Shown here: piece by piece, positions 1 to 40,488 of the stretch | Layout: each line of letters begins with the position of its first letter | Numbering within the stretch: the first letter of the stretch is position 1 | Assembly (NCBI GenBank): GCA_017555965.1 | Contig: JAFZFH010000010.1 | Location: 1 to 40,488 of the forward strand | Source of the DNA: Bacteroidales bacterium | Lineage (GTDB): Bacteria; Bacteroidota; Bacteroidia; Bacteroidales; UBA932 | Length of the DNA: 40,488 nt | Direction of reading: 5' to 3' | The notes under the pieces: model-generated | What the model was told of the DNA's origin: nothing | Database searches by the model: none | What the model saw: only the letters and a program-made list of their open reading frames with translations | Program-made: the position numbers and the translations under genes

Positions 1-73
1 GGTTGTTTTTAGCTCCGCATATTCAGTATAGACTTGGTCTTGCCTTTTAAGAACAATTAAAACACAAACAATA
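1..73. other. Probable host flank at the left edge
   Basis: These bases lie outside the outermost transposase-binding site and outside the last phage terminator. One minus-strand frame stays open across them (it contains RQDQVYTEYAELKTT), as a piece of a host gene would, but I do not recognise it. It does not look like the continuation of the VapE-like gene interrupted at the other end. The exact junction is uncertain. The only nearby TG dinucleotide, the usual terminus of Mu-type elements, is at 74-75. Confidence 0.4.
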
Positions 74-172
74 TGAAAGCAATCAAGTATAATCGCCAAA
101 TCGAAAAGCGACGAAAATCAATACGAAATGCGATTTTTCGAGCCCCGGAGCACTCCAATACGAAAAGCGACA
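74..172 (+). repeat. Left phage end with three transposase-binding sites
   Basis: Three 16-bp sites on the plus strand, at 98-113, 120-135 and 157-172, share the pattern AAWWCGAAAWGCGA. The same motif occurs at the right end in the opposite orientation, for example 120-135 matches the complement of 40227-40242 at 13 of 16 positions. Arrays of oriented sites at each terminus are the hallmark of MuA-type ends (L1-L3 and R1-R3). The true end base is not certain. If the end is TG at 74, the first site lies 24 bp in, compared with 8 bp at the right end. Confidence 0.6.
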
Positions 173-190
173 GAAATTTGACACGCACAC

Positions 191-232
191 AAGATAAAAA
201 GCCCTCGAATGAGACAATCATCCGAGGGCTTT
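191..232 (-). terminator. Terminator at the end of the leftward late operon
   Basis: A 10-bp stem (AAAGCCCTCG at 198-207 with CGAGGGCTTT at 223-232) lies just past the stop codon of the thymidylate-synthase-like gene. On the minus strand it is followed by a short T-run. It probably ends late transcription before the phage terminus and shows that the neighbouring gene belongs to the phage. Confidence 0.7.
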
Positions 233-249
233 CCACATTCTGGGTACCG

Positions 250-888
250 CTAAACATTCAGTTCAAACTTCACGTTTTCCTCGCCCTCAAGCAGGCGTTC
301 AGTACGTTGCAGGTTGGTCTCGTATATGTGAACGTTACCCAGGAAGAGCGTGATTGACTTCAAAGGGATATCTATCTGCCTTGCCATCAAATAAAGATGG
401 TAGATATCAGATGGAAGCCCGAGGTTTGCATCTGAACTTCTCTGATAGGCAGTAACAACCAGTTCGCCATCATCAATCTGGAACTGTACCAGACTCAAGC
501 AAGGGGCCTGATTGCTCTCCGCATCGGTTGATCCAAGGAAAAGGACATAGTTCTTTGAGTTCCTTTTCTCCTTGTTGATCTTGGAAATAAGACCAGGCAG
601 TTTCTCAAAATAGGTCGGGTAACTATTAACCAGAATAGAACCGCAGTAATCCCACCAGTTGATACCGACCTCTCGGTATTTCTCGACATTCCTTTCTCCT
701 TGCATAAACAGGGATAGTTCGTTCTTGAGCTTCTTTCGGGCTATTGAATGCCCTTCAAAGATGTCAAGCAGGTCCGCTGGGGTCATTGCCAGTTCCTGAT
801 TCAGGAGATACTTGATGTTCCCCTTTTTGTTGGTTTGGGTCTTACCTTCTGAAAGGATTTTACCCAGAATCGAATAGTACTTGTTCAT
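250..888 (-). CDS. Thymidylate synthase-family protein, dCMP hydroxymethylase-like
   Basis: A 212-residue thymidylate-synthase homologue, shorter than the usual 264. Recognisable landmarks are the catalytic Cys in QAPCLSLVQF (C130), the nucleotide-binding YQRSSD (R150, S151, D153), LGLPSDI at 155-162, and NVHIYETN with H187 and Y189. E57, in ELSLFMQG, aligns with catalytic Glu58 of the E. coli enzyme. The position equal to Asn177 of E. coli ThyA is Asp161. In T4-type dCMP hydroxymethylases an Asp here selects cytosine over uracil, so I infer a hydroxymethylase acting on dCMP rather than a thymidylate synthase. The Arg-Arg pair that binds phosphate from the other subunit is not conserved and the C-terminal tail is missing, so activity is uncertain. 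It is the last gene before the phage end, next to an adenine methylase, which fits DNA modification. Confidence 0.75.
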   Translation of the reverse strand: MNKYYSILGKILSEGKTQTNKKGNIKYLLNQELAMTPADLLDIFEGHSIARKKLKNELSLFMQGERNVEKYREVGINWWDYCGSILVNSYPTYFEKLPGLISKINKEKRNSKNYVLFLGSTDAESNQAPCLSLVQFQIDDGELVVTAYQRSSDANLGLPSDIYHLYLMARQIDIPLKSITLFLGNVHIYETNLQRTERLLEGEENVKFELNV

Positions 889-910
889 AGGTTTTCTTTC
901 TCATTTTTAA

Positions 911-932
911 GATAAAGCCACTTGACTTTATC
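911..932 (-). promoter_or_regulatory. Hairpin upstream of the thymidylate-synthase-like gene
   Basis: A 7-bp inverted repeat (GATAAAG at 911-917, CTTTATC at 926-932) sits in the 112-bp gap between the methylase and the thymidylate-synthase-like gene, about 22 bases before the start codon of the latter. It could be a weak terminator or a translation-control hairpin. I see no good promoter in this gap. Confidence 0.35.
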
Positions 933-1000
933 CGGTTAATCCATTGTTAAATCATTGATTTTTCGTAACTTTACACTGTATTAGAATGGGTTACTCTGCA

Positions 1001-1801
1001 TCAGAATAACGATGCTTGACCGCTGTCTTGGTAGTTGCAGACAATCCACTCCTCCTGCTTTCGTCGGCTTGTCTTGGACGCACTTATCGTTCTCTCTATT
1101 CGATGAATGATCCATCCGTTCTTTTCTGCATACTTTTCTATCGGATCATACGGAAACATCGTCAGCATAAACTTACCTTTGACGGTCTCGAGCAACTGTA
1201 GAAGCTGCTCCATATTCTGGGCGGAGAAGACCCCTTCATAATGTCCGCAGTCAGAGTTTATGTAAGGAGGATCGACAAAGTGAAAAGCCTCTGGGCAGTC
1301 ATAGGTTGCTATAACATCAAGTGCATTTCGATTCTCTATCGTAACCCTTTCAAGTCGCTTACAAAGATGCTCCGTAAATTCATCCTTGGCATTACGCAGC
1401 TTCTTTGGCATACCGCCTCCGAAGTCATACCCGAATGTTCCATCCATCATCGAGGCAAAGGACATCTTACACAACGCCCATACCGCCCAGGCTCTTTGAG
1501 CCGGAGAAAAGAATTCAGGATAAGCATTCACATGGGCTGCGTGTGCATGAATATCCCGGCTGTGAAGTGTCTTATCAATCTCTGCCTTCAGGTCTTTATA
1601 ATACATCTGTGCCATCCAATAGAAGTTTGTGAGTTCAGTATTGATGTCGTTTATTATCTCGGCTTCTGCCGGGTGTTTAGCGAATAATACTGCACCCCCC
1701 CCCACAAATGCCTCAGTGTAAAGGGAATGCTTCGGAATCAGAGGAAGGATGTGCTTGAGCATCGTCTGCTTGCCTCCATAATAAGTTATCGGTGTTCTCA
1801 T
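1001..1801 (-). CDS. DNA adenine-N6 methyltransferase, class D12 (Dam-like)
   Basis: A 266-residue methyltransferase of the D12 class. The N-terminal RTPITYYGGK and the cofactor-binding motif FVGGGAV (residues 32-38) bind S-adenosylmethionine, and the catalytic motif is DPPY at 177-180. It should methylate adenine N6 in a short site, in phages usually to protect DNA from host restriction or to mark it. The target site cannot be read from sequence. The three glycines of the cofactor motif are encoded by an uninterrupted run of nine G (1695-1703), so slippage there would truncate the protein after about 35 residues. The reading frame is intact in this copy. Confidence 0.9.
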   Translation of the reverse strand: MRTPITYYGGKQTMLKHILPLIPKHSLYTEAFVGGGAVLFAKHPAEAEIINDINTELTNFYWMAQMYYKDLKAEIDKTLHSRDIHAHAAHVNAYPEFFSPAQRAWAVWALCKMSFASMMDGTFGYDFGGGMPKKLRNAKDEFTEHLCKRLERVTIENRNALDVIATYDCPEAFHFVDPPYINSDCGHYEGVFSAQNMEQLLQLLETVKGKFMLTMFPYDPIEKYAEKNGWIIHRIERTISASKTSRRKQEEWIVCNYQDSGQASLF

Positions 1802-1822
1802 TTCTAATTCAGTTTTAATTGT

Positions 1823-1830
1823 TACCTTTG
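1823..1830 (+). promoter_or_regulatory. Candidate -7 promoter box for the structured RNA
   Basis: TACCTTTG followed by C matches the Bacteroidetes -7 consensus TAnnTTTG. It lies five bases before a long self-complementary element, so transcription would begin about where that element begins. No clear TTTG -33 box is visible. Confidence 0.45.
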
Positions 1831-1834
1831 CATT

Positions 1835-1969
1835 GTCTCACTTACTAAATACCCTATGGGTACAAAAACAGCGGTATTTCCGCAGCAAGGAGTTCTGCTC
1901 CCGGCTGTGCGGAGATACCGCTGTGTTAATAGTAAGTGAGACGACTATTTACAGGCTGGGAGCTTTTTT
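1835..1969 (+). ncRNA. Candidate structured non-coding RNA
   Basis: This gap between the methylase and the DUF6527-like gene holds nested complementary segments: an outer 13-bp perfect stem (1835-1847 with 1930-1942), a side hairpin TACCC-TAT-GGGTA (1850-1862), a 10-bp stem (1868-1877 with 1915-1924), CCGCA/TGCGG (1880-1884 with 1908-1912) and GGAG/CTCC (1889-1892 with 1898-1901). A -7 promoter box lies just upstream on the plus strand and six T follow at 1964-1969. GGGAGC at 1958-1963, before the T-run, can pair with GCTCCC at 1897-1902, which would compete with the inner hairpin. I infer an independent RNA of about 135 nt. The alternative is a structured spacer read on the minus strand with the flanking late genes. 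Confidence 0.5.
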
Positions 1970-1996
1970 ATTACCCACTCCCCGGGGCAAACAGAT

Positions 1997-2275
1997 TTAT
2001 ATATTTTCCATTTCTACAGTATTCCCTGCAAGGCGATGGGTGCAGTCATTCAGGAACTGCATCTTCCCATCCTTAATGAAAAAGTGGCAGAATCCGTCGT
2101 GCATTGTCACCGCTACCGATGGGTGCACGGTCGGGTTCTCGACATCACCGTTAAAACTCCACCAGGGTTTCCCATCCTTCTTGGTCCAGAACTGGTGAGT
2201 TCTGCCACAAGCCGGACATTTGAATCCCCAGATTTCCTCGGTGTCATTTGACAGTTGTAACTTGACTTTTGGCAT
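1997..2275 (-). CDS. DUF6527-like small zinc-binding phage protein
   Basis: A 92-residue protein with a CPACGRTH motif near the N-terminus, then WWSFNGDVENPTVHPSV, CHFFIKDGKMQFLNDCTH and LAGNT. This series of Cys, His and Asp/Asn landmarks fits the DUF6527 family, small proteins common in phages and prophages with no established function. The paired Cys and His residues suggest a bound metal. I chose the ATG at 2275 over one six codons upstream because it falls two bases past the preceding gene's stop and gives the N-terminus MPKVKLQL. It follows the reverse transcriptase and the 139-residue gene in the same operon. Confidence 0.6.
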   Translation of the reverse strand: MPKVKLQLSNDTEEIWGFKCPACGRTHQFWTKKDGKPWWSFNGDVENPTVHPSVAVTMHDGFCHFFIKDGKMQFLNDCTHRLAGNTVEMENI

Positions 2276-2277
2276 AA

Positions 2278-2697
2278 TTACTCCTCCAACCATTTATCGA
2301 CATACTTGATTGTTTCCTCACGGAAGGCCTGAAAGTCCGCCCATTCCTGGGTGTATTCAGCAATCTTCTCATCAGAGAGGATTCCACTCTCAAGACCGGC
2401 TTTATGCTGGAGCAACTGAATCTGATGCGTCTTTATCGCATCTTCCTCCGTCTGGAGGTATCTGCTCCTGATAATGCCGTTTATGAGTTTGTTTCTATCA
2501 AGTTCATCGCACTCGATGAGAGTACCTCCATCCGACATGCTCCCCGTATAAGAGAAGCCCGGAAGCGGAGTCGTAGCCTCCTCATTCGGATAATAATCCG
2601 CAGAGGATTCATTCAGATAAACTAAAAAATGCGCCCTGTCGTAACGACTTGGGCGCATCTGCTGCGGATATACCGCAGTGTAGGGTGATGTGTTCAT
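2278..2697 (-). CDS. Hypothetical protein next to the DGR reverse transcriptase
   Basis: A 139-residue protein whose start lies one base past the stop of the reverse transcriptase, so it is probably co-translated. The N-terminal half is rich in Tyr, Pro and Ser. The C-terminal half (from about residue 70) is charged and predicted helical, ending EYTQEWADFQAFREETIK. That tail resembles small tail-fibre assembly chaperones, which often follow fibre genes, but I do not recognise the family. It is not an obvious Avd, the basic four-helix DGR accessory protein, because it is acidic and not built of four even helices. A role in fibre assembly or in the DGR is inference from position. Confidence 0.5.
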   Translation of the reverse strand: MNTSPYTAVYPQQMRPSRYDRAHFLVYLNESSADYYPNEEATTPLPGFSYTGSMSDGGTLIECDELDRNKLINGIIRSRYLQTEEDAIKTHQIQLLQHKAGLESGILSDEKIAEYTQEWADFQAFREETIKYVDKWLEE

Positions 2698-2698
2698 T

Positions 2699-4297
2699 TT
2701 AAGTAAATTTATAAAACTTCTTGTTTCTTTTATTACTCTGAACGCTGATAACCGTCGGGGCAGGCAGATCCTCTCTTGTGAATTCGGTCTGTGCCTGCTC
2801 GATTAAGATCTTCGACCCGGTAAAAGAATAGTATTCCTTTCCCTTCTCGATAACCACTTCCCGGCCTTTGTCATCACGGTAGGTCAGTGTCTTTCCCTGC
2901 CATTCATAACGGATTGCAAGGCAAGGCTTCGGTTTAGTCTTTTCCTCATCATAGAACTCCTTGATGCTGTCCTGAACGACAAAGTCACGGAGTTCCATCA
3001 GATAGTCATCCTCCGCCCCTGAGTCTGGATAAAACAGGATCGCCTCGAAGCGTCTCTGCTGATCGTGGCTCATCTCAAATGGGCATTGGCTGCGCCGACG
3101 GTTAATCTTTGCGCCTAATCTTTCCTTTTTTGTCTCCATATTATATTTCCTTAACAGATTTATTGAATTTGCGTGTTTGATTGTGCCTATGAATGACGAA
3201 CAATGCTGCCTGACCTCTTTCTGGCTAAGCCCCAACTTAAATCCCTTCCGGATATGCCGGATTGCCTTGATCTTGTTTTTCTTTGCCACTCTGATATGGC
3301 CGTCGGCAAATATGCGATATCCTACAATAGGAAGACCATCTATCAGATTCCCGACTTGCCATTTAGGGTTCAAGGTCAGGCGAAGTTCTGATGACAGGTA
3401 CAATGCCATCCAGTCAAGCAAAATATGAAGGAATGTCTTATCCTCGTGAAGCACCACGAAGTTATCCATAAAACGGTAATAGTACTTGATTCCCTCACGA
3501 ACATAACCCTTGAACTTTTCGGAAAGGTATTGAACGCCTTTTGAAAGTTCTTTCAAATCGCTTTCATTCCTGGCACTGACGAACTTTTCAGATACATACT
3601 GACCAGCAAGGAAGTCCATCAAGACATCATTCTCGGCAATACCGAAGCACCTTCTTACATCGTGATCAAAATAGCACAGGGCCATATTCGCTATGACTGT
3701 TGAAATCTTCAGCCCGATAGGGACACCTGTATCTTCCCCGTGATCGTTTGTTCCCATCGGGGTACCGATACTGCTGTCAATCACCGTATCGAAGTGACGG
3801 AGCAGCCGAGGGTCCTTGATCTTCCTCCGGATATGAGCCTTCGGTATTCGAACAGGAATAGAAGCATACATTTTAGAGACATCACCGTTCAGAAAGTACT
3901 GAATCTTATCTCCGGCATTGAATATGTCATTACTGATTGTGTGGACCATAAGATGCTGGCCACGCCCGGGAATACTCGCATAGGAATGCCCGTCAAGGGC
4001 ACGGGCAAGTATTGGCTCTGACTTCAAGAGCATTGCCCAGTGGAAGACGTGATCCGGATATGGAAGCATCGAAAGAAAGCGGATCTTTCCTCTTTCGTTG
4101 ATGCTCTTGTAGGTATATTCGGATGTCTGATAGGATTCTGTGGAATAAAGATGAAGGAGGGTTTTAAGACTTTCAGGATCATTCCTGAAATCCTGTACCT
4201 CCTTCCTTCTTTTCTTCCGTCTGGAAGCGTAGAATTCCGCAGCTGCGAAATTCTCCTCTGTCTCTATCTCTTCAGATAGATGTCCGTACGCTTTCAT
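2699..4297 (-). CDS. DGR reverse transcriptase
   Basis: A 532-residue reverse transcriptase, long for a DGR enzyme (usually 300-400). Visible motifs: FLNGDVSKMYASI with the first catalytic Asp (D139), GVPIGLKIST (191-200) in place of the usual GxxxSQ segment, RFMDNFVVL with the second catalytic Asp (D278), and LPIVGYRIF (322-330). The catalytic YxDD box reads F-M-D-N, so the second Asp is Asn. About 75 residues are inserted between motifs 4 and 5, and some 120 residues follow the core. It should copy RNA of the template repeat (4476-4600) into cDNA with errors at adenines, which then replaces the variable repeat (4896-5020) in the upstream fibre gene. Gene order target-TR-RT is that of the Bordetella phage element. 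No Avd gene is visible. A group II intron or retron origin is disfavoured by the TR/VR pair. Confidence 0.93.
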   Translation of the reverse strand: MKAYGHLSEEIETEENFAAAEFYASRRKKRRKEVQDFRNDPESLKTLLHLYSTESYQTSEYTYKSINERGKIRFLSMLPYPDHVFHWAMLLKSEPILARALDGHSYASIPGRGQHLMVHTISNDIFNAGDKIQYFLNGDVSKMYASIPVRIPKAHIRRKIKDPRLLRHFDTVIDSSIGTPMGTNDHGEDTGVPIGLKISTVIANMALCYFDHDVRRCFGIAENDVLMDFLAGQYVSEKFVSARNESDLKELSKGVQYLSEKFKGYVREGIKYYYRFMDNFVVLHEDKTFLHILLDWMALYLSSELRLTLNPKWQVGNLIDGLPIVGYRIFADGHIRVAKKNKIKAIRHIRKGFKLGLSQKEVRQHCSSFIGTIKHANSINLLRKYNMETKKERLGAKINRRRSQCPFEMSHDQQRRFEAILFYPDSGAEDDYLMELRDFVVQDSIKEFYDEEKTKPKPCLAIRYEWQGKTLTYRDDKGREVVIEKGKEYYSFTGSKILIEQAQTEFTREDLPAPTVISVQSNKRNKKFYKFT

Positions 4298-4475
4298 TGT
4301 GTCTTACCTGTGTCAATGTGTCCTGGTGTAAATGTGTTCTGTCTGCTTTCTTTTCTTACAAGCGTCGTCGAATCAGTCTCCTGACCTACCGAAACCCGTT
4401 TGACCGTCTATTTTCCAGCGTGAGCCGAGGCCTGTCCTTAAACGCAGCTGCCGAGCAAACATCAACAGCCACAAA

Positions 4476-4600
4476 GTAGTGGGACGACGACAGGTTCGCA
4501 TTGGCATTCGAGGGGGCATTGTTACCATTGAAGTACGCCAAGCCATCGATGTCACCATTGTTAGCATTGCCAGCCCCGAGAGGGGCACGGGAACCGGAAG
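4476..4600 (-). repeat. DGR template repeat (TR)
   Basis: This 125-bp segment is the non-coding donor copy of the variable repeat 420 bp away. Read on the minus strand, it could encode the VR region with Asn at most variable positions (GAGNANNGDIDG and similar). AAY codons are the typical DGR design because mutating both adenines avoids stop codons. It holds 24 adenines in the coding sense and 15 of them differ in VR. None of the other 101 bases differs. Identity ends sharply at both edges. It lies in the 550-bp gap between the target gene and the reverse transcriptase, where no protein gene is needed. Confidence 0.96.
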
Positions 4601-4639
4601 ACCTACCGCCCGAAAGGACATGCCCACCATAAGGTGATG

Positions 4640-4647
4640 CAAAGGTA
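4640..4647 (-). promoter_or_regulatory. Candidate promoter for TR and reverse transcriptase
   Basis: On the minus strand TACCTTTG followed by C matches the Bacteroidetes -7 box. Transcription would begin near 4633, about 33 bases before TR, and run through TR into the reverse transcriptase. The -33 box is poor. It would let the template RNA be made separately from the tail operon. Confidence 0.45.
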
Positions 4648-4675
4648 GTAAAAATCCGTTTCAATAAACCGCCTC

Positions 4676-4699
4676 CGGCGGTATTCATAAACACCGCCG
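4676..4699 (-). terminator. GC-rich hairpin between target gene and TR
   Basis: CGGCGGT (4676-4682) and ACCGCCG (4693-4699) form a 7-bp stem with a 10-base loop. The next T-rich stretch on the minus strand is some 20 bases on, so termination is possible but not clear. It may separate the tail transcript from the TR transcript. Confidence 0.4.
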
Positions 4700-4754
4700 A
4701 TGACAGCCTTTCATAATATGAAGCACAGTATTTTCAAAGAACTTGTTTTGTTTG

Positions 4755-4796
4755 GTGCACTGCGTGCACGGGTTCTTGCTCAGCCTCTACGAGGCT
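4755..4796 (-). repeat. Twin hairpins downstream of VR
   Basis: Two compact inverted repeats follow the target gene's stop: AGCCTC-TAC-GAGGCT (4782-4796) and GTGCAC-TGC-GTGCAC (4755-4769), each a perfect 6-bp stem with a 3-base loop. In the Bordetella phage DGR a hairpin or cruciform shortly after VR helps mark the recipient site. These lie 100-140 bp past VR, further than that example, so the role is inferred. Confidence 0.4.
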
Positions 4797-4847
4797 TGCG
4801 CCGGGTTGCTTGGCTTGCCTGCCGTCCCTCTCAACCTCATCACGCTA

Positions 4848-6269
4848 TCAGGCAGCATAGACCTGCGGAACCGGGTTGAAATCGCCATCGACTTCGCAGA
4901 GGGACGACGACAGGTACGCATTGGCAGTCGAGGGGGCATAGCCACCATAGAAGAACGCCAAGCCAACGACGTCACCATGGCTAGCAAAGCCAGCCCCGAG
5001 AGGGGCACGGGAACCGGAAGTGGCGGTATCACCATAAGCACCATCACAGTAATATGTAGAGGATGTTGCGCCCGTCGATGACGGCATTCCGGCAAGTCCG
5101 TTAAAATTGAGCGTCTTCGAGTACTCCCAATTTCCGGCATTGCCTGGCAGCCAATCTCCCACATGGAGCATCTCGGAAGTCTTGCTGTAATCCCAAGTGG
5201 TAAGCGATGACTTTGCCACAAAGAATCTGTACGACGCATCTGATTGCTTGACTCCGACAATGCGATTCTTTCCGTGCCACAGATGGCCGTATGGGTTCTT
5301 GAGACCAAAGAACACCGGTACCGGAGCATTGTAAACGGTTGTGCCGGATGCATTCTTTACAGGATAATACGAGATACCTACACCGTCTGCAAGTTCGACT
5401 CCGGCAGAAGTAGGGATGACAGGATAATAATTGTTGTAAGTATCCCAGCTTGGCATTCCCGACACTCCGCTTCCGAGACCGCCCTGATATAGACCGTTAG
5501 CATCCTTGTTTGCATTGTAGGAAGCCTGGCAGTTCTTGGTGCCCATAATCACATAGAACAGTGTCGCTATGACGGTATCAATCCAGTACCAACCTGCACC
5601 CCAGCCGGAACCTCTATTCGCACCTTTCTGCTCAAAAGTAGCAGTTCCCAACACGGTAGCAGGATAGCCGAGCATCGAAAGGTTGTCTGCTGAAGCATTA
5701 CCCGACGCCAAGGCTGAACCGCCACCACCACGATACTGTGCATCAGTACTGATCAAAGAGCAGAGCTTATCATTAGTCCTATCCATCACGCCTGCATGGA
5801 ATGCTGAGATAGAAGCGACAGGAACCTTATAGCACTCCTTACCCGGGATCGGCTTGAGACTGATACCCATATACTGATATTCGCCCTCAATCCAGTAGGC
5901 AATATAAAACGGAGTACGCCATCCCCACATATACTGGCCCATTGATCCGTCCAGCTTGGCAGTCTCGCCTGTGGCCAGTTTGTAATGGTTAGTAGGGTCC
6001 AGTTTCTTTCTTGCGTGAGCATCATCCACCAGGTAGCAGCCCAAGCCCAAGAGGTTAGGAAGGTTCCTCAAGTAATCAAGATTGCCGACAGCCTCACCTG
6101 TTGGGGAACTGCCGTCAAGCAGCCAACGGCGACAGGCATAGCCATTGCCGTGTATCAGACTGGCAGGGAAGAATCCGTACTTGCTTCCGGAGGTCTTCTT
6201 GCCGAATACCACATCCTCATTGTCGATGGATGTGAAATGCTCGTAAGAGCCGAGTTTTTTCTTTGCCAT
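4848..6269 (-). CDS. DGR-diversified receptor-binding (tail tip) protein
   Basis: A 473-residue protein whose C-terminus has the look of a C-type-lectin or formylglycine-generating-enzyme-like fold, the usual scaffold for DGR variation: WDYSKTSEMLHVGDWLPG, WEYSKTLNFNGLAGMPSS, then SGSRAPLGAG with variable positions after it. The variable repeat covers about residues 417-458, and the last 15 residues (to VPQVYAA) lie outside it. Such proteins sit at the tail tip and bind host surface receptors. Compared with TR, Asn-encoding sites have become Phe, Ser, His, Tyr, Gly and Thr. The N-terminal 400 residues are rich in Gly, Tyr and Trp and are not otherwise recognised. It is the last structural gene of the leftward tail operon, four bases past the preceding fibre gene. 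Confidence 0.9.
   Translation of the reverse strand: MAKKKLGSYEHFTSIDNEDVVFGKKTSGSKYGFFPASLIHGNGYACRRWLLDGSSPTGEAVGNLDYLRNLPNLLGLGCYLVDDAHARKKLDPTNHYKLATGETAKLDGSMGQYMWGWRTPFYIAYWIEGEYQYMGISLKPIPGKECYKVPVASISAFHAGVMDRTNDKLCSLISTDAQYRGGGGSALASGNASADNLSMLGYPATVLGTATFEQKGANRGSGWGAGWYWIDTVIATLFYVIMGTKNCQASYNANKDANGLYQGGLGSGVSGMPSWDTYNNYYPVIPTSAGVELADGVGISYYPVKNASGTTVYNAPVPVFFGLKNPYGHLWHGKNRIVGVKQSDASYRFFVAKSSLTTWDYSKTSEMLHVGDWLPGNAGNWEYSKTLNFNGLAGMPSSTGATSSTYYCDGAYGDTATSGSRAPLGAGFASHGDVVGLAFFYGGYAPSTANAYLSSSLCEVDGDFNPVPQVYAA
4896..5020 (-). repeat. DGR variable repeat (VR)
   Basis: This is the recipient copy of TR, inside the 3' part of the target gene. The 15 differences from TR fall at TR positions 4477, 4480, 4496, 4507, 4520, 4522, 4523, 4529, 4534, 4546, 4550, 4559, 4561, 4567 and 4568, and every one is A in the coding sense of TR. 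The GC-rich stretch at its 3' coding end (CCTGTCGTCGTCCC) is identical in both copies and is the likely initiation-of-homing region. Confidence 0.96.
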
Positions 6270-6273
6270 AATG

Positions 6274-7659
6274 CTATAAGGTTATTTCAAAATATGCTAT
6301 CATTGAGCCTGCGTCATACAACTTTACATATAAGGTAGGAGAATAGGAAGTTGTGTATGTTATCGCACCATAGTAGTGGCCAAATCCGAATTTCCCTCCG
6401 TTCCTATAATCAATCTTTCCCCCTGAAATGATGTCAGTCTCCGTTTTAAGTTTAGTTATAGTATATATTGTTGATGTCGTGGTATTGGCGTCATCGGTTC
6501 TTTGAAAACATATAGAATCATTCCCGTCCGTTGTGTTAGCGAGATCGCCACTTACCCTGAGTTTCATAAACTTGATCAAACCACTCGGAAGGTTTATGAC
6601 GGTCTTTGCATTTCCTCCAGAAAGAGAGGATCCTATTGCATTGCTCGTAACCGCTATTGCTGCCACGTCTTCATATCGGGCGCCCTCGTATGTGCATGGA
6701 TATATAGAACCATTGAAATTAAACCACCCTAACGGGCTTTTGGCTCTTAATACCCTTGCAGTATTACTATATTCATCGTACACGTCAAATGTGACGCTCG
6801 AACCGGGAGCAAGAATCAAGTAACTGTATAGGCCCGTAAGTGAGGCCACCTTCATACTCGACTCCACGATTCTTGGCATGGCAATTTTAGCCCCACTGAT
6901 GTATATATATGACGGACTTGAAGTATTAGTTGATATAATAGTCACCGATCCTAATCTTTTGACAGGACTGCTGGCTGAGACATTTGCAGAATTATATGAA
7001 CCGACGCTTATGCTTCTGCCCGAAGTTATACCGGAACTTATCAATATCGTTCTATTGAGTGCAGCACTTGTTTCCCCGATAGGATTTAGCCAAGCTCCGC
7101 TAATCTCACCGTCACCGTCAGCATCCCAACTGATTGCCCCATCCGCAAGACGACCGCTTCCGTCATCATTAAGGAGTATCTTTTCATCAGCGATGGAAAC
7201 CTTCCCCTGAAACAAGCCCTCCATCGCCGTTATGATACCATCCTTCGATATGATAGTTTTGTTGTTAAAGTTTGCTGCTCCTTCCGAATCCAATGTTATT
7301 TTCCCAGATGTATGCCGGATCTGGCCATTCTCCAGAATCCACCCTGAACCATCATCCCCGACAATAAGACAGCGGACTGATAAGAAGTCCATGTCATTTT
7401 CGACCTGCCACAGACCGCTGTCTTTTTGTACCTCACTGAACGGTGTTTCAGAGTCAGCTGCAATATGCGTAGACATACAGCGGTAAAACACACCACTGTA
7501 ATATGCGTAATCAATAAAGACCTCCCCGGATGCACCCGAAAAATACTGTATCCCGGCCACATACTTGCGTGGACGGGCAATCGCCCCACGTTCCCCTGGT
7601 GCTCCAGGTTCCGGGTCTCTCTTGAGTGAAATCCTCGTTACTTTTTTCAACGCCGTCAT
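6274..7659 (-). CDS. Tail fibre / carbohydrate-binding-like structural protein
   Basis: A 461-residue protein. The N-terminus carries a short collagen-like segment (EPGAPGERGAIARP) followed by GEVFIDYAYYSGVFYRCMS, as in phage fibre proteins that bind glycans. The middle is a series of Ser, Thr and Gly-rich strands, with ILENGQIRHTSGKITLDSEG and KVSIADEKILLNDDGSGRL, a pattern typical of beta-helical or triple-stranded fibres. The C-terminus ends SMIAYFEITL. It lies between the Ig-like protein and the DGR target with short gaps, so it probably forms the stalk of the receptor-binding apparatus. The family is not identified with certainty. Confidence 0.6.
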   Translation of the reverse strand: MTALKKVTRISLKRDPEPGAPGERGAIARPRKYVAGIQYFSGASGEVFIDYAYYSGVFYRCMSTHIAADSETPFSEVQKDSGLWQVENDMDFLSVRCLIVGDDGSGWILENGQIRHTSGKITLDSEGAANFNNKTIISKDGIITAMEGLFQGKVSIADEKILLNDDGSGRLADGAISWDADGDGEISGAWLNPIGETSAALNRTILISSGITSGRSISVGSYNSANVSASSPVKRLGSVTIISTNTSSPSYIYISGAKIAMPRIVESSMKVASLTGLYSYLILAPGSSVTFDVYDEYSNTARVLRAKSPLGWFNFNGSIYPCTYEGARYEDVAAIAVTSNAIGSSLSGGNAKTVINLPSGLIKFMKLRVSGDLANTTDGNDSICFQRTDDANTTTSTIYTITKLKTETDIISGGKIDYRNGGKFGFGHYYGAITYTTSYSPTLYVKLYDAGSMIAYFEITL

Positions 7660-7667
7660 AAGGTATA

Positions 7668-8708
7668 TTATTCTGCTGAAATTATAAGTGTGAGATCACC
7701 GCCTGCCTGTACTGCGTGGCTGTAAGTGACCATAAAACTTGTTCCCCCGTCCTGCGAATCGATCTCGCTTCCGTCCGACTTTGTAAGAAGGTAATTGAAA
7801 GTATATCCGCTTACCTCCGTCGAGGTGCTGCGCTTCATCACCTTCGGGCGGTAATAGATTGATGTCTGGACTGAACTGACCTCCTCCGGCACAGAGTTTC
7901 CTGCACTGTCAGTCGGGTTCGGGTAAATGATCAGGACATCTGTCTCATCAGATACCTCCTGAACAGCACTCGTAACCTTATCTCCGACAATAGCCTCACA
8001 CTTGTAGAGTTCGGTACTGTTGATATCAGAGGCCGATATGGTGATTGACTGGGTGTTCTTGTTCAGATCAACCCAACCATCAGAACCATTTGTCACTCGC
8101 ATCTTATACCATTTGTAAGACACCCCGGATGTCTTTTCAGTTCCACCGACCAGCAGCTTGCCTGTCATTGTCAAGGTCGGTACATCATCATCGATGACTC
8201 CTCCGTTATTTACTGTGATGTAGGCAAGGCAAGCCTCACCATCTGTCTGCTCAATGGCAACATCTATCGAGGCGGAAACTGTCGTATCGAATCCGGTATT
8301 AACAATGCCCTTGAACTCAATAGTATCAGTATCTATATTGCTTGCTGAGGCAATCTCCTTCAGGATCGTCAATGTCGGTACCGAAAACCCGTCAATGGTC
8401 TTATACTCCGTCTTGAATGTCCCGGCTGGGAGACTTCCAACCGCAGTCGATAGCCCGTTGCTGAAAACTATCTCGGTACCATTATAATACCATTTATAGC
8501 CCGAGGTTTTAACGGCCACTCTTGTGGCCTGTAACGAGCTTCTGACCACCGGATATATACACGGCTGGTTCGCTATGAAAGAGGGCGAAACAGCCCCGTT
8601 TCCGTTTGAAACAAACTGCTTCAATGGGAATGTGCTGCGGAGATTGCAGTTCAGGGTATCACCCTGCTTCACGAACTTGATCGTGGTCTGTCCTTTACAA
8701 ATGCTCAT
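7668..8708 (-). CDS. Tail protein with Ig-like domains
   Basis: A 346-residue protein made mostly of beta-strands. YKWYYNGTEIVFSNG, YKWYKMRVTNGSDG and TELYKCEAIVGDKV match the Trp and Cys framework of immunoglobulin-like folds, probably two or three domains in tandem. The N-terminus (KGQTTIKFVKQGDTLNCNL) resembles the start of fibre-associated proteins. Such domains in phage tails help bind cell-surface sugar weakly or extend the fibre. It lies in the leftward tail operon, six bases past the 71-residue gene. Only the general fold is inferred. Confidence 0.55.
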   Translation of the reverse strand: MSICKGQTTIKFVKQGDTLNCNLRSTFPLKQFVSNGNGAVSPSFIANQPCIYPVVRSSLQATRVAVKTSGYKWYYNGTEIVFSNGLSTAVGSLPAGTFKTEYKTIDGFSVPTLTILKEIASASNIDTDTIEFKGIVNTGFDTTVSASIDVAIEQTDGEACLAYITVNNGGVIDDDVPTLTMTGKLLVGGTEKTSGVSYKWYKMRVTNGSDGWVDLNKNTQSITISASDINSTELYKCEAIVGDKVTSAVQEVSDETDVLIIYPNPTDSAGNSVPEEVSSVQTSIYYRPKVMKRSTSTEVSGYTFNYLLTKSDGSEIDSQDGGTSFMVTYSHAVQAGGDLTLIISAE

Positions 8709-8714
8709 ATCTCA

Positions 8715-8930
8715 TTACTTTTTAAGTTCCTGCCTTGCCTCAAGGTTGGAAAGGACTTTCCCCTCCAACGATGCGACCTTATCCTCAAACGAATCCTCCG
8801 GACTGCCATAGGTCATCAGATCGCTTTCATTGATTATTATGCAACCGTCCGAAGTCTCGGCACGGAGTTTATGAAGTCCAAGTTCGACGGCTCTGCCGTG
8901 CGGAATCTTGATATATCTGTATGCTCTCAT
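8715..8930 (-). CDS. Small tail-operon protein of unknown function
   Basis: A 71-residue protein between two Ig-like tail genes, with gaps of only 2 and 6 bases. The N-terminus reads MRAYRYIKIPHGRAVELG, and the C-terminal third (FEDKVASLEGKVLSNLEARQELKK) is a predicted short coiled coil. It could be an accessory fibre subunit or a fibre chaperone. I do not recognise the family. Confidence 0.55.
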   Translation of the reverse strand: MRAYRYIKIPHGRAVELGLHKLRAETSDGCIIINESDLMTYGSPEDSFEDKVASLEGKVLSNLEARQELKK

Positions 8931-8932
8931 CG

Positions 8933-10102
8933 CTATAAGGTTATTATATTGTCGTTGTCATCAGTGATTGTATTTCCGTCATCATCGGTCATTGCCCCAA
9001 GCGGTTCAAAAGGGATGACATCGAGGGCGACATCCGCACCGTCTGCAAATTCAGAAGCATCTATCGATATGCTTTCCCCATAGCCAATCACCATAAAGTC
9101 TGCATCGTGCACGGCTCTCTTCATATACCAGACAATGGAGAAATGTTCAGAAGGGTTCTCGAGAACCTGCCTTCCAACTGTCACCACACACTCATTCTTG
9201 ACCATCGTCGCCCCGGAAGGAACCTCGACCCCTCCGTGAACTATATGTTCGAAATCATACGCAGGATAGCGACGGAGTACCGCAGTCCTTGCCGTCAGAC
9301 ATCCGGAAGTAGGGGCTGATGGGAGGCTCGCCCCAGGCAGTGCATATTCCGCCTTGCAGAGAAGACAGACCATTCCATCCACATATTCAGGATCGATCAC
9401 CAGTTTGGAGGTGTTCTGCCCGGACTCATAAAACAGGTCATCCGTCGTGATCAGAGTCTCCACCCCGGATTCAACCTTATACCACCAGTACCGGACCGAT
9501 GCACCAAGAGAAGCAGGGTCCTTGCTTCCGATGGCCACATTCGCCTGTATGCTTCTCGTTCCTTCATCCGCTATCGGGTTGAACACGAAGGATGCAGGTT
9601 TATCAAGGGAAAGAGTGGCCACCACCGCAACCGATGTGGTACTCATCACGGCATTCGCCTGAATCCTCAGGATCCTGCCAGTCCTTCCGTCTATGTAATT
9701 GCCGACGAAGACCAGCATAACAGGCTCGAGATACTCCACGTTCCTTGAGACAGTCAGAGTACCGTCCTCTGCCACCGAGTACCCGGCAGTCGCTGCCGTT
9801 ATCAGGTACTGCGACAGTTCATCGGTCAGGATCGTTCCCTGCGACACCTTTTCTGCTATATCCTGAGGAAGAGCATACCAGTTCACACTCGAGAACTGAA
9901 TCTGTCCGTCCGGGATAATTCCGTTAGGATCCTGGACGAAAGCCTCCGGAACAATCACCAACGGGGTAAGTTCCCTGTCAGGCACGAATTCCGACAGTTC
10001 CGCACTGTGTGTCTGGGTAAGGCTGCCACCCTGCACAAGGAGGGAAGCGGATATGTTCAAAGGGTCATATACAATCCCTATTCTCTTTATCTTCTTTGCC
10101 AT
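8933..10102 (-). CDS. Tail protein with Ig-like repeats
   Basis: A 389-residue beta-rich protein starting MAKKIKRIGIVYDPLNIS. Segments such as GASVRYWWYKVESGVETLI, VCLLCKAEYALPG and HFSIVWYMKRAVHDADF carry the Trp and Cys spacing of Ig-like domains, similar to the 346-residue protein downstream, so the two may be distant paralogues. The C-terminus is strongly acidic and repetitive (MTDDDGNTITDDNDN). It follows the large tail-hub protein after 23 bases, so it is probably part of the tail tip. Confidence 0.5.
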   Translation of the reverse strand: MAKKIKRIGIVYDPLNISASLLVQGGSLTQTHSAELSEFVPDRELTPLVIVPEAFVQDPNGIIPDGQIQFSSVNWYALPQDIAEKVSQGTILTDELSQYLITAATAGYSVAEDGTLTVSRNVEYLEPVMLVFVGNYIDGRTGRILRIQANAVMSTTSVAVVATLSLDKPASFVFNPIADEGTRSIQANVAIGSKDPASLGASVRYWWYKVESGVETLITTDDLFYESGQNTSKLVIDPEYVDGMVCLLCKAEYALPGASLPSAPTSGCLTARTAVLRRYPAYDFEHIVHGGVEVPSGATMVKNECVVTVGRQVLENPSEHFSIVWYMKRAVHDADFMVIGYGESISIDASEFADGADVALDVIPFEPLGAMTDDDGNTITDDNDNIITL

Positions 10103-10125
10103 TTTGAAAACGGTTTTAATGCCAC

Positions 10126-12879
10126 TTAAAAGTCTATTTCAGCCGATAACACCTCTGCACCGTCACGGACATACACCTGACAGATAAACTTACCGGAAAA
10201 GGCAGATAAATCCTCATTCGTCAGGGTCAGTTCCTTTCCTGTCGATGCGTGGTCTGTATTCCACACTGCATCCGCAGCCGTATCCCCGGTATCTCTTGAC
10301 CAGGTCCAATCCGAATCAAGTATATCGGAGGTTATATCAGTCACACCTCGCTTCACGACTGCCGTCAGGGTTGTAGAAAGCTGGCCATACAGGAATGTCT
10401 CGCCATCTGATGATTCAATCTCAAGACTCAAGGTCGTATCACCGGCAACCAGCAGCCAGTCCGTTGAATCATATCGAGGCTCCTGCGTGGTACCCTCGAC
10501 GATGCAGCGGTATTTGCAGGATTTATGGTAAACCTCATCCTGGTACTCGGCATTGCACAGATACGGATCATTGAGGGCTGTCTGGTAATTCCATAATGCA
10601 CGGTCACGGATGATCCTCACCACATTGCCGGATTTGTCTATCTGAAAGAAGTTTCTGGCCAGCACATTGTCAAGATAAACGCCCGGCTTGCCACTTATCG
10701 GCAGATTGTCCGGGGTGAGAGCTGACGGGATGGATCCAAGCACAACAGCATAATGTCTCGGCTGAATGATATACTGATCGACACCTGACAATATGGATAT
10801 CCTCTGCTCCGATGAGCTGAAGTACTGGCTGCGCTGCCTTTCCTCATTCGTGAAGTTTCCGTATCTCGCTATGTTCATATATGGCACGGGGACGGCATTG
10901 ACTCCACCCGGAACCTCCGACTCTGCACCAAGCACAATCCTTACAGAACCTGCTGCCTCATCAACCGCAGTAACCCTGAAATACGATGTAATAAACCCTG
11001 CAGATGTATTGTAATGACCCTTGCAGATATCATCCACCGCAAGTTCAACAGTCTCGTTATCCTCCAGCTCAAGTTCAAGGATGAAGGCGGTATCACTGTC
11101 CGGGTCCGGGGTGACTGACTTGATGACAGCACCCTCGGTATTCCACATTTCGCCACCTGTCACGCTGACCTTGTTGTATATCAACTGCGGTACCTTCAGG
11201 AATGAGCGAAGCACGAGCGAAGTCATCTCCGCATTTCCTTCACGGTCAATGGAGGCACCTGTTCCTGTCTCGAGACCTGATATGAACTCACCGATCTCGA
11301 TACCGTCAAGGAACTTTATCAAGGCTGCTGCCACATCCGGGTAAAGCCTACTCAAGTGTTCCTTGATGGACTTCTTTGCAGAGAAGATATTGAAGTCCGA
11401 CGCAGGGGTACTCTCCCAGCTGCGGATCACTGCCGGCACACTGCCTGCTGCCGACCTGCTGAATGTCCTGACCTCCTCGATATTGTCCTGGATAGTTGTG
11501 ATCGTTCCTCTCGAGAGAACATCACTCACCTCAAGATCGTACTTTGTAGGGCGGTTCACATTCTGCGAGAACGATGTCACCCTGCTTTCACGATATCCGG
11601 TCTCAGGGAAATACTCATCACTCTCAAGTCTGATTCGCTGACCGATATCGAAGGAAAGCCCTCGCTTCTCGATATCCACATAATTAGTCGGAACCTTATA
11701 CACCCTGTAATCTTTCCTGTGCTTGAGCATATATTCATCGACCGCCTCCTTGTATTCCTGTTCGGCAAGATCATACCACTCATCAGGAAGTGTGATGTTG
11801 TAGATTATATATTCATCACCAGCCTTCGGGATAAGCATACCACCTGGGAGTTGCGTATCATCCTCGTACGGCCACTGCGTGATTATCTCGAATTCCTTTG
11901 CTCCGGAATGATAGTTCACCTCGAAGTCACGCCCGTTCAGGTCGCCGGACTGGAAAGCGATATGCTTGACCAGACCGCCGATCTCATAATCATTCGGATC
12001 AAACGGGATATCAGCATCCTTGAAGTAATATATCGTGAACGGATTCCCGTCCTCATCCTTGACATCTTTTGTCCTGACACTGCTGACTTTTCCAACCCTG
12101 CGAGGATATATTCCGGAGAATGCCTCAGACTCGTAATGCTCGACAATACCCAGATGGGTATCCTGCTCCACATACTTTGCCCTGTCCGGCAACTGGAGAC
12201 GGGTATATCCATATTTGGACTTATCTATATTCCTGGTGCTTCCCACTGGGAAGAGCCTTGTAAAGAATTTCACATTCTCCGCAGAAGCGACCTCGATGCT
12301 CAGACCGCCTCCGTTATACTTGAGAGGAATTGCCTCACCGTATTCGCATCGGCACAGATTGACTGTCAATCCGTCAAACCAGTACTCGGTTCCGGCAGCC
12401 TCCGATATACGCTGCAACGCCTCATCACAATATAAACCTTCGTATGTTATGGTCAGATATTCGGTATCTTCCACCTGACCCACCTTCCAGTCAGTCGTTC
12501 CGGTCTGACGGTTGATATTCTCAACCACCATAGCCACGTGTTCAGAGGCTGGGGCAGTCAATGTGAATACAGGCTCACAAGCACCGTCGGTATCCATCAG
12601 AACGAGAGCCTGGCCGATGATATTCTCCGGACCATAGAACTTGCATTCATAGTTCCACTCGACCGAAGACTTCTGTTTAGGCACATACTCCTCGGTTATC
12701 CAGAACCTCTGACCGCAGAAATCCACATAGTCGTTCACGGCAAGACGCACAAACTCAAACGAGACAAAAGACAGATTCAGCACGTGGTCTGATCCTATAC
12801 CTCGCTGGCGTGTGGAATTGTCAGAAGGTGACACTGTCATCTTCAGTACTCCGTCCTTGCTGTAGATTTCAAGTTCCAT
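10126..12879 (-). CDS. Tail hub / tail-associated (Tal-like) protein
   Basis: A 917-residue protein directly after the distal-tail candidate, the usual place of the siphovirus tail hub. Residues 1 to about 400 look like the hub: LSFVSFEFVRLAVNDYVDFCG, then GTEYWFDGLTVNLCRCEYG and the repeated strands before it. The middle (about 470-560) includes AKKSIKEHLSRLYPDVAAAL and then IDREGNAEMTSLVLRSFL, as in proteins that attach fibres. The last 100 residues are Ig-like (TWSRDTGDTAADAVWNTDH, SGKFICQVYVRDG). I see no clear peptidase active site. It should sit at the tail tip and carry the fibres encoded downstream. Confidence 0.65.
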   Translation of the reverse strand: MELEIYSKDGVLKMTVSPSDNSTRQRGIGSDHVLNLSFVSFEFVRLAVNDYVDFCGQRFWITEEYVPKQKSSVEWNYECKFYGPENIIGQALVLMDTDGACEPVFTLTAPASEHVAMVVENINRQTGTTDWKVGQVEDTEYLTITYEGLYCDEALQRISEAAGTEYWFDGLTVNLCRCEYGEAIPLKYNGGGLSIEVASAENVKFFTRLFPVGSTRNIDKSKYGYTRLQLPDRAKYVEQDTHLGIVEHYESEAFSGIYPRRVGKVSSVRTKDVKDEDGNPFTIYYFKDADIPFDPNDYEIGGLVKHIAFQSGDLNGRDFEVNYHSGAKEFEIITQWPYEDDTQLPGGMLIPKAGDEYIIYNITLPDEWYDLAEQEYKEAVDEYMLKHRKDYRVYKVPTNYVDIEKRGLSFDIGQRIRLESDEYFPETGYRESRVTSFSQNVNRPTKYDLEVSDVLSRGTITTIQDNIEEVRTFSRSAAGSVPAVIRSWESTPASDFNIFSAKKSIKEHLSRLYPDVAAALIKFLDGIEIGEFISGLETGTGASIDREGNAEMTSLVLRSFLKVPQLIYNKVSVTGGEMWNTEGAVIKSVTPDPDSDTAFILELELEDNETVELAVDDICKGHYNTSAGFITSYFRVTAVDEAAGSVRIVLGAESEVPGGVNAVPVPYMNIARYGNFTNEERQRSQYFSSSEQRISILSGVDQYIIQPRHYAVVLGSIPSALTPDNLPISGKPGVYLDNVLARNFFQIDKSGNVVRIIRDRALWNYQTALNDPYLCNAEYQDEVYHKSCKYRCIVEGTTQEPRYDSTDWLLVAGDTTLSLEIESSDGETFLYGQLSTTLTAVVKRGVTDITSDILDSDWTWSRDTGDTAADAVWNTDHASTGKELTLTNEDLSAFSGKFICQVYVRDGAEVLSAEIDF

Positions 12880-12900
12880 TCAAAAGTCCTTTATATCCTG

Positions 12901-13356
12901 TTAAAATTTCGGTTTGGGTTCACGGAAATTGACCACAAATCTTCCCATCACCATACCTTCAAAATCGGTCAGCTGCTTATACTTTTCTGCCGACTTGTAG
13001 TAAAACGCAAAGTGCATATCTAATTCCGGCAGATAGACATCCAGCCAGCCCTTGTTTCCTTTCCGGAGCATCTCAAGGAATGACATATAATTGCTCAGGA
13101 ACGAAGCCTTATCCTTGGCTGAAATGGCAAACTTCAAACTCACGTCCCTTGCCTTGAGGCTCTGGATAATCTCTTCAGGAAGTTCGACTCCGTCATTCTC
13201 CCTGATCGAAACTTCCTCCTGTTCCTTGACCTCCGACGGCTTCATCAGAGCGTCATAATTTGAGGTGTCTCCCTGCTTTTCCTCCGTAAGGAAAGCACCG
13301 TATGTTTCATATACATCTACATTGTTGATGTACAGAAGTCCTTTCAGTATTTCCAT
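12901..13356 (-). CDS. Probable distal tail (Dit-like) protein
   Basis: A 151-residue protein between the tape measure and the hub, the usual site of the distal tail protein that joins tube to baseplate. It starts MEILKGLLYINNVDVYETYG and ends GRFVVNFREPKPKF, beta-rich at both ends with a helical centre (ISAKDKASFLSNYMSFLEML). The position and the small beta-rich form support the call, but no diagnostic motif is visible. Confidence 0.5.
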   Translation of the reverse strand: MEILKGLLYINNVDVYETYGAFLTEEKQGDTSNYDALMKPSEVKEQEEVSIRENDGVELPEEIIQSLKARDVSLKFAISAKDKASFLSNYMSFLEMLRKGNKGWLDVYLPELDMHFAFYYKSAEKYKQLTDFEGMVMGRFVVNFREPKPKF

Positions 13357-13360
13357 ATCC

Positions 13361-16300
13361 TTACTTGACTTTTAATCCATCTCTCTTAACCGCCTCGAGC
13401 AGGGCATAAATCAAAGGCAGACTGTCGGTATTGTCTGCGGTTCTCTGCTGGTACTCCAGTGATCTGCCGAGGGATTCCGTAACATTATCCAGTTTGAGGT
13501 CGGCACTTGCCACGTGCTGAACAGTTGCTGTCCATAAACCCTCCAGTTTGTTTCCCTGGTCCACTGTCATAGTCTCGACACCGCCAGTCTTTCCTGTCTG
13601 GGTAACTCCGGAGTCATTCCACAGTTCAAAGCCCTTTTCCTCTGCCATCTTCTTGACTTTATCCATCCATTCGGCAGCATTCTCCATCGTGCCACCCATA
13701 GAATTGTAGAAATCCTCAAGGATATTCATCTGCTCCATTGCGATATCCTCCTCGCTCTTATCCCCGTCATATATCGCCTTCAGGTCATTCTCAAGCTGGG
13801 CGAATTTGTCAGCGAAGAACAATGAATAGGCAAGATCCTCAAACAATTTCTCGAGGGCATCCGCAGTCGATTCTGCGAAATTCACCAGATAATCTTCCCC
13901 GGCATCGCAGTAGGACTTTATGGCATCTACAGCTGCACTGCCAAGAGAACCGAAAGTGCTTGTAAGGTATTCCTCAAGTGCTGCATCTGCCTTATCCATC
14001 ATATCCTTCAGATCAATCAGATTCTCGAGATATGCACGTGTCTCATCAGACATCTTTTGGGTATCGAGGATCGTCTGAAGCATCGCTGCATCCAGTTCAC
14101 CGTTTGCATCGATGAGTTCCGGATAAACATCGAGGATACTGCTGTAAACATCACGACCTTTGCCCCATCCGAAAAGACCGGTCTTTTCGTGCCCGGTTAC
14201 GATTGAAGCATTGGCAAGACCCGCAATGCCATTTTTCATATTCTCCCTTTCGGAATTCGTGCGTATGCCCTGTGTCTGACGTCTTGAAGGACTACCATGT
14301 CCGACATTGTTCATCTCCCTTCTGAAATCAGCGAGAGCCTCCTTGTATGTCTGAATAGCATTGGCTGCCTTGGCGATTTCTTTTTCACCGAATATGGTAG
14401 AAGCCTCCTCAAGCAAAAGTTTCTGCTCAAGCAGAAGGAGGTTGTACTGTCTCTGGTACTCCAGTCTCGCACGGCTCACCTCCTCAAGAGCAGCCCAGTG
14501 CTTTGCCTCTGCCTCGATGGCCATAGTAGCAACACTTGTGATCAGACCGAGTGCTGCACCTGCAATCGCACCATAAACGCCTCCTATCTGTGCACCTGCA
14601 GCAGCTCCCTCAAGGGTTGATGACATTGTATCGGTAGCCTTCTGCATCGCATCCGCAACTTCACCGAGATGCTCATCCCCGGAAAGTTCTGCTATCTCTG
14701 CAAGGCTGCCAGCCATCTGAGCAAAGCAGGAATTTATCGCCATTCCCGACTGAACCATACGATTCATTCCGGCATTGATTCCTGCGGTCTTCTGTTCCTG
14801 GTCTGTCATCTTCAGAGCATCCCTGATCTGCTTGATTCCACCGATGAACTGAGCAGCATAACCACCACGGCCGTAAAGTTCCTCCTTCTTATCGATGATC
14901 TTCTGGAACAGCTGCTGTATCAGTTCTGAATCCTTGGCCATAGCCTCGATCTGCTCATCAGTAAAGCCGAGTTTGTCCGAGGTGTCGGTACCATTCAGAA
15001 GATTGATCAGTTTCTGTGCATACTCAATGACATTCTCGATCTTCTTCTTTGACTGTGAGGTAGCATTCGAGAACACTGCCTGGAGCATTGCCGAACTGTC
15101 CTTGGCAGAATTCGATATCTCCTTATCCAGTTTGTCGAGTTCTGCGTTCTTTTGTCTCTTTGCCTCCGCTATGGCAGCATCGGCATCTTTGCCATTTATT
15201 GCCCCGGATGCTTTCTTTGCTTCCAGCTCTGCGATGTCAGCACTGTACTTCTTCTCAATCGCTGTCCTGCGAGTTGCATAATCCTGATACTTATCCAGAA
15301 GATCCGCGATATGATCATCAGTCTGCTTCTTTTCCCTTGCATTGATGGCAGCGACCTCGTTATCATACAAGGCAGCAGCATTGGCCATCTGCATATCATA
15401 ATTTGCAGTAACCTTCTGTTTCTGCGCCGGATCAACCTTGTACCCGGCTTTTTCAAGTTCTGCATATATACGCAGGTATTCGGCTTTCTCGGCTTCGATA
15501 CGTTCCTTCTCTCGCTGGAATGCAAGGGCTGCTTCCTCTCGTTCTCTTGCGTATCCTTCCTTCTGAAGGGCAATAACCTGGTCCTCAACTGCACGCCTGG
15601 CCTCCAGTTCCATTTCACCGAGCCGTTCGGCATTACGGGCGTTGGTGTCTGCCTGGTTATCTCCACCTTTGGCCGAAGCACCTGTAATGGACTCCAGCAT
15701 CTTCTCATACTGCTGGATTTCCGCCATAGCTGCATCATAGTCCGCCTTGTTGGTAATATCCTTCAGTGCCTTTCTCTTGGCTGCTATGGTGTTTTCCAAG
15801 TCCTTGATAGACCCGTCAATCACTTCGCCTATTCCTGCATTACTTGCGTGGTAATTCTCTCGATACAGGGAGTTTTCAAGTTCCTGCATAAGGGCTTCTT
15901 TCTCTTTCTTTGCTTCTGCGAGAGCCTTATTCTTATGCCCCTTGCCGTTACCGGCCTGTTCAATGCCCCATACGCCTTTCCACCATACATCGACTTTACC
16001 ACCATATCCTCTGACTGTCTGATAGTCTTCTGCAGGGGTCGCCTGAATCTTGTTTATCTTATCGTCAGCTTCGACGATCTTATTCATCAGGCTCTGCTGC
16101 TTCGCCTGTTCAAAAAGGATCTTGATATAAGCCTCAGATTTAGATGTCAGAGTATCGTACCATTCTGCGAGTGTCTGGAAATAACCGAACGATTCCCCAT
16201 ACTTGCCGTTGAGTTCATCCACCAGCCTGCGCTCCTCTGCACGAGTTCCGTTGAACTCCTTAATTCGGTTCATCGTCTGAGTCATCTCGAACCTGGTCTT

Positions 16301-17011
16301 CGCTGCAACCTCTTGAGCAGACTTCTCGACCTCATAGGTCTTCTGCATAGACTCCCGGAGTTCATCGAGGGCAGTCTTGCCGACAAAGACCTCCTTCGCC
16401 CATTTAGCGATATCCTTACCGTACATCACAAGCAACATTATTCCAGTGGTGAGTGCGGTCTGCCAAGAGAAAAGAGACTTCACGATCTGTTTCCACACAG
16501 GGACACCTTTCTGTCCGGAAGCGATGAGGGCATCATACTCCTTCCTTGCCAGTGCGATGTTGTCAGCGAGTATCGGAAGGTTGTTCGAGATTGCCAGAAA
16601 GAACATCTGCGGTCCCATCGCAAGAGACGGCATTTCACGGGCAATCTGCTGAATGCTCATGTGCAGTCCGTTGAACTGACGGGTCGCATTCGGAAGGCCT
16701 TTCGGCATTACAGGGGTATTCGGCATCGTCTTCCCGAAGTCCTCCACCTCGACCCCCATCTTCCTTAACTGGGCCTGGAGTTCCTCGATCTTATCCTGGA
16801 GTGCATCAAGCATTGCGATGTTCTCACTCTGATCCATCTTCGGATTCTCCTTGATCAAGGCGTGGAGTTTCTGATACTCCGCCATCAGCCCGTTCAGTAA
16901 TGCCTGCATAGTCTGAACATCCTTTTCCGTTGCTGTGGCATCGGAACGGACTTCTGCAAAACCGGATTTGGTCTTGTTCCTCATAAGGAATTCTATCTCT
17001 ACAGGCTTCAT
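13361..17011 (-). CDS. Tail tape measure protein
   Basis: The longest gene in the window (1216 residues). It is almost wholly helical, with long Ala, Glu, Lys and Gln-rich coiled-coil stretches around residues 450-720, hydrophobic segments near 185-205 (TALTTGIMLLVMYG) and a Gly/Ala-rich one near 800-835 (AAAGAQIGGVYGAIAGAALG). These features define tape measure proteins, which set tail length and form the DNA channel during entry. At roughly 1.5 angstrom per residue it implies a tail of about 180 nm (inference). It follows the tail-chaperone frameshift product, in the canonical order. Confidence 0.9.
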   Translation of the reverse strand: MKPVEIEFLMRNKTKSGFAEVRSDATATEKDVQTMQALLNGLMAEYQKLHALIKENPKMDQSENIAMLDALQDKIEELQAQLRKMGVEVEDFGKTMPNTPVMPKGLPNATRQFNGLHMSIQQIAREMPSLAMGPQMFFLAISNNLPILADNIALARKEYDALIASGQKGVPVWKQIVKSLFSWQTALTTGIMLLVMYGKDIAKWAKEVFVGKTALDELRESMQKTYEVEKSAQEVAAKTRFEMTQTMNRIKEFNGTRAEERRLVDELNGKYGESFGYFQTLAEWYDTLTSKSEAYIKILFEQAKQQSLMNKIVEADDKINKIQATPAEDYQTVRGYGGKVDVWWKGVWGIEQAGNGKGHKNKALAEAKKEKEALMQELENSLYRENYHASNAGIGEVIDGSIKDLENTIAAKRKALKDITNKADYDAAMAEIQQYEKMLESITGASAKGGDNQADTNARNAERLGEMELEARRAVEDQVIALQKEGYAREREEAALAFQREKERIEAEKAEYLRIYAELEKAGYKVDPAQKQKVTANYDMQMANAAALYDNEVAAINAREKKQTDDHIADLLDKYQDYATRRTAIEKKYSADIAELEAKKASGAINGKDADAAIAEAKRQKNAELDKLDKEISNSAKDSSAMLQAVFSNATSQSKKKIENVIEYAQKLINLLNGTDTSDKLGFTDEQIEAMAKDSELIQQLFQKIIDKKEELYGRGGYAAQFIGGIKQIRDALKMTDQEQKTAGINAGMNRMVQSGMAINSCFAQMAGSLAEIAELSGDEHLGEVADAMQKATDTMSSTLEGAAAGAQIGGVYGAIAGAALGLITSVATMAIEAEAKHWAALEEVSRARLEYQRQYNLLLLEQKLLLEEASTIFGEKEIAKAANAIQTYKEALADFRREMNNVGHGSPSRRQTQGIRTNSERENMKNGIAGLANASIVTGHEKTGLFGWGKGRDVYSSILDVYPELIDANGELDAAMLQTILDTQKMSDETRAYLENLIDLKDMMDKADAALEEYLTSTFGSLGSAAVDAIKSYCDAGEDYLVNFAESTADALEKLFEDLAYSLFFADKFAQLENDLKAIYDGDKSEEDIAMEQMNILEDFYNSMGGTMENAAEWMDKVKKMAEEKGFELWNDSGVTQTGKTGGVETMTVDQGNKLEGLWTATVQHVASADLKLDNVTESLGRSLEYQQRTADNTDSLPLIYALLEAVKRDGLKVK

Positions 17012-17017
17012 CGTATA

Positions 17018-17730
17018 TTATTGTTTGTTCTGTTGTTTCAACTTTGATTGGAAATAACCCGACAGTGTGCCTCCTTTCCAACGGCCACCGCCCTTGTTTC
17101 CGTTTTTCTTCACATATCGTGGAGCATCCGCAAGCATCAGTCTCAATGCTATGTAATTCACACCCCAAAGGATGTAATGAACACTCCATCCGGTGGCAGC
17201 TGCAATCTGCCATACTATGCCGAAGGGGCTATGGGAACCCTCATATACGGTCTTTAACTCCCCTTTCTTTTTTGGCTCAGACTCAGCTTCATCGGATTCA
17301 TCATTTCTGCTGAGTTGATAATAATCGAAAAAGACTTTGTCTTGAGCAGCGAAAGCAACTGCATCGAAGACCCGAACAGGAACCTGTCATCACACAGGCA
17401 TCTCATCAGGAACGCCAGCGGTCTTGAGAACAGCCATCCCGAAACAGCTCCTCGGCATACCGCCAAGGCCAACATCCTTGATACCGTCACCCCGTGCTTG
17501 GCGATGAATGTCAGTTCCTCATCAACTGTCGAGAACTCCTCCATCTCCTCATAGGACACGCCCATCTCAAGATAAAGTTTCGTGATCCTGATCTGGGTAC
17601 CGAGGCAAGGACGACGCATCGTCAGCCTGACAGTCTTCTTGATGAACGGTATCTTGAAAAAAGGCAGCGAGATTCCCACATCCAGCAGGGCATCCGCTGC
17701 CTCAATCTGCACATTACGATTCTTGATCAT
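17018..17730 (-). CDS. Tail assembly chaperone, -1 frameshift fusion product
   Basis: The zero-frame chaperone stops at 17254, but the -1 frame stays open through to a stop at 17018-17020. It encodes a plausible second domain: GSHSPFGIVWQIAAATGW, then WGVNYIALRLMLADAPRYVK and a basic tail ending KQQNKQ, seven bases before the tape measure. The frames meet at a slippery stretch, CCAAAAAAG, at 17267-17275. Rereading one base gives exactly 238 codons with the stop. This is the conserved G/GT arrangement of long-tailed phages, where the minor fusion product holds the tape measure during tail assembly. The slippage step itself is inferred. Confidence 0.75.
17254..17730 (-). CDS. Tail assembly chaperone, zero-frame product
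   Basis: A 158-residue helical protein between the tail tube and the tape measure. It contains KKTVRLTMRRPCLGTQIRI, LEMGVSYEEMEEFSTVDEEL and RMLALAVCRGAVSGWLFSRP. Position and length fit the G-type tail chaperone of siphophages. It is expected to be the major product of this locus, with a minor share of ribosomes entering the -1 frame near 17267-17275. It ends SLSQKRKGS and overlaps the fusion product in full. Confidence 0.7.
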   Translation of the reverse strand: MIKNRNVQIEAADALLDVGISLPFFKIPFIKKTVRLTMRRPCLGTQIRITKLYLEMGVSYEEMEEFSTVDEELTFIAKHGVTVSRMLALAVCRGAVSGWLFSRPLAFLMRCLCDDRFLFGSSMQLLSLLKTKSFSIIINSAEMMNPMKLSLSQKRKGS

Positions 17731-17735
17731 AACAA

Positions 17736-18215
17736 TTAACCTTCAGTGACAGCATCAGCATCGCCCATTGAATAAGGAGAACTTCCATCCTCCGGAGCGA
17801 GTACTGTCATCTTGCAGTGGATCTTGAATACGTCTGAGTAGCCGAACTTACCTCTTGGGTAAGCAATCAGTTTGACCTTCTTGAATACAACCTCGGTACC
17901 ATCAGCCGACTTGAGGGTTGCTGTATCCTCGAGGAAGATCTTCTTTGAAGGGGCATCCCACTTCTTGCCGTCCGCTGAAGCTGTACCGCCCATCACCTGA
18001 GCAAGGTTCTCCGGCTTCAACTGGATAAGGTCGAACTCCAACACATCGGTTCCCGGGCTGTCAATGATCTCGGTGACAGGTGCAGCCCTCTTCTGCGCTG
18101 CCCACACCTTAACCGTAGACAGTTCATCACCGCCCCAGTCGATGGAGTCATTACTGATGTCTCCGATTGCCTTGCCTCCAAAAAGGAGGGAGTCTAATCC
18201 ATGTATGTATTCCAT
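17736..18215 (-). CDS. Probable major tail tube protein
   Basis: A 159-residue protein with MEYIHGLDSLLFGGKAIGDI at the start, then DVLEFDLIQLKPENLAQVMG and LKSADGTEVVFKKVKLIAYP. Alternating strands with a Gly/Ala-rich centre are typical of siphovirus tail tube subunits, and it lies just upstream of the tail chaperones, where tube genes belong. Its start codon overlaps the stop of the spanin-like lipoprotein by one base. Confidence 0.65.
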   Translation of the reverse strand: MEYIHGLDSLLFGGKAIGDISNDSIDWGGDELSTVKVWAAQKRAAPVTEIIDSPGTDVLEFDLIQLKPENLAQVMGGTASADGKKWDAPSKKIFLEDTATLKSADGTEVVFKKVKLIAYPRGKFGYSDVFKIHCKMTVLAPEDGSSPYSMGDADAVTEG

Positions 18216-18898
18216 TACACAATCGTTTTAATGAGTGAAACAATCTTGCTTATGATAGTGGTCTTATCGACCAGATAAAAGCCTCCTATGCCTATAAAAA
18301 GCCCCAAAAGAAGACCTTTCCAGAATCGCCCGGAGGGCGGTTTGCTCGTATCGGATGTCTCTGTCAGAATCTCGGTCTGATTATTCTCCGTCTGACGGTC
18401 TATCCAGTTTTGAACGGTATTATCATAGGTATTGAGTGCATTTTGAAGGGAATCGATCTCATTCCGTTGTCGGAACACCACCCGTTCATAGTATTCGCAC
18501 TTTCTCGCCACACTGTCACATCGGGCAGAGACAATCACATTATCGCCCTGTTTCGTCAATTCTACGGATGCACGCCCGGACTGGGAGCTGAACTTCGCCC
18601 CGTCGGGCAGGTCAGCGATGCTCTGTGTCGGTATCAGGGTCTGTGCCGAGTCCTGAGGTATCACCTCCGCCTCCACCTTGTGGAAGACCATCGAATCCAC
18701 AGTCTCCTGGAGTACCGTCTTCGCCTGGAATCCCAGAGCGGTTGAGTCGTGATACTCTGCCTGTACGGCCACCTGTTCCGTTACTTGTGCTGCGTTTGCC
18801 TCTGTGCTTTCTGCCACCTTCCGGCTCGGTCCGCAAGATATCAGCAGCAGACTGAACATGAGCAGCAGGAGAGGTACGCCTCTTATTCTGTTTGTCAT
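18215..18898 (-). CDS. Lipoprotein with C-terminal membrane segment (outer-spanin candidate)
   Basis: A 227-residue protein with a clear lipoprotein signal: MTNRIRGVPLLLLMFSLLLI followed by S-C-G, where the Cys would be lipidated. A long polar, coiled-coil-like middle (residues 105-150) has RKCEYYERVVFRQRNEIDSL. The C-terminus carries a membrane segment (WKGLLLGLFIGIGGFYLV). It starts inside the preceding gene in another frame, like Rz1 in Rz, and follows the amidase, so I infer a role in disrupting the outer membrane at lysis. It is longer than classical Rz1 and its C-terminal helix is unusual, so a unimolecular spanin is another possibility. Confidence 0.55.
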   Translation of the reverse strand: MTNRIRGVPLLLLMFSLLLISCGPSRKVAESTEANAAQVTEQVAVQAEYHDSTALGFQAKTVLQETVDSMVFHKVEAEVIPQDSAQTLIPTQSIADLPDGAKFSSQSGRASVELTKQGDNVIVSARCDSVARKCEYYERVVFRQRNEIDSLQNALNTYDNTVQNWIDRQTENNQTEILTETSDTSKPPSGRFWKGLLLGLFIGIGGFYLVDKTTIISKIVSLIKTIV

Positions 18899-19184
18899 TG
18901 GTATTTGGTTTTAATTGGTTTTTTAACTCTTCGACAGTCCTTGTAAGGGTGTCGATCTTCTGCTCCATTACGGCCTGGTTCGCCAAGAGCTTTGCATTGT
19001 CCGCCTTGAGGATGATATTCTCTTCAAGAACCTTGGTGTACTTCTCGGTCAGCAGGTCAATGGACTTCTGCAACTCAGCGAGGAAGTCATTGTTACGCTG
19101 TCTGCGTGAAGCGAACCATGTGACCACAGAGCCGAGAAAACCGCCCGGAAGCGCAAACGTCAGAAAGTTTAATAGGAAGTCCAT
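18612..19184 (-). CDS. Membrane coiled-coil protein (inner-spanin or holin-like candidate)
   Basis: A 190-residue protein with an N-terminal membrane segment (LLNFLTFALPGGFLGSVVTW) followed by a coiled coil (LQKSIDLLTEKYTKVLEENI, about residues 38-95). This is the plan of an inner-membrane spanin. The C-terminal third is Gly, Arg and Ser-rich low-complexity sequence (TGGRTGRVSRLNRSG) read in the same DNA as the start of the lipoprotein gene in a different frame. Residues 1-95 are well supported. The tail past about residue 95 is unusual in composition and may be shaped by the overlapping gene. It follows the amidase gene after 20 bases. Confidence 0.55.
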   Translation of the reverse strand: MDFLLNFLTFALPGGFLGSVVTWFASRRQRNNDFLAELQKSIDLLTEKYTKVLEENIILKADNAKLLANQAVMEQKIDTLTRTVEELKNQLKPNTNDKQNKRRTSPAAHVQSAADILRTEPEGGRKHRGKRSTSNGTGGRTGRVSRLNRSGIPGEDGTPGDCGFDGLPQGGGGGDTSGLGTDPDTDTEHR

Positions 19185-19204
19185 TGTCTTACTGATTTAA
19201 TCCG

Positions 19205-19663
19205 TTAAACACCTATCTGCTTGAGAAAGGCCGGTACATCAAACGAAGGGCAGTCCTTGCCTGCAAGTGCATTGTGCCCAACAATCCTGACTGAGGGATG
19301 CTTTTTGTGGAAGTCGAGAACATAGGCTTTCAGAGCCTCCTTCTGTTGATCCGTCCTCGTGTCCTTCGCTGTCTTGCCGTCCTTTGCCACACCACCGACA
19401 TATACGATATGCCTTGATCTGGAATTGTAGCCTTTCGCACCGTTGGTCACTTCCCAAGGATCCACGTTGTTGTCCTCATTGTTGTCCACTAACCTTTCCA
19501 CCGATCCGTCCAGATGGATGATGTCTGTGTACCCGACCTGTTTCCATCCTCTGCCTCCCTTTGAAACCGGGGCGGTATGCCACCTGCGGATGTCATCCGC
19601 CGATACTTCACGCCCCGGAGGGGTGGCAGTACAATGAATCACTAAAAACTCAAGCCTGGCCAT
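19205..19663 (-). CDS. N-acetylmuramoyl-L-alanine amidase (T7 lysozyme type endolysin)
   Basis: A 152-residue amidase that cuts the bond between N-acetylmuramic acid and L-alanine in peptidoglycan. Zinc ligands are seen at H10 (LVIHCTATP), H130 (VGHNALAG) and C138 (KDCPSFDV), with Tyr45 and Lys136 matching the catalytic Tyr and Lys of T7 lysozyme. There is no signal peptide, so it needs a holin or membrane partner, and two membrane-protein candidates follow directly. It lies within the head-to-tail part of the leftward late operon, between a head accessory gene and the tail tube. Confidence 0.9.
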   Translation of the reverse strand: MARLEFLVIHCTATPPGREVSADDIRRWHTAPVSKGGRGWKQVGYTDIIHLDGSVERLVDNNEDNNVDPWEVTNGAKGYNSRSRHIVYVGGVAKDGKTAKDTRTDQQKEALKAYVLDFHKKHPSVRIVGHNALAGKDCPSFDVPAFLKQIGV

Positions 19664-19666
19664 ACT

Positions 19667-19987
19667 TTACTCCTGGTCTGGATTCTGCTCTATGCCGTTG
19701 TCCGACTCCGAACCAGCCTCAGGGGCATCACCGGCAGCACCCTCGGCAGGATTCTTTACAGTCTCCTTCTTTGAGCCCTTGCCTTTGTCACCCTTGCCTG
19801 GGGCCTTATCCTTGGCAGATTCCTTCGCAGACTGCTGCACTGGAGCATCCTCTACAAAGTCGCAGAGGTCTCTTGATACAAGGTTCGCAGCCCTCTTGTG
19901 GTCAGCGACCTCGATGATCTGACCGACCTTATACATGGTCTTGTGGTCATTCTTGTCACGGAATTCAACTAATACCTTAAGTTTCAT
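19667..19987 (-). CDS. Small structural protein, head accessory candidate
   Basis: A 106-residue protein. The N-terminal 55 residues (MKLKVLVEFRDKNDHKTMYK to about DLCDFVED) form a small beta-type domain. The rest is low-complexity Lys, Gly, Glu and Ala sequence such as DKAPGKGDKGKGSKK, probably disordered. It lies between the major capsid and the endolysin, and small proteins of this kind often follow capsid genes in Bacteroidetes phages. No family is assigned. Confidence 0.5.
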   Translation of the reverse strand: MKLKVLVEFRDKNDHKTMYKVGQIIEVADHKRAANLVSRDLCDFVEDAPVQQSAKESAKDKAPGKGDKGKGSKKETVKNPAEGAAGDAPEAGSESDNGIEQNPDQE

Positions 19988-20007
19988 TGTCTTGTTGTTT
20001 TAGAGAT

Positions 20008-20943
20008 TTAACCTTCGATTACTCCGCTTGCGTCGAAGATGGTGATAGCCTCATCCCAAGCGATCTGGGTGTCAGCCTTCATAAGCATCTTCACAAAGAG
20101 GAGTTCGCTTGCTGCGGACACCTTATCCACAAGGATGCAGTCATAGTCGTTCAGGAGATTGACAGCTGCATAGAGGTTGGTCTTGTTCTCATCGAGAGAA
20201 CAGAGAGTTCCTACGATAAGACCCTCAGGCCAGCCTGTGAGACCAACGACACGATGGCCCTTGAATCTCTCGGCATTTTTCTCTGTAGGATCCTTGCCCT
20301 TGGCAACCTGATCGGCAAGTTCGTCGTCATAGGCATCAGCATCAGCCTTCGACATAAGGAATGTGAACTCCGCCTTATCACGGATAGTCGGGTCAGTTCC
20401 CTTGTACACGGCACGCAGACGCTTGATCTGCGAAGTCTCCGCACAGTCCACCTTCACGGTGTTTGCAGCAGCCTTGATACGGGTGAGGATACCGTCGAAA
20501 TACTGACCTTCCTCATCACCCTTCACGCCGTTGATGAACTCAAGACCGATCTCTGAACCTGCCTGAGTAAGTACGGCCTGGAGAATCTGAGTCTGAACCT
20601 CCGCAGGGAGTTCCTCAAAGACCATGTTTCCGACAGGCTGGTACTTTCTCCAGAAATGCTCAAAGCGAGCCGGGTTGAACTCGAAATAGACCATGATGTC
20701 CTGTGTGGCAAGCACACGCTCATCGATGTTTAATGTTCCCTTAGAGTTGGCAGATGTAGGATTTGCCTTTCTCTTCTGAAGGAGTTTTCCGAGCTGGAGC
20801 CTTGGAATGGCGAAAGTGTCCTTCACGCCCACATAGATGTGGACAAGGCCTTTCTCAAACAGCTCGTTTCCGGTGGCAGCCTGAACAAGCAATGTGTTCG
20901 CAACCTCGCCACCATACCTGGTTGTAATTACTGGGTTTGGCAT
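20008..20943 (-). CDS. Major capsid protein
   Basis: A 311-residue protein following the protease/scaffold gene, in the order protease-scaffold-capsid of Mu-like phages (Mu I, Z and T). It starts MPNPVITTRYGGEVANTLLV and contains LEFINGVKGDEEGQYFDGIL and DCILVDKVSAASELLFVKML, an alternation of helices and strands typical of HK97-fold coat proteins. It is expected to form the icosahedral shell and is likely the most abundant phage protein. The gene ends about 20 bases before the next small gene. Confidence 0.8.
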   Translation of the reverse strand: MPNPVITTRYGGEVANTLLVQAATGNELFEKGLVHIYVGVKDTFAIPRLQLGKLLQKRKANPTSANSKGTLNIDERVLATQDIMVYFEFNPARFEHFWRKYQPVGNMVFEELPAEVQTQILQAVLTQAGSEIGLEFINGVKGDEEGQYFDGILTRIKAAANTVKVDCAETSQIKRLRAVYKGTDPTIRDKAEFTFLMSKADADAYDDELADQVAKGKDPTEKNAERFKGHRVVGLTGWPEGLIVGTLCSLDENKTNLYAAVNLLNDYDCILVDKVSAASELLFVKMLMKADTQIAWDEAITIFDASGVIEG

Positions 20944-20963
20944 ACGTTTGATTGTTTAAGTTG

Positions 20964-22034
20964 TTAAAGTTTTGCCGTTACTTCGATTTCCCTCTCGTGC
21001 ATAAGTTCCGCTACGGTCTTGACACGATCCTGCTCCGGAGTCTTTCCGGAATTGAATGAAGGGACTCTTTTCTTTGGCTTGAGAGACTTGAGTATCTCAC
21101 GAGCCGATTCAGGATTGGAATGAAGGAGGTTCACGAAGTGCTCCTTCTGGTTCTCGCCGATCCTGCCGTCCTGAACGGCAGCCTCGACCTCCGCAGTGAT
21201 TGCAGCATCCTTAGCCTTCTTATCGGCTTCCTGATAGTTCTTGACCTGCTCCTTGAGAGAGTCGTTCTCCTGCTGGAGTTTGTCAGCCTTCTCAGCCTTA
21301 GCCACGACCTCGCCTAACTTGGTCATCACTGCTGCTTCGTCCGCACACTTGGCGAACGCAGCCATTGTCTGAATTCGTTTGATCATTTGAGTATTGTTTT
21401 TATGTGAAACATTGAGTGTTTCGAGATAAGAGGTTGTGAAGTGTTCGCATTTCTGCTCCGGAGTAAGTGAGGAATCGACACTTATCTCAAGATCGTCGTA
21501 TATCTCATCGGCAAAGCCCAGCCTTACCGCCTCCTCAGCATCTATCCAGTGATCCTGCCCGTCCATATAGGTAGCCTTGATTTCATCGACGGACATTCCT
21601 GTACGCTTTGAATAGATATCGCAAAGGATGTTCTCGATCTGCTCAAGATGGCTCGTGTAGTCCTTCAGGTTGTCGGCATTGCCGAAAGCCATACCCATAG
21701 GTCTGTGAATCATCAGCTGGGCATATCTGCTCATCTTCACCTCACGGCCACAGGCTGCTATGAATGAGGCTGCACTGGCAGCAATGCAGTCGATGTATAT
21801 GATGACATCAGACTTGATGCTACGAATGGCATTGAAGATCGCTATCGCTGTGGCGACCTCTCCACCGACGGAGTTTATACGAAGATTGATCCTGGAGTAC
21901 TGCTTGGCTGCCTCCATAAGTTGCACGACTGTTTCCTTTGCTGTGACATCAGCATAGGAGCCGATCTCACCGTACAGGAGAATGGTGCAGCTGCCTCCTT
22001 CAGCATCAGGTATGACATTAAAAATGTTGTTCAT
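20964..22034 (-). CDS. ClpP-like head maturation protease fused to scaffold
   Basis: A 356-residue protein. Residues 1 to about 200 are a ClpP/SppA-type serine protease: RINSVGGEVATAIAIFNAI, the nucleophile region IDCIAASAASFIAACG (S87 by alignment), then MIHRPMGMAFG with H110, and VDEIKATYMDGQDHWIDAEE. The C-terminal 130 residues are coiled coil with scaffold character (KADKLQQENDSLKEQVKNYQ). It should help assemble the prohead and then cut scaffold and coat. I chose the ATG at 22034 because the extra upstream codons run through the symmetric promoter region. It is the first gene of the leftward late operon. Confidence 0.88.
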   Translation of the reverse strand: MNNIFNVIPDAEGGSCTILLYGEIGSYADVTAKETVVQLMEAAKQYSRINLRINSVGGEVATAIAIFNAIRSIKSDVIIYIDCIAASAASFIAACGREVKMSRYAQLMIHRPMGMAFGNADNLKDYTSHLEQIENILCDIYSKRTGMSVDEIKATYMDGQDHWIDAEEAVRLGFADEIYDDLEISVDSSLTPEQKCEHFTTSYLETLNVSHKNNTQMIKRIQTMAAFAKCADEAAVMTKLGEVVAKAEKADKLQQENDSLKEQVKNYQEADKKAKDAAITAEVEAAVQDGRIGENQKEHFVNLLHSNPESAREILKSLKPKKRVPSFNSGKTPEQDRVKTVAELMHEREIEVTAKL

Positions 22035-22044
22035 TTCGCTTTCA

Positions 22045-22191
22045 GTTTTCCGCAAAATTGAGGTGCTTTTTCGCCCTCTGCAAATCGGGATTTTATGATG
22101 CAGCTTTATAACGGCATCATGCGGTTTTAAGACGGCATGATGTCTTTCCGATTTGCCTACGACCTTCTTAAAGGTCAATTTTGTGGAAAAC
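22045..22191. promoter_or_regulatory. Mirror-symmetric divergent late promoter
   Basis: This intergenic region is one large dyad centred on 22118. Outer arms of 17 bp (22045-22061 and 22175-22191) differ at one position and hold the two -7 boxes, CAATTTTG, one per strand. Middle arms (22080-22088 and 22148-22156) hold the two TTTG -33 boxes, each exactly 20 bases from its -7 box. At the centre is GCAT-C-ATGC (22114-22122), and related GCATSA sites lie at equal distance on each side (22096-22101 and 22135-22140). I infer that one dimeric activator binding the GCAT sites fires head and terminase operons together. The -7 boxes begin C instead of T, so they may need the activator. Confidence 0.7.
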
Positions 22192-22204
22192 AAAGGACGC
22201 AGAT

Positions 22205-22648
22205 ATGGCAAAAATGGACAGCAAAAAAATGAGACAGTGGGCACTGTCAATGTACCTGAACGAGAACCGTACTCAGGAAGAGATTGCAGAAGCCTGCGGT
22301 GTGGCACGTGGTACCATCGTGAGGTGGGCCAAGGCCGACAAATGGAAGGAACACAAGGCTGCGAAGATGATGACCCACGAGGAAATGATCAACAACTGGA
22401 AAGAGCAGCTTATCGAGATCAATGACAACATCGCCAGCAGGGAGCCGGGCAAACGCTTCGCCACCCCTTCCGAAAGCGATACCATCAACAAACTCTCAAG
22501 TGCGATCAACAAACTACAGACAGAGCTCGGAATCAGCGAAGCCGTCAGCACGGCACAGAGGTTCATCGCCTGGCTCCGTCCTGTGGACCTTGAGAAATGC
22601 AAGGAGTTCACAAGGCTCTTTGATGTCTTCTTAAAATCACTCATGTAA
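22205..22648 (+). CDS. Small terminase / DNA-binding packaging protein
   Basis: A 147-residue protein. Residues 20-55 hold a helix-turn-helix (TQEEIAEACGVARGTIVRWA) followed by the dipeptide pattern KADKWKEHKA usual in small terminases. The rest is helical. It lies directly upstream of the large terminase with one base between them. Small terminase binds DNA at the packaging start and controls the motor; Mu-like phages package headful from the end of the integrated genome. The start at 22205 was chosen because it follows the promoter in this gap and leaves a 15-20 base leader. Confidence 0.75.
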   Translation: MAKMDSKKMRQWALSMYLNENRTQEEIAEACGVARGTIVRWAKADKWKEHKAAKMMTHEEMINNWKEQLIEINDNIASREPGKRFATPSESDTINKLSSAINKLQTELGISEAVSTAQRFIAWLRPVDLEKCKEFTRLFDVFLKSLM

Positions 22649-22649
22649 T

Positions 22650-24194
22650 ATGAAGACGGCAGACAAAATAGCCCTGAAACAGTGGGATAAACTCAAGGAG
22701 TCCATATACAAGGACACGACCATCGACGAATCCCTGAGCCCGGCAGAGATCGAGAAGATGCGTATCGACCTCGAAAAGGATCCTATCAGATGGATAAAGT
22801 ACCTTTTCCCGACATACGCAAAGGCAGAATTCGCCCCTTTCCAGATCAAGGCAATCAAGCGAATCATCAACAATCCGGAATGGTTCGAGGTCCTTTCCTG
22901 GTCACGTGAGCTGGCCAAGAGTACCATCGTGATGTTCTGTGTCTTCTATCTCGTTCTGGTGAAAGGCAAGAGGAACGTCATACTCGCTGCTGCCACGCAG
23001 AAGGCTGCTGCCCGACTGCTGGCTCCTTATATGATCAATTTCGAGAGCAACCGACGACTCATCCAGCTGTACGGGGAGCAGGCCTCATATGGAGAATGGG
23101 CTGAACTGGAGTTCAAGACAAAGGGAGGAGTCACATTCCTCGGCATCGGTGCCGGTGATGCTCCTCGAGGTGCCAGGAATGAAGCGATCCGTCCGGATAT
23201 CCTGCTCTTGGACGACTTCGACACAGATGAGGATTGCCGTAATCCTGATGTCCTCGATAAAAAATGGGACTGGTGGATGAAGGCACTTTATCCTACCCGT
23301 TCAACCTCAGAACCGACTACCATCATCTTCTGCGGAAACATCATCGCCGAGGACTGCTGCATCAAGAGGGCCGGAGACTATGCCGACCACTGGGATATCG
23401 TGAACATCAGGGATGAGAACGGAGTCAGCACCTGGAAAAAGAACACCGAGGAAATGATTGACCGTGTCCTCTCGCTGATCAGCACGAAGGCAGCACAGGG
23501 AGAGTACTTCAACAACCCTGTATCAGAAGGCAGGATCTTCACGGAAACGAAACTCGGCAGGATCCCGAAACTGAGCCGGTTCCCGTTCCTGGTCATCTAT
23601 GCCGACCCTACACAGTCGGAAGCCAAAGGTACCGCAAAGAATAAGAAAGGATCACTCAAGGCGGTCTGGCTCTGCGGAAAGATTGAACGCACCCTGTACG
23701 TCATCAAGGGATTCCTCGGCAAGATGACCACAGAAGAGTTCGTCACTCATTTCTTTACCCTGTGGCAGTATGCCAAGGAACACGGGTGCCCGAATGTCTA
23801 TGCCGTTCAGGAAAACAACTCACTCCAGGATCCATTCTTCCAGCAGGTGTTCCGTCCGGCTGTGGCAAAGATGAGCCGTAAGACAGGCATCGCCCTTTCC
23901 GTCACCCCTGACGAAAAGAAAAAGACCGATAAGGCAGTGCGTATCGAGGCGAACCTTGAACCGCTGAACCGTGAGGGATTCCTTGTATTCAACGAAGCGG
24001 AAAAGGACGACCCGAACATGAAACTCCTCCGTGAAGAGTTCCTATTCTTTGATATGGCCTTGAACTTCCACGCCGACGGTGCGGACTGCATCGAAGGAGC
24101 AAACCGATACATCGACGATAAGATCAGCGAACTCCAGCCGATGGTCTGCACGTCACGCAGCACAATATCAAAACGTAACAGACACAGACAGTAA
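22650..24194 (+). CDS. Terminase large subunit (Mu gp28-like)
   Basis: A 514-residue packaging motor. The N-terminal ATPase has SWSRELAKST (83-92) in place of a classical P-loop, and the Walker B strand ILLLDDFDTDED (184-195). The C-terminal nuclease domain starts near residue 310 with VIYADPTQSEAKG, whose Asp should bind metal. It moves phage DNA into the prohead and cuts it. It is followed after three bases by a gp36-like gene and then the portal, an order typical of Mu-like head operons. Confidence 0.9.
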   Translation: MKTADKIALKQWDKLKESIYKDTTIDESLSPAEIEKMRIDLEKDPIRWIKYLFPTYAKAEFAPFQIKAIKRIINNPEWFEVLSWSRELAKSTIVMFCVFYLVLVKGKRNVILAAATQKAAARLLAPYMINFESNRRLIQLYGEQASYGEWAELEFKTKGGVTFLGIGAGDAPRGARNEAIRPDILLLDDFDTDEDCRNPDVLDKKWDWWMKALYPTRSTSEPTTIIFCGNIIAEDCCIKRAGDYADHWDIVNIRDENGVSTWKKNTEEMIDRVLSLISTKAAQGEYFNNPVSEGRIFTETKLGRIPKLSRFPFLVIYADPTQSEAKGTAKNKKGSLKAVWLCGKIERTLYVIKGFLGKMTTEEFVTHFFTLWQYAKEHGCPNVYAVQENNSLQDPFFQQVFRPAVAKMSRKTGIALSVTPDEKKKTDKAVRIEANLEPLNREGFLVFNEAEKDDPNMKLLREEFLFFDMALNFHADGADCIEGANRYIDDKISELQPMVCTSRSTISKRNRHRQ

Positions 24195-24197
24195 ATT

Positions 24198-24623
24198 ATG
24201 GCAGCATTCATCAACCCGGAAGACTATGACGCTTCCATCCACAAGGAAATCCTCGATGCGGTCACACGCAACGATGCACAGATAATCGAGATATGCGAAG
24301 ACCGTGCGATCTCGGAAATGAAAGGATACATGTCGGCAAAGTTCGACTGTGAGAAGATCTTCTCCGCCACCGGAGAGGCACGTCACCAGCTGGTCCTTAT
24401 GATGGCCATCGACATTGCCATCTATCACCTTTTCTGCATACACAACCCTCGAAACATATCAGAGATAAGAGTTGAACGCTACAAGAGGGCGATAGAATGG
24501 TGCAAGCAGGTCAGGAGCGGAGAGGTGAACCCTCAGGATCTCCCACTGCTCGAGCAGGAAGTCCGGGAGGCATCCGCAGGAATACAGGTCAGAAGCAACC
24601 CCAAACGAAACAACTTTTTTTAA
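24198..24623 (+). CDS. DUF1320-like protein (Mu gp36 family)
   Basis: A 141-residue helical protein, MAAFINPEDYDASIHKEILD followed by DRAISEMKGYMSAKFDCEKI and LMMAIDIAIYHLFCIHNPR. This matches the DUF1320 or gp36 family, a head-tail connector-type protein with a fold like adaptor proteins of other long-tailed phages. It lies between terminase and portal with gaps of three bases on each side. Confidence 0.75.
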   Translation: MAAFINPEDYDASIHKEILDAVTRNDAQIIEICEDRAISEMKGYMSAKFDCEKIFSATGEARHQLVLMMAIDIAIYHLFCIHNPRNISEIRVERYKRAIEWCKQVRSGEVNPQDLPLLEQEVREASAGIQVRSNPKRNNFF

Positions 24624-24626
24624 GAT

Positions 24627-26009
24627 ATGGCAAGGACAAAAAAGAAACACAGAAAGATCGTATCCGGAGGACAGGTGAACCGCCTGCCGGATCAGACAAT
24701 CATACTCCAGCCACCACATCGTGGAGGACTGGATGTCTCGTACTATATGAACAGCATTCGCAGTGCCGAGCATATAGACTTCCCACGCAGAAGCAAACTC
24801 ATCGACCTGTATGAGGATGTCAGGATAGACTCACACCTCTTTGCGGTACTCCGCAAGCAGAAGGCAGCGATCCTCTCATCTGAAATCCAGTTCACCCGTG
24901 ATGGTGATGTCGATGAGAAGATACAGGAACATATCGAATCCCCTTGGTTCAGGAGATTCATTTCAGACATCATCGACGATGCTTGGATAGGTGTCGGCGG
25001 TTCTCTCTTCCAGTTCTACCGTGATGAGAAAGGCTGGATCAACTATGAACTCGTGGACCGCAAGCACGTGGACGCTGACAAGAGGATGATCATCACCCAT
25101 CAGGAAGGTATGATCGGGGAAAGCTGGGATGAGTTCGGGGACCTCCTCTATATCGGAAGCCCTCGGCAGATCGGTGATCTCGCCGTCGCAGCCTTCTGGG
25201 TGATCCTCAAGAGGAACAATGTCGCAGACTGGGCAGAACTCGCTGAAATCTTCGGAAGGCCTATCAGGGAGGGCGTTTACAACGCCTGGGATGAGAAGGC
25301 AAGGGAGAAACTCATCGAGGATATCTACAATATGGGCGGTGCAGGTGTGATCGTGCATCCGGACGGCACAAAGATAAACCTCATCAAGGCTGACAATGCC
25401 AGCGGAAGCGGTGATCTCTATGAGAAGTTCTCGACATTCTGCAACAACGAGATATCGAAGGCCGTAAACGGAAACACCCTCACCACCGAAGCCGGAGACA
25501 AAGGCACCCAGGCACTCGGTACCGTACAGAAAGACGGTGAGAAGGACATCATCTTCTTTATCCAGCAGAGGATCCTTGACATCCTGAACTATGAGGTTAC
25601 GGATGTCTTCCAGGCAATGGGCATCAACACCGACGGAGGCAAGTTCTCATTCGTTCCTGAAAAGAACAAGGACCTCACTGCCAGGATTGCCATCGACTGC
25701 AAACTCAAGAATGAAATCGGACTCATCATCGATGATGATTACTTCTATGAAGAGTATGGTATCCCGAAGCCGGACAACTACGAGCAGCTGAAGGCACAGC
25801 AGGAAGAGGCAAAGAAGGCAACAGCACAGGCACTTGAGAACGAGCCTGAACCGGAGCCGGACCCCGATGACGACGAGCCTGACGATGATCCAGACGACAC
25901 ACCGGATGAACCGAAGCCGTCAAAGAAAAAGCAGAAGGGAATCATCAACGCCCTACGCAGTTTTTTCTCGGCAGCCCCGGAGAGCGACGGGGCGGATTTA
26001 GACTGGTAG
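24627..26009 (+). CDS. Portal protein (Mu gp29-like, DUF935)
   Basis: A 460-residue portal of the Mu type. The body includes SHLFAVLRKQKAAILSSEIQ, AAFWVILKRNNVADWAELAEI and LTTEAGDKGTQALGTVQKDG, matching the DUF935 family. It forms the ring at one head vertex through which DNA is packed and ejected. The last 60 residues are acidic and low-complexity (EPEPEPDPDDDEPDDDPDD) and then basic (PKPSKKKQKG), as in many portals. Its stop overlaps the GTG start of the next gene by one base. Confidence 0.88.
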   Translation: MARTKKKHRKIVSGGQVNRLPDQTIILQPPHRGGLDVSYYMNSIRSAEHIDFPRRSKLIDLYEDVRIDSHLFAVLRKQKAAILSSEIQFTRDGDVDEKIQEHIESPWFRRFISDIIDDAWIGVGGSLFQFYRDEKGWINYELVDRKHVDADKRMIITHQEGMIGESWDEFGDLLYIGSPRQIGDLAVAAFWVILKRNNVADWAELAEIFGRPIREGVYNAWDEKAREKLIEDIYNMGGAGVIVHPDGTKINLIKADNASGSGDLYEKFSTFCNNEISKAVNGNTLTTEAGDKGTQALGTVQKDGEKDIIFFIQQRILDILNYEVTDVFQAMGINTDGGKFSFVPEKNKDLTARIAIDCKLKNEIGLIIDDDYFYEEYGIPKPDNYEQLKAQQEEAKKATAQALENEPEPEPDPDDDEPDDDPDDTPDEPKPSKKKQKGIINALRSFFSAAPESDGADLDW

Positions 26010-27295
26010 TGGATTCGCTTTACAGAAACGCAGCAGAAACGCCCGTAGAGGCTCCGTTTGTTTTCGACAGTCACATACTCACAGAGGCTCTCAAAAACCT
26101 CTATAAACGCAAATATGACCCCAAAAAAGAGATAGATCCGCTTCTATTCTCGGAAGTCTCCCGTATATTGGGCAAGGCAGTCGATGAAGGCTTTGGAAAT
26201 CCCGACATCGAGGATGAATTCATTCGCCAGCTCAAGAGCAGCACCGAAGTATTCTCTGCGTTCAAGACCCACCGTATGGGGCGTGATATGGCAGCAAAAC
26301 TTCTCGATGACAAAGGGCAATTGAAGTCCTACCGTCAGTTCCAGAAGGATGTCCTGCCTATCGCAAGCCACCACATCGACAACTGGCTCAAGACGGAGTA
26401 CAACACCGCCGTACGGAGGGCACACCTCGCTGCCGACTTTGAACGCTACAAGAGGAATGCGGACATACTGCCTAATCTCCGATGGGAGCCTTCGACATCC
26501 GTAAACAAGCGAGAACTGCATATCCCGTTCTATGACAGGGTCTGGGCGATTGACGATCCTTTCTGGGCTGATAATTTCCCCGGCTCACTGTGGAACTGCA
26601 AATGCGGTATCTCTCCGACGGATGATCCGCTGACGGACAACTCGGACATCATCACCCTCGATGTCAAGCCTCACAAGGGGCTTGACGGGAATCCTGCCGT
26701 CACAGGGCAGATATTCTCCGATGATCATCCGTACCACCCAGCCGACTGCCGGCACTGTCCTTTCGGCAAGGTTAAGCCCCTGCAGATCACCAACAGCACA
26801 AAGGACTGCCACAACTGCGGAAAGGTTCAGGCGGTCATTCAGGATGCAAAGGAGAAAGCCAAGCAGAGGCGCAAGGAATTGATTAAAGTTCACTATCTCA
26901 AAGTGAGAGATAAAATTCTCAATGATTATGGGGCAGACTCCATCATTACGATACCTATAACATCATCTCACTGTACCGGGGAACTCAAACTTAAAACCCA
27001 AGCCCTTAAAGACACGTTGAAAGGTTATGCTCATACCCCAAGTATTGACAGCAAGTATTGCCTTCTGAAGGCCATTCAGAACCCGGGCAAACTTCGCCAC
27101 AGGAACTATGAAGCATTGGGTGCCAGGAAAGACCTGTCAGACCCGATTGATGCACAGAATGTCAAAAGGAAAGCCGATAGGGGCGTAACCGGATATAACT
27201 TCTATGAATTCGACTATAAGGGTAAAACCTGGATTCTCGGATTCGAGGTAATCAAGGGTGAATACGAGCAGCCTTACTTCGTGGCTCTGAAATAA
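26009..27295 (+). CDS. Head morphogenesis protein (Mu F-like) with C-terminal nuclease-like domain
   Basis: A 428-residue protein starting at GTG, overlapping the portal stop. Residues 1 to about 285 form the SPP1 gp7/Mu F-like minor head domain: FETRRAHLAADF-type central helix, PNLRWEPSTSVNKRELHIPF and the Cys-rich WNCKCGISPTDD and HYHPADCRHCPFGK region. After the basic linker at about 280-295 a separate domain begins (VHYLKVRDKILNDYGADSII) and ends GYNFYEFDYKGKTWILGFEV. It resembles the phage-borne Barnase/EndoU/ColicinE5/RelE-type nuclease (PBECR) domains attached to such proteins. The C-terminal part uses more A/T-rich codons, suggesting later acquisition. The nuclease call is moderate. 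Confidence 0.75.
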   Translation: MDSLYRNAAETPVEAPFVFDSHILTEALKNLYKRKYDPKKEIDPLLFSEVSRILGKAVDEGFGNPDIEDEFIRQLKSSTEVFSAFKTHRMGRDMAAKLLDDKGQLKSYRQFQKDVLPIASHHIDNWLKTEYNTAVRRAHLAADFERYKRNADILPNLRWEPSTSVNKRELHIPFYDRVWAIDDPFWADNFPGSLWNCKCGISPTDDPLTDNSDIITLDVKPHKGLDGNPAVTGQIFSDDHPYHPADCRHCPFGKVKPLQITNSTKDCHNCGKVQAVIQDAKEKAKQRRKELIKVHYLKVRDKILNDYGADSIITIPITSSHCTGELKLKTQALKDTLKGYAHTPSIDSKYCLLKAIQNPGKLRHRNYEALGARKDLSDPIDAQNVKRKADRGVTGYNFYEFDYKGKTWILGFEVIKGEYEQPYFVALK

Positions 27296-27300
27296 AAAAA

Positions 27301-27393
27301 CTCTCACGGAATTACGGGGTGTAAAGCCCCCACCGTGAGAGTAATTTTCGGATGTTTACAAAAGTTACGAGCCGAAGCCCCTAACCCATCCGA
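27301..27393 (+). terminator. Double hairpin in the rightward head operon
   Basis: Two hairpins fill the 145-base gap after the head morphogenesis gene. The first has a 9-bp stem (CTCTCACGG at 27301-27309, CCGTGAGAG at 27333-27341) with an inner GGGG/CCCC pair, flanked by A on the left and TAATTTT on the right, as in a two-way terminator. The second pairs TCGGATG (27348-27354) with CATCCGA (27387-27393), with an inner alternative TTCGG/CCGAA. It may lower expression of the genes after it or end the transcript of the inserted nuclease domain. Confidence 0.6.
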
Positions 27394-27440
27394 CTGCAAA
27401 TATACAGTTTTATTTTTAATTACAAACAAAATGCCTTAAA

Positions 27441-28019
27441 ATGGACTTCAAACAGTTTACAAAGGAAATCGAAAAGCACGAGAAGGAGATAGACACCCTT
27501 GCCCGTAGGAGATTCCCTGCAAAGGTCGCAGCCAAGGCAGAAAGACACTACAGGGGTAACTTCAGCAGAGGCGGTTTCCTGAATAACGGTCATCATCCCT
27601 GGAAGACCACAAAACGGCAGATGTCCGGAGGTGAGGATGCAGCATCGAAGTATGGTCCTCTGCTCTCCGGAAGAGAACACCTCAGGAGCAGCGTCATAGG
27701 AGAATCAATGCCTTACAGGGCAAAAGTCTATAACAGGGTACCATACGCTGCCATCCATAACTTCGGAGGTACATTCACCATCCATCCTGCCGTCACGCCA
27801 AAGATGAGACGGTTCGGCTGGGCGAAGTACCGGGAAGCCGGAGGAAAGGACAACCCCGAAGCATCGGGCAGATGGAAGGCTCTTGCTCTGACCAAAAAGG
27901 CAAGACTCGACATCAACATCACCATCCCACAGCGTCAGTTCATAGGCAGGAGTGCAGAACTCGAAGCCGGAATCTGGGATGATCTTGACAAGGAACTTGA
28001 AAACATTTTGAACAAATAA
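27441..28019 (+). CDS. Virion morphogenesis protein (Mu gpG-like)
   Basis: A 192-residue basic protein: VAAKAERHYRGNFSRGGFLN, KYGPLLSGREHLRSSVIGES and VPYAAIHNFGGTFTIHPAV. These match the phage virion morphogenesis (tail completion) family of which Mu G is a member. It should act at the head-tail joint. The stop overlaps the start of the next gene by one base. Confidence 0.8.
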   Translation: MDFKQFTKEIEKHEKEIDTLARRRFPAKVAAKAERHYRGNFSRGGFLNNGHHPWKTTKRQMSGGEDAASKYGPLLSGREHLRSSVIGESMPYRAKVYNRVPYAAIHNFGGTFTIHPAVTPKMRRFGWAKYREAGGKDNPEASGRWKALALTKKARLDINITIPQRQFIGRSAELEAGIWDDLDKELENILNK

Positions 28020-28462
28020 TGGAAAGCATCAAACTCGCAATTCTCAGACGTATTCAGGAGAATATGCCTGACATCAGGACAATCGACGAAGACTACGGAC
28101 AACTGGAATACCCGTCAGACCAGTACCCGATATTTTTCCCAGCTGTATTCATCAGCATCGATGAGACAGAATGGGAGACCATCGGCAGCATGTCGCCACT
28201 GGTCCAGAACGGCACAAGGACAGTCACCCTTAAACTCGCATTCGACTGTTACCACGACACGCACGCAGGATCCACGACAGAACACTTCATAGAACAGAGG
28301 GAAGCAAAGGCGAAGGAACTCTTCAGCCTGGTTCAGAACTGGAGACTCAAGAAAGGAATGAGCCCGTTCTGCCGGATCAAGGATAAGGAATATCCGCTCG
28401 GCGGTGGTGTCAAGGTCTATGAGATAACATTCAGAGCCATCGACAACACATTTGAACGCTAA
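28019..28462 (+). CDS. Head-tail joining protein, Mu gp37-like candidate
   Basis: A 147-residue protein starting in the stop codon of the gpG-like gene. It has MESIKLAILRRIQENMPDIR, YPIFFPAVFISIDETEWETI, RTVTLKLAFDCYHDTHAG and YPLGGGVKVYEITFRAID. The fold pattern and position fit tail-terminator or DUF1834 (gp37) proteins. It ends the rightward late operon and its stop overlaps by four bases the end of a gene on the other strand. Confidence 0.6.
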   Translation: MESIKLAILRRIQENMPDIRTIDEDYGQLEYPSDQYPIFFPAVFISIDETEWETIGSMSPLVQNGTRTVTLKLAFDCYHDTHAGSTTEHFIEQREAKAKELFSLVQNWRLKKGMSPFCRIKDKEYPLGGGVKVYEITFRAIDNTFER

Positions 28463-28722
28463 TCGAACAGGGACAACTGCTGTGCCGTCAGTCTCGGTAC
28501 CTTTATCTTCGGCTTCGGCTTTATGCCCTCCTCAGGATGCTCCTTGCTATACTGTCTCAAGATGGTCATTATGCGGTCCTCCGACAGAAAGAACTCCTGC
28601 TGCGAAAGGATCTTGATAGCATCATCGAAACGAAGACGCTGTACCTCCGTCCAATAATACCAACGCTGGCACAGTTTCTTGTTCCTTTCCTTGATTAACT
28701 CCTTGTTTCGACCTCGAGACAT
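28459..28722 (-). CDS. Small basic regulator candidate (possible late activator)
   Basis: An 87-residue basic protein: MSRGRNKELIKERNKKLCQR, WYYWTEVQRLRFDDAIKILS and FFLSEDRIMTILRQYSKEHP, ending TAQQLSLFD. The Arg/Lys-rich start and the helical segments look like a small nucleic-acid-binding protein. It lies alone between early operon terminator and the converging late operon, a position in Mu-like genomes used for late regulators (Mor, C). A -7 box (TACCTTTG) stands about 31 bases before its start. I infer it might activate the dyad promoter at 22118, but no family is recognised. Confidence 0.5.
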   Translation of the reverse strand: MSRGRNKELIKERNKKLCQRWYYWTEVQRLRFDDAIKILSQQEFFLSEDRIMTILRQYSKEHPEEGIKPKPKIKVPRLTAQQLSLFD

Positions 28723-28752
28723 TTACAGACATTGTTACAGATCAACAATATG

Positions 28753-28790
28753 CAAAGGTAGGGAGAACGCACCTGCAATCTCCCTACCTT
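28753..28790 (-). terminator. Terminator of the early operon overlapping a promoter box
   Basis: A perfect 12-bp stem, AAGGTAGGGAGA (28755-28766) with TCTCCCTACCTT (28779-28790), lies between the 70-residue gene and the 87-residue gene. It can end early transcription coming from the right. Its proximal arm also contains CAAAGGTA at 28753-28760, that is TACCTTTG on the minus strand, a -7 box for the 87-residue gene. Terminator and promoter are thus interleaved. Confidence 0.7.
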
Positions 28791-28810
28791 ATTAAAAATT
28801 AACAAAAGCA

Positions 28811-29023
28811 CTATTCTCCGGCCATCTTCCTTGCCGTCTCAAAGTCCGGCTGCATATTGTGCAGCAGGTCTGCCAAGTGATAAAGCCCCTCATCCGGAAT
28901 GTTCGCACTGGTCATTATGCTGAACACGTATGCAATCTCGCTCTGGAGTGCAAGGTAATTCTCCACCGGACATCCTCCGGTCTTGACAGATATCGTGAAT
29001 CCGTCCTTATCAAACCGCACCAT
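28811..29023 (-). CDS. Small early protein of unknown function
   Basis: A 70-residue protein, MVRFDKDGFTISVKTGGCPV followed by YLALQSEIAYVFSIMTSANI and YHLADLLHNMQPDFETARKM. It looks like a small alpha/beta domain. Its start overlaps the end of the previous gene by 14 bases, so the two are translationally coupled. It is the last gene before the terminator of the early operon. Confidence 0.6.
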   Translation of the reverse strand: MVRFDKDGFTISVKTGGCPVENYLALQSEIAYVFSIMTSANIPDEGLYHLADLLHNMQPDFETARKMAGE

Positions 29024-29207
29024 TTCCGCACCTCCTTTCCTTGATCACAAGTTTCACTTCCTGAGATTCCCGGAGCAACTGCCGGAAGTCGGCCATCAGT
29101 CCCTCCCGGCGTTCCTGGTTCCTGACCTCACGGATATCCGCATACAACTGGAACAGATCGCCCTCGCTTACGAGGTAACGCTTCCTGAACTGGTTTCTCT
29201 TTCCCAT
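29010..29207 (-). CDS. Small basic early protein
   Basis: A 65-residue protein, MGKRNQFRKRYLVSEGDLFQ then LYADIREVRNQERREGLMAD and ending RRCGNGAV. It is basic and helical. I took the ATG at 29207, one base past the antirepressor stop, because the longer frame upstream reads inside that gene in another phase. Function unknown; it is coupled with its neighbours on both sides. Confidence 0.6.
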   Translation of the reverse strand: MGKRNQFRKRYLVSEGDLFQLYADIREVRNQERREGLMADFRQLLRESQEVKLVIKERRCGNGAV

Positions 29208-29208
29208 A

Positions 29209-29952
29209 TCACTGTCCTCCGTTCTTTCGTGAGTTCGTATTGCCCATTGCTCCACCACGACCAGGATGAATCTTGACCGCCGGAAGGTTATTCTCTGAAA
29301 TAGCCAAGCAGTCCTCATCATTCCTCAGCCTCTCCGCAGCCAATGCCGGATTAACATATAGAGCATCTTCCGCACGATTGGCACGGGCACGCCTATACAA
29401 GGCCATCAGGATTTTACTGCTTCGGCATTCGCCATTCAACACTCTGTGAACCTGTGCCCTTGACACACCTATTTCCAGAGCAAGATCCCTGATGTCGCCT
29501 TGATGAAGTGACTCACCGATGAGCCAAAGAAGATCCAGGACATCGGCGGTCATCTGCTCACCCCTGCGAGGATATCTGACAGACTGACGGGGCTTGACTT
29601 CATATTTCCCGGTCTTTCTCAAGGAAGGCAGGACTTCGGATGTCACCCACTTACGGAAAGTCTTTGCTTCGGGCTTATATGATCTGAATATCAGATTATA
29701 TAAACCGCTTTCATTTACGAGTGTCATATCTCTATTCTGACCTGATACGAAAAGTTTTCGTATCAGCTTTTCATCGTCATCGAGTTTAGAAACACTCTTA
29801 CAAACATCTGATAATTGCAGAATGTCGCAGACATCTTTAGCGACAAAGAAGGGTTCACCGTCCACAATTACGGTTCTTACCTGTTGATTGGAGGCATTAT
29901 ATGTAAATGCCTGTGGCAGTGAGTTGCCAGCTTCGTTCTCGTTGGTTCGCAT
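29209..29952 (-). CDS. BRO-N domain antirepressor
   Basis: A 247-residue protein. Residues 12-110 form a BRO-N domain: VRTVIVDGEPFFVAKDVCDIL, KLIRKLFVSGQNRDMTLVNE and YKPEAKTFRKWVTSEVLPSL. The C-terminal part holds a helix-turn-helix-like segment (IRDLALEIGVSRAQVHRVLN). Such proteins are typically antirepressors that oppose a phage repressor or act on host regulators. I use the ATG at 29952; a start 30 codons further up would be read through the leader hairpin. It has its own promoter box near 30100 and a terminator-like leader, so it is probably tightly controlled. Confidence 0.85.
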   Translation of the reverse strand: MRTNENEAGNSLPQAFTYNASNQQVRTVIVDGEPFFVAKDVCDILQLSDVCKSVSKLDDDEKLIRKLFVSGQNRDMTLVNESGLYNLIFRSYKPEAKTFRKWVTSEVLPSLRKTGKYEVKPRQSVRYPRRGEQMTADVLDLLWLIGESLHQGDIRDLALEIGVSRAQVHRVLNGECRSSKILMALYRRARANRAEDALYVNPALAAERLRNDEDCLAISENNLPAVKIHPGRGGAMGNTNSRKNGGQ

Positions 29953-29974
29953 ACTTGAAGAACATTTATTAAAT

Positions 29975-30104
29975 AAAAAAGGTCCGCGTGCTGCGAACCA
30001 ACATAACCCAAGGGCTACCAAGTACCGTTCTAAACGGCTCACGCGGACCTAACTCTATCACAGAGGCCCTTACTTAATTATGTTGATTCGCAAGGGCAAA
30101 GGTA
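29975..30104 (-). promoter_or_regulatory. Antirepressor promoter and attenuator-like leader
   Basis: On the minus strand, TACCTTTG (30104-30097) is a -7 box. The leader then contains GCCCTT (30097-30092), AAGGGC (30071-30066), and a 10-bp terminator stem GGTCCGCGTG/CACGCGGACC (30049-30040 with 29990-29981) followed by six T (29980-29975). Inside the terminator loop are a small hairpin CCGTT-TAG-AACGG and a second GCCCTTG (30015-30009). AAGGGC can pair with either GCCCTT copy, so two exclusive folds are possible, as in attenuators. The ATG of the antirepressor follows at 29952. Confidence 0.55.
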
Positions 30105-30125
30105 TAAATAATTTTCAAATAACTA

Positions 30126-30440
30126 TCAATCGGCTTTCGGAAAGACTATATTTCGCAGTTCTGCCTCATTTGAGCAATAGCACATAAAACAGCGCATTCC
30201 GTATTCGAGGGCAGGAAGATCATACTTCTTAAGGCTTCCATGAAAGCGGTACTTTTCAAAGCATACCGGGCATTCCATCACAACCTGCAAACCCTCCGGA
30301 GTATCGCACCAGCCAATCATCTTCGGGCTCTTCTGAAAGGAAGCGAAGCCGGACTTCCCACAAGGGCAAGCCAAATCGCCAGCATAAGGTATCGATTCCC
30401 ACTGTGGAATCTTCGGCAAGGTTTCAACTAATGCACCCAT
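30126..30440 (-). CDS. Zinc-ribbon-like small protein
   Basis: A 104-residue protein with four Cys-containing pairs: LACPCGKSGF, MIGWCDTPEG, VMECPVCFEKYRFHG and GMRCFMCYCSNEAELR. The spacing suggests one or two zinc ribbons. It belongs to the leftward early operon. Function is unknown, and nucleic-acid binding or protein docking would fit. Confidence 0.65.
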   Translation of the reverse strand: MGALVETLPKIPQWESIPYAGDLACPCGKSGFASFQKSPKMIGWCDTPEGLQVVMECPVCFEKYRFHGSLKKYDLPALEYGMRCFMCYCSNEAELRNIVFPKAD

Positions 30441-30465
30441 ATATTCTTTTCGTTTTGGTTGGAAC

Positions 30466-30492
30466 TACCGCCCTGCACTCAAGAGGGCGGTA
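30466..30492 (-). promoter_or_regulatory. Hairpin between two early genes
   Basis: TACCGCCCT (30466-30474) and AGGGCGGTA (30484-30492) form a perfect 9-bp stem with a 9-base loop. It fills the 57-base gap between the 71-residue and zinc-ribbon genes. No T-run follows on the minus strand, so it is probably a processing or stability element and not a terminator. Confidence 0.5.
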
Positions 30493-30497
30493 ATTGA

Positions 30498-30713
30498 TTA
30501 TTCGAAGATTTTAAGGCATTTCTTTGCCTCTTGCAACTCCCCCTCGACAATATCCTTGAGAATATCTCTCAATTCGGCTATATCTGTGTAAGAGAAAGAT
30601 GTCATCTTGGCATGAGACGATATGGGTATACTTCTGCCTCTAACAGCCTGCACCCTTTCAAGTAATTCCTCATATTTTTTGATTTTGGCTTTATAATGTT
30701 GTATGGTGTCCAT
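30498..30713 (-). CDS. Small helical early protein
   Basis: A 71-residue protein, MDTIQHYKAKIKKYEELLER then IAELRDILKDIVEGELQEAK. It is almost wholly helical and likely a coiled-coil dimer. Its start lies one base after the preceding stop. No family recognised. Confidence 0.6.
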   Translation of the reverse strand: MDTIQHYKAKIKKYEELLERVQAVRGRSIPISSHAKMTSFSYTDIAELRDILKDIVEGELQEAKKCLKIFE

Positions 30714-30714
30714 A

Positions 30715-30945
30715 TCAAAGTGCTGCTATCTGTCTTTCAAGTTCAATCTTGTAGTCGGATATTGCCTTGGTAATGTACGGTGCAAATCCGTTTCCGAAGC
30801 AAACTATCACATCATCGGGATCATCCTTTTCGGTCAGTTTTACAGCGACCTTAACCTTGCGTTTCTCCAGCAGTTCCAGAGTGCCCTTGATGATTCCGTA
30901 CTCCTGGGCTATATTCTTTGCCTTTTCGATGTTCTTGAGTTTCAT
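30715..30945 (-). CDS. Small early protein of unknown function
   Basis: A 76-residue Lys-rich protein starting MKLKNIEKAKNIAQEYGIIK, followed by KVKVAVKLTEKDDPDDVIVC and ending YKIELERQIAAL. Short gaps on both sides (1 and 2 bases) tie it to the early operon. No function can be inferred. Confidence 0.6.
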   Translation of the reverse strand: MKLKNIEKAKNIAQEYGIIKGTLELLEKRKVKVAVKLTEKDDPDDVIVCFGNGFAPYITKAISDYKIELERQIAAL

Positions 30946-30947
30946 AC

Positions 30948-31082
30948 CTAATCGTTGTAATTTTCTGCCATCACCTGAAAATCTCCTGCAATCTCTTCGA
31001 GAATTTCTCTTGCCTGGTCTGCTGGAAGATCCTTGATCTGCTCAAGGATGTACTCCTCTAATTCTGTAACTTTCTTTCCCAT
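30948..31082 (-). CDS. Very small early protein (44 residues)
   Basis: A short reading frame with an ATG at 31082 and a TAG at 30948, fitting exactly between its neighbours with gaps of 1 and 2 bases. The product is acidic and helical, MGKKVTELEEYILEQIKDLP and then DQAREILEEIAGDFQVMAEN. The tight packing and absence of any other explanation for the gap support it as a real gene. Function unknown. Confidence 0.65.
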   Translation of the reverse strand: MGKKVTELEEYILEQIKDLPADQAREILEEIAGDFQVMAENYND

Positions 31083-31083
31083 A

Positions 31084-31341
31084 CTATATTGATTTAATAA
31101 AACAGTTGCTTACACCTTTTAGGGTTATTGTCATTTTGAAGTCTTCGGCATTTATCCTTCTGCCCACCTGATCAAGCGAATTTTGCAAGGCTTCCGTGAA
31201 CATCTTTCGGGCGCACTCCTCGACTCTTACCTTCGTGAACTTTGACTTTTCGGTTTCTTTTACGATAGTGCCGGTCATTGTGAATGTCTGAATGCCCGGG
31301 TGCCTAAACTGGCATTTGACGATATATGCATTGTATCCCAT
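31084..31341 (-). CDS. Small early protein of unknown function
   Basis: An 85-residue protein, MGYNAYIVKCQFRHPGIQTF and then RVEECARKMFTEALQNSLDQ. It appears to be an alpha/beta domain with a long central helix. Packed between small early genes, gaps of 1 and 4 bases. No family recognised. Confidence 0.6.
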   Translation of the reverse strand: MGYNAYIVKCQFRHPGIQTFTMTGTIVKETEKSKFTKVRVEECARKMFTEALQNSLDQVGRRINAEDFKMTITLKGVSNCFIKSI

Positions 31342-31345
31342 AATG

Positions 31346-31756
31346 TTATCCTTCTATAAAACACATTTTCATAAGTAATTCATCGTACCTGGCTTTGGTC
31401 TGCTCAAGAGTGTCATACTTCTCGTAAATTCGCCATGCCTGGTTAGAATACCACTTCTTGATTCGCTTTGTGTCGTTCTCAAGTCTGATAATCGTGAGAC
31501 CTGCTGCCACCAGTTTGTCGTTATGGTTCCGGTCATTTTCGTTGGTTACGACTGTCATTTTGTCTTTCAGCAGTCCTGCCAGTTCCCTGAGCATTGCAGC
31601 GTTAGACTTGTGTACTGACACCTTTTCCCAATCCAGGCGTGCACCGCCTCTGAGCCTAACTGCCTCCGTCAGCTTGTAAATGACTGGAGCAGGATGGCTC
31701 ACGGTCCTCAGAACCGTGAAGCCATACTTAAACAGTTTATATTCGTTCGGTATCAT
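31346..31756 (-). CDS. Early protein of unknown function
   Basis: A 136-residue protein, MIPNEYKLFKYGFTVLRTVS then NAAMLRELAGLLKDKMTVVT and KKWYSNQAWRIYEKYDTLEQ. Start overlaps the end of the DUF3164 gene by four bases (ATGA), so translation is coupled. No motif indicates an activity. Confidence 0.6.
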   Translation of the reverse strand: MIPNEYKLFKYGFTVLRTVSHPAPVIYKLTEAVRLRGGARLDWEKVSVHKSNAAMLRELAGLLKDKMTVVTNENDRNHNDKLVAAGLTIIRLENDTKRIKKWYSNQAWRIYEKYDTLEQTKARYDELLMKMCFIEG

Positions 31757-32406
31757 TCTATATCCATTCTTGAGAGAGACAAAGGAACCGAATGCTTGAC
31801 CCCGTGCTCATCCTTGTAAATGAGGGAAATGAACTGGCTCGTTTCAGTCGGACGGTATGCAGCCTTGATGATTGCCACGCCCTCAAGGAAAAGAGGGTCG
31901 CCGAACCGCTGAGCATGCTGCTCGAGAGTGAGCAAGGCATTTGCCTTGAGGTTTCCTTTTTTATCCCTCTTGAGAAGTTCCATCAGAAGTTCATACATCT
32001 TGGCTCCGGCTTCATCCTTTGCCAATGTCTTCATATACTCCTTGATCTTGGAGATTCCTGACTCCACCGTATCATCCCAGCCGTCCACTGTGCGATATCC
32101 CAGAGACAGGGTCAGTTTTCCGTCCGAAGTGGTGAAGGTGTTGCTGTGACGATCCACCTTGGTGTCGTACAGTGACTCCTTCATGTCGATGATCGCATTT
32201 GCCTCCGAGAACACCAGGTTCTTTGCCTCTGCCAGTTTGTCACTTAATGGCTGGAGAATGCCATACATCTTTCTTACGAACTCATCAACGGAATCCTTAT
32301 AAGCGTTGATGTCATCCTCACGTTTCTGTTTCTCGGCACGTTTCTTTGCCTCAATCCTGGCCTCAAGTTCAGCCAGCTCAGATGCTGATAATTTGTCTAA
32401 ATCCAT
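31753..32406 (-). CDS. DUF3164 family protein
   Basis: A 217-residue protein with a coiled-coil N-terminus (LAELEARIEAKKRAEKQKRE), the core DRHSNTFTTSDGKLTLSLGY and YRPTETSQFISLIYKDEHGV. These match DUF3164, widespread in Mu-like phages early regions. Its function is not established. It lies between ASCH-domain and small accessory genes, in the part of Mu-like genomes that modulates host metabolism or transposition. Confidence 0.75.
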   Translation of the reverse strand: MDLDKLSASELAELEARIEAKKRAEKQKREDDINAYKDSVDEFVRKMYGILQPLSDKLAEAKNLVFSEANAIIDMKESLYDTKVDRHSNTFTTSDGKLTLSLGYRTVDGWDDTVESGISKIKEYMKTLAKDEAGAKMYELLMELLKRDKKGNLKANALLTLEQHAQRFGDPLFLEGVAIIKAAYRPTETSQFISLIYKDEHGVKHSVPLSLSRMDIE

Positions 32407-32417
32407 AATGTTTTGTA

Positions 32418-33032
32418 TTAAAGTGTTTCACTTACCAATTCAAATTCTATCGCCCACACGAGGGGATTCTTAAGGCATATCTTCCTGCCCTCGATGTTCA
32501 TTATCAGGCTTCGGAAGGCTCTCTGCAAGGAGTCGAAGCAGTATTCCTTATCCCTCCAGTCCACATAATAGAACCGCTTGTTATTCTTGACGAACCTCGG
32601 GGACATTATCATTATTCCCTCCTTGAGGCATTCGTCATCGTGGATGTCTTTCAGTCTTGTAGCCTTGATCGCAAGGATCCTGATCTGGACGGGCATCAGG
32701 TCTGCCCTGACGAACATCTTGTTTCCCCATCCGGCGGTCTGCTCGGCAAAGTCCTTCTTATGAGCCTTTGCCACTTTCGCCCTGTATTCAGCCCTTTTCG
32801 ACGGGCTAAGGCGTTTCTCCGCCTTGCTGTAGGACATCGCCACTGCCACGATCTCACCGACCTTGAAAGGGCAAGCCTTGGCAAGCTGCTCCATCCTGTA
32901 GGCCTCCGTCGCCTTTTCAATGCCCTGCTCAATCAGCACCTTTTCCGGGATGATCCGTCGGGTCATTGTCTTTTCTCCCTCCTCGACTGCTGCCGTCAGG
33001 AGGAATTCATCGTTAAACATCAGTTTCTGCAT
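32418..33032 (-). CDS. ASCH/PUA-like domain protein
   Basis: A 204-residue protein with the landmarks of phage ASCH-domain proteins: EEGEKTMTRRIIPEKV near the start, CPFKVGEIVAVAMSY, FVRADLMPVQIRILAIKATR, DDECLKEGI and NPLVWAIEFELV at the end. ASCH domains resemble PUA folds and bind RNA or modified nucleotides; the phage versions have no proven role. It starts 24 bases after the terminator at 33057, so it may need read-through or its own promoter. Confidence 0.7.
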   Translation of the reverse strand: MQKLMFNDEFLLTAAVEEGEKTMTRRIIPEKVLIEQGIEKATEAYRMEQLAKACPFKVGEIVAVAMSYSKAEKRLSPSKRAEYRAKVAKAHKKDFAEQTAGWGNKMFVRADLMPVQIRILAIKATRLKDIHDDECLKEGIMIMSPRFVKNNKRFYYVDWRDKEYCFDSLQRAFRSLIMNIEGRKICLKNPLVWAIEFELVSETL

Positions 33033-33056
33033 AATATCTTGAGTTTATATAGTCTG

Positions 33057-33124
33057 TAAAAAAGGCAGGGGCAACACAGGAAAAACCTGCCTGAAATGAC
33101 CTGACCCTGCTTGCTAATCAGGTC
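33057..33124 (-). terminator. Terminator and hairpin downstream of tRNA-like element 2
   Basis: On the minus strand a hairpin pairing GACCTGA (33104-33098) with TCAGGTC (33124-33118) is followed by AGGCAGG/CCTGCCT (33092-33086 with 33069-33063) and then six T. The second is a good intrinsic terminator. Together with the tRNA-like element upstream it could release a small RNA of roughly 250 nt. Confidence 0.7.
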
Positions 33125-33196
33125 GATATGTAAAAGAACTTATCCTGGTCGCATTGGCTATAATGTCTAACATCTATACTACGCTTCACAGCGTTT

Positions 33197-33296
33197 TGGG
33201 GATGGGCGGAGAATCGAACTCCGCTGATCCGCAAGTAACATTTGAAAAATGGAGTATAAATCTGTTAAGGAACACTTGCGGACTACCATACCACCC
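33197..33296 (-). ncRNA. tRNA-like element 2 (tmRNA-like topology, no anticodon arm)
   Basis: Read on the minus strand: acceptor GGGTGG (33296-33291) pairs with CCATCC (33205-33200) and includes a G-U pair at position 3:70. An unpaired segment with GGTAG follows, like a D-loop without its stem. Then come a 9-bp helix TCCGCAAGT/ACTTGCGGA (33282-33274 with 33236-33228) closing a 37-base loop, and a canonical T-arm, GCGGAG-TTCGATT-CTCCGC (33224-33206). CCA follows the acceptor at 33199-33197. An acceptor, a stemless D-loop, a T-arm and a long helix in place of the anticodon arm is the plan of the tmRNA tRNA-like domain. It cannot decode. A tRNA remnant with an insertion is the alternative. Confidence 0.6.
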
Positions 33297-33304
33297 GTCT
33301 CACT

Positions 33305-33330
33305 TTACTGCTTCATATCACACCTCCTTT
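33305..33330 (-). promoter_or_regulatory. Strong Shine-Dalgarno with three-codon minigene
   Basis: On the minus strand AAAGGAGGTG (33330-33321) precedes ATG AAG CAG TAA (33316-33305) by a 6-base spacer. That Shine-Dalgarno is unusually strong for Bacteroidetes genes, and the frame encodes only Met-Lys-Gln. It ends eight bases before tRNA-like element 2. Phage lambda bar-type minigenes are a precedent for peptidyl-tRNA effects, but a simple ribosome-docking site is also possible. Confidence 0.45.
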
Positions 33331-33372
33331 GTAGTCTCTTAAACTTTATGAATTCGTCCAGAACCCAGTATG

Positions 33373-33669
33373 TTATTGCTTGCATTTGCAGTTACACAGA
33401 GGCACCTCGATCTTGTATATGCAGTCTCCTGACCTTGTGGCCGTGCAGGTGATCTCCATACATTCAGCCGACTGTGTCAGAGCCTCTCTCAAGCCTTCGT
33501 AAAGTTTCGCCAGCACGATTCTTTCAAGTTCCTCATCGGTGTACAGGGCGATATCCTTCTTTGGCACTACCATATCGAAATAGACTGTGTTTCGGTAGGT
33601 ACACTTCGCTGTCTCACATCCTACGAACCTCGACAGCCACTTGATAATTTTTCTGATAATCTTTTTCAT
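33373..33669 (-). CDS. Small early protein with basic N-terminus and Cys-rich tail
   Basis: A 98-residue protein beginning MKKIIRKIIKWLSRFVGCET, a strongly basic amphipathic helix, then NTVYFDMVVPKKDIALYTDE and ending VPLCNCKCKQ. The helix could touch membrane or nucleic acid, and the terminal Cys cluster could bind metal. No family is recognised. It follows the GemA-like gene by one base and precedes the tRNA-like element. Confidence 0.6.
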   Translation of the reverse strand: MKKIIRKIIKWLSRFVGCETAKCTYRNTVYFDMVVPKKDIALYTDEELERIVLAKLYEGLREALTQSAECMEITCTATRSGDCIYKIEVPLCNCKCKQ

Positions 33670-33670
33670 A

Positions 33671-34168
33671 TTAACTCTTGTATTGATTAGTGATCATTGA
33701 AATAGGGATTTGCAGTATCCACTGCCTCTGCTGCTGAACCTGGGGCTTCGGCTGCTCCGGCTGCTTCTTTGGTTTTCTCCGGATTGCCTCAAGTTTTGGA
33801 ATAAGAGCCTTCAGTTCGTCGATGGTCAGAAGGGCAAACGGCTTTCCTGCTATGCGAGGGTTCTTGCAGAACTCATTGACCTTTTCCCAGTCCGTCGTGT
33901 CGACTCCGAGTTTCTGAATCCTGTGCAGGACATCCGAACGGTGTGCTTTCAGTCTTGACTTGTGCTGATCCGGGGTTTCATTCGCCTTTCGTCCGGTCTG
34001 GAGACAGTCGCACATCTCATCGTATTCCTTCTGCTTCATTTCCTTCAGGGATGTTGTGCGTCCGTTGGTGAACTGCGATATCAGGGTCTCCTTGTGAACT
34101 TCGAGGTCTATGCCCTTGGCTTTGGCTATTGCATAGAATCTTGAGTAACTGTATTTTCTTTTTGCCAT
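33671..34168 (-). CDS. GemA/Gp16-like protein (DUF1018)
   Basis: A 165-residue protein with SRFYAIAKAKGIDLEVHKET, SRLKAHRSDVLHRIQKLGVD, WEKVNEFCKNPRIAGKPFAL and then LKALIPKLEAIRRK. This pattern, a helical N-terminal half joined to a second helical part ending in a 'hxLTxDELKxLI' segment, resembles the GemA/gp16 family of Mu-like early genes, which alters host gene expression. The C-terminus is rich in Lys, Gln and Pro. Identification is by pattern and position. Confidence 0.55.
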   Translation of the reverse strand: MAKRKYSYSRFYAIAKAKGIDLEVHKETLISQFTNGRTTSLKEMKQKEYDEMCDCLQTGRKANETPDQHKSRLKAHRSDVLHRIQKLGVDTTDWEKVNEFCKNPRIAGKPFALLTIDELKALIPKLEAIRRKPKKQPEQPKPQVQQQRQWILQIPISMITNQYKS

Positions 34169-34198
34169 AGTGTTGTCTCCTTACTTGTGGTTATCATT

Positions 34199-34816
34199 TT
34201 ACCCCCCCCAATACTTCTGAGCACCTTCCTCCCAGATTGTGCAGGATCCTTTCGGTCCGATAAATCTGCCTTTGCTGAAAGCCCTGTATCCCTCGACCCA
34301 TATCTTGAGTCCGGCATCGTACATTATGGACTTCGCCGAACGTCCGGCTGGAACTCTACCGTCGCAGTGGCTGATTATGATGATGAGTTTGTTCTTGTGC
34401 CTTTCCTTGAAGGCGAGATACTGTCTGTAATTCATCTGACAGTACTGAATCGAGTCCAGAAGAGCGAAGTCCCAGGAGCGAGGCTTTGACCATTTGCGTT
34501 CAAACTCATCCCAGTCCATACCGTTATCAAACTGGAGCTTGCTGCCACACTGTGCTGCGTTCAGTCTTACAAGGGTTTCCTGCATTGAAAGACTGATTCC
34601 TTCCTCCTTCGACATATACAGACCTTTCAAGCCCTGCCTGCATAGTTCAATGCAGAATGATACTGCTGCCGAGGTCTTGCCATTGCCTGAATTCCCCCAA
34701 AAGAAGACAACCCCTGTACGATCTATCTCCCCGACGCAATCACCCCAAACTCCGCCCATTTTTATTGTCTTGTGCTTCACTTGAAGCACCTGTTTTGCTG
34801 ATAAAGATCTTCCCAT
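34199..34816 (-). CDS. Second P-loop ATPase (RecA/DnaB-like)
   Basis: A 205-residue protein, GVVFFWGNSGNGKTSAAVSF (Walker A GNSGNGKT), DFALLDSIQYCQM (Walker B) and KLIIIISHCDGRVPAGRSA, the sensor strand. It belongs to the RecA/KaiC/DnaB-like ATPases and lies directly after the MuB-like gene. MuB chooses targets and activates MuA; a second, RecA-like ATPase next to it suggests a further DNA-handling step, for example in replication or target immunity. Its last residues (YWGG) are encoded in a run of eight G (34202-34209) before the stop. Confidence 0.8.
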   Translation of the reverse strand: MGRSLSAKQVLQVKHKTIKMGGVWGDCVGEIDRTGVVFFWGNSGNGKTSAAVSFCIELCRQGLKGLYMSKEEGISLSMQETLVRLNAAQCGSKLQFDNGMDWDEFERKWSKPRSWDFALLDSIQYCQMNYRQYLAFKERHKNKLIIIISHCDGRVPAGRSAKSIMYDAGLKIWVEGYRAFSKGRFIGPKGSCTIWEEGAQKYWGG

Positions 34817-34849
34817 CTGAATAATGGTTTAAGCGGTTTTGAAGGGGTT

Positions 34850-35737
34850 TTATAACTTCTCTGAGGCAGATATCCTCTTCTGCTTGTGAATGGACTTCTT
34901 GACCCTGCGGAGGTCGAAATTCGCAGGCTTTGTATCCTTGAGAACTGCGTTGATGTCCTTATCCTCCGTCAGTCCGTTGTGCCGGCACAAAGCCACGACC
35001 TCATAATCAGTCACCGGGGAAATGTCTATGAACTTACGGCAGAACCTTGAGTGGAGTTCATCGTATCCCTTTTTGTCGAGCCTCAGGCCTCTTTCCATCC
35101 TGCGTTTGATGTAAGGGGTCGAAAGGAACACCATACCGCACTTATCTTCCAGAGCATTGTAGAGGGAAATGTAATAATACATCACCGAGTCACGGAGCTT
35201 GTCAGCCTCATCGAAGATGAGCAGAGGACGCTCAATCTTGACCAGTTCGGTAGTGATTGCATTGAGTTTCTCACGGACTGTCAGGCCATCGGTGCGGATA
35301 CCTATCTTCATAGCGAGTTCGCTGATGAAGTCCGACTTGTGCATATCCTCCGAGCAAGGTAGGACATAGACATTACGGTGGCTCTGGGCATAGAGGCTTG
35401 CTGCCGTTGTCTTGCCGATTCCGGCTGATCCGACAATCCAAGAGACATTCTGGTACCTCTGTGCATCCTCGAGGAATGTGCAGATATCCTGGTATGCAGC
35501 CGTGCTGCAGAACTGCCAGCCGTCCATCTTCTGGGATTCGATCTGTGCCTGGATCTTGCGGAACATCTGATCGCTTATGTTCTCGAAATTGCCGTTCAGA
35601 ATGGCATTGATAGTTCCGAGGCTTACGCCCTTGAGAGAGTTCGCAGCCTTGGACTGACTGCCGTACCTTTTCACATAAGCGTCCAGTTTGGTCTTGATGA
35701 CGATCTTATCGTCATTTGTAAGCATCTGCTGTGTCAT
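34850..35737 (-). CDS. Transposition target-DNA activator (MuB-like ATPase)
   Basis: A 295-residue AAA+ ATPase. The N-terminal 65 residues hold a helix-turn-helix (SQSKAANSLKGVSLGTINAI), as in MuB. Walker A is GSAGIGKTT (103-111) and Walker B PLLIFDEADKL (171-181). It should bind target DNA in ATP-dependent filaments, deliver it to the transposase and give target immunity. It starts 20 bases past the MuA stop, so both are in one operon, as in Mu. Confidence 0.93.
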   Translation of the reverse strand: MTQQMLTNDDKIVIKTKLDAYVKRYGSQSKAANSLKGVSLGTINAILNGNFENISDQMFRKIQAQIESQKMDGWQFCSTAAYQDICTFLEDAQRYQNVSWIVGSAGIGKTTAASLYAQSHRNVYVLPCSEDMHKSDFISELAMKIGIRTDGLTVREKLNAITTELVKIERPLLIFDEADKLRDSVMYYYISLYNALEDKCGMVFLSTPYIKRRMERGLRLDKKGYDELHSRFCRKFIDISPVTDYEVVALCRHNGLTEDKDINAVLKDTKPANFDLRRVKKSIHKQKRISASEKL

Positions 35738-35756
35738 AATATAGAATGTTAATTGT

Positions 35757-37775
35757 TTATAGCCTGTTTAGTGCAGAGAGAGGATCATAATCGATATTGC
35801 TCAACTGCTTTGTATATTCCCCGATCTCGATTGGTTCCGTCGTTGGCTGGATCACTATCGTATCGGCAAGTCTCTCATATTCCCCACTGCTGACTGTCAT
35901 CAGGGACGGGGTATGGAGTCCGTTCTGCTCCGGTGCGACACCGTGCTCCATCTCAAGAGCGTAATTTTCGAGGTGCCTGCGTACCCTTTCCTCCTTGTTA
36001 GCCTGGTCTGCCTGCCTGATGAACGCCATATCTCCATCCTTCTGCTCCTGAATGTTTCGGTGGACTGTGATATATGGATATGCCACTGTCTCGAAACGGT
36101 ATCCCATAGCATTTTTCGTATAGAGCAGCACACGGTCCATTGACTGAGGATCAAAGCGAGAATAAAACTCTCTGCCTGTGTTCTGGCTCCTCCATTCCAT
36201 ATCCGGCATACCGTCCTCGGTCAGTACCTCGTATGTGTATTTGCGTTTCTGGAACTGGATTGTAATACCGTCGGAAGTGAACTTGCTCGGTTTGTCTGTC
36301 TGGATCCAGAAGAGTTCCACCATATCAAGCTCTGATACCGGTACCGCCTCAGGGTTGATGCTTGCCAAGTACAGATCAGCGTGTGCAGTCTCGAACTTGT
36401 AATGAGGCAAGGCGTTCCATACTTTGCGAGCTTCTGTATAAGCAGCCACCAGTTCATCATAGGTATAGAGGGAATCCTTGTTTGCTTTGATGAAGTCCCT
36501 GTTTATCTTCCAAGCCTCTTTCGCAGAGATATTGCCTCCGGTAAATCTCCAGTCTCTTGAAAGCACCTCGTGCTGGAATCGTCCAAATGCGGACTCGATA
36601 CTCTTTCCTGATGCGTTATATGGGGCGGTAGGACGTGTAACCCGGCTGATGGAAGCAAAGAACTGCTGAGCCACCTTGCTGCGTTGTCCTCCCTGGTTAT
36701 CCGTCACGATCTCATAAGGCTTGTGTCTTGAGTATTCAATCGCCATTCGGAAGGCATTAAACTGGGCTTCAAAGTTCTCGTTCTCGCAGATGCAGAATCC
36801 AAGGAAGGTCTCACTGTAGGCATCCATAACCTCATACACGAATGCAGTCTTGACAACCAGTTTACCGTTCTCATAAGCCTTATAGAAAAGGTTGAGTTTT
36901 GTTCCGTCACCATACCAGAGGGAATCTCTCATAGAAGGCATCAGAGTCTTCTGCCTGCGGTCAAACAGTCTGTTTGCAGCCAGCTCGCCATATACAGCAT
37001 CGTACCACTGCGGTTTGACTTCCGGTCTCTCAAGGAACTGTGTCAGCGATGACAGAGAACTGAGGGGTTTCCAGCCTTTGGCCTCTGCTCTGCGGTTATA
37101 TTCATCGAAGAGCTGCTTTGTGGTATATACAGGGGTTCTGCTCCTCCTTAAGGCGATGATCAGTCTGCCTGCCTCCTTTGTTATCTTGAGATTGTTATCA
37201 TTGCAGAACTTGCCGGATACGAGGCAAGCATAACCCTCCTTGCTATATGTGCGGAGTTTGTCACGCAGCCTTGCGACATTCTTTGGCAAGGTATGACCGT
37301 AAACCTCACGGAGTTCCTCTGATACCGCCACAACATTTGACCATATTACAGGGGTGTTGTTGTTGCAGGCACGCCTCATTGCCTTCTGGGTGTTCTGCAT
37401 ATCGAGCAGTGCATTCAGTACTCTTGCATTGATTGTATATTCCTGCTGTTTCAGCTCTGGCAGATGACCTCCATTCGGAAGGATATACTCATTAAAGAAA
37501 GACTGAGCATCCAAGTCATACGGAAGTGATAGTTCCTCTTGCTTCATAGTCTTTTCAGGATCGCCGTATTTCGCTTCGAAGCGGATACGAATGTCTTCCG
37601 GCAGAGAAGCGTACTCAATGAGAGCCTTCTTGCCTCTGCATCCCCTCTGGAGGACTTTGAACCGCTTACGGGTAACTGACTTCTTGTAGTTACCTTCACT
37701 GATCACAGCCTCGCCATCGTCGGACCTTATCAGGTCCTCCATAGATACCGCTATTATTTTACCGAAATACTCCAT
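35757..37775 (-). CDS. Phage transposase (MuA-like, DDE)
   Basis: A 672-residue transposase, close in size to MuA (663). The RNase-H-like core shows D290 (SLWYGDGTK), D359 (EIVTDNQGG) and E394 (SIESAFGRFQ), the metal-binding triad. The N-terminal region (1-230) holds helix-turn-helix-like DNA-binding segments, such as YTTKQLFDEYNRRA, and the C-terminus after 500 matches the Mu-transposase C-terminal domain (ISKKPSKFTSDGITIQFQ-like strands). It joins phage ends, bound at the sites near 98-172 and 40227-40337, to target DNA for integration and replication. A tRNA-like element lies only 12 bases before its start. Confidence 0.95.
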   Translation of the reverse strand: MEYFGKIIAVSMEDLIRSDDGEAVISEGNYKKSVTRKRFKVLQRGCRGKKALIEYASLPEDIRIRFEAKYGDPEKTMKQEELSLPYDLDAQSFFNEYILPNGGHLPELKQQEYTINARVLNALLDMQNTQKAMRRACNNNTPVIWSNVVAVSEELREVYGHTLPKNVARLRDKLRTYSKEGYACLVSGKFCNDNNLKITKEAGRLIIALRRSRTPVYTTKQLFDEYNRRAEAKGWKPLSSLSSLTQFLERPEVKPQWYDAVYGELAANRLFDRRQKTLMPSMRDSLWYGDGTKLNLFYKAYENGKLVVKTAFVYEVMDAYSETFLGFCICENENFEAQFNAFRMAIEYSRHKPYEIVTDNQGGQRSKVAQQFFASISRVTRPTAPYNASGKSIESAFGRFQHEVLSRDWRFTGGNISAKEAWKINRDFIKANKDSLYTYDELVAAYTEARKVWNALPHYKFETAHADLYLASINPEAVPVSELDMVELFWIQTDKPSKFTSDGITIQFQKRKYTYEVLTEDGMPDMEWRSQNTGREFYSRFDPQSMDRVLLYTKNAMGYRFETVAYPYITVHRNIQEQKDGDMAFIRQADQANKEERVRRHLENYALEMEHGVAPEQNGLHTPSLMTVSSGEYERLADTIVIQPTTEPIEIGEYTKQLSNIDYDPLSALNRL

Positions 37776-37787
37776 TATACTTTGATT

Positions 37788-37854
37788 TGGTCCCGGAGAG
37801 GGATTCGAACCCCCGTCTTCTCGTCAGACATTCTACCGTTGAACTATCCGAGAC
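37788..37854 (-). ncRNA. tRNA-like element 1 before the transposase
   Basis: Read on the minus strand: acceptor TCTCGGA (37853-37847) pairs with TCCGGGA (37797-37791) and is followed by CCA. A normal D-arm, GTTC-AACGGTA-GAAT (37844-37830), an anticodon-like arm GTCT-GACGAGA-AGAC (37829-37815) and a canonical T-arm, GGGGG-TTCGAAT-CCCTC (37814-37798) follow. The anticodon stem has only 4 bp, the loop lacks U33, and no variable region exists, so it should not decode. It fills the gap between the 77-residue gene and the transposase. RNase P/Z cutting, translation control or a relic of a tRNA are possible. In the unpaired or unprocessed form it would be part of the transposase leader. Confidence 0.7.
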
Positions 37855-37887
37855 TGCTCCGCCTGTGCTATCACCTACAGACTTCGC

Positions 37888-38121
37888 TTAGATCGCTATG
37901 ACCTCAAGACCGCCTTCGCCCATCTGGAGGTCAAAACCTGCTGAGTGAAGATCCTTTGTGCAGCCTGGGCAGCACTGGTGAATATGGATCCTGAAATGTG
38001 TCTTTCCCATATCCCCGACAAAGCCGTTACGAGGGAAGTTGAGCATTATCTTCGTTGTGTGATGTTGAGCCAGGACTGCGATTGCCTGATTGAACTGCTC
38101 CGGTGTTAATCCTTGTACCAT
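37888..38121 (-). CDS. Small early protein with CxxC
   Basis: A 77-residue protein, MVQGLTPEQFNQAIAVLAQH then HFRIHIHQCCPGCTKDLHSA and ending MGEGGLEVIAI. The HIHQCCPGC segment could bind a metal. It lies four bases after the coiled-coil gene and before tRNA-like element 1. No family recognised. Confidence 0.55.
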   Translation of the reverse strand: MVQGLTPEQFNQAIAVLAQHHTTKIMLNFPRNGFVGDMGKTHFRIHIHQCCPGCTKDLHSAGFDLQMGEGGLEVIAI

Positions 38122-38125
38122 ATCT

Positions 38126-38383
38126 TTACTGTTTTTCTGTTTCTAACTCTTTGATGATCTGCATTGCGTTCTCGATTCCCTTGATTGCCTCCTTGATCCT
38201 TGAACCACGTCTTGAGATCTCACCTGCCTTTGACCAGAGATTGTCATACTCCATTTGTGTCTGCTGGTCAAGGTTCCAGAACTCCACATCACTGACGATC
38301 TCCCTCTGCCTTTCACGGATCTTCTCATATTCCTGTGAGACTTTCTCATACTCCCTGTGCAGTCTCTCAAGTGTAGCCTTCAT
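38126..38383 (-). CDS. Small coiled-coil early protein
   Basis: An 85-residue protein, almost wholly charged helix: KATLERLHREYEKVSQEYEK, then SRIKEAIKGIENAMQIIKEL. It is predicted to form a coiled coil and starts one base past the preceding stop. Function unknown; small coiled-coil proteins near Mu-like ner genes may assist regulation. Confidence 0.6.
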   Translation of the reverse strand: MKATLERLHREYEKVSQEYEKIRERQREIVSDVEFWNLDQQTQMEYDNLWSKAGEISRRGSRIKEAIKGIENAMQIIKELETEKQ

Positions 38384-38384
38384 A

Positions 38385-38795
38385 TTACTCCTCCGTTAGT
38401 GAATCCGACAACTGCTGAGCCTTATAAGTGAATCCTGTCCAATCAGACAATCTTGCATCATGGCACGTCGCCACCAAGTCCTTTTTGTGATAGAGTTGAA
38501 TGATGCTTGACTGTACATGAACGACCAGCTTCACATCGTTTGAAAATTTCTGAACCATCCTGACAAGTTTACCGTCTTCCTTCTCGTATCGAGTTTCACA
38601 GTTAGGGATGAATGATTCAGTATCCGGATCATCAGACTTGGTAACACCGCCCATCCTGATTGCCTCTGCCCTGATCTGCTTGGCAAAGTCGCTCTTGGTA
38701 ATAAAATTCAAGGCAGCCCAGACGGTAGGACTGGAAGTCTGGAACTTCTCCATCAAGGTTTTCTTAAATCCGATTGGAATTTCAATGCGCTTCAT
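38385..38795 (-). CDS. First early gene, HTH-like protein (possible Ner/Cro counterpart)
   Basis: A 136-residue protein that is the first gene of the early operon, about 60 bases from the early promoter. Its N-terminal half (FKKTLMEKFQTSSPTVWAAL then TKSDFAKQIRAEAIRMGG) has the look of a small DNA-binding domain with two helices around a turn. This is the place of ner in Mu, a repressor of the early and repressor promoters. The identity is inferred from position and pattern. Confidence 0.55.
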   Translation of the reverse strand: MKRIEIPIGFKKTLMEKFQTSSPTVWAALNFITKSDFAKQIRAEAIRMGGVTKSDDPDTESFIPNCETRYEKEDGKLVRMVQKFSNDVKLVVHVQSSIIQLYHKKDLVATCHDARLSDWTGFTYKAQQLSDSLTEE

Positions 38796-38822
38796 ACTTA
38801 TATGATTTCTAAAATTATTTCC

Positions 38823-38900
38823 TACTTTTGTAATCTTAATCGGTGATAAGTCGGTGCAAATATAGTACGCAAAAGCGAATATCCAAAACTTTTTGCGAAT
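38823..38900. promoter_or_regulatory. Divergent early and repressor promoters with operator-like repeats
   Basis: On the minus strand TATATTTG (38864-38857) lies 19 bases from a TTTG -33 box (38887-38884), a perfect Bacteroidetes promoter for the early operon. On the plus strand TACTTTTG (38823-38830) could start the repressor transcript. GCGAAT is repeated at 38875-38880 and 38895-38900, 20 bp apart, flanking the -33 box, with related TTTACG motifs to the right. These are plausible repressor or Ner operators. Confidence 0.65.
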
Positions 38901-38932
38901 TATTTACGCATTTACGAACATTAAGGGCTATA

Positions 38933-39625
38933 ATGGACATAAATAAGAGATTTGAAAAGGTCATAGAGACCTTATTCAAGGGCAATAAGAGAGCATTTGC
39001 CCGAACTATCGGAGTGGCAGCCACTGTGGTAGAGAACATTGTCGGTACCAGGCAAGGCAAGCCTTCATACGATGTGCTTGTAAAAGTATGCTCAAATGCG
39101 AACATTTCTGCCGAATGGCTTCTGAATGGTAGGGGAGAGATGCTTCAATCTTCTGCCGAACCGATTCCGGCAGAAGTGAAAGAAGACTTCAAAATGCGGA
39201 CGGATCGCACTGTCGACCTCCAGTCCGTGCCACTCTACGATCTGAACGCAGCTGCTGGACTTGTGGCACTCTTTGAAGCGAAGCACACTCAGGAACCTAC
39301 GGATTATCTCCAGATTCCTGACCTCCCCCCTTGTGATGGGGCGATATATGTCAGGGGAGATTCAATGTATCCGCTTCTAAAGAGTGGCGACATCGTATTA
39401 TATAAAGAAGTGCAGCACATCTTCTGGGGAGAAATGTATCTTCTCTCATTCTCTCTTGACGGGGAGGATTACATCACGATCAAATACATTCAGAAGGGCG
39501 ACAGGGAGGATACGGTTCGCCTGGTTAGCCATAATCCGCACCACGCACCAAAGGAAATCCCGGCTAATTCGATCCGGGCTTTGGCACTCGTAAAAGCCAG
39601 TGTAAGGTTCAACACAATGGGCTAA
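38933..39625 (+). CDS. LexA-like (S24) phage repressor
   Basis: A 230-residue repressor. The N-terminal domain (1-70) is a helix-turn-helix of the XRE type, AFARTIGVAATVVENIVGTR. The C-terminal domain is a LexA-type self-cleaving peptidase: a cleavage site A108-G109 in LNAAAGLV, catalytic S144 in YVRGDSMYPLL and K184 in YITIKYIQK. It should hold the lytic promoters off in lysogeny and cut itself when RecA is activated by DNA damage. I use the ATG at 38933; an upstream one at 38843 would need to be read through the divergent promoter. It is read toward the phage end, as in Mu. Confidence 0.9.
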   Translation: MDINKRFEKVIETLFKGNKRAFARTIGVAATVVENIVGTRQGKPSYDVLVKVCSNANISAEWLLNGRGEMLQSSAEPIPAEVKEDFKMRTDRTVDLQSVPLYDLNAAAGLVALFEAKHTQEPTDYLQIPDLPPCDGAIYVRGDSMYPLLKSGDIVLYKEVQHIFWGEMYLLSFSLDGEDYITIKYIQKGDREDTVRLVSHNPHHAPKEIPANSIRALALVKASVRFNTMG

Positions 39626-39644
39626 ATCAGGATCACGCACACAA

Positions 39645-39699
39645 AAACGACTGACGGATAGCAGTAAATAACACATTACTCGCTATCCGTCAGTCGTTT
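39645..39699 (+). terminator. Strong terminator after the repressor gene
   Basis: A perfect 18-bp stem, AAACGACTGACGGATAGC (39645-39662) with its complement at 39682-39699, with an inner AGTAA/TTACT pair, lies 20 bases past the repressor stop. T-rich sequence follows. It should end transcription in both directions. Confidence 0.8.
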
Positions 39700-40226
39700 A
39701 CATATTTATAGCGTCGTTTAACACCCTTGTATTAAAGGGTATTTATAGCCACACATTATTGCACTTCACCATATAGTATCGGATATTAACTATATTTTTA
39801 ACGCATTTATTTATACCGATTTTTGTCCACCCATTACGCAAAAAGTGTCCACCCATTACGTACTTTTCGACTTGATAACCTCCGAAGTGGTGTCCACCCA
39901 TTTGTCCACCCATTTGTCCACCCATTTTTCAGATCGCTCGAATTTGAAAGCCCCAGGACACCCCTATTTCGAAGGGCAAAAAGCCCCTTTTGAAAGACTA
40001 TTTTTCAAGTTTTGAAAGTGCTTCCGGTTATTCCTTCCCCACCCTCCCCTATTTAGCCCATAAAACCGCCATAGAAACACTTTCAGAAAGGATTCCGCAC
40101 GTCTATATATAAAGAAAAACGCCACCGAAATAAGACCCTTTTTAGCCCTTTTCGATAGCGATGTATCATTCTATTTTGAAAAGTCCGTTCAAACCGGCTC
40201 AAAATGTAACGCCCCCGACCTGCAAA
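39700..40226. other. Gene-free right-end region with direct repeats
   Basis: No plausible gene is seen here. It contains five copies of TGTCCACCCATT, at 39824, 39846, 39891, 39903 and 39915 (the last three in tandem), and copies of TTTGAAAG at 39943, 39989 and 40011. Two of the spacings are 22 bp, about two helical turns. I infer a protein-binding array, perhaps like the Mu internal activation sequence. A minus-strand frame through the repeats, starting MGGQMGGQMGGH, looks like a by-product of the repeats. Confidence 0.5.
39824..39926 (+). repeat. Five copies of a 12-bp direct repeat
   Basis: TGTCCACCCATT occurs at 39824-39835, 39846-39857, 39891-39902, 39903-39914 and 39915-39926. The first two share an extension ACG. 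The array lies between the repressor and the phage end, a position that suggests operator or transposition-enhancer function. Confidence 0.65.
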
Positions 40227-40345
40227 TGTCACATTTCGTATTACACCCTCAAACCCTCAAATTCAATCCCTAACTCTTTGATACTCTTACCATTTATCCC
40301 TCTACCCTACTACACTCCTATTGTTACATTTCGACTTGACCCCCA
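40227..40345 (-). repeat. Right phage end with transposase-binding sites
   Basis: Two inverted sites, TGTCACATTTCGTATT (40227-40242) and TGTTACATTTCGACTT (40322-40337), match each other at 13 of 16 positions and match the left-end sites in the opposite orientation. The outer site lies 8 bp from a terminal CA (40344-40345), read as TG on the other strand, and host coding sequence resumes right after it. This fits the end of a Mu-type element. Confidence 0.7.
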
Positions 40346-40488
40346 TAGATTTACCACTACCCTGTGGTCCTGTTAATATAAGGACATTATCATTTTGGCA
40401 ACCTGGTTCATAGATACGTTGTATAGCACCCACCAACCACCTCTTTGTCATTTCCCTTACAAGTGGTGTGTCTTGTACCCCATACAAA
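40346..40488 (-). pseudogene. Host VapE-like gene interrupted by the phage
   Basis: Minus-strand sequence from the window edge encodes a fragment of a virulence-associated protein E (VapE/VirE-like) helicase: DTPLVREMTKRWLVGAIQRI, then YEPGCQNDNVLILTGPQGSG, KS and the junction. The frame is broken inside the P-loop, so the phage integrated into this gene. VapE-like genes are common on mobile elements, so the target may itself be a prophage or island. The part beyond the P-loop is not found at the left flank. Confidence 0.75.

What the first reader, a model, noticed from the sequence alone, without database searches (positions are those of the whole stretch)
4476..5020. Diversity-generating retroelement with strictly adenine-directed variation
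TR and VR are 125 bp each and differ at 15 positions. All 15 are adenine in the coding sense of TR, and the other 101 non-adenine positions are identical. A reverse transcriptase follows and the variable codons lie in the C-terminus of a fibre-like protein. This gives strong evidence of recent retrohoming, with the receptor-binding tip as the target.
Basis: partly seen in the sequence, partly recalled or inferred. Interest (0 to 1): 0.8.

Follow-up and report, generated by a model that had tools for sequence, protein, structure and literature searches.

The report
Active phage diversifier with altered catalytic motif
This virus of gut bacteria carries a diversity-generating retroelement that has kept rewriting the end of a tail protein, and it belongs to a group whose reverse transcriptase has an asparagine where its relatives have the second catalytic aspartate.

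Summary
It is a DGR of a Mu-like Bacteroidales phage organised like hankyphage.

Correction: the last two differences (4480, 4477) are the same A>T and A>G in 8 of 8 loci (window included), so they are fixed IMH/IMH* differences; 13, not 15, reflect mutagenesis.

Retrohoming is supported by comparison: a 90%-identical cassette in another genome of the genus (L089) differs at 5 TR positions, none adenine, all 5 mirrored in its own VR; the VRs differ at 15 further positions, all TR adenines.

The unexpected part is the RT. It groups with DGR RTs, but 14 of 14 clade sequences covering the site read F[MA]DN instead of YxDD, and 9 of 9 of the window's subclade read IGLKIST instead of IGxxxSQ. 44 distinct other RTs gathered here all read DD and SQ. 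The RT core has dN/dS 0.018; A-only TR/VR pairs occur in 11 of 15 clade loci. No bAvd match in the phage contig, but also none in hankyphage. New variant of a known kind.

The parts
4848..6269 (-). target gene: tail protein, 473 aa, VR in its C-terminus
4896..5020 (-). variable repeat (VR), 125 nt
4893..4914 (-). IMH at the 3' end of VR (CCTGTCGTCGTCCCTCTGCGAA)
   Evidence: end CTCTGCGA in VR of 8 of 8 subclade loci with both repeats, window included, and in 3 of 3 such loci of the sister subclade; the name IMH is by analogy with BPP-1
4476..4600 (-). template repeat (TR), 125 nt, 24 A
4476..4494 (-). IMH* at the 3' end of TR, with the two fixed A differences at 4480 and 4477
4782..4796 (-). 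first hairpin AGCCTC-GTA-GAGGCT about 99 nt after VR; stem kept by compensatory changes (candidate cruciform or RNA hairpin)
   Evidence: 40 of 40 cells with letters paired in 7 sequences, 5 of 6 pairs with both-side changes
4755..4769 (-). second hairpin GTGCAC-GCA-GTGCAC about 126 nt after VR
   Evidence: a second stem in 5 of 7 subclade loci scanned (window, L040, L042, L027, L028; not L043, L029)
4663..4682 (-). terminator-like hairpin ACCGCC-GGA-GGCGGT followed by TTATT, between tail gene and candidate TR promoter
   Evidence: stem invariant in 7 of 7 aligned loci, six or more T in 6 of 7, the window being the exception; not over the scan's threshold in the window
4640..4647 (-). candidate Bacteroidales -7 element TACCTTTG (TAnnTTTG) for the TR RNA
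   Evidence: same place in 7 of 7; the motif alone is no more frequent in the window than chance (14 versus 17.6); consensus recalled
4340..4461 (-). structured RNA spacer between TR and RT, closed by TGTTTGC/GCAGACA
   Evidence: 27 pairs, 98.1% of cells paired, 7 pairs with both-side changes (shuffled mean 3.1); the closing helix itself hardly varies
2699..4297 (-). DGR reverse transcriptase, 532 aa, motif 4 IGLKIST, motif C FMDN (N279), beta-rich C-terminal extension about 405-532
2278..2697 (-). 139-aa ORF right after RT, also present in L027, L028, L029 and L089; no significant Pfam or PHROG match

Best explanation
A working diversity-generating retroelement in a Mu-like (transposable) phage of Bacteroidales. 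A TR RNA starts at its own promoter behind the tail gene's terminator, runs through TR and a folded spacer into the RT gene, and is copied by the RT with random insertion opposite adenines. The cDNA replaces the VR of the tail gene, anchored at the IMH, which stays distinct from IMH*. The RT belongs to a monophyletic clade in which the second catalytic aspartate of motif C is asparagine (F[MA]DN), in the window's subclade combined with ST for SQ in motif 4; adenine-specific mutagenic retrohoming nevertheless continued. Shown by sequence: A-only pattern, VR rewriting from its own TR after divergence, clade-wide motif change, purifying selection, covariation in the spacer. Inferred: that this RT (not another) makes the cDNA, promoter and terminator use, receptor binding by the tail protein, and that no Avd is needed.
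For: A-only mismatches: over 10 clade loci 140 of 239 TR A's and 1 of 1010 non-A's differ (unit ends set where the match stops); L089 adds 14 of 14 at A. Window versus L089: 5 of 5 non-A TR differences mirrored in the own VR, 15 further VR differences all at TR A's, 0 differences at the 24 TR A's. In 28 of 28 pairs among 8 subclade loci every non-A TR difference is mirrored in VR (the IMH block, the first 3 bases and the 0-2 positions per pair where one TR has A were set aside). RT nearest to DGR RTs: PDB sequence match 8ub7 (BPP-1 DGR RT) E 1.1e-35, next a group II intron RT 2.2e-12; Foldseek ranks DGR RTs first and so does VIA-align, tied with a group II-like RT (11.2 versus 10.9). In a tree of 30 RTs without an outgroup the 12 FxDN rows form one clade, 100/99. 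Motif C DN in 14 of 14 clade sequences covering it, DD in 44 of 44 distinct others. RT core dN/dS 0.018, C-terminal part 0.085 with saturated dS. Spacer covariation.
Against: No reads or experiment: activity is inferred from assemblies. 3 of 15 clade loci have a frameshifted RT (L028, L035, L046), L046 with one repeat copy left, so decay occurs. The RT model is moderate (mean pLDDT 67.5, pTM 0.38). The assembly holds two further A-biased repeat pairs, one beside a bAvd-like ORF and a YVDD RT, so action of another RT in trans is not excluded. Absence of Avd rests on one HMM that also finds nothing in hankyphage, LMMB, cr55 and Perkons. In the spacer the number of pair types is not unusual (86 of 500 shuffles as high).
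Confidence: 0.88

Rival explanations
1. The FxDN RT is catalytically dead or only structural; cDNA for homing is made in trans by another DGR RT of the host or a co-resident phage.
For: Second catalytic Asp is replaced; the same assembly holds two other A-biased repeat pairs, one next to a YVDD RT and a bAvd-like ORF.
Against: DN in 14 of 14 members that cover the site, from several Bacteroidales families; RT core dN/dS 0.018; cassette order and spacer conserved; A-only TR/VR in 11 of 15 clade loci, and in 3 of the 4 sister-subclade loci with tail gene and RT.
Confidence: 0.08
2. Compatible with the best explanation but duller: an ordinary DGR in which the motif change is functionally neutral; DN still binds metal well enough and nothing in mechanism or fidelity differs.
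For: Changed A's (117 of 212 outside IMH, with L045 cut short) and 1 of 941 other positions look like any DGR. Phenylalanine for tyrosine alone is common, 14% of 155 DGR RTs (PMC3521204, passages).
Against: Both Asp were 100% conserved in those 155 and in 44 of 44 distinct others here; the change is fixed across one old clade.
Confidence: 0.4
3. A relic: homing happened in the past and the window's element is now inactive.
For: Related loci show decay (L028, L035, L046).
Against: The window RT is an intact ORF and constrained; 5 of 5 TR changes since the split from L089 are mirrored in VR.
Confidence: 0.06

Closest known systems
Hankyphage DGR (Bacteroides phage p00, BK010646)
   Same: Mu-like phage with the same kind of gene order at that end: target with 3' VR, TR, RT, small ORFs, thymidylate synthase, N6 DNA methyltransferase; A-only TR/VR; RT with a C-terminal extension that ends similarly (KYIFT versus FYKFT; homology not tested); its RT is the weakly supported sister of the FxDN clade (87/73).
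   Different: RT reads YCDD and IGLRSSQ; target ORF about 2245 codons; no DNA match of the window cassette in the phage collection.
BPP-1 DGR (Bordetella phage, NC_005357)
   Same: tail target with 3' VR, TR then RT; IMH/IMH* and a folded spacer RNA (PMC12875486, passages).
   Different: BPP-1 has avd (bAvd 7.3e-36), YMDD and SQ; its hairpin/cruciform lies within about 35 bp after VR (PMC3240598, passages); here the stems lie about 99 and 126 nt away.
crAss-like phage DGRs (LMMB, cr50_1, cr55_1; crAssE-Sib)
   Same: related tail protein (26-31% identity for LMMB, cr55_1, cr50_1) and RT (28-29%).
   Different: these three read xDD and SQ. For crAssE-Sib the abstract reports GxxxSP instead of GxxxSQ, a later passage states it the other way round; YxDD is kept (PMC11054128, passages).
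Prophage-like DGR in Bacteroides cellulosilyticus DSM 14838 (L048)
   Same: member of the same FxDN clade in a named isolate: FADN, A-only TR/VR with 15 of 24 A changed, tail protein 47% identical.
   Different: sister subclade: motif 4 is LGIKISQ.

Membership tests
Diversity-generating retroelement | TR/VR pair with mismatches confined to TR adenines | tested here: met
   15 of 15 at A, 0 of 101 non-A
Diversity-generating retroelement | RT falls with DGR RTs | tested here: met
   best PDB sequence match is the BPP-1 DGR RT; FxDN clade lies next to hankyphage RT, weak support, in a tree without an outgroup
Diversity-generating retroelement | VR in the 3' end of a target gene, TR outside it | tested here: met
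Diversity-generating retroelement | VR rewritten from TR (retrohoming) | tested here: met
   by comparison only: 5 of 5 TR changes mirrored; not by experiment
Diversity-generating retroelement | IMH at VR end distinct from IMH* | tested here: met
   CTCTGCGA versus CACTACTT in 8 of 8 loci, window included
DGR, usual but not defining features | RT motif C YxDD with both aspartates | tested here: not met
   FMDN in the window; DN in 14 of 14 clade sequences covering it
DGR, usual but not defining features | RT motif 4 [IVL]GxxxSQ (90% of 155 in PMC3521204) | tested here: not met
   IGLKIST; ST in 9 of 9 of the subclade, SQ in 4 of 4 of the sister subclade, AQ in L035
DGR, usual but not defining features | Avd accessory gene (62% of DGR RTs in complete genomes co-occur with an Avd-like domain, PMC8934634) | tested here: inconclusive
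   no PF22296 match in the window contig or in 3 IMG/VR relatives; BPP-1 control found at 2.2e-37; but hankyphage, LMMB, cr55 and Perkons gave none either
DGR, usual but not defining features | hairpin/cruciform directly after VR | tested here: inconclusive
   none near VR in the window; covarying stem about 99 nt downstream
DGR, usual but not defining features | target with C-type lectin fold | tested here: inconclusive
Diversity-generating retroelement | RT-dependent mutagenic cDNA synthesis | not testable with these tools
   needs an experiment

The most novel reading that the evidence does not exclude
A distinct DGR lineage of Bacteroidales phages in which the RT carries out adenine-selective mutagenic reverse transcription with asparagine in place of the second catalytic aspartate, in one branch also without the SQ motif, and without Avd, whose role is taken over by the RT's C-terminal beta-rich extension; target recognition uses stems about 100 bp from the IMH. 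This would show that neither the SQ dipeptide nor the second aspartate is needed for adenine-specific infidelity.
Probability: 0.45. Interest if true: 0.72.

Novelty: new variant of a known kind. Interest (0 to 1): 0.55.

Why it matters
The SQ motif has been proposed to underlie adenine-specific mutagenesis, and both motif C aspartates were reported as 100% conserved in 155 DGR RTs (PMC3521204, passages). A natural clade that lacks the second aspartate and, in one branch, the SQ as well, while its VRs keep being rewritten only at adenines, offers a direct test of what makes a DGR RT err at adenine. The clade includes a named isolate (Bacteroides cellulosilyticus DSM 14838), so it can be taken to the bench.

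Tried and rejected
Exact 27-nt TR pattern in viral contigs: 0 hits. RT as single-sequence query in viral contigs: 15 pattern matches, no relative, although relatives exist there (found through the tail protein). Distant blastn of the cassette in phage records: none. Tail profile against PDB sequences: none. Pfam for the RT C-terminal extension and ORF 2278-2697: nothing significant; VIA-align rows cover RT residues 1-329 only, so the fold of the extension is undecided. Terminator scan of the window: none over threshold. TAnnTTTG alone not enriched. In an order-level sample of 393 genomes only the window's own RT scored high (898 bits; next 144); in a genus sample 4 of 300 genomes, the window's included, hold the clade. 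L087 and L088 are 100% identical to L042 and L043 and were dropped from all counts. A first motif regex picked wrong sites and was replaced by alignment. Of 48 other RT sequences one (L010) does not cover the motifs and three are partial copies of others, leaving 44 distinct; their own TR/VR were not checked. In one search the L045 unit was cut short by an early CTCTG. The repeat finder looks only for stretches whose mismatches are all at A, so it cannot itself measure bias. Paper searches: FMDN, FADN, YMDN, YADN or YxDN with DGR, 0 papers; asparagine or catalytic aspartate with DGR, 15 of 173 listed, none on this by title or abstract; YXDD and active-site terms with DGR, 10 listed. Roux 2021 (PMC8144416) main text holds 'motif', 'catalytic' and 'active site' 0 times. 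No paper was read whole: passages or listings only.

Full report
Observation. On the minus strand TR is 4476-4600 and VR 4896-5020; 15 of 125 positions differ, all at TR adenines (8 A>T, 5 A>G, 2 A>C), with 24 adenines and 101 identical non-adenines. VR lies in the 3' end of ORF 4848-6269(-), a tail protein by PHROGs; TR follows, then the RT ORF 2699-4297(-). The window is one whole 40,488-base contig of a 2.56-Mb assembly and carries Mu-like genes: transposase, transposition protein, Mu portal, a weak Mu F match. Thymidylate synthase and N6 methyltransferase lie beyond the RT as in hankyphage.

Relatives. The tail protein found six close relatives in viral contigs (61-67% identity) and one remote one. 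Three of the six hold the whole cassette; of the others two end inside VR and one 14 nt after it. A genus search gave L089 in another genome, 90.5% identical to the window over 3.8 kb. With the phage contig L035 the clade has 15 loci: window, L027-L029, L035, L040-L048, L089. A-only TR/VR pairs were found in 11 of 15. The four without: L041 starts in TR, L047 starts inside the RT, L035 has its RT near the contig start, and L046 holds one repeat copy and a frameshifted RT.

Adenine bias and IMH. Over ten loci 140 of 239 TR adenines and 1 of 1010 other positions differ, the one near the repeat's edge in L027. Unit ends were set where the match stops, so this describes the inside of the repeats. 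The final two A differences are shared by 8 of 8 subclade loci, window included (TR CACTACTT, VR CTCTGCGA), and VR of the sister subclade also ends CTCTGCGA in 3 of 3. They are therefore fixed, as IMH and IMH* are distinct in other DGRs. Without them the window has 13 of 22 A changed. No TR adenine is at a third codon position.

Retrohoming. Window versus L089: tail gene before VR 90.0% identical, RT 88.0%, TR 96.0%, VR 84.0%. The TRs differ at five positions, none an adenine; each of the five is found in the VR of the same genome. The VRs differ at those five and at 15 TR-adenine positions. Mirroring holds in 28 of 28 pairs among eight loci, where no shared non-A position differs between VRs. 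The VR has thus been rewritten from TR in each lineage since they split. Gene conversion without a retroelement would not give the A-only differences (inference).

Other anatomy. Between TR and RT a structure of 27 pairs is kept in eight sequences (98.1% of cells paired; 7 pairs with both-side changes, shuffled mean 3.1, 1 of 500 shuffles as high; pair types not unusual). In BPP-1 the spacer recruits the RT (PMC12875486, passages). Upstream of TR a hairpin followed by T's and a TAnnTTTG element are in the same place in 7 of 7, but neither is significant in the window alone. About 99 nt after VR a stem is kept by compensatory changes (40 of 40 cells, 5 of 6 pairs changed on both sides), with a second stem behind it in 5 of 7 loci scanned. 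BPP-1's cruciform is much nearer to VR; whether these stems do the same is open. No bAvd match was found in the window contig or in three IMG/VR relatives, but the same HMM finds nothing in hankyphage and three other DGR phages while it finds BPP-1's, so a divergent Avd is not excluded; a small ORF next to the hankyphage RT was likened to Avd by isoelectric point and molecular weight (PMC6199706, passages).

Verdict. The reported finding is right and of a known kind. What raises it is the clade-wide change of two hallmark RT motifs together with comparative evidence that mutagenic retrohoming went on. Whether the change alters chemistry is not known.

Noticed in passing
G000:C9:18000-34000 (L093) and G000:C133:1-6000 (L094): Two further A-biased repeat pairs in the same assembly: C9, 184 nt with 42 A and 18 mismatches at A, on a contig with a bAvd-like ORF (30.5 bits, under cut-off) and a YVDD RT with IGKVTNQ; C133, 82 nt with 18 A and 13 mismatches at A, on a contig with an RT fragment.
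   Followed up: partly
window 4299-4322 (-) and the same place in relatives: GACAC occurs one to five times in the 75 nt before the RT start in 12 of 13 clade loci examined, three times in the window; purpose unknown.
   Followed up: partly
window 2699-3097 (-), RT C-terminal extension: The extension differs far more between window and L089 (70% aa) than the RT core (98.7%), as if exchanged by recombination; its last residues KKFYKFT are invariant in 11 of 11 rows of A2.
   Followed up: partly
L046 7680-9640, L028 7958-9558, L035 368-1907: Frameshifted RTs in three clade loci; in L046 only one repeat copy is seen, as if TR and VR had recombined.
   Followed up: partly
L030, L031, L032 ends: Three of six close IMG/VR relatives end inside VR or 14 nt after it, as expected if assembly breaks at a hypervariable repeat.
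   Followed up: partly
window 37790-37853 (-): A tRNA-like gene (Rfam 45.7 bits) directly beside the Mu A-like transposase gene.
   Followed up: no
L044, end of VR: In one sister-subclade locus the IMH itself can form an 8-bp stem, CCTCTGCG-AATT-CGCAGAGG, unlike the distal stems of the others.
   Followed up: no
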